Assembly: GCA_019239775.1 (NCBI GenBank)
Contig: JAFAZN010000370.1
Span: 1 to 35,109, forward strand
DNA: 35,109 bases
DNA from: Chloroflexota bacterium
GTDB taxonomy: Bacteria > Chloroflexota > UBA6077 > CF-72
Direction of reading: 5' to 3'
Shown here: piece by piece, positions 1 to 35,109 of the stretch
Layout of the letters: every line of letters begins with the position of its first letter
Position numbering within the stretch: the stretch's first letter is position 1
The notes under the pieces: generated by a model
The model's database searches: none
What the model was told of the DNA's origin: nothing
The model's input: the letters and a program-made list of their open reading frames with translations, nothing else
Position numbers and translations under genes: made by a program

Positions 1-559
1 CGCCGCCTTCCCACTTCAGCCGCGAGTACGCGCCCCGCCCATGGATCTCGAAGATGACTTCCTTGATGCCGCCCAGGTCGGTCTCGCTGGTGTTCAGGAC
101 TTCAACTTTCCAGTTTTTGAGCTCGGCGTATTTCATGTACATGCGCATCAAGTCAGCCGCCCAGAGATTGGCTTCCTGTCCACCTTCGGCGCCGCGAATT
201 TCGAGGATGACGTCGCGCTGGTCGTTCGGATCGCGTGGTCGCAGAAACTCCTGCAAGCTCTCGACCACCTGATTCAGCTCGGGCCCGACCGACGCAATCT
301 CCTCCTCAGCCAAAGCGCGCATGTCCTCGTCCACGCCATCGCGAAGCAGGTCTTCGGCCTCATCCAACCTGGTTGCGAGCTCGGCGTAGTGCACGTACTT
401 TTCGACCACGTCCGCCAGGTCTGAGTGCTCACGACTGAGATCCGCGGCTCGACGGGCGTCGGTGAAGGTTGCGGGATCGGACAGCTCGCCCGCCAGCTCC
501 TCAGAGCGCACGCGCGCTTCTTCGAGGCGCTTCAGGGCCGCCTCACTCAGGCGCGGCAT
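1..559 (-). CDS. prfA: Peptide chain release factor 1 (5' part, runs off window)
   Basis: Release factor 1 recognises UAA and UAG stop codons and triggers peptide release on the ribosome. Reading the minus strand from an ATG at 559 gives about 186 residues with an N-terminal helical domain rich in Glu and Arg. This is followed by RF1-type signatures: a VILEIRGAEGGQEANLWAAD stretch, then DLMRMYMKYAE, then KEVIFEIHGRGAYSRLK. RF2 would instead show the histidine-containing version of the first motif, so RF1 is the better call. The codon-recognition PxT loop and the catalytic GGQ loop of domain 3 lie beyond the window edge and cannot be checked. The start overlaps the 3' end of hisS by 17 bp, suggesting translational coupling in a hisS-prfA operon. 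The gene is cut by the window edge, not visibly broken. Confidence 0.93.
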   Translation of the reverse strand, partial: MPRLSEAALKRLEEARVRSEELAGELSDPATFTDARRAADLSREHSDLADVVEKYVHYAELATRLDEAEDLLRDGVDEDMRALAEEEIASVGPELNQVVESLQEFLRPRDPNDQRDVILEIRGAEGGQEANLWAADLMRMYMKYAELKNWKVEVLNTSETDLGGIKEVIFEIHGRGAYSRLKWEGG

Positions 560-1811
560 TGCCCTGCCTCAACGTCTGTACCAACTCGTCGCGTCGCACC
601 TCGCGCTGCTCGCCACTGCCCATCTCTTTCACGAACACCGTATCAGCGGCCAGCCCATCCTCCCCGACGACGATCGTGTACTGGGCGCCGGCCCGATCTG
701 CCGCGGCAAGCTGCTTTCTCAACGCTCGATCGCTGAATGTCAGATCCGCCGAGATGCCTTCGGCGCGAAGTGCCTCTGCCACGTCGAACGCGAGCCGTTT
801 GGCCTCGAGGTTGCGATACACCACAAAGGCGCGCAGCGTACCGACCGGGGGAACCAGCACCTGCTGGTCCTTCAACTCCAGGATGATGCGCTCGACACCT
901 GTCGCAAAGCCCACACCGGGAGTGGGTCGGCCGCCAAGCTGCTCGGCCAGGCCGTCGTAACGCCCCCCACCGCCCAGTGCGCTCTGGGAGCCAACCAGGG
1001 GCGGATGGACCTCCCAAACGGAGCGGGTGTAGTAGTCCAGGCCGCGCACCAACCGCGAGTCGATACTGAACGGGATGCCCGCACTTTCGACGTAGCCCAG
1101 CCACGCCTCGAAGTGACCACGGCATTCATCACACAAGTGGTCCGCGCTCTTCGGGGCCCCCTCCAGGACTGCCTGGCACTCGCGCCGTTTTTCGTCCAAT
1201 AGCCGCAGCGGGTTGGTTTCGAGTCTGCGCTGGCACTCCTCACAGAGGCCGTCGATGTGCTCGCGAAAGTATTCGGCAAGCGTGGCGATGTACGCGGGTC
1301 GACACTTCTGGTCGCCAATGCTGTTGACTTGCAAACTCAGGTTCCGCAGACCCAGCGCGGCGTACAGGCGCCACTGCAGCGCGACCAGCTCGGCATCGAT
1401 CGACGGGTCCGGCTCGCCAATCGCCTCGAAATCGATCTGGCGAAATTCTCGGAAGCGGCCCTTCTGCGGCTTGTCATAACGAAACGTCGACAGCAGCATG
1501 TACAGCTTGACAGGTTGTGGCCGACTGGCCATGCCCCGCTGCAGATAGGCGCGGACGATGCCCGCGGTCGCCTCGGGCCGCAGGGTCATGCTGTCGCCGC
1601 CCTTATCTAAGAAGGTGTACATCTCCTTTTCGACGATGTCGGTCGTGGCGCCGACTCCGCGCGCGAAGACGCCAGTTTCCTCGAACGTGGGCGTCCGAAT
1701 CTCCCCGTAGTTCGCCAGTCGCGCCTGGCGGCGCATCTCAGCCTCGACGAATGCCCAGTAGGGCTCGTCCTCGGGCAGGATGTCCTGGGTTCCCTTCGGC
1801 GCTTGGTACAC
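543..1811 (-). CDS. hisS: Histidyl-tRNA synthetase
   Basis: Class II aminoacyl-tRNA synthetase that charges tRNA-His with histidine in the cytoplasm. From the chosen GTG at 1811 the protein is 422 aa, the usual HisRS length. It begins with the family's APKGTQDILP segment. Motif 2 is visible as TFRYDKPQKGRFREF, the histidine-specific loop as VRGLDYYTRSVWEV, and a GGGGRYDGL segment precedes motif 3 (GVGFATGVERIIL). A C-terminal anticodon-binding domain follows (AFVVYRNLEAKRLAFDVAEALR onward). The frame stays open upstream to 2267, but that extension is antisense to the GNAT gene and has no HisRS character, so it is not coding. No strong Shine-Dalgarno is seen before the GTG, so the exact start is less certain than the gene. 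Confidence 0.96.
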   Translation of the reverse strand: MYQAPKGTQDILPEDEPYWAFVEAEMRRQARLANYGEIRTPTFEETGVFARGVGATTDIVEKEMYTFLDKGGDSMTLRPEATAGIVRAYLQRGMASRPQPVKLYMLLSTFRYDKPQKGRFREFRQIDFEAIGEPDPSIDAELVALQWRLYAALGLRNLSLQVNSIGDQKCRPAYIATLAEYFREHIDGLCEECQRRLETNPLRLLDEKRRECQAVLEGAPKSADHLCDECRGHFEAWLGYVESAGIPFSIDSRLVRGLDYYTRSVWEVHPPLVGSQSALGGGGRYDGLAEQLGGRPTPGVGFATGVERIILELKDQQVLVPPVGTLRAFVVYRNLEAKRLAFDVAEALRAEGISADLTFSDRALRKQLAAADRAGAQYTIVVGEDGLAADTVFVKEMGSGEQREVRRDELVQTLRQGNAAPE

Positions 1812-2003
1812 GACCCTGGAATGATAGGCGAGGGCCGCCTTCGCGCTTCTACCCTGTGGTACATGCTGCTCGCCACTGCCTTGCAGTTGCGCCCTCGCGC
1901 AGTGAAAATCGTGGCCGGCGACGCTAGCCGCCGTAAGATCGTTGAAATCGACCTGCCGGCAGTTGACGTGCTTCGCACACGTCTTGCCACTGAGTAACAA
2001 GTA
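1812..2003. other. Divergent intergenic region hisS / GNAT
   Basis: This 192-bp gap separates the divergent hisS and acetyltransferase genes and must hold both promoters. I see no convincing -35/-10 pair. A short open frame on plus (1803-1997) has no recognisable features. The hisS leader side contains a weak T-box-like word (AGGGTAGAAGCGCG on minus), but it lacks the essential UGGN bulge, so no riboswitch is called. Confidence 0.4.
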
Positions 2004-2627
2004 ATGGCGATAGCTGATCGGAACACCGTAGCCACGGGTGCGCGCACGCGCGTTCGGCCCTTTACCCGGGCGGACGTGGATTCGTGGCAAGCCTGGCCCG
2101 ACTACGCCGAGCAACTCCTGGTTGGTACCAGTCCGCGGCGCATGTCGCCCGATCAGCGCTCGCGCTGGTTCGACGACATCGTTCAACGCCAGCGCCAGAT
2201 CCCCTTCGCGGTGGAGGACGAGACCGGCGAGATGATTGGCCGCATCTTCTTGCGCCACGTCCGCCATGAGGAGCGCTCCGCGGTGCTGGGCATCGACCTG
2301 CGCCCCGAGTCGTTAGGCCAGGGCTATGGCACCGACGCCCTCGGCGCATTTCTGCACCATTTTTTCGAGAACATGGGCTTCGAGCGCATGCTCCTCAGCG
2401 TTGCTGCCCACAACACCCGGGCACGCCGCTGCTATGAAAACCTGGGGTTCCACACCAACGGCACCCACTGGGATGCCCACATTGGGCCTGACGTCACAGG
2501 TGACGCGCAGTTTGCCTTCGTGCGCCACCTCTTCCGCCGCGGGCCGCTCGGACTCGAGAGCCTGTTCTATGACATGCGCCTTGACCGCAAGGCCTGGCGC
2601 AAGCGCCAGAGCGACACCACGCCCTAG
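2004..2627 (+). CDS. GNAT-family N-acetyltransferase (RimJ/RimL-like)
   Basis: Predicted acetyl-CoA-dependent N-acetyltransferase of 207 aa. The GNAT fold is supported by an RVRPFTRADVDSWQAW start, a PFAVEDETGEMIGRIFLR strand pair, the acetyl-CoA pyrophosphate loop SLGQGYGTDALGAFLHHFF (about residues 105-125), and a C-terminal SVAAHNTRARRCYENLGF motif, all typical of the RimJ/RimL subgroup. The acceptor substrate cannot be read from sequence: ribosomal protein N-termini, other proteins or small molecules are all possible. It is the only plus-strand gene in this part of the window, divergent from hisS and convergent with the dcw operon. The ATG at 2004 is the first good start, with a weak ribosome-binding site. 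Confidence 0.85.
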   Translation: MAIADRNTVATGARTRVRPFTRADVDSWQAWPDYAEQLLVGTSPRRMSPDQRSRWFDDIVQRQRQIPFAVEDETGEMIGRIFLRHVRHEERSAVLGIDLRPESLGQGYGTDALGAFLHHFFENMGFERMLLSVAAHNTRARRCYENLGFHTNGTHWDAHIGPDVTGDAQFAFVRHLFRRGPLGLESLFYDMRLDRKAWRKRQSDTTP

Positions 2628-2659
2628 ACACACCCCGGAAGCCGGCGATCCCCTGGCGG

Positions 2660-2950
2660 CGGTGAACCCACGCAGGTGTAACCCCCGGAAGTCATAACCC
2701 ACGGACGTGTGAACCCTCGAGGTGATGAACCCGCGGAAGTCATAACCCACGGACGTGTGAACCCTCGAGGTGATGAACCCCATGGAGGTGATAACCCACG
2801 CACGTGTGAACCCTCGAGATGATGAACCTTCGGAGGTGATAACCCACGGACGTGTGAACCCTCGAGATGATGAACCTTCGGTGGTGATAACCCACGGACG
2901 TGTGAACCCTTGAGGTGATGAACCCTCGGAGGTAGCAAACCCTCGGGTGT
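2660..2950. repeat. 48-bp-period mosaic tandem repeat built from 16-bp words
   Basis: About five and a half copies of a 48-bp unit fill the gap between two convergent genes. The marker GGAA/GGAG/GGTG word recurs at about 2687, 2735, 2784, 2832, 2880 and 2928, giving steps of 48, 49, 48, 48 and 48. Each unit consists of three related 16-bp words with an AACCC (GGGTT on minus) core, for example GTGATAACCCACGGAC, GTGTGAACCCTCGAG and GTGATGAACCCTCGGAG. Copies differ by a few substitutions and the outermost copies are the most diverged. A minus-strand frame reads through part of the array as a 16-residue peptide repeat, but the 49-bp step shifts the frame and there is no supported start, so the array is treated as non-coding. 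Confidence 0.93.
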
Positions 2951-2953
2951 GCG

Positions 2954-3199
2954 CTAGACCCTGAGGTTCGAAAGAATCACCTGGATGACGAGCATCGCCG
3001 CGATCGGCGAGAGGTCGAACATGCCTATCCGCGGGATTACCCGCCGGAACGGGGCCAGTACGGGTTCGGTGACCTCGAAGATGATCCGAATGATCGGATT
3101 GGAAGGGTCAACAGGAAACCAGGTGAGCACCACGCGCACGAGGATGGCTACCAGGAGAATCTGTAACAGGATGGCCAGAAAGTTGATCAGATAGAACAT
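2954..3199 (-). CDS. yggT: YggT family membrane protein
   Basis: Small integral membrane protein of 81 aa, matching the single-copy YggT domain. Two hydrophobic segments are visible: about residues 3-27, and residues 63-80 (DLSPIAAMLVIQVIL). Between them lies the family signature LTWFPVDPSNPIIRIIFEVTEPVLAPFRRVIPRIG, centred on residues 25-60. Its biochemical role is not established; its place beside yggS and division genes is conserved in many bacteria and suggests a membrane or cell-division link. It lies 11 bp after yggS and is the last gene of the dcw operon. A GAGGTAA element near the yggS stop could serve as ribosome-binding site. sepF or divIVA, often found near here in Gram-positive clusters, is not present. 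Confidence 0.92.
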   Translation of the reverse strand: MFYLINFLAILLQILLVAILVRVVLTWFPVDPSNPIIRIIFEVTEPVLAPFRRVIPRIGMFDLSPIAAMLVIQVILSNLRV

Positions 3200-3210
3200 T
3201 GTGTTTGCGG

Positions 3211-3921
3211 TTACCTCAGGTTCCGTGGACCGAACAGAGCGGTGCCAATACGAACCTCGGTTGAGCCTTCTGAAATGGCCTCCCGGTAATCGTCGCTCAT
3301 GCCCATGGACAGTACGCGGAAGTGTACCGCCGGGAACGTGGCGGACAAGATTTCTTTTTGCTTGCGTACTTGTGTAAACGCATCACGTGAATTGCCGCCC
3401 AGAGGTGCGACCGTCATCAACCCGAGAACACGTATGCGCGGCACCTCGAGGATCGCACCAACGACGTCGATCAAGCCCGAAACTCGGACGCCAGGACGTG
3501 ATGCGTCATCGCCGACGTACACCTCCACGAGGATGGGAAGCTCCTCGCCCATAGGTACTCGTCGCGCGAGAGCCTGGGCCAACTTCAGACTGTCCACAGA
3601 GTCGATGCGGTCGAACAGTTCGACGGCAGCTCCTGCCTTGTTGGTCTGAAGATGGCCGACCATGTGAAAAACTGGGGGCTCAACCCCCTCGAGGAGCTCA
3701 CGTACGCGGGGAAACTTTTCGTCGGCTTCCTGAACGCGGTTCTCGCCGAGATGGCGCAGGCCTGCGCGGACGGCATCGGCCAGCGTCTCGGCAGGTTGTG
3801 TCTTCGAGACGCCAACCAGAGTGATCTCGTCCGGCTTGCGTCCGGCCCGCACGGCCGCCTCGGCGATCTCATCGGTTACTCGCATGAGGTTGCTGGCGAG
3901 ATCGACGGGAACGTTCAGCAT
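3211..3921 (-). CDS. yggS: YggS/PROSC family PLP-binding protein
   Basis: Pyridoxal 5'-phosphate-binding homeostasis protein, a single-domain TIM barrel that handles PLP and influences amino-acid balance, without a known catalytic reaction. The start MLNVPVDLASNL at 3921 gives 236 aa, the normal size. Visible motifs are LVGVSKTQP with the PLP lysine, LGENRVQEADEK, HMVGHLQTNKA, VLGLMTVAP, and the C-terminal LSMGMSDDYREAISEGSTEVRIGTALFG phosphate-binding region. The start overlaps the pgeF stop by 7 bp. An open frame upstream to 4080 lies inside pgeF and is not used. The gene sits in the common pgeF-yggS-yggT order downstream of ftsZ. Confidence 0.95.
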   Translation of the reverse strand: MLNVPVDLASNLMRVTDEIAEAAVRAGRKPDEITLVGVSKTQPAETLADAVRAGLRHLGENRVQEADEKFPRVRELLEGVEPPVFHMVGHLQTNKAGAAVELFDRIDSVDSLKLAQALARRVPMGEELPILVEVYVGDDASRPGVRVSGLIDVVGAILEVPRIRVLGLMTVAPLGGNSRDAFTQVRKQKEILSATFPAVHFRVLSMGMSDDYREAISEGSTEVRIGTALFGPRNLR

Positions 3922-4658
3922 TGGAGCCGGATGACCGCGGCGAATCGGCCGGCTGGTTGCCCGCCGTTGGCACGATGCGAGAAGAACGTGTCTGCATTGC
4001 ACTGGGTGCAAATGCCCGCGACCTCGATCTGGTCTGCGGGCACGCCTGCGTCTATGAGGGCGAGTCGGTTGGCCTCCCAAAGGTCGAGGCGCCCCTCCGC
4101 AAAAAGCTGTGGCCGATCGGCGAATGCCGTGCGCACATCCTCGCCGACGGTGTAGCAGCAGGGTCCGATCGCGGGACCGATACCGGCGACGAGGTCGCCC
4201 GGGTTGGAGCCGAATTCGTCACGCATGGCCACCACGGCTGCTTCCGCTGCACGCACCGCGCTGCCGCGCCAGCCCGCATGTACCACGCCGATGGCTTTCT
4301 GCACGGGGTCAGCCAACAGCACGGGTGTGCAGTCCGCGTAGCGCAGCATCAACGTCTTCGCGCGCGAACGCGTGATCAGCACGTCGCACTTCGGCCGCCC
4401 GTCGGACTCGTCGGTGACGACCGTGACCTCGCGACCGTGTACCTGGCACGCGCCGAACAAGTCCTTGCGCCGGCCGCCGACCGAAGTAGCCACCCGATGC
4501 AGGTTCTCATCTACGTTCTCAGCGACATCACCCACTGAGTACGACACATTCAGCGACTCACAACGTCCTTCACTGACACCGCCCACGCGAGTGCTGACGC
4601 CGTGCACGACACCTGGAACCTGTGAGAGATGTTCGAAGCGAAACAGCGGCAGGCTCAC
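3915..4658 (-). CDS. pgeF: Peptidoglycan editing factor PgeF (multicopper polyphenol oxidase/laccase fold)
   Basis: PgeF homologues (YfiH, DUF152) remove wrong amino acids from UDP-MurNAc precursors, and some show purine nucleoside phosphorylase activity. The protein is 247 aa. The three metal ligands of the family are visible in order: His in CQVHGREV, Cys in RYADCTPVLLAD, and His in VVHAGWRGSAVRAAE. GIGPAIGPCCYTVG and CTQCNADTFFSHR follow, typical of the C-terminal half. The start is the GTG at 4658, whose last two bases overlap the TGA of the radical SAM gene (GTGA), so the two are probably coupled. An open frame further upstream lies inside the radical SAM gene. Its place in a cell-wall operon fits the editing role. 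Confidence 0.94.
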   Translation of the reverse strand: MSLPLFRFEHLSQVPGVVHGVSTRVGGVSEGRCESLNVSYSVGDVAENVDENLHRVATSVGGRRKDLFGACQVHGREVTVVTDESDGRPKCDVLITRSRAKTLMLRYADCTPVLLADPVQKAIGVVHAGWRGSAVRAAEAAVVAMRDEFGSNPGDLVAGIGPAIGPCCYTVGEDVRTAFADRPQLFAEGRLDLWEANRLALIDAGVPADQIEVAGICTQCNADTFFSHRANGGQPAGRFAAVIRLQC

Positions 4659-6448
4659 GCCGCCGAGCCCGCCAGGCGTGCTGCCTCCACCACGGCCGCG
4701 GCCTTCGGCGGCAGTTCCAGCATCGGAATCTCCTGGCCCCCGAGGCCTCGCGCACGACCGAACTCCTGCTTCAAGTACCACTCGGGCACGCCCGTGGAAA
4801 CCATCGCCCAGGGCATGATCCCGTTCGGGTCCATCGTCCCGAGATAGAACTCGGGATCCAGGCCCGCCCGCTGCATGTTGGCCTCGAATTGCTGTAGCCG
4901 CTGCGTTTCAAGCATGACTGGCGCCAATCGCCTGTCACCCCTGGCGAGGATGGCCTGCACGCGCTGTGCGGCAGGGGCTTCGAATCGCACGTCTATCCCC
5001 AACGGTCCCAACGTGCGTTGAACGGTCTTGATGCGCTCGGATGTCGTCGCCACATCCGCCATGGCTTCCCACTGGAACGCGGTCTGCGCCTTCGGCACGT
5101 GCGGCGAGAGGTTCACAGAGACGCGGGCGTAGCGGTTGTGCGCGCGGGTGCGCTGCAGGATCTCGCCAGAAAGCGCCGCCAGCTCACGTACATCCTCATC
5201 GGTTTCGCCCGGTAGTCCCACGATGAAGTACAGCTTGACGTTGGGGATGCCGCCTCGCCCGGCCAGCTCGGCGGCATGCACGATCTGCTCGTGCGTGAGG
5301 CGTTTGTTGATGACGTCGCGCATGCGCTGGCTGCCAGCCTCTGGCGCGAGCGTGATCGTCCGAGTCCCGCTCCGTACGAGTGCTTCGACCAGAAACGGGG
5401 TGATGCGATCGATCCTCAGCGAGGACAGCGATACGTTCGCGCCAGCTTCCAGCATCCTTTCGAGCAGCTGCTCAAGCTGCGGATGGTCTGATGTCGCTGC
5501 GGAAATCAGGCCAACACGTTTGCGGTACTGCAGGCCCTGCTTTACGCCTTCCATCAAGTGGTCCACGTTGCGGTGCCGCACCGGCAACGACGTGTAGCCA
5601 GCCAGACAGAAGCGGCAACCTCGGGCGCAACCGCGCGTCATCTCGACCAGGAACATGTCTCCCAATTCGATGTCAGGGGAAAGAACCGCGGACATGGTCT
5701 GGAACTCGTTCACGTTGCGCGCATTGAGCCGCTGCACTGGTAACGCCACGTCCTTGGCGACCACGCCCTCGATCCTGCCGTCAGGCGCGTGCGCCACCCG
5801 ATACTTCGCGGGAACGTACACCCCAGGGAGGCGCGACAAACGTTCGATCTGTTCCCACCTGTTACTGGTGCCGATGAAGACGTCCTGTAGGCCGTTCATT
5901 ACGGGCTCGACTTCGCCGACGATGACCGCATCCAACATGGGTGCCACCGGCTCCGGGTTGCCAGAGACCGCCGGACCACCAGCGATCACCACGGGATCGG
6001 TGTCGCATCGGTCCGCGGCCAGCGGTGCGATGCCCGCCCGCCGCAGCATGTCCCCGACGTTGAAGTAGTCCAGCTCGAACGACAGGCTGAACGCGACCAC
6101 GCCGAAGTCACTCAGCGGTCGCTGCGACTCCACCGAGAGCGGCTCTCCCGTTGCCAGGAGCCGCTGTTGGATCGAATAGCGGTCGTCGCCCGTCCAGTCA
6201 CCGCGGCCGGCCGACGTGCTGCCAATCAGCACAGGCTCGGCAAAAACGCGTTCGCACACAAAATCGCGCGCCGAGTTGAACTGGCTATACACGCTCTGGA
6301 AGCCCAGGTTGCACATACCCACGGCGTAGGAGTTCGGGTAGCACAGCGCGGTTGGCACCCGCCCGCCCCAGTCTTTGCGGACGGTGCCCTGCTCGCGCGC
6401 CAACCGCTTGCGCTGGACCTCGACGTCTTGTGTGCGAATGCGCCCCAT
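4655..6448 (-). CDS. Radical SAM protein with B12-binding-like N-terminus (TIGR03960-type)
   Basis: Radical S-adenosylmethionine enzyme of 597 aa. Residues 1-250 resemble a cobalamin-binding-like domain (PTALCYPNSYAVGMCNLG, VVIAGGPAVSGNPEPVAPMLDAVIVGE). The [4Fe-4S] cluster motif CARGCRFC (Cys274, Cys278, Cys281) starts the radical SAM barrel, which continues with SLSSLRID and TLAPEAGSQRMRDVINK. A C-terminal region of about 150 residues follows. Proteins of this layout are widespread but have no proven reaction. In other genomes the DUF2344 partner is sometimes fused or adjacent; it is not seen here. It starts 21 bp after ftsZ and overlaps pgeF, so it is transcribed with division genes. Function remains unassigned. 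Confidence 0.88.
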   Translation of the reverse strand: MGRIRTQDVEVQRKRLAREQGTVRKDWGGRVPTALCYPNSYAVGMCNLGFQSVYSQFNSARDFVCERVFAEPVLIGSTSAGRGDWTGDDRYSIQQRLLATGEPLSVESQRPLSDFGVVAFSLSFELDYFNVGDMLRRAGIAPLAADRCDTDPVVIAGGPAVSGNPEPVAPMLDAVIVGEVEPVMNGLQDVFIGTSNRWEQIERLSRLPGVYVPAKYRVAHAPDGRIEGVVAKDVALPVQRLNARNVNEFQTMSAVLSPDIELGDMFLVEMTRGCARGCRFCLAGYTSLPVRHRNVDHLMEGVKQGLQYRKRVGLISAATSDHPQLEQLLERMLEAGANVSLSSLRIDRITPFLVEALVRSGTRTITLAPEAGSQRMRDVINKRLTHEQIVHAAELAGRGGIPNVKLYFIVGLPGETDEDVRELAALSGEILQRTRAHNRYARVSVNLSPHVPKAQTAFQWEAMADVATTSERIKTVQRTLGPLGIDVRFEAPAAQRVQAILARGDRRLAPVMLETQRLQQFEANMQRAGLDPEFYLGTMDPNGIMPWAMVSTGVPEWYLKQEFGRARGLGGQEIPMLELPPKAAAVVEAARLAGSAA

Positions 6449-6469
6449 ACACCGCGAGAGTCTAACGGT

Positions 6470-7657
6470 TTATCGGCGACGACCTCGCAAGAACGGCGGG
6501 ATGTCCAGGTCGTCGTCCTGGTCGTTGAACACGGGCTCGGGCAACGTCGACCCGATCGTGCCAACACGGATCGGTCCTGTGTCGCGTTCCGGCGGCCGAT
6601 CACGATCGCGTTCCTCGACTACCGGTTGCGGCGGTGGCTCCTGCGGACGATCGTACGAAGGGCGGGCTAGCCGCGACCGAAAGGAAGATTGCCGTTGCGG
6701 CCGCTCGCTCACGTCGAACCCGGTGGCGATCACCGTGATCCGCACTTCGTTTTCAATCTGCGGATCGATCACCGCGCCGAAGATGATCGACGCCTCGGGA
6801 TCGGCCGCCGAAGCAATCACTTCAGCCGCGTCATTGATCTCGGAAAGCGCGAGATCGGCCCCGCCGGTGATGTTCAGCAGCACACCGCGGGCGCCGTCCA
6901 TGGAGATGTCCAGCAGCGGTGACGAGATCGCCATTCTAGCCGCGTCCTGCGCACGAGACTCGCCAGTACCGCGCCCGATGGCCATCAATGCGCCGCCCGA
7001 GTCGGACATGATCGACTTCACGTCCGCGAAATCGAGATTGATGAGGCCGGGCTCGGTGATGAGCTCGCTGATCCCCTGGATGCCCTGACGCAGGACGTCG
7101 TCGACCTCCATGAACGCTTGCTCGAGCGTGGTCTTGCGATCGATGACCTCGAGCAGCCGGTCGTTGGGAATCGTGATCAGCGTGTCAACCCGTTCGCGCA
7201 GTTGCACGATGCCTGCTTCGGCGTTCTTGGCGCGTTGGCGGCCTTCGAAGTTGAACGGCTTCGTCACCACGCCAACGGTCAGCGCGCCCAGGTCCTTCGA
7301 AATCTGCGCGATGATCGGCGCGGCGCCGGTCCCCGTGCCGCCGCCCATGCCAGCGGCGATGAAAACCATGTCGGCATCGCGCACCAGATCGGCAATCTGT
7401 TCGGCGCTCTCTTCGGCGGCTTTTTCACCCGTGTTCGGGTTGCCGCCCGCGCCCAGGCCGCGCGTCAGCTTCTCTCCGATGTGCAGACGTGTCGGCGCAT
7501 CACAGCGCGAGAGCGCTTGTGTATCAGTATTGATGGCGATGAACTCGACACCGCGCACGCCAGACTGAATCATTCGATTGACCGCGTTGCTGCCACCACC
7601 TCCGACGCCCAGGACGACGATACGAGCCGCGCCTTCGAGGTTGGTATATCCGTTCAT
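6470..7657 (-). CDS. ftsZ: Cell division protein FtsZ
   Basis: Tubulin-like GTPase that forms the cytokinetic Z ring. The protein is about 395 aa. It shows the nucleotide-binding [16 protein letters not shown], the tubulin signature [13 protein letters not shown], and the T7-loop segment [12 protein letters not shown] poorly conserved, Pro/Arg/Asp-rich linker follows (about residues 320-380). It ends in the conserved C-terminal peptide [14 protein letters not shown] that binds FtsA and other membrane tethers. The ATG at 7657 is chosen, but a GTG at 7666 has a better-spaced GGGGGA (7671-7676) and a TTG at 7669 is also in frame. It follows ftsA by 34 bp, one of the larger gaps in the operon. 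Confidence 0.97.
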
Positions 7658-7678
7658 GGTCAGCACCAATTCCCCCGC

Positions 7679-7684
7679 ATTCTA
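7679..7684 (-). promoter_or_regulatory. Possible -10 element of an internal ftsZ promoter
   Basis: TAGAAT on the minus strand lies between the ftsA stop and ftsZ, 12-22 bp before the candidate ftsZ starts. No good -35 is seen upstream. An extra promoter boosting ftsZ is common in dcw operons, but the evidence here is one hexamer. Confidence 0.3.
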
Positions 7685-7691
7685 GGGCACT

Positions 7692-8921
7692 TTACGGGAG
7701 GAAATTCCTCAACCAATTTGTCACCGCGCTTCCAATGTTGGCCAGTGGCATTCCGCCACGACTCGTCGTCGGCTCGAACTCTTGATCCAGACCCCATTTC
7801 AACAAACCCACACTCGTCGCGAATGCAGGCGTTGAAATCTGATCGGTGAGTCCATAGATACCCGTTGGTGCACCAATTCGCACGGGCGCATGAAACACTT
7901 CAGCCGCCAGACGACGGATGCCGCCGAGTTGCGCGGTTCCGCCGCACAGTACCACCCCCGCTGGTAAGCCGCGAAGCCCCGCTCTGTCCAGTTGCTCCAG
8001 CACAAGCTCGAAGGTTTCTTCGAGTCGTGGCTCGATGATCTCGCTGACCTGGCGCCGCGACACGGGGCGGCCGTCGCCAGTGTCGAAAGCCGAGACGTCG
8101 ATGGTTCGATCGTCTTCCAGCAGTTCGGGCAGCGCATAGCCGTGTCGAATCTTGATCTCTTCGGCGGCGGCGAATGGCGTGCGCAGGCCTACTGCCAGGT
8201 CGTTGCTGACCTGGAAGCCGCCAACTGGCAAGACGCACGCGAACATGAGCGCGCCTTCAACGAAGATGCCGACGTCGGTGGTGCCGCTGCCGATGTCGAT
8301 CAGCGTGACGCCGATCTCACGTTCGGCCTCGGTCAGCACCGCTTCGCCCGCCGCCACAGGCTGCAGTACCAGGGAATCGATGCCGATTCCCGCCCGCTCG
8401 ACGCAGCGCACGAGGTTGTTCACCGAGGTCAAAGCGCCCGAGACAATGGTTGTCTGCACCTCGATGCGATGTCCGAGCATCCCGATCGGGTTCTTGATGC
8501 CATCCTGACCGTCTACGACGTAGTGCCTGGGCAGCACGTGCACGATCTCACGGTCGTTCGGCACGTTTACGACGCGAGCCGCTTCGAGAGCGCGCTGCAC
8601 GTCGTCAGGCGAAATTTGGCGATCCGGGTGGCGGACGGCGACCACTCCCTGACTGCTCTGTGTGCTGATGTGCGCGCCCGAGATGCCAACGAACGCGCTT
8701 ACGATCTTGAAGCCTGACTGCTGTTCGGCTTTGTTGACCGCGCTGACGATGGACTCGACGACCTCTTCGGGGCTGACCACGACGCCTTTCTTCAGGCCGC
8801 GGGACGGGACGATGCCAGTGCCGATTACTTCGAGATGATCGTCGTCAGAGACTTCGGCGATCAGCGCGCAGACTTTCGTCGTGCCGACATCGATTCCGAC
8901 AACAATCCGGTCGCTGCTCAT
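7692..8921 (-). CDS. ftsA: Cell division protein FtsA
   Basis: Actin-like ATPase that tethers FtsZ filaments to the membrane. The protein is 409 aa. It has the phosphate-1 motif VVGIDVGTTKVCALIAEV at residues 6-23, the SHS2-type 1C domain, phosphate-2 region VTLIDIGSGTTDVGIF, and an adenosine motif GVVLCGGTAQLGGIRRLA. The C-terminus ends in the hydrophobic/basic helix VTNWLRNFLP, the expected membrane-targeting amphipathic helix. The ATG overlaps the ftsQ stop (ATGA, 8918-8921). Confidence 0.96.
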   Translation of the reverse strand: MSSDRIVVGIDVGTTKVCALIAEVSDDDHLEVIGTGIVPSRGLKKGVVVSPEEVVESIVSAVNKAEQQSGFKIVSAFVGISGAHISTQSSQGVVAVRHPDRQISPDDVQRALEAARVVNVPNDREIVHVLPRHYVVDGQDGIKNPIGMLGHRIEVQTTIVSGALTSVNNLVRCVERAGIGIDSLVLQPVAAGEAVLTEAEREIGVTLIDIGSGTTDVGIFVEGALMFACVLPVGGFQVSNDLAVGLRTPFAAAEEIKIRHGYALPELLEDDRTIDVSAFDTGDGRPVSRRQVSEIIEPRLEETFELVLEQLDRAGLRGLPAGVVLCGGTAQLGGIRRLAAEVFHAPVRIGAPTGIYGLTDQISTPAFATSVGLLKWGLDQEFEPTTSRGGMPLANIGSAVTNWLRNFLP

Positions 8922-9772
8922 CGGAAATACGGACGGTCCCCGAAACGGACGTCGATCAGCCCCACGCTTGCCTTGGAGCGCGCGAGCTGTGCTCGGACCG
9001 CATTGAGCGTGGCCAGCTGACTCCTGAGATCACCGGCTTGATCGAAACGGACGTCCCACCCCTCGACAGTACTGACCTCGAGACCCGTATCCGGACTCCA
9101 CTGGAACCCGCGCGGTTGTACGCCGATGGTTGGTAGCAGAGAGCTCAGTTGCGCCGAGGTGCTCAGGGCGCTCGCGTCCACGCGCTCGCCCGGGATCAGT
9201 GGCCCGGCCTCCGCCTGAACCACACTTGGCAGGGCCGCCAGTTGTGGATCACATGGCTGGCCCGCGCACGCGCGGATCTGTGCTGTTTCGGCGTCTACGG
9301 GCTTCAGAATAACTCCCTCACTATCGACCAGGAAGGTCTGTTCGCCGCTCGTCCAGAAGCCGGCCGGCTGCCGCTCAACAACTTGAATGTCCACTGTATC
9401 TGGCAGCGCCGCGCTGATTTCTACACGCTGGACGAGCGGCAGTGCTCGCAGGCGGGCAGCGACTTCAGCGTGATTGACCCAGAAAACGTTGGCGCCGACC
9501 ACCGCCGCGGTCGTTTCGACCTCGGACTGACTCAGCAGAACGTTGCCGCGTACATGCACTGTCTGGACCTGGTACCGACTGGAGGATGCGAAATCGTAGA
9601 CGAGCCAGCCCGCGCCGACCAGCAGCGCCGCGGCGACAATCCGACCCGCCAGCCACAGTCCAAAGCCAGCTGGCAACCGCGGTTCGCGCTCCGCGGCCGC
9701 CCGGACGGCCCTTCGGGCGGCCGGGTTATGTTCGATCACCACGCGCGGTGTGGGCCGTCGCGTCCTATTCAT
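8918..9772 (-). CDS. ftsQ: Cell division protein FtsQ/DivIB
   Basis: Bitopic divisome protein that, with FtsL and FtsB/DivIC, controls septal peptidoglycan synthesis. It is 284 aa with a basic cytoplasmic N-terminus (residues 1-36). One membrane segment follows at about residues 39-59, and a POTRA domain at about 68-138 (QTVHVRGNVLLSQSEVE, then LPDTVDIQVVERQPAGF). The rest is an FtsQ-type extracytoplasmic beta domain. Two cysteines in CAGQPC form an insertion near residue 170 and could make a disulphide outside the cell. It overlaps the murB 3' end by 8 bp and ftsA by 4 bp. Confidence 0.9.
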   Translation of the reverse strand: MNRTRRPTPRVVIEHNPAARRAVRAAAEREPRLPAGFGLWLAGRIVAAALLVGAGWLVYDFASSSRYQVQTVHVRGNVLLSQSEVETTAAVVGANVFWVNHAEVAARLRALPLVQRVEISAALPDTVDIQVVERQPAGFWTSGEQTFLVDSEGVILKPVDAETAQIRACAGQPCDPQLAALPSVVQAEAGPLIPGERVDASALSTSAQLSSLLPTIGVQPRGFQWSPDTGLEVSTVEGWDVRFDQAGDLRSQLATLNAVRAQLARSKASVGLIDVRFGDRPYFR

Positions 9773-10694
9773 GGGCGGCTACCAGCGGAGCGGCTAGTGC
9801 GGCCCGCTCTTTCAACGTCCAGCGGCCCAACAGCTCGATTTCCGCGTGCAACCAGACGGCCGTACGCTCGAATACAACGTCCTGCGCTCGCCGCATCAAG
9901 GCGTATACGTCGCGTGCGCTTGCGCCACCCGGATTGACGATAAAGTTCGCGTGCTGTTCAGAAATCTGGGCGCCGCCAGATGATGCGCCTTTGAGCCCGG
10001 CCTCATCGATGAGCTTGCCCGAAAAGGTGCCCGGCGGGTTGGCAAACACACTTCCAGCACTCAAGATCCGCGGCTGGCTGCGCATGCGCTGCGCGTTGAA
10101 CTCCCGCACGCGTGCATCGGCGGCACCTGCCACAGTTGGCTCCAACCGCAGTTCGACTGTCTCCACCGCAACGTCGCCCAGTTCGCGCCGCTTCAACACG
10201 CTGGTCCGATAGGCGTAGTGCAATGCGTCGGTGGCCAGTCGGGTTCGCTGACCGTGCGCGTCCACGAGTGTCAGGGCGACGAGGCAGGAGGCCGTGTCAC
10301 CGCCGAACGCGCCCGCGTTGTTCACCGCCGCGCCGCCAACCGTACCTGGCACGTTGGCAGCCCACTCCAGGCCGCCCAGATCCTGCTTCGCCAGCCGCCG
10401 CGCGACATTCGCGAGGTTCGCGCCCGCCTCTGCCACGAGCACGGGCACCCCACCACGGTCCTCAACCGCGGTTTGCGCAAACCCGGTCTTGATAACAAGA
10501 CCCTCGACACCGTCATCGGCGACGAGCAGGTTCGAACCGCCACCGATCGTGCGTACGTCGACGCCATGATCGGCCGCCCAGCGCAGCCCCTTGGCCACTT
10601 CCTGCGCGCTTCGGGCGAGCAGAAACCAGTCTGCGACGCCACCCACGCGCAGCGAGGTATGCGGCGCCAGGCAGACATTTCGTTCGAGGTTCAC
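9765..10694 (-). CDS. murB: UDP-N-acetylenolpyruvoylglucosamine reductase MurB
   Basis: FAD-dependent enzyme that reduces UDP-GlcNAc-enolpyruvate to UDP-MurNAc with NADPH, in the cytoplasm. The 309-aa protein starts with HTSLRVGGVADWF and has the FAD-binding RTIGGGSNLLVADDG at residues 48-62. GTVGGAAVNNAGAFGG follows at about 115-131, and the C-terminal domain has GSVFANPPG (proposed catalytic serine) and GLKGASSGGAQISEQHANFIVN. The shape suggests the shorter type II form. The start is a GTG overlapping the murC stop (GTGA). Confidence 0.95.
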   Translation of the reverse strand: MNLERNVCLAPHTSLRVGGVADWFLLARSAQEVAKGLRWAADHGVDVRTIGGGSNLLVADDGVEGLVIKTGFAQTAVEDRGGVPVLVAEAGANLANVARRLAKQDLGGLEWAANVPGTVGGAAVNNAGAFGGDTASCLVALTLVDAHGQRTRLATDALHYAYRTSVLKRRELGDVAVETVELRLEPTVAGAADARVREFNAQRMRSQPRILSAGSVFANPPGTFSGKLIDEAGLKGASSGGAQISEQHANFIVNPGGASARDVYALMRRAQDVVFERTAVWLHAEIELLGRWTLKERAALAAPLVAAHE

Positions 10695-12076
10695 GCGCCC
10701 AGCGCCTCCAGCAGTTGGCCTGACAGGCGCGTGACATCCCCCGCGCCCATGGTCAGCACGAGGTCCCCGGGTTTCGCACCGGAGGTGACTACCTGGCTAG
10801 CGGCATCGAACCCGCCAACGTACCGCGCATCAGGATGGCCCTGTCTTCGAATGGACTCAACCAGGTCCGCCGCCGTGACGTTCGAGTACTCGTGGTCGCG
10901 TCCGCTCGGACGGTAGATCGGCAGCACGACGACATGATCCGCGGCCTCAAATGCGCGCGTGAACTCGTCGAAGAGCGCCCAGGTCCGATGTGCGGTGTGC
11001 GGCTGGAAGACGATCCACACCTGGCCTTCGGCGACCCCGCGTGCCGCTTCGAGGACTGCGCGGACCTCAGTCGGATGGTGGCCATAGTCGTCGACAACCC
11101 AGACACCGCGAGGCCGTCCGCGGGTTTCGAACCGTCGCCGCGGCCCTTGGAACGCAGGCAGCGCTGCAATCGCCACGCGCAGGCCAACGCCGAAGTAGTC
11201 CGCTACGGCGATCGCCGCCACGACGTTGCGAGCATTGTGCTCACCCACCAGCGGCGACTCGACGTCCCAGCTTCGACCGCCCGCACTGAGACAAAACCTG
11301 GCTCCACGGCCCGGCACTGGCTCGTAGCCCTCGATTCGCCAGTCGGCGTCCCTACCAAACCCGTACGTCTCGCGCTGCGACGGAGAGGTGAGTCCCGCCG
11401 CACAAGGTTCGTCCGAACAAACCACCAGCCGTCCGTGGGCGGGAATGCGCGAAACCAGTTCGGCAAAGGCAGCGCGGATTTCCGCCAGGTCGCGGTAGTA
11501 GTCCAGGTGATCGGCTTCGATGCTCGTGACCACTGCCACCTCAGGCCAGTAGTGCAGGAAGCGCCGATCGTACTCGTCGGCTTCGACCACCATGGGTCCT
11601 GCACCAACTCGGGCACCGTGCGCGTACCGCGGCGTGTCGGCGCCAATCAGCGCCATCGGATCGACGCCGCCCTGCTCCAGCAGCCAGGTGACCAGCGCGG
11701 TCGTGGTGGTCTTTCCATGTGTACCGGCGATAGCCACGCCCGATCTTCCCTGCATGAGCTCGCCGACGGCTGCAGCCAGCTTGCGGTTCGGCAGCCCACG
11801 GCGTTCCGCCTCCCGGACTTCCGGGTTGTCAGCAGGCACCGCTGAGGACCGCACGACGTACTCCACGTCCGGAGCCAGGTTCGCTGCCGCGTGCGCGCCG
11901 TAGACGGTCGCGCCTGCTGCGCGTAGCTGCTCCAGACCGCCGCCGACCGCGACATCGCTGCCGCTCACGCGCTTGCCCATCTGCAAAAGCAAACTCGACA
12001 GTGCGGCCATGCCGGAGCCGCCCATGCCTACCATGTGCACACGCTGCGCTTGCGCGATGCCGCTCTCAGTGGGCAT
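10691..12076 (-). CDS. murC: UDP-N-acetylmuramate--L-alanine ligase MurC
   Basis: ATP-dependent ligase adding L-Ala to UDP-MurNAc, the first step of stem-peptide synthesis. It is 461 aa. The N-terminal UDP-binding Rossmann domain carries HMVGMGGSGMAALSSLLL (residues 14-31). The ATP P-loop AIAGTHGKTTTT is at 115-126, with VVEADEYDRRFL and the central-domain motif GEHNARNVVAAIA further on. VVDDYGHHPTEVRAVL marks the C-terminal domain. The ATG overlaps the 3' end of ftsW by 11 bp. In most dcw clusters murG stands between ftsW and murC; here there is no room for it. Confidence 0.96.
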   Translation of the reverse strand: MPTESGIAQAQRVHMVGMGGSGMAALSSLLLQMGKRVSGSDVAVGGGLEQLRAAGATVYGAHAAANLAPDVEYVVRSSAVPADNPEVREAERRGLPNRKLAAAVGELMQGRSGVAIAGTHGKTTTTALVTWLLEQGGVDPMALIGADTPRYAHGARVGAGPMVVEADEYDRRFLHYWPEVAVVTSIEADHLDYYRDLAEIRAAFAELVSRIPAHGRLVVCSDEPCAAGLTSPSQRETYGFGRDADWRIEGYEPVPGRGARFCLSAGGRSWDVESPLVGEHNARNVVAAIAVADYFGVGLRVAIAALPAFQGPRRRFETRGRPRGVWVVDDYGHHPTEVRAVLEAARGVAEGQVWIVFQPHTAHRTWALFDEFTRAFEAADHVVVLPIYRPSGRDHEYSNVTAADLVESIRRQGHPDARYVGGFDAASQVVTSGAKPGDLVLTMGAGDVTRLSGQLLEALGA

Positions 12077-13235
12077 ACGCCAGCTCAGGCTCCACCCGCT
12101 CGTGCTCCGTGGCTGGCGCGACCGGCTGGCGCGAGATGTTCAGCAGCAGGCCGATGGCGACCAGCGAGATAACCGTGGACGAGCCGCCGAACGACACCAA
12201 CGGCAGCGTCACGCCGGTGTATGGCAACGAATTGGTGACTACCGCGATATTGACCAGCGTCTGGATGGTCAGCATGCAGGTCAAGCCTGTGGCGAAGAGG
12301 CGCGCAAATGCATCAGGACCGCGCCAGGCGATGAGAAATCCCCGCCACGCCACGACGCCGAACAGCATGAGCACGCCCAGGCAGCCGACCAGTCCGAGTT
12401 CCTCACCAATGATCGCGAAAATGGCGTCGGTGTGGGCATTCGGGACCCAGTAGTACTTCTGCAGCCCGTTGCCGAGGCCGCTGCCGAACAGTCCGCCCGA
12501 GCCGAGCGCGATCAGCCCCTGCGCCGTGTGCCAGCCCGAGCCTTGAATGTCGCTCCAGGGGTCGAGGAAGGCGCGAATCCTCTCCAACTGGTAGCCACTA
12601 AGGTGGGCCAGCACCACCAGGCCCGCTCCGATACCGGTCACCCCTAACAGCGTGATGTGCCAGAGGTTCGCTCCGCCCACGAAGAACACGCACGCCGCGA
12701 CGGCGATGATGATGGCCGTTGTTCCCAGATCGGGTTGTACCGCCACCAGTGCGGCCACGATGCCGACGATGATGCCGAACGGCAGCAGGCCCTTGAGCAG
12801 CTCACCGACTATCGGACCTCGCCGCGCCAGCCAGTCGGCCAGGTACAGGGTCATCGCGAGTTTGGCGATCTCACTGGGCTGGATCTGGACCGGGCCGAGC
12901 TTGATCCAACGCACGGCGCCATAGCTGCTCGAGCCGATGCCCGGGACCAGGACGAGCACCAGCATGCCAATACACACGAACATGATTGGGAGCGACAGCG
13001 AGCGCCAGCGGCGATAGTCAATCCGGGCTGAGATCAGCAGTCCGACGAGGCCCGCGGCGATCCACATCAACTGCCGCACCAGGAAGTACGCGTCGTCGTT
13101 GAACTCGTTGTGCGCGACCACGAAGCTCGCGCTGTAGACCATTAGCGTGCCGAGCACCAGGAGAGCGATCGTGCTGGCCAGCAAGAGATAGTCTGGCCGT
13201 TTCGCTTCGAGCTGCTCGAGCGGTACGGGCCTCAC
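12066..13235 (-). CDS. ftsW: SEDS glycosyltransferase FtsW
   Basis: Polytopic membrane protein of the SEDS family that polymerises lipid II glycan strands at the septum together with the class B PBP FtsI. It is 389 aa with about ten hydrophobic segments. Family motifs are KLGPVQIQPSEIAKLAM (about residues 112-128), the catalytic-Asp loop FLDPWSDIQGSGWH (Asp225) and NSLPYTGVTLPLVSFGGSS near the C-terminus. RodA would be a close alternative, but the position among murD, murC and ftsI favours FtsW. The start is a GTG that overlaps the murD stop (GTGA). Confidence 0.95.
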   Translation of the reverse strand: MRPVPLEQLEAKRPDYLLLASTIALLVLGTLMVYSASFVVAHNEFNDDAYFLVRQLMWIAAGLVGLLISARIDYRRWRSLSLPIMFVCIGMLVLVLVPGIGSSSYGAVRWIKLGPVQIQPSEIAKLAMTLYLADWLARRGPIVGELLKGLLPFGIIVGIVAALVAVQPDLGTTAIIIAVAACVFFVGGANLWHITLLGVTGIGAGLVVLAHLSGYQLERIRAFLDPWSDIQGSGWHTAQGLIALGSGGLFGSGLGNGLQKYYWVPNAHTDAIFAIIGEELGLVGCLGVLMLFGVVAWRGFLIAWRGPDAFARLFATGLTCMLTIQTLVNIAVVTNSLPYTGVTLPLVSFGGSSTVISLVAIGLLLNISRQPVAPATEHERVEPELAYAH

Positions 13236-14614
13236 AGACCGTGTACCGCCCGAGCGAAATCGCGGCCGCGCTCCTCGAAGTCCTGGTACATGTCGTAGCT
13301 CGTCCCGCCCGGCGATAGGAGCACCACATCGCCCGCCAGCGCGATATCACACGCTTGTTTGACGGCATCGTCCATGGAGGATGCCCATGTGACCGCGTTG
13401 TATTGAGGCGCAACCGCGTTAAGAGCGTCTGCGACCAGCTGGCTCATCTCGCCGAGGAGAACCACGTGCTTCACGCGTCGTGCGATGAGCTCTGCCCACT
13501 CGCGCATTGGCAGGTGCTTGTCGCGTCCACCGGCGATCAGCACCAGCGGCTCGCGCTCGTAGGCGCGCAGCGCCGCGATGGATCGCTCGGGCGCCGTCGC
13601 GATGGAATCGTCCACGTACGTGACGCCATTGCGCTGCGCAACGGTCTGGAGCCTGTGCGCCACGCCGTTGAAGCTTTGGATCGCGGCGAGCATTGCCTCA
13701 CGCGGGAGATCGGCAGCGTGCGCCGCGGCAACGGCGGCGAGAACGTTGGCGACGTTGTGGCGTCCCCGCAGCGGAATCTCACTCGTCGGCACGAGCGGTT
13801 CACCCAGCAGCATGACGTGCTCTTGTCCCCCGGCGTGGGCGACGTACGCGCCTTCCACCACACCCTGCAGGCTGAACCGCAGCGTCCTTGCAAGCGGCCG
13901 GTAGCGCAGCGACCATTCGTCGTCCGCATTCAACACAGCCCAGTCGGACGGCCGTTGGTGCGCCAGGATCTGGCCCTTGGCCGCCCAGTACGCCTCCATG
14001 CTGGGGTGTCGGTCGAGATGATTCGGCGTCACGTTGGTGATCAGCGCAATGTGCGGACTGGCCTGCAACGGCTCGAGCTGAAAGCTGGAGAGCTCCATCA
14101 CGACCCAGCTGCGCTCGGTCATGTTTTCGAGCTTTCCCAGGAGTGGCCTACCAATGTTCCCCCCAACAAATGCCTCGCGCCCGGCGGCCTGGAACATCTC
14201 GCCAAGGAGGCTCGTGGTGGTGCTTTTACCCGCACTTCCGGTGATACCGAGGATTGGTGCGGGACACAGCGCAAAGAACAGTTCCACGAGGCTGCTCACC
14301 CTGACGCCTCGTTCACGAGCGTGGTTCAGCAGCACGTTGTCGGGCGGCACACCAGGTGAGGCGTACACCACGTCGGCACCGTCCACGTCCGTGGTTGCGT
14401 GCCCGCCCAGGTGAAACGTCAAGCTCGTTCCATCCAGAGCCGCCACCGACTCGGCCAGTGCTTCTGGCGTCTTCACGTCGGTGACCGTCACCTGTGCGCC
14501 ATGAGCTGACAGAAAGCGCGCCAGGTCCACGCCTTCGCGCGCCAGCCCGATGATTAGCGCATGCTGACCATTGATGGCTGCTAGCTGATGGGTGACCGCT
14601 TCAGACGAGAGCAA
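13232..14614 (-). CDS. murD: UDP-N-acetylmuramoylalanine--D-glutamate ligase MurD
   Basis: ATP-dependent ligase adding D-Glu to UDP-MurNAc-L-Ala. The 460-aa protein has an N-terminal Rossmann domain (HALIIGLAREGVDLARFL) and the ATP-binding GITGSAGKSTTTS at residues 123-135. ITNVTPNHLDRH, GRHNVANVLAAVAAA and YVDDSIATAP follow, all typical of MurD. The start is inferred to be a TTG at 14614, inside the mraY 3' end (14-bp overlap), because the next codons already lead into the conserved domain and no ATG or GTG fits. Confidence 0.94.
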   Translation of the reverse strand: MLSSEAVTHQLAAINGQHALIIGLAREGVDLARFLSAHGAQVTVTDVKTPEALAESVAALDGTSLTFHLGGHATTDVDGADVVYASPGVPPDNVLLNHARERGVRVSSLVELFFALCPAPILGITGSAGKSTTTSLLGEMFQAAGREAFVGGNIGRPLLGKLENMTERSWVVMELSSFQLEPLQASPHIALITNVTPNHLDRHPSMEAYWAAKGQILAHQRPSDWAVLNADDEWSLRYRPLARTLRFSLQGVVEGAYVAHAGGQEHVMLLGEPLVPTSEIPLRGRHNVANVLAAVAAAHAADLPREAMLAAIQSFNGVAHRLQTVAQRNGVTYVDDSIATAPERSIAALRAYEREPLVLIAGGRDKHLPMREWAELIARRVKHVVLLGEMSQLVADALNAVAPQYNAVTWASSMDDAVKQACDIALAGDVVLLSPGGTSYDMYQDFEERGRDFARAVHGL

Positions 14615-15581
14615 GCGCCACCCCCAGCAGTCCGCTGACCATGCTGATCAGCCAGAAACGCTGCGCCACCTGCGTTTCGCTCCAGCCCATCATTTCGAAG
14701 TGGTGATGCAGCGGCGCCATGCGAAACAATCGCCGACCGCCAGTTAACTTGAAGAACACCACCTGCAGCATCACGGAAACCGCCTCCGCCACGAAGACGA
14801 ATCCGATGAATAACAGCAGCAGGACCTGGCCAAGCATCATCGCCACAATGGCCAGGGTCGCCCCCAGGGCCAGGGAGCCCGTGTCGCCCATGAACACCTC
14901 GGCCGGGTGCGCGTTGAACCACAGGAACGCCAGCAGCGCACCTGTGACCGTGAAACAGAACGTCACCAGGTAAATCTGGCCGTACTGCGCGGCGATGATG
15001 CCGTACGCCGCGTACGCCACGGCAGCGGTATGACCCGCCAGTGAGTCCAGTCCGTCGGTGAGATTGACAGCATGGGCAGAGCCCATCACCGCCAGCAGCG
15101 ACAGCGGGATCACCCAGATCCCAATCTCAAACGGCTTTTTGATGCCGGGCAGATACACGAAGTCGATGCCGAGCCCGTTCGGGCGGTCCCATAACACGAA
15201 GGATGCGGCCAGTGCGATTCCGCCGAGCAGCGCGAACTTGGTCCGCGCCCGCATACCTTCACCCTTTCGACCGACCAAGGTCATGCGATCGTCGTACCAG
15301 CCGAGCAGGGTGGTGAGAGCCATGACCACCATCGGCAGCAAGATCGATCGACCCGATTCCCGATACAGGATCAATGTCAGGCAGACCGTCAGCGCCAGGA
15401 CGACAACGCTCACCAGGAGCCCACCCATAGTCGGCGTGCCCGTCTTATCGATATGGCTGCTGGGTCCGTCGCTGCGGATCCTCTTGCCCAGCCCGGCTCG
15501 CCGCAGATAGTTCAGGTAGGGGTAGCCGAGCACGATCGTGATCAGGAACGCCATGGCCGCCATGCTGAGCGCAGTTGCCAT
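14601..15581 (-). CDS. mraY: Phospho-N-acetylmuramoyl-pentapeptide transferase MraY
   Basis: Integral membrane enzyme that transfers phospho-MurNAc-pentapeptide to undecaprenyl phosphate, making lipid I. It is 326 aa with about ten membrane segments. The cytoplasmic catalytic motifs are present: SHIDKTGTPTMGG (residues 42-54), LLGWYDDRM, HAVNLTDGLDSLAG, FMGDTGSLALG and the APLHHHFE loop. It starts 5 bp after murF and overlaps murD. No key residue appears to be lost. Confidence 0.96.
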   Translation of the reverse strand: MATALSMAAMAFLITIVLGYPYLNYLRRAGLGKRIRSDGPSSHIDKTGTPTMGGLLVSVVVLALTVCLTLILYRESGRSILLPMVVMALTTLLGWYDDRMTLVGRKGEGMRARTKFALLGGIALAASFVLWDRPNGLGIDFVYLPGIKKPFEIGIWVIPLSLLAVMGSAHAVNLTDGLDSLAGHTAAVAYAAYGIIAAQYGQIYLVTFCFTVTGALLAFLWFNAHPAEVFMGDTGSLALGATLAIVAMMLGQVLLLLFIGFVFVAEAVSVMLQVVFFKLTGGRRLFRMAPLHHHFEMMGWSETQVAQRFWLISMVSGLLGVALALV

Positions 15582-15586
15582 ACGCC

Positions 15587-16987
15587 TCAGTCAGCCCTGA
15601 TTCCGCGCACGACGTTGGCCATCCCCATCACCAAGGACCCTTTCACGAGTACGTCGTCGCCAGGCCGCAACTCGCGTCGCAGCAGGTCCACGATCTCTTC
15701 GTGCGTCGCAGCATCGTGCACGCTGCCCGCCGGCAGCCCTGCCCGACGGGCTTCCTCCGCGGTGGTGCGCGAGGCTGGTCCGTACACGACGAGCACATCC
15801 ACCACGGCAGCCGCCCGATTGCCGACACGCCGGTGGCCCGGCTCGGTTTCGCTGCCGAGCTCAGCCATATCCCCCAGGACCGCGATCTTGCGCTTGCCTG
15901 GCAGCTCGCCCAACAGATTCAGCGCTGCCAGCACAGACTCAGGACTAGCGTTGTAGCTGTCGTCGATGATGCGTGAGCCGTTGATGCCTTCGATCACCAG
16001 CAGCCGCAGCGCGGGCGACAGATTCTGCAGCGCTTCGGCTGTCTCGCTCAGCGTCATCCCTTGCTCTGAGGCGACCGCTGCCGCGGCGAGGGCCGCGTGC
16101 ACGCTCTGCGCTCCGAGCAACGGCAAGTGCACGTGGCGCCGCTCGCCCGCGTGGAGCAGGTCGAACTCGACGCCGTGCAATCCGTGGCTCTGGATCTCTT
16201 CGGCGCGTACATCGGCGGCCGCGGTAACGCCGTAGCGCACAACCCGTGCTGGGGTGGCCGTCGCCATCGAGGCGACTCGCGGATCGTCGGCATTCAGCAC
16301 GGCGACTCCACTGGACGGCAGCTCCTCGACGAGCTCCTGTTTGGCCTGCTGTATACGTTCGATGGTACCTACCCGTTCCAGGTGGACGGGCAGCACCGCC
16401 GTTACCACGCCTACTCGCGGACGCGCCAAACGCGCCAGAAAGCGAATGTCACCTGGTTCGTACATCGCCATCTCGAGGACGGCCAGCTCGTGGTGCTCGT
16501 CGAGATTGTTGAGAACAGTGACCGGCAGCCCAATCTCCGAATTCAAGTTGCCCTCGGACTTGAGCACCCGACGTTTCGAGCCCAGGACACTGGCCGTGAC
16601 CTCTTTGGTCGTGGTCTTGCCCAAACTCCCGGTAATCCCGACGACCTCCAGGCGTGGGTGGCGTGCGAGCGTGTAGCGCGCCATGTCCGCAAGCGCCTTC
16701 ACCGTCGACGGCACGAGGATGAGCGGTGGTCCCCCGGCGTTGGGCGCATCAGCCGCAACGCAATCCATCGGTATGCGTTCCACCAGTGCACCCGCCGCGC
16801 CATTGGCCAGCGTCTGCGCCACAAACGTGTGGGCATCATGCTTCTGCCCAGTCAAGGCGACGAACAAGGCCCCCGGGACCACCGCGCGCGAATCGATGAC
16901 GACCCGGCTAAACCGCAGCGCGCCCGTGGCATGCCCACCCCGTACTTCGCCACGAGTCGCTTCGAGCACCTCGTCGAGAGTCAGCAT
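15587..16987 (-). CDS. murF: UDP-MurNAc-tripeptide--D-Ala-D-Ala ligase MurF
   Basis: Mur ligase that adds the D-Ala-D-Ala dipeptide to the UDP-MurNAc tripeptide. The 466-aa protein begins MLTLDEVLEATRG and contains the MurF-type VVIDSRAVVPGALFVALTGQ (residues 29-48). The P-loop GITGSLGKTTTKE is at 117-129. Further motifs are LAVLEMAMYEPGDIRFLA (MurF marker), LGAQSVHAALAAAAVA and IIDDSYNASPESVLAAL. The FVALTGQKHDAHTF and MYEPGDI segments distinguish it from MurE. It starts 15 bp after ftsI; murE, which usually lies between them, is missing. Confidence 0.95.
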   Translation of the reverse strand: MLTLDEVLEATRGEVRGGHATGALRFSRVVIDSRAVVPGALFVALTGQKHDAHTFVAQTLANGAAGALVERIPMDCVAADAPNAGGPPLILVPSTVKALADMARYTLARHPRLEVVGITGSLGKTTTKEVTASVLGSKRRVLKSEGNLNSEIGLPVTVLNNLDEHHELAVLEMAMYEPGDIRFLARLARPRVGVVTAVLPVHLERVGTIERIQQAKQELVEELPSSGVAVLNADDPRVASMATATPARVVRYGVTAAADVRAEEIQSHGLHGVEFDLLHAGERRHVHLPLLGAQSVHAALAAAAVASEQGMTLSETAEALQNLSPALRLLVIEGINGSRIIDDSYNASPESVLAALNLLGELPGKRKIAVLGDMAELGSETEPGHRRVGNRAAAVVDVLVVYGPASRTTAEEARRAGLPAGSVHDAATHEEIVDLLRRELRPGDDVLVKGSLVMGMANVVRGIRAD

Positions 16988-17002
16988 GCCTCGGCATTCC
17001 GT

Positions 17003-18862
17003 TCAGTTCGACGGCGGAACACGGTAATAGGCGAGCAGCTCTTGCGCGAGATCCTTCAGCACCGGCGCCGCCACCAACCCGCCATACAGCTTCTGGGGAC
17101 CGTCGAGCCGAATCAGTACCGCGAATCGCGGTGCGTCCGCTGGAAAAAGTGCCACCAGCGAGCCGATCGTCAGCGCGGTGTTGTAGCCAACGTTGGTCGG
17201 AGTGTCCGCGGTCCCGGTCTTGAGCGAGATGCGATAGCCCGGTACCCGATCCGGTATCAGATCTGGCTGCTCGTCCACTGCCACCATCATCTGCAACAAG
17301 CTATGCGCAGTTTGCGGCGAAACCACCTGGCGCACCACCTCGGGCGGCAAGTCCTGCGTACCGTCCGGTCCGCGAATCGCACGTACGAGTCGTGGCCGAA
17401 CCAGTTGTCCGTCATTGGCAAAGACTGATATCGCTTGCAAGAGCTGCACCGGCGTTACCGCGATGCCCTGACCGAACGAGTTGGTGGCTTGATCCACTCT
17501 TGTCCAATCCGCATCCTTGTTGGTCCGAACCGTCCCAGACACCTCGCCCGGTAACCGCAGCCCGGTGAGTTGTCCGAGACCGAACCGTTTGAAGTACTCG
17601 TACTCCAGGTCTGCTCCTAACTTCCCACTGACCCAGGTCATCCCGACATTGGACGAGTGGATGAGGATGTCCGTCATCGTGCTCGTGCCGTTACCGACGC
17701 CGTTCCAGTTGTGAATTGTCGCGCCGCCGACACTGACCACACCGGTGTCGTTCATCGTGGTGTTCGGCGTGACAATGCCCTGGTCGATGGTGGCCGACAT
17801 CGTCAGTGGCTTGAGAGTGGAGCCAGGTTCGTACTGGTCGGTAACGATTTTGGCCTTGTACCGGTCCGCTTGTTGTGGGTCGTAAATCTGGTCCGCGGTG
17901 AGGCTGAACGTTGGGTTATTAGCGGCGGCCAGGATATTGCCGGTGCGCGGCTCCATGATCACGATGAGGCCGCCGCTGGCTTTGTTGTCGAGCACGGCCT
18001 GATTGAGCAGTCGCTCGGCGACGCGCTGAACGTAGCGATCCAGCGTGAGCACCAGGTCCGAACCTTGTGTGGGCGGGGTCAGCAGCCTTCTTCCAGGTGT
18101 AATTTCTTGCCCGGCGGTGTCCTTCTGCGTATCGATCACGCCTGGCGTTCCGGCTAATTCGCCGTCATACGAAAGCTCCAGTCCCGCCAGACCTGAAAAG
18201 TCCTTGCCCACGAAGCCCAGAACCTGGGCTGCAAGTGATCCCTCCGGGTACTGCCGCACCGGTTCTGCACCGAGATAGACGCCGGGCAGCGCCAGTTGCT
18301 GAACCTGGTCCGCCACGGCCGAGGGCACGCCACTCTTGAGCACCACCGGGTGCCCGTTGTTCGGATCCATTTCAGCTCTCAGCTGATCGACCGCTACCTC
18401 GAGGACAGGACTCAGCGCGTTGGCCACACGGTCGGCATTCGCGGCGCTGCCGAGCAGGCTGCCTAGCACGTACACGCTGTCGTAGCGCACGCTGACCGCA
18501 AGTGGCGCCCCGTTGGTGTCCAGGAGCGAGCCGCGCGTGGGCGGGATGGGAATCTCGGCGTGCCGTTCGTTCACGGCGAGCTGCTGATAATGCGCGGTAT
18601 CGAGCACCTGGAACGTGAACAACCGCCACATGAGAACCAGACCGCAGCCGCCGAACAGCGCGCAAATCAGCGCGAGGCGCACCTGTCCCGGTTGCAGCCG
18701 CGGCGCAGAAACGCGCTTTGGCCCAGCCCGTTTCTGCGAGGAGTTCTTGTGGTTCAGCGCCGCATGGACCGTCGAGCGCGAGTGCTCCGTCGCCAGGTTA
18801 GCGACGTGTCGCGTCCCAATTCCGCGTGTCTGCGTTCTACGCCGCGGTCGCGTCTCGAGCAT
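17003..18862 (-). CDS. ftsI: Septal class B penicillin-binding protein (FtsI/PBP2-like transpeptidase)
   Basis: Peptidoglycan DD-transpeptidase working with FtsW at the septum. With the ATG at 18862 the protein is 619 aa. A basic cytoplasmic tail (1-60) is followed by one membrane segment at about 62-82 and the PBP dimerisation domain (PPTRGSLLDTNGAPLAVSV). The transpeptidase domain contains the SxxK motif PGSTLKPLTM, SxN in HSSNVGM, and the KTG motif SLKTGTADTP. No PASTA domains are seen, unlike in many Gram-positive homologues. An open frame extends upstream to 19333 but is antisense-like low-complexity sequence within ftsL. The start overlaps the ftsL stop as TGATG. Confidence 0.94.
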   Translation of the reverse strand: MLETRPRRRTQTRGIGTRHVANLATEHSRSTVHAALNHKNSSQKRAGPKRVSAPRLQPGQVRLALICALFGGCGLVLMWRLFTFQVLDTAHYQQLAVNERHAEIPIPPTRGSLLDTNGAPLAVSVRYDSVYVLGSLLGSAANADRVANALSPVLEVAVDQLRAEMDPNNGHPVVLKSGVPSAVADQVQQLALPGVYLGAEPVRQYPEGSLAAQVLGFVGKDFSGLAGLELSYDGELAGTPGVIDTQKDTAGQEITPGRRLLTPPTQGSDLVLTLDRYVQRVAERLLNQAVLDNKASGGLIVIMEPRTGNILAAANNPTFSLTADQIYDPQQADRYKAKIVTDQYEPGSTLKPLTMSATIDQGIVTPNTTMNDTGVVSVGGATIHNWNGVGNGTSTMTDILIHSSNVGMTWVSGKLGADLEYEYFKRFGLGQLTGLRLPGEVSGTVRTNKDADWTRVDQATNSFGQGIAVTPVQLLQAISVFANDGQLVRPRLVRAIRGPDGTQDLPPEVVRQVVSPQTAHSLLQMMVAVDEQPDLIPDRVPGYRISLKTGTADTPTNVGYNTALTIGSLVALFPADAPRFAVLIRLDGPQKLYGGLVAAPVLKDLAQELLAYYRVPPSN

Positions 18863-19302
18863 CAGCGGCCGACCTGGACGTACGCCAGCGCGGTCGGCTC
18901 CGCTCGCACCATGCCCAATCTGCCAGTCGCTTCGGACTCGATCCACGTAAGCGATCGTCGCTTCGCAAGCTCCAGCTCGAGCTGCTCGTTGCGCAGCTGC
19001 CAATCGTCGCGCTCGGACTGGAGCCGCTGGATGTCGTAACCAGTGGTGGCGACGCCACTCGTTTGCAGCAGGTACACCAGCGCCACCAGACACGCCGCGA
19101 GCAAGATCGACGGTAGCCAGGCGGTCGCCCATAGCCGGCCGAGCAGCGGCAGGCTCGCTTCTCGCCATTCCAGTGCCGCCGGCGCAGCTTTCGGTGCGCG
19201 ACGCAGCGGCGAGACGCCATTGTCCCGCCGCGCGCGCTTCCCTCCCTTGCCTCGCAAGACCGTTGTGCGCGGCGGCGCAAAGCCAGCGATCGTCAGCGCC
19301 AT
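18862..19302 (-). CDS. ftsL: FtsL-like septum protein
   Basis: Small bitopic protein of 146 aa in the usual ftsL position between rsmH and ftsI. The first 58 residues are basic and Pro/Ala-rich and presumably cytoplasmic. A single membrane segment spans about 60-79 (TAWLPSILLAACLVALVYLL). It is followed by a short heptad-like helix (IQRLQSERDDWQLRNEQLEL, 91-110) and the FtsL/DivIC-type ending IESEATGRLGMVRAEPTALAYVQV. Sequence conservation of this family is low, so the call rests on topology plus position. The ATG at 19302 overlaps the rsmH stop (TGATG). Confidence 0.82.
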   Translation of the reverse strand: MALTIAGFAPPRTTVLRGKGGKRARRDNGVSPLRRAPKAAPAALEWREASLPLLGRLWATAWLPSILLAACLVALVYLLQTSGVATTGYDIQRLQSERDDWQLRNEQLELELAKRRSLTWIESEATGRLGMVRAEPTALAYVQVGR

Positions 19303-20189
19303 CAGCTTCGCTCCGCCACGCGCAATTTCGCACTGCGTGCTCTTGGGTTGCTGCTCGCCTCTTCCTTCGTAGGTACGACCGGTTTCCGCGTGATGATCGT
19401 CGCCAGACTCTGCTCCGCCCACCCGCGAAACCGCCACTTGACGATGCGGTCCTCGAGCGAATGGAAGCTGATCACCGCAACTCGCCCGTGCGGACGCAGC
19501 AGCTGGATCGCCGCGTCCAGCGCTCTCTCCAGCCCGCCCAGCTCATCGTTGACCGCGATGCGCAGCGCCTGAAACGTCCGCGTCGCAGGATGAATGCGGC
19601 CGCGCGCCGGCCCAAGCGCGGCCGTCACGGCTGCGACCAGCTCGGTGGTGTGATGCAGCGGACGCCGCCGCACGATCTGCTGCGCGACCCTGCGCGCCCG
19701 CGGCTCCTCGCCGTATTCGCGCAATACGCGCTCGAGCTCCAACTCCGGCAGCGTGTTGAGCAGCTCCTCAGCCGTCGATGAGCGCGAGGTGGGATCGAAC
19801 CGCATGTCGAGCGGCTCTTCCATTCGGAACGAAAAGCCGCGACCGCTGGAGTCCAGTTGCATCGAGGACAGGCCGAGGTCGAACACGATCGCGTTCATCG
19901 GTTCGAGCTCCAGCTCGGCGAGCTCACCGAAATTGCGCTGGACCAATGTGACCCGTTCGCCGAAGCGTTCGAGCCGTTTTTGAGCGAGCTCCAGAGCGTT
20001 GGGGTCCGCGTCGAGTCCTGTGAGCATTCCGTCTGGTTCGGACCGTTCGAGCAACGCGTAGGCGTGGCCGCCCGCGCCGACCGTGCAGTCGAGGGCGGTG
20101 AAGCCAACGCCGCCACGCGGCTGCAGCGCGTGCACGACCTCGTCGAGCAGTACGCTCGTGTGTGGCTGCTCATCCTTGGGCGGCCTCAC
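19302..20189 (-). CDS. rsmH: 16S rRNA m4C1402 methyltransferase RsmH (MraW)
   Basis: SAM-dependent enzyme that methylates N4 of C1402 in 16S rRNA, at the ribosomal decoding site. The 295-aa protein opens with HTSVLLDEVVHAL. The SAM-binding motif LDCTVGAGGHAYALLE is at about residues 33-48, then GLDADPNALELAQKRL. The typical FDLGLSSMQLDSSGRGFSF, HPATRTFQALRIAVNDEL and VISFHSLEDRIVKWRFR follow. The start is a GTG overlapping the mraZ stop (GTGA). The mraZ-rsmH-ftsL-ftsI order is the classical head of the dcw cluster. Confidence 0.97.
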   Translation of the reverse strand: MRPPKDEQPHTSVLLDEVVHALQPRGGVGFTALDCTVGAGGHAYALLERSEPDGMLTGLDADPNALELAQKRLERFGERVTLVQRNFGELAELELEPMNAIVFDLGLSSMQLDSSGRGFSFRMEEPLDMRFDPTSRSSTAEELLNTLPELELERVLREYGEEPRARRVAQQIVRRRPLHHTTELVAAVTAALGPARGRIHPATRTFQALRIAVNDELGGLERALDAAIQLLRPHGRVAVISFHSLEDRIVKWRFRGWAEQSLATIITRKPVVPTKEEASSNPRARSAKLRVAERS

Positions 20190-20629
20190 GAAACACCCGC
20201 AAGGTGCTCCGCCAACTCGGCACTATCGCGTTCGGCCTCGCCCCGCTCGCGCTGCCACTCGGTGCGCGACCACACCTCGATGCGATCGGCGAGTCCAACG
20301 ACCACCACGTCCGTGTCGAGCTGCGCGTACTCGCGCAAGTACTGTGGAACGACCACGCGGCCGAGCTTGTCCGGCTGGGCCGGCACCGCTCCCGAAAAGA
20401 AGTGCCGCTGCAACCGCCGCGCGTCGCTCTGAAAGGGGTTGAGCGAGCGCACTCGCTCGGCCTGCGCCCGCCAGCTTTCGGTGTCCCAGATGACCAGGCA
20501 GCGGTCGAGTCCGCGGGTGATGACCAGTCCGTCCTGGAGCGCGGCGCGGAAGCGTGCTGGCACCGCCAGACGACTTTTGTCGTCGATCGAGTGCTCGAAC
20601 TCGCCCAGGAACAGCGTCGGCGGCGCCAT
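20186..20629 (-). CDS. mraZ: Transcriptional regulator MraZ
   Basis: MraZ forms ring-shaped oligomers and binds repeated words in front of its own operon, usually repressing dcw transcription. The protein is 147 aa with two SpoVT/AbrB-like half domains: FLGEFEHSIDDKSRLAVPARFR (residues 7-28) and HFFSGAVPAQPDKLGRVVVPQYLREYA (about 76-102), each with the DxKGR-like core (DDKSRL, DKLGRV). It is the first gene of the minus-strand dcw operon. Four candidate binding words lie 14-48 bp before its ATG. Confidence 0.96.
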   Translation of the reverse strand: MAPPTLFLGEFEHSIDDKSRLAVPARFRAALQDGLVITRGLDRCLVIWDTESWRAQAERVRSLNPFQSDARRLQRHFFSGAVPAQPDKLGRVVVPQYLREYAQLDTDVVVVGLADRIEVWSRTEWQRERGEAERDSAELAEHLAGVS

Positions 20630-20641
20630 CCGTCAGCTCGT

Positions 20642-20677
20642 CCCCACTTCGCTCCACTTTTTACCACGTTCTTCCAC
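20642..20677 (-). promoter_or_regulatory. MraZ operator: four GTGG words at 10-bp spacing
   Basis: On the minus strand GTGG occurs at 20677, 20667, 20657 and 20647 (5' bases), exactly 10 bp apart, with AAAAA or AAGAA-type filler. MraZ proteins are known to bind several GTG/TGGG-core repeats at about one helical turn in front of mraZ. The array ends 14 bp before the mraZ ATG. I see no clear -35/-10 pair beside it. Confidence 0.82.
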
Positions 20678-20760
20678 TGTAGAGGCCATACCAAAGCCGG
20701 CGGACCGCGGCACATTCCAAAGCCGTGACAGTTCACATGACGCAAAGACGGGCGTCCCCC

Positions 20761-20777
20761 TCGGGCTTACGGCCCGA
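20761..20777. terminator. Stem-loop after the glycosyltransferase gene
   Basis: TCGGGC and GCCCGA form a perfect 6-bp stem around a 5-base loop, 11 bp beyond the stop codon of the glycosyltransferase. No U-tract follows on the minus strand, so it may be only a weak or non-terminating hairpin. It lies between that gene and the mraZ promoter region. Confidence 0.3.
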
Positions 20778-20787
20778 CTGCTGCGAG

Positions 20788-22053
20788 CTACCCGCGGACG
20801 GCTACGGCGTCAGTCGCGCGGCGCTGTGCACGGACCTCGCCGTACAACGCCAGGTGCTCATCCGCGATGCGATCCCACCCGTACCCCAGCACGGACTCCC
20901 GCGCGTTCGTGGCCAATCGCCCATGTAGCTCGGAGTCGCTGAGGACGCGCCGCAACCGTTCGGCGAAAAGCTCGGCGTCCCGCCACGGCACCAGCAGTCC
21001 GGTTTCTCCGTCGCGCACGATGGACGTGAGGCCACCCACGCGCGTGGCCACCACCGGCGTCCCGCATGCCAGCGACTCCACCGCGACCAGTCCAAATGAC
21101 TCGTAGCTCGAAGGCATCACCGACACGTCCGCCGCTGAGTAATACGTCGGCAGCTCCTCGTGCGGCACCGCGCCAACAAAGCGGGTGCGCTCGGCAACCC
21201 CCAACTTCGCGGCCAGGTGCTGGAGCCGCGTGATCTCACGTGACTCGTACGTTGTGCCCGGCCGTCCGCCGACGATGAGCAATTCCGCATCGAGGTCGGC
21301 CAGCAGCGCAAACGCCCGCAACAGCACTTCGAGCCCCTTGAGTCGCTGAATGCGACCAACAAACAACAGGACTTTTCGACCCGACGGGAGCCCGAGCGTG
21401 CGACGCGCCGATGTGCGCGGCAACGGTTTGAACCGCTCCAGGTCTACCCCACCTGGAATGACCACGATCGGCGCCTGCCCACCGTAATGCCGCAGCATCT
21501 GTTGCCGATCAACCTGCGTCAGGGCAACGATGCGATCAGAGCCGGCCATCGTTCGCCGCTCGATCTCGAACCGCACTGCTTGTTCGCGTTCGGCCGCCGT
21601 CTCGGCGACCCGGTTCTTGAGTTGGGCCAACGTGTGAAACGTGCTCACCATCGGCACGCCCCAGCGGTCCGCGAACAGCAACCCAAGCCGCCCCGAAAGC
21701 CAGTAATGGCTGTGGATCAGGTCGTAGCTGGCACCGGTCAACGCGCGAAAGCGCTGGATGCCGCAGGCGAAGTCCGGCAGGTAATCCAGGATGTCGTACT
21801 TGTCGACGTGTCGATGCGGCCCCGCGTCGATGTGGATCACCCGCGCGCCGGGCGCGTACTCGACCACGTCGGCGACGTCTGCGGCCTGGCGCCGCGTAAA
21901 GATGTCAATGCTCGCGCCACGGGCCGCCAGCGCGCGGCCAAGCTCGCGTACATAGACATTCATACCGCCGGTTTCCCAGCCGCCAAGCGGTGCCAGCGGG
22001 CAGGTATGCATGCTCAAAACCGCGATCTTCAGCGACACGTCCTGCGAACTCAT
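20788..22053 (-). CDS. GT4-family glycosyltransferase, MshA / sucrose-phosphate-synthase-like
   Basis: Retaining GT-B glycosyltransferase of 421 aa, predicted to use a nucleotide-sugar donor in the cytoplasm. The N-terminus KIAVLSMHTCPLAPLG then TGGMNVYVRELGRALA matches the acceptor-side loop of MshA (D-inositol-3-phosphate GlcNAc transferase) and sucrose phosphate synthases. HSHYWLSGRLGL, IPGGVDLERFKP, LLFVGRIQRLKGLEVLLRAFA and the donor-binding ESFGLVAVES (EX7E) follow. The acceptor cannot be fixed from sequence; no other mycothiol genes are nearby, so the mshA symbol is not assigned. The ATG at 22053 (MSSQDVSL) is chosen over an upstream open frame of no family character. It is upstream of and parallel to mraZ, 158 bp away. 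Confidence 0.88.
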   Translation of the reverse strand: MSSQDVSLKIAVLSMHTCPLAPLGGWETGGMNVYVRELGRALAARGASIDIFTRRQAADVADVVEYAPGARVIHIDAGPHRHVDKYDILDYLPDFACGIQRFRALTGASYDLIHSHYWLSGRLGLLFADRWGVPMVSTFHTLAQLKNRVAETAAEREQAVRFEIERRTMAGSDRIVALTQVDRQQMLRHYGGQAPIVVIPGGVDLERFKPLPRTSARRTLGLPSGRKVLLFVGRIQRLKGLEVLLRAFALLADLDAELLIVGGRPGTTYESREITRLQHLAAKLGVAERTRFVGAVPHEELPTYYSAADVSVMPSSYESFGLVAVESLACGTPVVATRVGGLTSIVRDGETGLLVPWRDAELFAERLRRVLSDSELHGRLATNARESVLGYGWDRIADEHLALYGEVRAQRRATDAVAVRG

Positions 22054-22264
22054 GCTACTGGCGCGGCCTGAACCAACAGATCCATTTTCGCTGCGTGCAG
22101 CATGGCTTATGCCTGAGAACGCGCGAAGGCTTGGCGTTCTTCCCGAGCGGGCCGGAAGCCCGCACGAGCGCATACGAAAAACACAATGATGCGCCGCTCG
22201 ACGGGCGGCGCCTTCGAAACCTCCCTACTTGTGGTACGGCCCCCGAAACGATCGGGGCTCGATT
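22054..22264. other. Intergenic region with two short hairpins
   Basis: This 211-bp gap separates the zinc-ribbon gene from the glycosyltransferase, both on minus. It contains two perfect 6-bp stem-loops: GCGGGC/GCCCGC at 22147-22163 and CCCCGA/TCGGGG at 22241-22257. The second lies 8 bp after the zinc-ribbon stop and may end its transcript, though no U-tract follows. No convincing promoter is seen. Confidence 0.4.
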
Positions 22265-22387
22265 TCAGGCGGCTTTCTTCTCGGCCTTTCGGCACTTGGT
22301 GCAGCGGAGCTCTTTGCTGGTCAGTTTCTTGTGAAATGTCTGGCCACAATTGATGCAGATCTCGCGGCCTTTATCTTTTCTGCCCAT
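22265..22387 (-). CDS. 40-aa zinc-ribbon protein
   Basis: Very small basic protein with two CxxC knuckles: ICINCGQTF and LRCTKCRKAEKK. Four cysteines about 18 residues apart are expected to bind one zinc. The start MGRKDKGREI at 22387 is chosen because the upstream frame (to 22486) runs through the intergenic repeat side and has no family character. Its size and basic charge would suit a nucleic-acid or ribosome contact, but it is not recognisable as bL33, bL36 or another named ribosomal protein. It is divergent from the Pro/Thr-rich gene, with the CGTGACGC array between them. Confidence 0.65.
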   Translation of the reverse strand: MGRKDKGREICINCGQTFHKKLTSKELRCTKCRKAEKKAA

Positions 22388-22467
22388 ACCTATGATTGTG
22401 GCGAGCCGAGGCACTACTTGGCAAAAGTACGCAGCCAGCCGGCCTGTGTGACGGCTTAGCAGCGCCG

Positions 22468-22570
22468 CGTGACGCCTCCGCGTCAACGTGACGCGTTTTC
22501 GCCCAGACGTGACGCTTTTTGGTCCACGCGTGACGCACTAATCGGTCCCGCGTGACGCTTCGCGTGACGC
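22468..22570. repeat. Six direct CGTGACGC words at about 21-bp spacing
   Basis: CGTGACGC begins at 22468, 22487, 22508, 22529, 22551 and 22563, so the steps are 19, 21, 21, 22 and 12 bp. The first four steps are close to two helical turns, which would place the words on one DNA face. The second copy is also half of a 17-bp palindrome, CGCGTCA-ACG-TGACGCG (22479-22495). The last word ends 10 bp before the AGGA ribosome-binding site of the Pro/Thr-rich gene. This is a candidate binding array for an unknown regulator. Confidence 0.85.
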
Positions 22571-22591
22571 CCCCTGTTGCAGGATGGGCGC

Positions 22592-23023
22592 ATGCAAGCC
22601 TGGCACTGGCTCACAACCCATCTCAACGCCGAACGCGTCAGCTGGTTCGGCGCGGGCCTCGGCGCCGCGGCCGTGGGCGTGCTCGGCTACCAGTTGCTCC
22701 TTGCGGCATTCCTGGCCGGACCGCTGCCCGGCCCGCAGCCGTCGCCTGATGCTGTGGTGCAGACCGACCGGCCGACGCCGAGCCCGTTTTCGACGCGCAC
22801 CCCGCGGCTGACGTCAACACCAACGCCGACGCGTACGCCGAATCCCACCCGAACACCGACCGAGACACCGACGCCGCGCCCAACGGCAACGCCGCGCCCT
22901 ACCCCGACGCCAACGTTCGGGGTTGCGCTACCTGATCCAGATCTGCTGGTCGGAGTGGTGGCAACGTTCGCTGCGCGCACAAACGCGGCGCTTCAGCCAC
23001 TGGTGGTGACGCCCCGGCCATGA
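22592..23023 (+). CDS. Membrane protein with Pro/Thr-rich stalk, coupled to ComEC-like gene
   Basis: Unrecognised protein of 143 aa. A short N-terminal segment is followed by one membrane helix at about residues 19-43. A Pro/Thr-rich stretch (48-109, many TPTP and TPRP dipeptide repeats with Arg/Glu) comes next, and a short hydrophobic end (110-143) closes it. The topology suggests an anchored, extended extracytoplasmic stalk; Pro/Thr repeats of this sort are often glycosylated, which is inference. The ATG at 22592 has AGGA 7 bp upstream and is preferred over an in-frame TTG at 22577. Its stop overlaps the start of the ComEC-like gene (ATGA, 23020-23023), so the two are probably made together. 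Confidence 0.75.
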   Translation: MQAWHWLTTHLNAERVSWFGAGLGAAAVGVLGYQLLLAAFLAGPLPGPQPSPDAVVQTDRPTPSPFSTRTPRLTSTPTPTRTPNPTRTPTETPTPRPTATPRPTPTPTFGVALPDPDLLVGVVATFAARTNAALQPLVVTPRP

Positions 23024-24645
23024 CAGTGGTAACCATCTGCGCGGCGGCGCTGGCAGGCATCGTGGCTGGCTTGCTGACTCGCCCAAGTCCGCCGTCCCTG
23101 CTTGCGGCTGGCGCGCTTGCGCTCGTAGCGACCTGGTTGGCGCGCTCTCAGACCCTGGGGCGCACGCTCGGGCTGTTGGCCTGTGCCGCCGCGCTCGGAG
23201 CCCTCCGCGGCTCAGCGCCACCATTTGCGTCGGTAAACGCGCTTACGGCTGTTTCAGGTGCGCTCGGCCCGGTGCGCACAGCCGCGCAAGCCAACATTCG
23301 GGCCTACCTGCCTGAACCGCAGGCGTCGCTTGCGGCCGGCGTGCTGCTCGGCGGCTCTGGCCGACTGGACGCGAGCTTCAAAGCCGATCTGCAGCGCTCT
23401 GGGCTCGGGCACCTGCTGGCTATTGACGGCTTCAAACAGGTCGTGGTGGCGGCCGCCGTTGGTGGTCTGGCGACGCATTTCGTCGGCCCGAGTCTGGGGC
23501 TGGTGCCGCGGCTCGGCGCGGTTGTCGGCTACACGCTGCTCTCGGGCGCGCATCCATCGGCGGAACGCGCCGCGCTGATGGTGACATTGGCGGGTCTGGC
23601 GAGCTTGACCGGGCGCATTGCCGATCCGCTGACGAGCCTCGGCATCGCGGTGCTGCTGATGGCAGGCTGGGATCCCGGGGTCCTGATGGACCTGGGCTTG
23701 CAGCTCAGCCTGTCGGCCACGCTCGGCATCGTGCTGCTGTGGCCAATGCTGCGGCGCGCTTTGCGCCTGTACGTGCTGCCAAGATCTCTGGGCGAACCCA
23801 TTGGCTTGAGCCTCGCGGTGTGCATGGCCTGCCTGCCAGTCACGCTGAGTGTGTTCGACGAGGTCTCGCTCGTTTCGCCGTTGGCGCACGTGCTGGCGAT
23901 GCCGCTGCTACCGGCAGTTCTGCTCGGTGGCGCGGGGTTGGCAATCGCTGGCTCGGGACCGCCGGTTGTGGCAAGCGTCGCTGCCTGGCTGACGTGGCTG
24001 CCGACCTCAGTTCTGGTTTGGGTGATCCACGCCTTCGGCGGCCTGCCGGGCGCAGCGGTGATGACGGGCCGGCTGTCCCAACCCGCTGCCGCCGTACTCG
24101 CGCTCGCGTTGCTGACCTGGGGCATCTGGCACCTGCCCGAGTTGCGCCAGTTGCGTTTGACCTGGCTCAGCTGGCGGGCACGCCACCGTCCGGTACTGAT
24201 GCCTGTTGCGTGCGTCGGCGCGTGTTTGACTGCAACCGTCGCGCTGCACCTATTGCGGCCTGATGGACAGCTCCATGTCGAGCCGCTTGGCCTGCCGCGA
24301 GGGCAGGCGGTGTTCATTCGCGGCCCGACCGGCGCGACGGTGCTGGTGGTGCTGGGTGGTGCCAGCCCTACCCTGCTGGCCAGCCGGGTGGCCGAGCACC
24401 TGGCCGTCTGGGAGCACCACCTCGACTCGGTCGTGGCGCTGGATGCGCGCGCCGCGGCCGTGCTCGGCCCAACGCTCGCGCGCTACCCGTCGGATCGGCT
24501 CGTCGTCGCATCCAGAATACCGCTGGACGTAGAAGTGGGCGGCTCGCAAACGGTCGAGCTCGGCGCCACCGATGGTCAGCTCGTGGTCGTGCCGCTCAGG
24601 TCAGCCCTGACCACTTCTGCAGCCAGACAAGGATCAGCAAATTGA
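23020..24645 (+). CDS. ComEC/Rec2-like membrane protein, shortened
   Basis: Polytopic protein of 541 aa carrying a ComEC competence domain, the channel that passes single-stranded DNA in natural transformation. Recognisable parts are ASLAAGVLLGGSGRLDASFKADLQRSGLGHLLAIDGF (around residues 102-138), LLSGAHPSAERAALMV, and LGLQLSLSATLGIVLLWP. The usual HLLAISGLH motif reads HLLAIDGFK here. The N-terminal OB-type domain is reduced. The C-terminal about 120 residues align in position with the metallo-beta-lactamase domain but lack its HxHxDH motif, so no nuclease or hydrolase activity is expected. It may be a competence channel that uses a separate nuclease, or a diverged paralogue with another role. 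It is coupled to the preceding stalk protein. Confidence 0.8.
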   Translation: MTVVTICAAALAGIVAGLLTRPSPPSLLAAGALALVATWLARSQTLGRTLGLLACAAALGALRGSAPPFASVNALTAVSGALGPVRTAAQANIRAYLPEPQASLAAGVLLGGSGRLDASFKADLQRSGLGHLLAIDGFKQVVVAAAVGGLATHFVGPSLGLVPRLGAVVGYTLLSGAHPSAERAALMVTLAGLASLTGRIADPLTSLGIAVLLMAGWDPGVLMDLGLQLSLSATLGIVLLWPMLRRALRLYVLPRSLGEPIGLSLAVCMACLPVTLSVFDEVSLVSPLAHVLAMPLLPAVLLGGAGLAIAGSGPPVVASVAAWLTWLPTSVLVWVIHAFGGLPGAAVMTGRLSQPAAAVLALALLTWGIWHLPELRQLRLTWLSWRARHRPVLMPVACVGACLTATVALHLLRPDGQLHVEPLGLPRGQAVFIRGPTGATVLVVLGGASPTLLASRVAEHLAVWEHHLDSVVALDARAAAVLGPTLARYPSDRLVVASRIPLDVEVGGSQTVELGATDGQLVVVPLRSALTTSAARQGSAN

Positions 24646-24697
24646 GCATGATCACAATGAACATGATGACCAGCTCCATGCCTTCGCTGACGACCAT
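24596..24697 (-). CDS. Possible 33-aa membrane peptide
   Basis: A minus-strand frame from ATG 24697 encodes a single hydrophobic helix (MELVIMFIVIMLNLLILVWL, residues 7-26) with a short polar N-terminus and a WLQKWSGLT tail. It overlaps the 3' end of the ComEC-like gene by 50 bp on the opposite strand. No strong ribosome-binding site is seen. The high density of Ile, Leu, Met and Val, and a Trp-Lys-Trp end, look like a real small membrane protein, but a chance frame is possible. Confidence 0.35.
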   Translation of the reverse strand: MVVSEGMELVIMFIVIMLNLLILVWLQKWSGLT

Positions 24698-24724
24698 GTG
24701 AGTATTTTAGCCACACGCGCGAAC

Positions 24725-24806
24725 GGCGCGAGTTGGCGCGTGGCGCGAGTTGGCCCTAGCCGCGGGGGGGTTGCTGCGCGTTGAGGCTAGCCGCGGGAGT
24801 TGGCGC
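24725..24806. repeat. Degenerate short duplications after bactofilin gene
   Basis: GGCGCGAGTTGGC occurs at 24725-24737 and 24742-24754. CTAGCCGCGGG occurs at 24756-24766 and again at 24787-24797, the second copy containing the bactofilin stop. A further GAGTTGGCGC lies at about 24797-24806. The 3' end of the gene appears to have been partly duplicated in tandem. Confidence 0.6.
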
Positions 24807-25461
24807 TGCCCGCGGCCGCGGCGGCAGCTTCGGCCGCTGCGCGGCCGCCCGAGCCTGAGCTGGTGGTCGAACCGCTCGCGGCATTCGCGCTCGGGCCGCC
24901 TGGCGCCGCCATGCGCGAGTTGCCGTCAAAGTAGGCGCCCTCTTGGACGATCAGTGCGCCAGCGTTGATCTCGCCCGTGACGCGACCGGTCGGGCGTATC
25001 TCAACGCGCCCTTCACAGTAAATCTGGCCGTCCACCTGGCCGGCCACGGTGACCTGCTGGGCAGTGAGCCGCGCGGTCACCCGCGCCCTCTCCTCCACGA
25101 TGATGGTCGCCTTACTTTCAATCTCACCCTGGATGGTGCCGAGCAACCGCACGGAGCCCTCCGTTCGGAGGGTGCCCTCGAAGCTGGTGTGCTCGCCAAT
25201 CAAGCTTTCTACTTCGCCGTTGTCGGACATCGGGCTGCGCACCGAGCGCGTGGTCGGCAGGCCGACATTTACGTCTGCCGCGGATGATCGAAAACTTGGG
25301 CCTGAGCCCACAGACTGTCCGGCCGCGGACGGCCCAGAAGTCGTTGCGGTCGACTGGTCGCTGGCATCTGGCACGGTCGGTGCGGCTCCTGTCTCGTCAC
25401 GGTCCTTGGACAACGCGCCACGGAACCGAGTCCATTCCTGTTCTTCGGATTTCTTGAACAT
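24787..25461 (-). CDS. Bactofilin (polymer-forming cytoskeletal protein)
   Basis: Bactofilins form stable non-nucleotide filaments that scaffold cell-wall or shape proteins. The 224-aa protein has a Ser/Thr/Gly-rich disordered N-terminus (1-83). A bactofilin beta-helix follows at about 84-183: SLIGEHTSFEGTLRTEGSVRLLGTIQGEIES, then QVDGQIYCEGRVEIRPTGRVTGEINAGALIV. The C-terminus is low complexity and rich in Ala/Gly/Ser. MFKKSEEQEW at 25461 is chosen as start; the longer open frame upstream crosses the divergent promoter region and overlaps fdhA. A GGAGGACC element lies about 10 bp before the ATG. It could help organise cell-wall synthesis together with the nearby dcw products, which is inference. 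Confidence 0.9.
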   Translation of the reverse strand: MFKKSEEQEWTRFRGALSKDRDETGAAPTVPDASDQSTATTSGPSAAGQSVGSGPSFRSSAADVNVGLPTTRSVRSPMSDNGEVESLIGEHTSFEGTLRTEGSVRLLGTIQGEIESKATIIVEERARVTARLTAQQVTVAGQVDGQIYCEGRVEIRPTGRVTGEINAGALIVQEGAYFDGNSRMAAPGGPSANAASGSTTSSGSGGRAAAEAAAAAAGSANSRG

Positions 25462-25511
25462 GTTGACTGGGGTCCTCCGAGCACGTTCGGCCTCTCGGCC
25501 GTCCGCGACCG

Positions 25512-25517
25512 AGTATA
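25512..25517 (-). promoter_or_regulatory. Candidate -10 for bactofilin gene
   Basis: TATACT on the minus strand lies 51 bp before the bactofilin ATG. A TTGTAC lies upstream at a short 13-bp spacing, so the -35 is uncertain. The region 25462-25568 also has to contain the fdh operon promoter on plus, for which no clear boxes are seen. Confidence 0.35.
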
Positions 25518-25568
25518 GAACACTCCCTCTGTACAACCCATCGCCGGGAGTGCACCATTGACCTTGCG

Positions 25569-28500
25569 TTGACAACACGCTCGCGACGCGATTTCGTGCG
25601 GCTTTCGGGGGGTGTTTCGGCCGCGCTGGGCGCCCTTGGGGCGCTCGGCGTAAGCCTGGCTCCGACCGTTGCGCACGCACGTGCGCTACGCATCCAGAAC
25701 GCCCAGTCCGTGCCGACGATATGCCCCTATTGCGCGGTTGGCTGCGGGATGATCGCGCATACGATCAACAACCAGATCGTCAACATCGAAGGTAACCCCG
25801 ACTCACCGGTCAATGAGGGCAATCTTTGCCCGAAGGGCGCGGCGAGCTACCAACTGGCGGTCAACGAACGGCGTTGGACCACCGTCAAATATCGGGCACC
25901 AAACTCCGATCATTGGGAAGATCGACCGCTCGATTGGGCGATGGATCGCATCGCGCAGCTGCTCAAACAAACGCGCGACGACACGTTCCAGGAAAGAACA
26001 GCCGACGGCAGCAGAACGCTTATGAACACCACGGCGATCTTTTCGCTGGGCGGCGCGACCATCAACAACGAGTGGAACTACGCGCATTCCAAATTGATGC
26101 GCGGCCTGGGGATCGTCGCGATCGAGAACCAGGCGCGCATATGACATAGCTCTTCTGTCCCCGGTCTGGGGACGAGCTTCGGGCGAGGCGCGGCGACGAC
26201 GTTTTCGCGCGATGTGTCCAACTCCGACGTGATCACGATCATGGGATCGGATATGGCCGAATGTCATCCGGTGGCTTTCCGCTGGGTCATGAAGGCCAAG
26301 CAAAATGGCGCGAAACTGATCCACATCGACCCGCGGTTTACGCGCACGTCGGCAGTGGCGGATATCTACGTGCCTATTCGTGCCGGGTCGGACATCGTGT
26401 TTCTGGGTGGTCTCATCAACTGGGTCATTCAAAACGAGAAATACTTTGCGGACTACGTCGTCAACTACACCAACGCGGCGACGATTATCAATCAGGATTT
26501 CCGCGACACCGAGGACATGGACGGGGTGTTTTCGGGCTACAACGCCCAGACCCGAACGTACAGCAACGCCACGTGGCAGTACGACCGTACGCAGGTGCAG
26601 CAAAACCAGCGTAATGCGGATACGCAGCAAGCCAACGTGCAGCCACAGCAACCGAACTACGGTTTTGACGCGGCGATGCAGGCGGATACGTCGCAGAACT
26701 ACGACGCGTTGGTGAAGGCCCTGGTGCCGCCGCGCGAGCAGCGCGATCCCACACTGCAGCACCCGAACTGCGCGTTTCAGATCTTGAAGCGGCACTTCTC
26801 GCGGTATACGCCCGAAATGGTCGAGCAGGTGTGCGGCTGTCCGCGCGACAAGTTCCTCGAGGTTGCCCAAACGTTGGTCGACAACTCAGGGCCAGAACGC
26901 ACCGGTTCGATGGCGTATGCCGTGGCCTGGACGCAACACACGATTGGCGTGCAGATCATTCGAGCCGCGGGAATCCTCCAGCAATTGCTCGGCAATATCG
27001 GCCGTCCCGGTGGCGGGATTCTGGCGCTGCGCGGTCACGCCAGTATTCAGGGCAGCACGGATAACCCCACGCTGTACCACTCGATTACCGGCTACATGTC
27101 GCATCCGTCGGTGCTCAAACGGCACGAGACGTTGAACGAATATCTGGCCACGGAGACGGTGCCGACGTCGTACTACTCGAACCAGCCGAAGTTCATGGTG
27201 AGCTACTTGAAGTCCATGTATGGTCAGGCCGCGACCAAAGCGAACGACTTCGCGTTTGGCTGGCATCCCCGCATTTCGGGTGACCATTCGCACATCCCGA
27301 TGATGGTCAATATGGCCGATGGCAAAGTGAAAGGCTTACTGGCCATTGGTCAGAATCCGGCTGTCGGTGGCCAGAATGCGGGATTGCAGCGCAAAGCTCT
27401 GGCAAATTTGGACTGGATGGTTGTTCGCGATTTCTTCGAGACCGAGACCGCGGCATTCTGGAAGGATTCGCCCGAAGTACAGTCTGGCGAGCTCAGACCC
27501 GCCGACATCAAAACCGAAGTCTTCTTTTTGCCCGCGGCGCATAATGCCGAAGGTGACGGCAGCTTTACCAACACGCATCGGCTGCTGCAGTGGAATGAAA
27601 AGGCCCAGGATCCGCCCAACGATGCGCGGACAGATATCTGGTTCACCTACAACCTGGGCAAGCGTCTGAAGGCGCTGTATGCGGGAAGCACGCTGCCGCG
27701 TGACCAGGGCTTCCTGAACCTCACCTGGGACTACGAGCCCGAGCCCAGCGAGGTTGCGCAGTGGCAGATCAAGGACGAGCCGAGCAGCCTCAAGGTGCTC
27801 AAAGAGATCAACGGCTACGACGCCGCGAGCGGCAATCATCTGAGCGGCTTCGGTGCACTCAAGGACGATGGCTCGACAGTCTGTGGCAACTGGATTTATT
27901 CGGGTGTGTTCCCCGCGCCAGATCGGAATCTTGCCGCTTCGCGCAGACCGGACAACTACGTCAACCTGGGCTGGGGCTTCAACTGGCCTGCCAATCGACA
28001 CATCATGTACAACCGCGCTTCGGCTCGACCGGACGGCCAGCCGTGGAGCGATCGGAAGCGCTATGTGTGGTGGGACCCGAACGCGCCACCCGCGGCGGGG
28101 ACGACGCAACCAGGCGGCTGGGTGGGCTATGACGTGCCCGACTTCACCGTCAACAAAGCGCCCAACGCGCCTGCCGACGACAACGGCGTTGGCATTGCCT
28201 GGCAGGCTGGCAGCGATCCGTTCATCATGCACGCCGATGGCCGTGCGTGGCTGTTCGTGCCGACAGGGCTGGTGGATGGACCGCTTCCGACGCATTACGA
28301 ACCGGCCGAGTCCCCGGTTCAGAACGCGCTCTATCCGCGCCAGCAGAATAGTCCCGTATTCATCTATTTCAATCGACCGGATAATCCGCTGGCCCAGGTC
28401 GGCGATCCCCAATACCCCTACGCACTCACGACGTATCGTCTGACGGAGCACTACCTGAGCGGCACGATGAGCCGCTGGTTGCCGTGGCTGGCTGAGCTCC

Positions 28501-28802
28501 AACCCGAGCTGTTCATCGAGATCAGCCCTGAGTTGGCTAACGAACGCGGCATCGCCAACCTGGATGTGGTGCGGGTCTCGACGCCACGCGCACAGATTCG
28601 GGCCCGCGCGCTGGTGACGGGCCGCCTGAGACCGTTCACGATCAACGGCCAACGGGTGCACCAGGTTGGTATGCCCTGGCACTGGGGCTACAAGGGCGTC
28701 GCGACGGGCGACGTCGTGAACTCACTCTCGTCATTGGTCATGGACCCCAATGTCTCGATGCACGAGGGCAAAGCCTTCGTCTGCAACGTGGAGAAAGCGT
28801 GA
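25569..28802 (+). CDS. Formate dehydrogenase alpha subunit, selenocysteine-containing, Tat-exported
   Basis: Molybdo- or tungstopterin enzyme oxidising formate to CO2. Reading through the in-frame TGA at 26142-26144 as selenocysteine gives 1077 aa. The N-terminus has a twin-arginine signal (SRRDFVRLSGG, then a hydrophobic Ala/Gly/Leu stretch ending AHARA). One [4Fe-4S] cluster is bound by Cys52, Cys55, Cys59 and Cys87 (CPYCAVGC...CPKG). Sec192 lies in NQARI-Sec-HSSSVPGLGTSFGRGA, equivalent to the ARV-Sec-HGPTV site of E. coli FdnG. The cofactor domains continue with VITIMGSDMAECHPV and GNIGRPGGGILALRGHASIQG, and the C-terminal beta-barrel domain. The overall length and the long central insertions match FDH-N type enzymes. 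The start is a TTG at 25569, chosen because it puts the Tat motif at the N-terminus. The stop overlaps the next gene (GTGA). Naive gene finding would split it at the TGA. Confidence 0.95.
26148..26178 (+). promoter_or_regulatory. Bacterial SECIS hairpin for Sec192
   Basis: Directly after the TGA codon, AGCTC (26148-26152) pairs with GAGCT (26174-26178), and GTCCCC (26157-26162) pairs with GGGGAC (26168-26173). The 5' strand has a TTCT bulge, and the loop is GGTCT. The GGUCU loop and bulged U are the SelB-recognised features of the E. coli fdhF and fdnG elements. The loop begins 18 bases after the UGA, within the working distance. Confidence 0.92.
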
Positions 28803-29770
28803 GCCTCGTGCGCAACCTGTTTGGACTGCCTGGTCTCGCTCAGCAGCCGGCGCCGCAGATTCCGGCGCAGCCGCAGGTTGGCAATGCGCCTGTGCCTGGC
28901 AGCGCGGTTCCGTCCACGGGAACGGGCACGCCGGCTGGACCGGTCACCTTTCAGCGCGGCCAACCGGTTGGTTTTTTCACGGACACCACGCTGTGCATCG
29001 GCTGCAAGGCCTGCGAAGTCGCGTGTAAAGAGTGGAACCAGCTGCCGGCTGAGCTGGACCCGCAGCACTTCAAGATGTCCGGGAACTCGTACGACAACAC
29101 CGTTGAGCTTTCGGGCACGACCTTCCGCCACGTGAAGTTCGTCGAGCAATTCGACGTCACCGATCCGAATCGGGTCGGCGGCCGCTGGCTGATGCTGTCC
29201 GATGTCTGCAAGCACTGCGTCCAGGCGGGTTGCCTCGAGGTGTGTCCGACGGGTGCGATCACACGTACTGAATTCGACACCGTCTACATCCAGCAGGACG
29301 TGTGCAACGGTTGTCGGTACTGCGTGGCGGGATGCCCGTTCGGTGTGATCTCGATGAACGACCAGGGCGTTGCAGGCAAGTGCACGTTCTGTTACGACCG
29401 TTTGCAGGCCGGGCTCACGCCGGCGTGCGCGCAAGCGTGCCCGACCGCCTCGATCCAGTTCGGGCCAATCGATCAGCTGCAGGCGCATGCCGACGCGCGC
29501 GTGCAGCAGCTCCAACAGGCTGGCCGCACGCAGGCGCGCCTGTATGGACGTGACGAGTCCGTGCTCGGCGGGCTGAACTCGTTCTTCCTTATTGAGGATG
29601 CGCCAGGCGTGTACGGGCTGCCCGAAGCGCCGCGCCTTCCGAGCCGAAATCTGGCCGCCAGCAGCGGCCTCGGGCTGGTCGCTGCGGTGTTGGCGGGAAT
29701 CGCCGGGATGTTGGCGATACGGAAGCGCCGCGCAGAAACGGTCGTAGCCACGGAGACGCGGCCTGAGTAA
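28799..29770 (+). CDS. Formate dehydrogenase iron-sulfur (beta) subunit
   Basis: Electron-transfer subunit carrying electrons from FdhA to the membrane subunit. The 323-aa protein has sixteen cysteines in four [4Fe-4S] groups. They begin CIGCKACEVAC at residues 66-76, then CKHCVQAGCLEVCPTG, CNGCRYCVAGCPFG, and CTFCYDRL...CAQACPTASI. A C-terminal membrane helix (GLGLVAAVLAGIAGMLAIRKRR, about 289-310) would anchor it, as in FdnH. It lacks its own signal peptide and is expected to travel with the Tat-exported alpha subunit. An unusual Pro/Gln/Gly-rich linker (residues 12-50) precedes the first cluster domain. The start is GTG, overlapping the fdhA stop. Confidence 0.95.
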   Translation: MSLVRNLFGLPGLAQQPAPQIPAQPQVGNAPVPGSAVPSTGTGTPAGPVTFQRGQPVGFFTDTTLCIGCKACEVACKEWNQLPAELDPQHFKMSGNSYDNTVELSGTTFRHVKFVEQFDVTDPNRVGGRWLMLSDVCKHCVQAGCLEVCPTGAITRTEFDTVYIQQDVCNGCRYCVAGCPFGVISMNDQGVAGKCTFCYDRLQAGLTPACAQACPTASIQFGPIDQLQAHADARVQQLQQAGRTQARLYGRDESVLGGLNSFFLIEDAPGVYGLPEAPRLPSRNLAASSGLGLVAAVLAGIAGMLAIRKRRAETVVATETRPE

Positions 29771-30663
29771 TGCCGACTGATTTCGATCCGAACTTCCAGG
29801 TCCCGCACTGGGGCTGGTGGATCGTCCTGTACTTCTTCGCGGGCGGGCTCACCGGCGGGATCTATTTCGCAGCGGCCTGGCTCGACCTGTTTGGCGAGCG
29901 GGCGGACCGCGTCGCCATGCGCGTGGGTCACCTCGTCGCGTTGCCGCTGCTGCTCGTTTGCGCAGTCTTTCTCACCGCGGATCTCGGCCAACCGTTGCGC
30001 TTCTGGCACATGATCTTTCAGAGCGAGAATTTTCCGGGGCCGATTTTCAAGGTCTATTCGCCGATGTCGTTCGGGTCGGCACTTCTCGCGGCGTTTGGCC
30101 TTGTGGCATTTCTTTCTTTCGTCGATGCGCTCTTTGGCCGCGGTCGCTGGGTGCACGCGCCTGGCAACGTGATCGGGAAGATCCTCTCGGTCATCGGCGC
30201 GATTGCCGGCCTTGCGCTGGCCAGCTACACGGGTGTGCTCTTGAACGTCGGCAACGAGCCAGTTTGGGGCAACAGTCCATGGATCAGCGCGCTGTTCCTG
30301 TTCTCGGGCGTGTCAACTGGCATTGCGGCATTGATGCTCCTTGCGCGGAGTGCACCGCAGACAACCGTCGAAAAGTTGTCCGAAGCCGACAACTACATGA
30401 TGCTGTTCGAGCTGATCAGCCTGGTGGTGTTCCTGGTGACGTTGGGCGCCGTTGGCGCACGCTTCATCTTTGGAAGCCCAAGCCTGATCCTGTTTGCCGT
30501 GGTAATCGTCCTGGGGCTGCTCGCACCCCTCCTGCTGCACTGGCGCCGAGGCATCTTCGGGAGCCAGCGCACCGCCTCCATCGCATCAGCTCTCCTGGTC
30601 CTCGTTGGAGGCTTCGTCTTGCGATGGGCTGTGCTGGCAGGACCGCAAGGTATCGGTTTGTGA
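29770..30663 (+). CDS. NrfD-type membrane anchor subunit of formate dehydrogenase
   Basis: Polytopic subunit of 297 aa of the NrfD/PsrC family, which passes electrons to the quinone pool without haem. The N-terminal FQVPHWGWWIVLYFFAGGLTGGIYF and the following LPLLLVCAVFLTADLGQPLRFWHMIF are diagnostic. About eight hydrophobic segments are visible (roughly 15-35, 51-71, 98-121, 137-157, 170-191, 210-232, 238-257, 270-290). It takes the place of the cytochrome b556 (FdnI) subunit of E. coli FDH-N. The ATG shares a base with the fdhB stop (TAATG). Confidence 0.93.
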   Translation: MPTDFDPNFQVPHWGWWIVLYFFAGGLTGGIYFAAAWLDLFGERADRVAMRVGHLVALPLLLVCAVFLTADLGQPLRFWHMIFQSENFPGPIFKVYSPMSFGSALLAAFGLVAFLSFVDALFGRGRWVHAPGNVIGKILSVIGAIAGLALASYTGVLLNVGNEPVWGNSPWISALFLFSGVSTGIAALMLLARSAPQTTVEKLSEADNYMMLFELISLVVFLVTLGAVGARFIFGSPSLILFAVVIVLGLLAPLLLHWRRGIFGSQRTASIASALLVLVGGFVLRWAVLAGPQGIGL

Positions 30664-30827
30664 ACCGCGTGGTGGCGGCTGTTCTGGCGATCCTCGTAGC
30701 CGCCGCCTCGATCGCGTGTTCGCCCGAAGCCTCACGCGCCCGTAATGGCGGCCCCGGCGCCGACGTTGGGAATCATTCGCCGAATTCGCCATCGCCGTCC
30801 ACGCCCCCAGCATTGCCGGGCGGCTAG
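30660..30827 (+). CDS. Small putative lipoprotein in the fdh operon
   Basis: 55-aa protein starting at a GTG that overlaps the stop of the membrane subunit (GTGA). A basic start (MNR) and hydrophobic stretch (VVAAVLAILVAAASIA) end at Cys20, giving a plausible but non-ideal lipobox (SIAC). The mature part is only 35 residues, rich in Ser, Pro, Gly and Asn, with no domain. It would be a lipid-anchored peptide outside the membrane beside the FDH complex. I do not recognise it. The coupled start and signal-like shape argue that it is real. Confidence 0.6.
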   Translation: MNRVVAAVLAILVAAASIACSPEASRARNGGPGADVGNHSPNSPSPSTPPALPGG

Positions 30828-30853
30828 CTGCCAACTGCGCCACAATCTCCGAC

Positions 30854-31780
30854 GTGACGGATCGTCTGATGTTGCTGGACCGTCGGGTTGCCGGGCTGCG
30901 CAAATCGCGTCCTGATCTCGGCGAGGCGCTCGATCTCCAGGAGGTGCTGGTGCGCACCGCGCTCACGGCAGCGCGACCGCCGCAGGCGGAACCGTTCCCG
31001 CTGCCGCGCGAGGCAGCGGCGGCACGCGCACGCGACGGAGTGCCGCTGTTGCACGACCAACCCATCGCACTCGACGTCAACTTCGCGGCGGACCTGTTCA
31101 GTCGTCTCGCAAACTCGTTGGCCGACCGCGATCAACCCGAGCTCCGTCCACAACTGGACGCCCTTGTTGAGGCCGCGACCACTGGCCAGCTGGACCCGGA
31201 GCGCCTGTTTGCAGAGGCGTTTGTGCAACACGTCGACCACGTCGCCGAGCTTGCGGCGAGTAGTGGAGTCGACGCCGAGTTGCTCGCGACGCTGGCGCAT
31301 CAGGCCGTCGCGCCGCTCTTGCGCGCGTATGCTGAGCGCCTGATGCCCGTGCTGGAGCGCGCAGGCGGCGAACTGTGGCAGCGCGGCTATTGTCCAATCT
31401 GCGGCGGATGGCCGCTGCTCGGCGAGCTGCGCGGCGTGGAGCTCTCGCTGTGGCTGCGATGCTCGGCCTGCGGCAGCGGCTGGCGTGGCCGGCGCCTGGA
31501 CTGCCCGTACTGTGCGAATGACGACCACCGCCGCCTTGGAACGCTCGTCCCCGATGGCGAGAACCGCTACCGCCTCTCGGTGTGTGAGCGCTGCAAGGGC
31601 TATCTCAAGGTGGGCAATGCCTTCGACCCGCCACCGCCCGAGTTGCTGCCAATCGAGGACGTGGTCACGCTGCACCTGGACGTCGTCGCGATCGAGCGCG
31701 GGTACCGGCGACCCGGCGGCAGCGGCTATCGCATCGAGCTGGCTGTGCCCGAAGGCGAGTGGCTCGAGGAGCTGGCATGA
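30854..31780 (+). CDS. fdhE: Formate dehydrogenase accessory protein FdhE
   Basis: Cytoplasmic chaperone-like protein required for active respiratory FDH in E. coli; it binds iron through CxxC motifs and interacts with the catalytic subunit. The 308-aa protein has four CxxC pairs: Cys180/183 (GYCPICGGWP), Cys203/206, Cys217/220 (LDCPYCAND) and Cys244/247 (CERCKGYLK). The last is followed by FDPPPPELLPIEDVVTLHLDVVAIERGY, the usual FdhE ending. The start is the GTG at 30854, with an in-frame ATG at 30869 as alternative. Its stop overlaps fdhD (ATGA). Confidence 0.9.
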   Translation: MTDRLMLLDRRVAGLRKSRPDLGEALDLQEVLVRTALTAARPPQAEPFPLPREAAAARARDGVPLLHDQPIALDVNFAADLFSRLANSLADRDQPELRPQLDALVEAATTGQLDPERLFAEAFVQHVDHVAELAASSGVDAELLATLAHQAVAPLLRAYAERLMPVLERAGGELWQRGYCPICGGWPLLGELRGVELSLWLRCSACGSGWRGRRLDCPYCANDDHRRLGTLVPDGENRYRLSVCERCKGYLKVGNAFDPPPPELLPIEDVVTLHLDVVAIERGYRRPGGSGYRIELAVPEGEWLEELA

Positions 31781-32589
31781 GCCTGTTGATCGACGAGGCC
31801 GAAGCCCTCACGCCTGTTGTCCCTCGCCGCTATACGCGGTTTGTGGGCGACCAGCCCGAAGCCGTCGAAGCAGGCGTCATCGGCGAGATTCGCTTCACGA
31901 TCTTTGTCGAGGACCGCGAGCTTGTCACGCTCATGTGCTCCGCATGGCAGCTCCGACCGCTGGTGGTGGGCTTTCTGTACCTGGAAGGGCTCATCGAAGG
32001 TATCGACGACCTGGAAATGCTGCGGGTGTGCCTGGAGGATCGGTTGGCAGACGTGCGGCTGGCCCACGGGTTTCCCGACGTGCCGCCGCGCAAGATTCTT
32101 ACTTCGGGGTGCACGGGCGGGGTGAGCTTCGGCAAGTACCTGGATCAGATCGAGCAGTTTCGTATCACCGATGACAACGTGTGCGTCGCGCCCGGGCAGA
32201 TGTACGGGTTGTTACGCGAGCTGTACGACAGCTCGCACCTGTACCGCGCATCGGGGGGTGTGCACACCTCGGTGCTAGCGCTGGAGGGGGAAAGCGCTCC
32301 GCGGTACGTGGCCGAAGACATTGGTCGACATAACACCATCGATAAGCTGCAGGGCATGGCGCTACTCGACGAGGTGCCGACGCGAGGAGGCGTCATCCTG
32401 GCCTCGGGCCGCATCTCCAGTGAGATGCTGTTCAAAGCGGCGATCATGGGCGTGCCGGTCGTTGGCTCGCGCACGAGCCCGACAAACCTGGCGCTCACCG
32501 TCGCTGACCGACTGAATATCACGGTCTGCGGCTACCTGCGTCAGGGCAGCATGAACGTCTACACCCACCCGGAGCGAATCCGCCCGTGA
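31777..32589 (+). CDS. fdhD: Formate dehydrogenase sulfur carrier FdhD
   Basis: FdhD transfers sulfur from a cysteine desulfurase to the molybdenum cofactor of FDH, which needs the sulfido ligand for activity. The 270-aa protein has the family segments LMCSAWQLRPLVVGFLYLEGLI (residues 52-73) and the sulfur-carrier loop TSGCTGGVSFG (Cys112). SGGVHTSVLALEG, EDIGRHNTIDKLQG, LASGRISSEMLFKAAIMG and VVGSRTSPTNLALTVADRLNITVCGY follow. The loop carries one cysteine where the E. coli protein has a CxxC pair. The ATG at 31777 is preferred to an earlier in-frame GTG because it overlaps the fdhE stop. Confidence 0.94.
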   Translation: MSLLIDEAEALTPVVPRRYTRFVGDQPEAVEAGVIGEIRFTIFVEDRELVTLMCSAWQLRPLVVGFLYLEGLIEGIDDLEMLRVCLEDRLADVRLAHGFPDVPPRKILTSGCTGGVSFGKYLDQIEQFRITDDNVCVAPGQMYGLLRELYDSSHLYRASGGVHTSVLALEGESAPRYVAEDIGRHNTIDKLQGMALLDEVPTRGGVILASGRISSEMLFKAAIMGVPVVGSRTSPTNLALTVADRLNITVCGYLRQGSMNVYTHPERIRP

Positions 32590-33608
32590 ACTCGACAGGC
32601 GGCTACGTCTACGTCCTGTATGGCGAAGACGCGTTTGGCCGCGACGAAGCCGTGCAAACGCTCAAGGACCGCATGCGTGCGTTGCCCGCGGGCGATCACA
32701 ACCTGACTGAGCTTGGACCCGACACGACCGTGGCTGGCCTGCGGCAGGCGGCCGACGTGGTCCCATTTCTCGCCGAACGCCGCATGGTCATCGTGCGTGG
32801 GCTCTTGAGTCGTCTGTCAGGCCGCACGCCTCGACGTGCTGCTCGGTCGCGCAAACCCTTGGAGGCCGGCGCGGATGAGCTCCAGTTGCTGCTGGACTAC
32901 CTGCCTGATCTGCCGCAAACCACTTCGCTCGTGTTCGTCGAGGACGGCCGCATCAATCCGGACGCGCTCACCAAAGCTATTCCCCGCGGCCGCGCGCACC
33001 TTCGCGAATATGGTCGGGTCATCGACGTGGTGGACTGGGTTCGTAAACGCGCCCGGCTGGTCGGCGTGGATATGGACGAGGGTGCGGTACGCGAGCTTGC
33101 TTCGTTGGGCGGAACCGACCTGCGCCGACTCGACAGCGAGCTTCACAAGTTAGGCGACTATGCCGCAGGTCGAACGGTGACTCGGGCCGACGTGCGCGAG
33201 ATGGTGGTCAGTCGGGACATCGCGGTGTGGTCGCTGCTGGATGGGCTCTCGGAACGACGACTCGACAAGGCGCTTGGGGCGTTGCATGCGCTGTACGCGC
33301 AAGGTGAGCCGCCCGAAGCACTGCTTGGCCGCGACATCGCGCCGCATTACCGCCGGTTGATGGTGGCGCGTGAACTGGCCCTTCTTTCAAGAGCCGAACG
33401 CGCCGCGGTTGACGTGGCCAGCCTTGGCTTGAATCCCGCGACGCTGCCGCGCTGGACCGAACAGGCTTCGGCCTTCGAGCGTTCGGAGTTGGAGCAGTCG
33501 TTGGCGGTGCTCCTCGAGTTGGACCGCCACATCAAACTAGGCGAGACAGAGCCGGAGCCATCATTGGAAGTGGCCGTTGCCCGGCTCTGCACCCGCCTTG
33601 GTGATTGA
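32586..33608 (+). CDS. holA: DNA polymerase III delta subunit HolA
   Basis: Clamp-loader subunit that opens the beta sliding clamp. The 340-aa protein begins YVYVLYGEDAFGRDEAVQTLKDRM. It has the HolA pattern ADVVPFLAERRMVIVRGLLSR (about residues 57-77) and a central TTSLVFVEDGRIN strand. RELASLGGTDLRRLDSELHKLGDYAAGRTVTRADVREMV, starting at about residue 165, follows. The C-terminal collar-domain segment VWSLLDGLSERRLDKALGALH comes next. The start is a GTG overlapping the fdhD stop (GTGA), so a replication gene is coupled to the end of the FDH operon. It may also have its own promoter. Confidence 0.92.
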   Translation: MNSTGGYVYVLYGEDAFGRDEAVQTLKDRMRALPAGDHNLTELGPDTTVAGLRQAADVVPFLAERRMVIVRGLLSRLSGRTPRRAARSRKPLEAGADELQLLLDYLPDLPQTTSLVFVEDGRINPDALTKAIPRGRAHLREYGRVIDVVDWVRKRARLVGVDMDEGAVRELASLGGTDLRRLDSELHKLGDYAAGRTVTRADVREMVVSRDIAVWSLLDGLSERRLDKALGALHALYAQGEPPEALLGRDIAPHYRRLMVARELALLSRAERAAVDVASLGLNPATLPRWTEQASAFERSELEQSLAVLLELDRHIKLGETEPEPSLEVAVARLCTRLGD

Positions 33609-33628
33609 TTGATTACTGTCGAATCTTT

Positions 33629-34162
33629 CTAGACCTGGTGCAGCAGGAATACCTGCCCGCTGCCGAGGTCGACCGCGACAACCTGCGTGTTGTTGAGCAG
33701 AGCGACGTTACTGCCCTGAAGCAGATTGTCCAGGACATTGTTGCCGTTCAAGCTCTGGTTGAGATCACCGCTCAACACCGGACTGCCGTTCAGCACGTTC
33801 TGCAAGATGTGCAAGTCGTTCTGATTCAGCGCGTCGTTCAGACAGACGACCTGCAGGTTCGAGCCATTCAACGCACTGATGGCCGCGTTGATGTTGTTGA
33901 GGGCTTGCACGTCCTGTACGGCCGCATCGATCACGCCTGTCAGCAGCGCCGAGCTGTTGCTGGCGTTGACGCCCTGGCCGCCGCCGGTGGTCGCGCCACC
34001 GCCGCCCGTTGTGCTCTGGGAACAGTTGCCGCGACTGACGTTCGAGCCGCCCACGTCACCGCCACCGTTGCCGTTTCCGTTGCCGCCATTGCCCTGCGCG
34101 TATGCTGGTGCCGTGCTCGCGATCACGAGCAGCGCGGCGAGCAAATACACAATGCGCTTCAT
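33629..34162 (-). CDS. Secreted Asn/Gly-rich protein of unknown function
   Basis: 177-aa protein with a clear signal peptide (MKRIVYLLAALLVIASTAPAYA, cleavage after residue 22). The mature part starts with a Gly/Asn stretch (23-65), then an Asn/Leu-rich region (66-177) with repeated NLQVV-, LNQNDL-, LNQSLNG- and LLNNTQVV-like segments. Cys47 and Cys107 could form a disulphide. No known domain is recognised; the Asn content is unusual for a high-GC genome. A GGAGG element lies upstream of the ATG. It is convergent with holA (20-bp gap) and divergent from rpsT. Confidence 0.78.
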   Translation of the reverse strand: MKRIVYLLAALLVIASTAPAYAQGNGGNGNGNGGGDVGGSNVSRGNCSQSTTGGGGATTGGGQGVNASNSSALLTGVIDAAVQDVQALNNINAAISALNGSNLQVVCLNDALNQNDLHILQNVLNGSPVLSGDLNQSLNGNNVLDNLLQGSNVALLNNTQVVAVDLGSGQVFLLHQV

Positions 34163-34331
34163 CTCTCAGTAGCCTCCGTATGCAGATAAGCGCGCGCCAA
34201 AAGTGAAGATTCGGGGGTCGACCAGAAGAAGAGAGAGGCAGAGAGTGTGCCTAACCGTTGCTGAGTTGTGAGGCCCAGCGTGACAAATGAGCGCCCAGCT
34301 GTGAGGGCGGCGAGTTGAGCCGACCAGAAGC

Positions 34332-34337
34332 TATACT
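34332..34337 (+). promoter_or_regulatory. -10 box placed for leaderless rpsT transcription
   Basis: TATACT ends 8 bases before the rpsT GTG. A start site 6-8 bases after the -10 would put the first transcribed base at or next to the start codon. No Shine-Dalgarno is present in this gap. No good -35 is seen. Confidence 0.5.
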
Positions 34338-34345
34338 TCGCCAAC

Positions 34346-34753
34346 GTGGCCAATACCAAGTCGGCACAGAAGGCGATGCGCCAGGCGGAGCGCCGCGCAG
34401 CGCGCAATCGAGCGGCTCGTTCGTCAGTCCGCACCTACGTGAAAAACGCGGCTATGGCAGTCGCTACGACCGCCGACGATGCGGCCGAAATGGTGCGCGC
34501 GGCCGTGCGCGCGCTGGATAAGGCCGCACAGAAGGGGATCGTCCACCGCAATGCTGCGGCACGCCGTAAGTCTCGCTTGATGACCCGGCTGCACCAGTTG
34601 TCCGTGGCGGCCACGACGCCCGCTGCAGAAGCGACTGCTCCGACGAAAGCGCCGACACGTCGCGCCACCACGTCGCGGAGCACCAAGAGCACGACCGCGC
34701 GCAAGTCCTCGGGCAGCACCACCACCAGCCGCACCCGCCGCGCCACCTCCTGA
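34346..34753 (+). CDS. rpsT: 30S ribosomal protein S20 with long basic tail
   Basis: S20 (bS20) binds 16S rRNA in the body of the 30S subunit. Residues 1-88 have the normal helical core: MANTKSAQKAMRQAERRAAR, RSSVRTYVKNA, AVRALDKAAQKGIVHRNAAARRKSRLMTRLH. The protein is 135 aa, about 45 longer than usual. The extra C-terminal part is rich in Thr, Ser, Ala, Arg and Lys (TRRATTSRSTKSTTARKSSG and similar). The start is a GTG without a ribosome-binding site. It is the only gene on plus between the secreted-protein promoter and the TetR gene. Confidence 0.93.
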   Translation: MANTKSAQKAMRQAERRAARNRAARSSVRTYVKNAAMAVATTADDAAEMVRAAVRALDKAAQKGIVHRNAAARRKSRLMTRLHQLSVAATTPAAEATAPTKAPTRRATTSRSTKSTTARKSSGSTTTSRTRRATS

Positions 34754-34774
34754 CGCAGCGCGATAAGGCCACGC

Positions 34775-34788
34775 CCACGTCGACGTGG
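34775..34788. terminator. Perfect 14-bp palindrome after rpsT
   Basis: CCACGTCGACGTGG is perfectly self-complementary and lies 22 bp after the rpsT stop. A wider GCCACG/CGTGGC pairing is also possible. No U-tract follows, so it may be a weak terminator or a protein-binding site. The remaining gap to 34950 shows nothing else that I can support. Confidence 0.35.
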
Positions 34789-34950
34789 CGGATACGGTTG
34801 TCCCGACCGACGACCTGTGTGCTTGCACTAGTCTGTTGTGCGCCTACTGCGAGAGGCCACGAGCTCCGAGGGCAGTAGCAGTAACCTCTGAACTCAGGAG
34901 ATCCGAGGGTTTGCGGCGTCGCAGCACTCAATTCGTGTAGGCTGTCAGTA

Positions 34951-34978
34951 GAAACCGACTGACGAGTCGGTCGGTTTC
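34951..34978. promoter_or_regulatory. TetR-type palindromic operator
   Basis: ACCGACT-GACG-AGTCGGT (34954-34971) is an inverted repeat centred 44 bp before the TetR start. A second, overlapping inverted repeat GAAACCGAC/GTCGGTTTC spans 34951-34978. TetR-family regulators commonly bind ACCGACTNNNNAGTCGGT-like sites, and autoregulation is common. Confidence 0.7.
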
Positions 34979-35005
34979 ACTCTCACGCAGAGCCGTAACT
35001 GAGAG

Positions 35006-35109
35006 ATGCCGATCGAGCAAGCGCGCAGCCAGCAGCGCCACCAGCGCATCCTCGATGCCGCTGTTGCCGTGTTTTCGACCAAGGGCTATCACGGCACGCT
35101 GGTTGACGA
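35006..35109 (+). CDS. TetR-family regulator (N-terminus, runs off window)
   Basis: First 34 codons after an ATG at 35006: MPIEQARSQQRHQRILDAAV then AVFSTKGYHGTLVD. This is the start of a TetR helix-turn-helix domain (ILDAAVAVFSTKGYHGTLV). It is preceded by a palindromic operator. The ligand-binding domain and target genes are outside the window. Confidence 0.85.
   Translation, partial: MPIEQARSQQRHQRILDAAVAVFSTKGYHGTLVD

Follow-up and report, generated by a model that had tools for sequence, protein, structure and literature searches.

An array of short direct repeats upstream of a stalk-protein and comEC gene pair in a Chloroflexota bacterium probably acts as operator plus core promoter for the stalk-comEC operon, serving a cooperative winged-helix activator of the OmpR/SARP type, with the same layout in use across the genus. 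The array, the phasing of its boxes, their fixed spacing to a -10-like hexamer, the restriction to one genus and the recurrence at orthologous genes are all read from the sequence itself.

The window is the whole stretch of DNA that was analysed (35,109 nucleotides), one contig of genome G000 (7.2 Mb, 507 contigs). The genus sample consisted of G000 and two further species, G001 and G002, and the comparison set of 38 other Chloroflexota genomes. The three genus assemblies are fragmented, with an estimated contamination of 5-8%. Gene calls come from a home-made Markov gene finder, and wherever start codons, operons or transcription starts are given they are predicted. Genome-wide counts come from pattern searches and from searches with R1, a sequence model of the 37-nt array end plus promoter.

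Array in the window

The six identical words of the original prediction are six exact copies of CGTGACGC, to which a degenerate seventh, TGTGACGG, can be added. The surroundings are a chromosomal cell-envelope gene region with mraZ (Pfam). Features of the array and its flanks are as follows.

22265..22387, - strand: divergent ORF, 40 codons, four-cysteine zinc-ribbon-like motif (translation), start at 22387
22447..22454, + strand: degenerate seventh box TGTGACGG, 21 bp 5′ of the first perfect box and in phase
22468..22475, + strand: box CGTGACGC, exact match
22487..22494, + strand: box CGTGACGC, exact match
22508..22515, + strand: box CGTGACGC, exact match
22529..22536, + strand: box CGTGACGC, exact match
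22551..22558, + strand: penultimate box CGTGACGC, exact match, 5′ member of the conserved final pair (12-bp step)
22563..22570, + strand: last box CGTGACGC, exact match, 3′ member of that pair
22580-22585, + strand: -10-like hexamer CAGGAT, at a position common to other arrays
22592..23023, + strand: stalk ORF, 143 codons, hydrophobic N-terminal stretch and Pro/Thr-rich repeats
23020..24645, + strand: ComEC-like gene, 541 aa, Pfam Competence PF03772 (E 3.5e-40)

Start-to-start steps of the six exact boxes are 19, 21, 21, 22 and 12 bp. The spacing of 19-22 bp first described holds for the first four steps but not for the last, and this final 12-bp step is diagnostic. In Markov-1 simulations of the window (n=200) at most two copies of CGTGACGC fell within 110 nt; the array is real and well above chance expectation. 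The palindrome reported within it is present (TGACGC-CTCC-GCGTCA, 22470-22485) but is 16 bp long rather than 17, with arms of 6 bp, and it is no feature of the other arrays. The region is divergent as described, with the zinc-ribbon-like ORF starting on the - strand at 22387 and the stalk ORF on the + strand at 22592. The supposed ribosome-binding site (AGGATGGG) fared less well: it coincides with the hexamer CAGGAT, more likely a -10 element.

The stalk ORF and the ComEC-like gene overlap by 4 nt. No Pfam family was found for the stalk ORF in a Pfam search, and the divergent ORF gave a weak ADK_lid match below the Pfam cut-off. The stalk protein sits where comEA often precedes comEC. Its Pro/Thr repeats are variable, while the N-terminal part and a C-terminal VATFAARTN motif are common to the G002 orthologue.

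Helical phasing and promoter end

Distances between neighbouring boxes cluster at 11-12, 19-23, 30-33 and about 42 bp, with 13-18 bp almost absent; read as DNA geometry, these are one, two, three and four helix turns. Upstream units frequently read CGTGACGC-TTTTT-N8. Arrays linked to a promoter share one end: a box, 4 nt (mostly TTCG, TTCC or TCCG), a second box, then 8-9 nt (in the 45 aligned cases) and a -10-like hexamer. A at hexamer position 2 and T at position 6 are invariant in all 45 aligned array promoters, a curated set. Among uncurated final pairs, 49 of 65 have A and T at that offset, against a mean of 3.6 and a maximum of 11 in shuffles. By their placement the two match A(-11) and T(-7) in a -10 element. 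The aligned promoters conserve no separate -35 element, and the -10 hexamers of the conserved class (below) are weak.

ATG occurs most often exactly 22 nt past the last box (7 cases), which places transcription start at or near the start codon. The window agrees, with the last box ending at 22570 and the ATG at 22592. Array-driven transcripts may thus be leaderless, and the ATG at 22592 is the predicted transcription start of the window operon. If transcription starts there, the penultimate box lies at about -41 to -34, overlapping the -35 position, and the last box at about -29 to -22.

Distribution across genomes

The window genome has about 20 arrays. The pattern CGTGACGCN{9,17}CGTGACGC was found 18 times in G000, 57 times in G001 and six times in G002, with no hit to the reversed control and 0-2 hits in each of the 38 other relatives; a search of the order, which has only 16 genomes, covered all of them and gave the same result. 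The words are not spread at random through the genome; random spread was one of the two outcomes that the original prediction had named as refuting it. A second pattern, GTGACGCN{3,5}GTGACGC, gave 16, 84 and 15 hits in G000, G001 and G002 and none in the control. R1 at E<=0.01 found 21, 45 and 21 sites in the genus and one in the same-family genome G003. At E<=0.001 with stricter filters it found 15, 36 and 16 sites in the genus, counts that are not independent since R1 was trained on genus sequences, and none in the 38 other Chloroflexota genomes, the informative result. The operator system appears to be confined to one genus and to have multiplied there. The predicted sites vary freely in box number but are constant in helical phase and in their distance to the -10.

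Seven G001 loci (L102, L108, L109, L114, L115, L122, L123) carry arrays of 11-bp period with up to 34 boxes and no promoter end. These often lie between convergent genes, several near contig ends. A G001 repeat with a REP-type look, ACCCGCGTTCCGCTTCGCTCCACGGGGCTTGCG, breaks arrays at L107 (from 1253), L108, L193 and L238, and also lies between the boxes and the -10 of lgt.

Recurrence at orthologous genes

The array precedes the stalk/comEC pair in all three species, so the presence upstream of orthologues that the original prediction had called for is borne out in both other members of the genus. ComEC is 57% identical between G000 and G002, and stalk orthologues lie behind arrays in G002 (L135) and G001 (L120). 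The G001 array is in contig C379 with the stalk gene at the contig end, and comEC resumes in C610. Arrays are likewise found in all three species at comM (L091, L097 and L190, with only the first residues to identify the gene at L190), tadB (L024, L126, L186) and rplS (L188, L121, L139). DUF2851, a TrbL gene, a PEGA gene and one membrane gene each have an array in two species, as does lgt, with an array in G000 and another in G001, where an insertion separates the boxes from the -10. Flanks have diverged at orthologous arrays; boxes, phase and -10 are kept. For array genes common to G000 and G001 the rough chance expectation is 0.15.

Gene content and promoter classes

Pfam families among the array genes include LGT, TrbL, T2SSF, Mg-chelatase/ComM, RcpC/CpaB, ribosomal L19 and CinA. 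The G002 operon behind the PEGA and TrbL genes encodes DprA, a T4SS pilin and a TraG/HerA-like ATPase (Pfam). Among core DNA-uptake genes, the motif is shared by comEC, comM and tadB throughout the three species, by cpaB in two of them and by cinA in G001. We first counted dprA as an array target too, and rejected it: of its upstream regions in G000 and G001, only the former has a box, and a single one. Further array targets are nrdR-like, prmA, ddl, glycosyltransferase and amidohydrolase genes, and a GAF histidine kinase gene with a response-regulator-like gene behind it. The putative regulon is rich in DNA-uptake, Tad-pilus and type-IV-secretion genes but wider than DNA uptake. The original suggestion of a regulator site controlling DNA-uptake genes is largely supported: comM, tadB, cpaB, TrbL/T4SS and cinA suit uptake or transfer, and other targets extend beyond them. 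Hypergeometric category enrichment is illustrative only, as category sizes were assumed and categories picked post hoc.

The approximately 62 canonical promoters fall into two classes. The class lacking a G-rich leader holds the conserved DNA-uptake, pilus and secretion genes. In the other, a strongly G-rich stretch (e.g. GGGCGGGCGGGAGGGGGGCGGG) directly follows the -10, and the genes are varied, some facing a convergent neighbour. A search with one version of the G-rich module placed it mostly at arrays.

The G-rich stretch lies 16-60 nt past the last box (L090, L093, L094, L105, L106, L118, L124, L129 and others). It is a possible leader G-quadruplex, and is absent from the conserved DNA-uptake class. 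Complete array promoters facing the 3′ end of a convergent gene (L106, L110, L113, L124, L132 (-), L179, L182, L185, L187) could possibly give antisense or small RNAs. Three genes stand at L019:1050-2685 in G000, the last of them stopping 14 bp short of an array; judged by eye from translation, one encodes an XRE-like regulator and another is IrrE/ImmA-like.

Proposed mechanism and comparison with known systems

A cooperative activator would account for both the helical phasing and the constant interval to a -10-like element, in line with the cooperative regulator site first suggested. We infer protein binding, activation, a start site and a regulator along the following lines. An activator would bind the CGTGACGC boxes side by side on one helix face. 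The last two boxes would replace the -35 element and place RNA polymerase at the weak -10 hexamer, upstream boxes two turns apart would give cooperative occupancy, and transcription would start at or near the ATG at 22592. The same arrangement would be used throughout the genus by a regulon in which DNA-uptake and transfer genes are enriched. Activation is preferred over repression because of box position, and a weak -10 without a conserved separate -35 suits activator dependence. Some arrays, mainly in G001, count against this reading, having no promoter end or facing convergent genes.

The closest likeness is to SARP promoters, where direct repeats are spaced by 11 or 22 bp and 8 bp separate the 3′ repeat from the -10 (PMC10936776). 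There the AfsR dimer occupies the stretch from -40 to -19, forming a bridge to sigma region 4 (PMC10936776), and PimR binds cooperatively to heptamers with 3-4-nt spacers (PMC5930380). The arrays resemble the Streptomyces promoters (AfsR/afsS, PimR/pimM) in having tandem direct repeats one or two turns apart, the 3′ one ending about 8 bp short of a weak -10, an upstream repeat over the -35 position and, by analogy, cooperative binding. They differ in the word, CGTGACGC, in a final step of 12 bp, in upstream steps of about 21 bp and in having up to tens of boxes. Helical phase is the same as with 11 or 22 bp, but the steps are not exactly those: the final one is 12, upstream ones are mostly 21, and 11 is common only in G001. 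The phylum is another one, DNA-uptake and pilus genes take the place of antibiotic clusters as targets, and the binding protein is putative. With the layout so close to SARP promoters, the simplest reading is an OmpR/SARP winged-helix activator that takes over -35 recognition. The layout gives good support to a SARP-like mode of action for the array; that the array is a SARP operator we put forward more guardedly, and the spacing differs in detail.

One motif across uptake and processing promoters is a property of known competence regulons (ComK of Bacillus, SigX of Streptococcus, Sxy/CRP of Haemophilus). Here too one motif precedes several core DNA-uptake genes, but motif, architecture and phylum differ from those regulons. 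A literature search yielded no described competence regulon or regulator in Chloroflexota, and one with the CGTGACGC motif yielded no relevant paper among those listed.

Alternative explanations

The same promoter architecture could serve the opposite purpose, with the boxes bound by a repressor or by a broadly acting nucleoid-type protein coating one helix face and silencing the promoters. A box between -35 and -10 could block polymerase too, and the long promoter-less G001 arrays would suit a coating protein. We nevertheless hold silencing to be rather improbable: the final pair is located where SARP activators sit, and the weak -10 hexamers of the conserved class, with no separate conserved -35, suit a need for an activator. 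Lower still we place a dispersed repeat without any role in regulation, spread by transposition and tandem duplication, its promoter-like end hitch-hiking. Such a repeat would explain the tandem-repeat-like G001 arrays, those between convergent genes, and the G-rich module that accompanies some of them, and the G-rich class may partly be of this kind. It is at odds with arrays at the same genes in three species despite diverged surroundings, and with the invariant -10 offset.

That offset, a fixed distance to a conserved hexamer, could also mark the boxes as elements of an alternative sigma-factor promoter instead of an activator operator. This we regard as very unlikely, as the boxes are 8-9 and about 21 nt from the hexamer rather than 16-19, no other conserved element lies between, the hexamer retains the A(-11)/T(-7) of housekeeping -10 elements, and many boxes are far upstream. 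Direct repeats about 21 bp apart look iteron-like as well, and might belong to a replication origin or partition site. The chance of that is slight in the extreme, given about 20-45 separate sites per genome at varied genes, the canonical ones each tied to a promoter-like end. The plasmid-type pattern of one or a few arrays beside a replication initiator gene was not seen, and the window lies in the chromosomal region with mraZ.

Candidate regulator

BTAD (SARP) genes are present in all three genus species, and two BTAD proteins are conserved in all three. As the best candidate for the activator we tentatively name one of these, a LysM-TM-FtsK-like-winged helix-BTAD protein of the Tad locus (here LysM-SARP; L101:2483-5956), although the odds are somewhat against it. 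In G002 it has 1157 aa, with hydrophobic segments at 22-94 and 432-450, two LysM matches and an FtsK-like region, and its gene lies directly upstream of an array. Its C-terminus is a Trans_reg_C plus BTAD module, the winged-helix match being below the Pfam cut-off. A search of solved structures with the C-terminal part gave mainly designed TPR proteins and two weak matches to winged-helix regulators (E ~0.3). Orthologues of this protein (C521 in G002) are 54-64% identical in G000 (C411) and G001 (C527), and more distant homologues occur in several other Chloroflexota genera. Within the genus the sequence of the putative recognition helix is RQ[LM]R[FY]RLRR; other genera have a different one.

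The second conserved protein is a cytosolic large SARP (contigs C302 of G000, C655 of G001 and C576 of G002; about 80% identical). Its gene lacks an upstream box array, and almost the same recognition helix occurs in the array-less genome G009; for these two reasons it is a second choice only. Array-less genera carry homologues of both candidates. The Tad-locus position and the genus-specific putative recognition helix make LysM-SARP the better one. A literature search found nothing relevant on LysM-BTAD proteins of Tad loci.

ToxR-type proteins are membrane-anchored winged-helix activators that act at tandem repeats. If LysM-SARP is the regulator, it would be like them in bringing a membrane-anchored OmpR-type DNA-binding domain to tandem short repeats. 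The proposed likeness is one of architecture; LysM-SARP differs in that its DNA-binding part is C-terminal, with a BTAD domain, and its outer part has LysM domains. Heptad repeats are reported at a ToxR-regulated promoter (PMC4240540).

Significance

More speculatively, and doubtful as a whole, membrane-anchored LysM-SARP, its LysM domains extracellular, might sense the cell wall or surface, assemble along the helix-phased CGTGACGC arrays and directly switch on the genus-specific regulon of DNA-uptake, pilus and T4SS genes. If true, this competence switch would be of a kind for which we found no description, and the first in Chloroflexota. DNA-uptake regulation is known for only a few bacterial groups. 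The host genus consists of uncultured soil Chloroflexota, and the layout stands at dozens of its genes, DNA-uptake and pilus genes included. The motif, the promoter layout, the listed genes and the candidate regulator together make the predicted system testable in vitro without culturing the organism.
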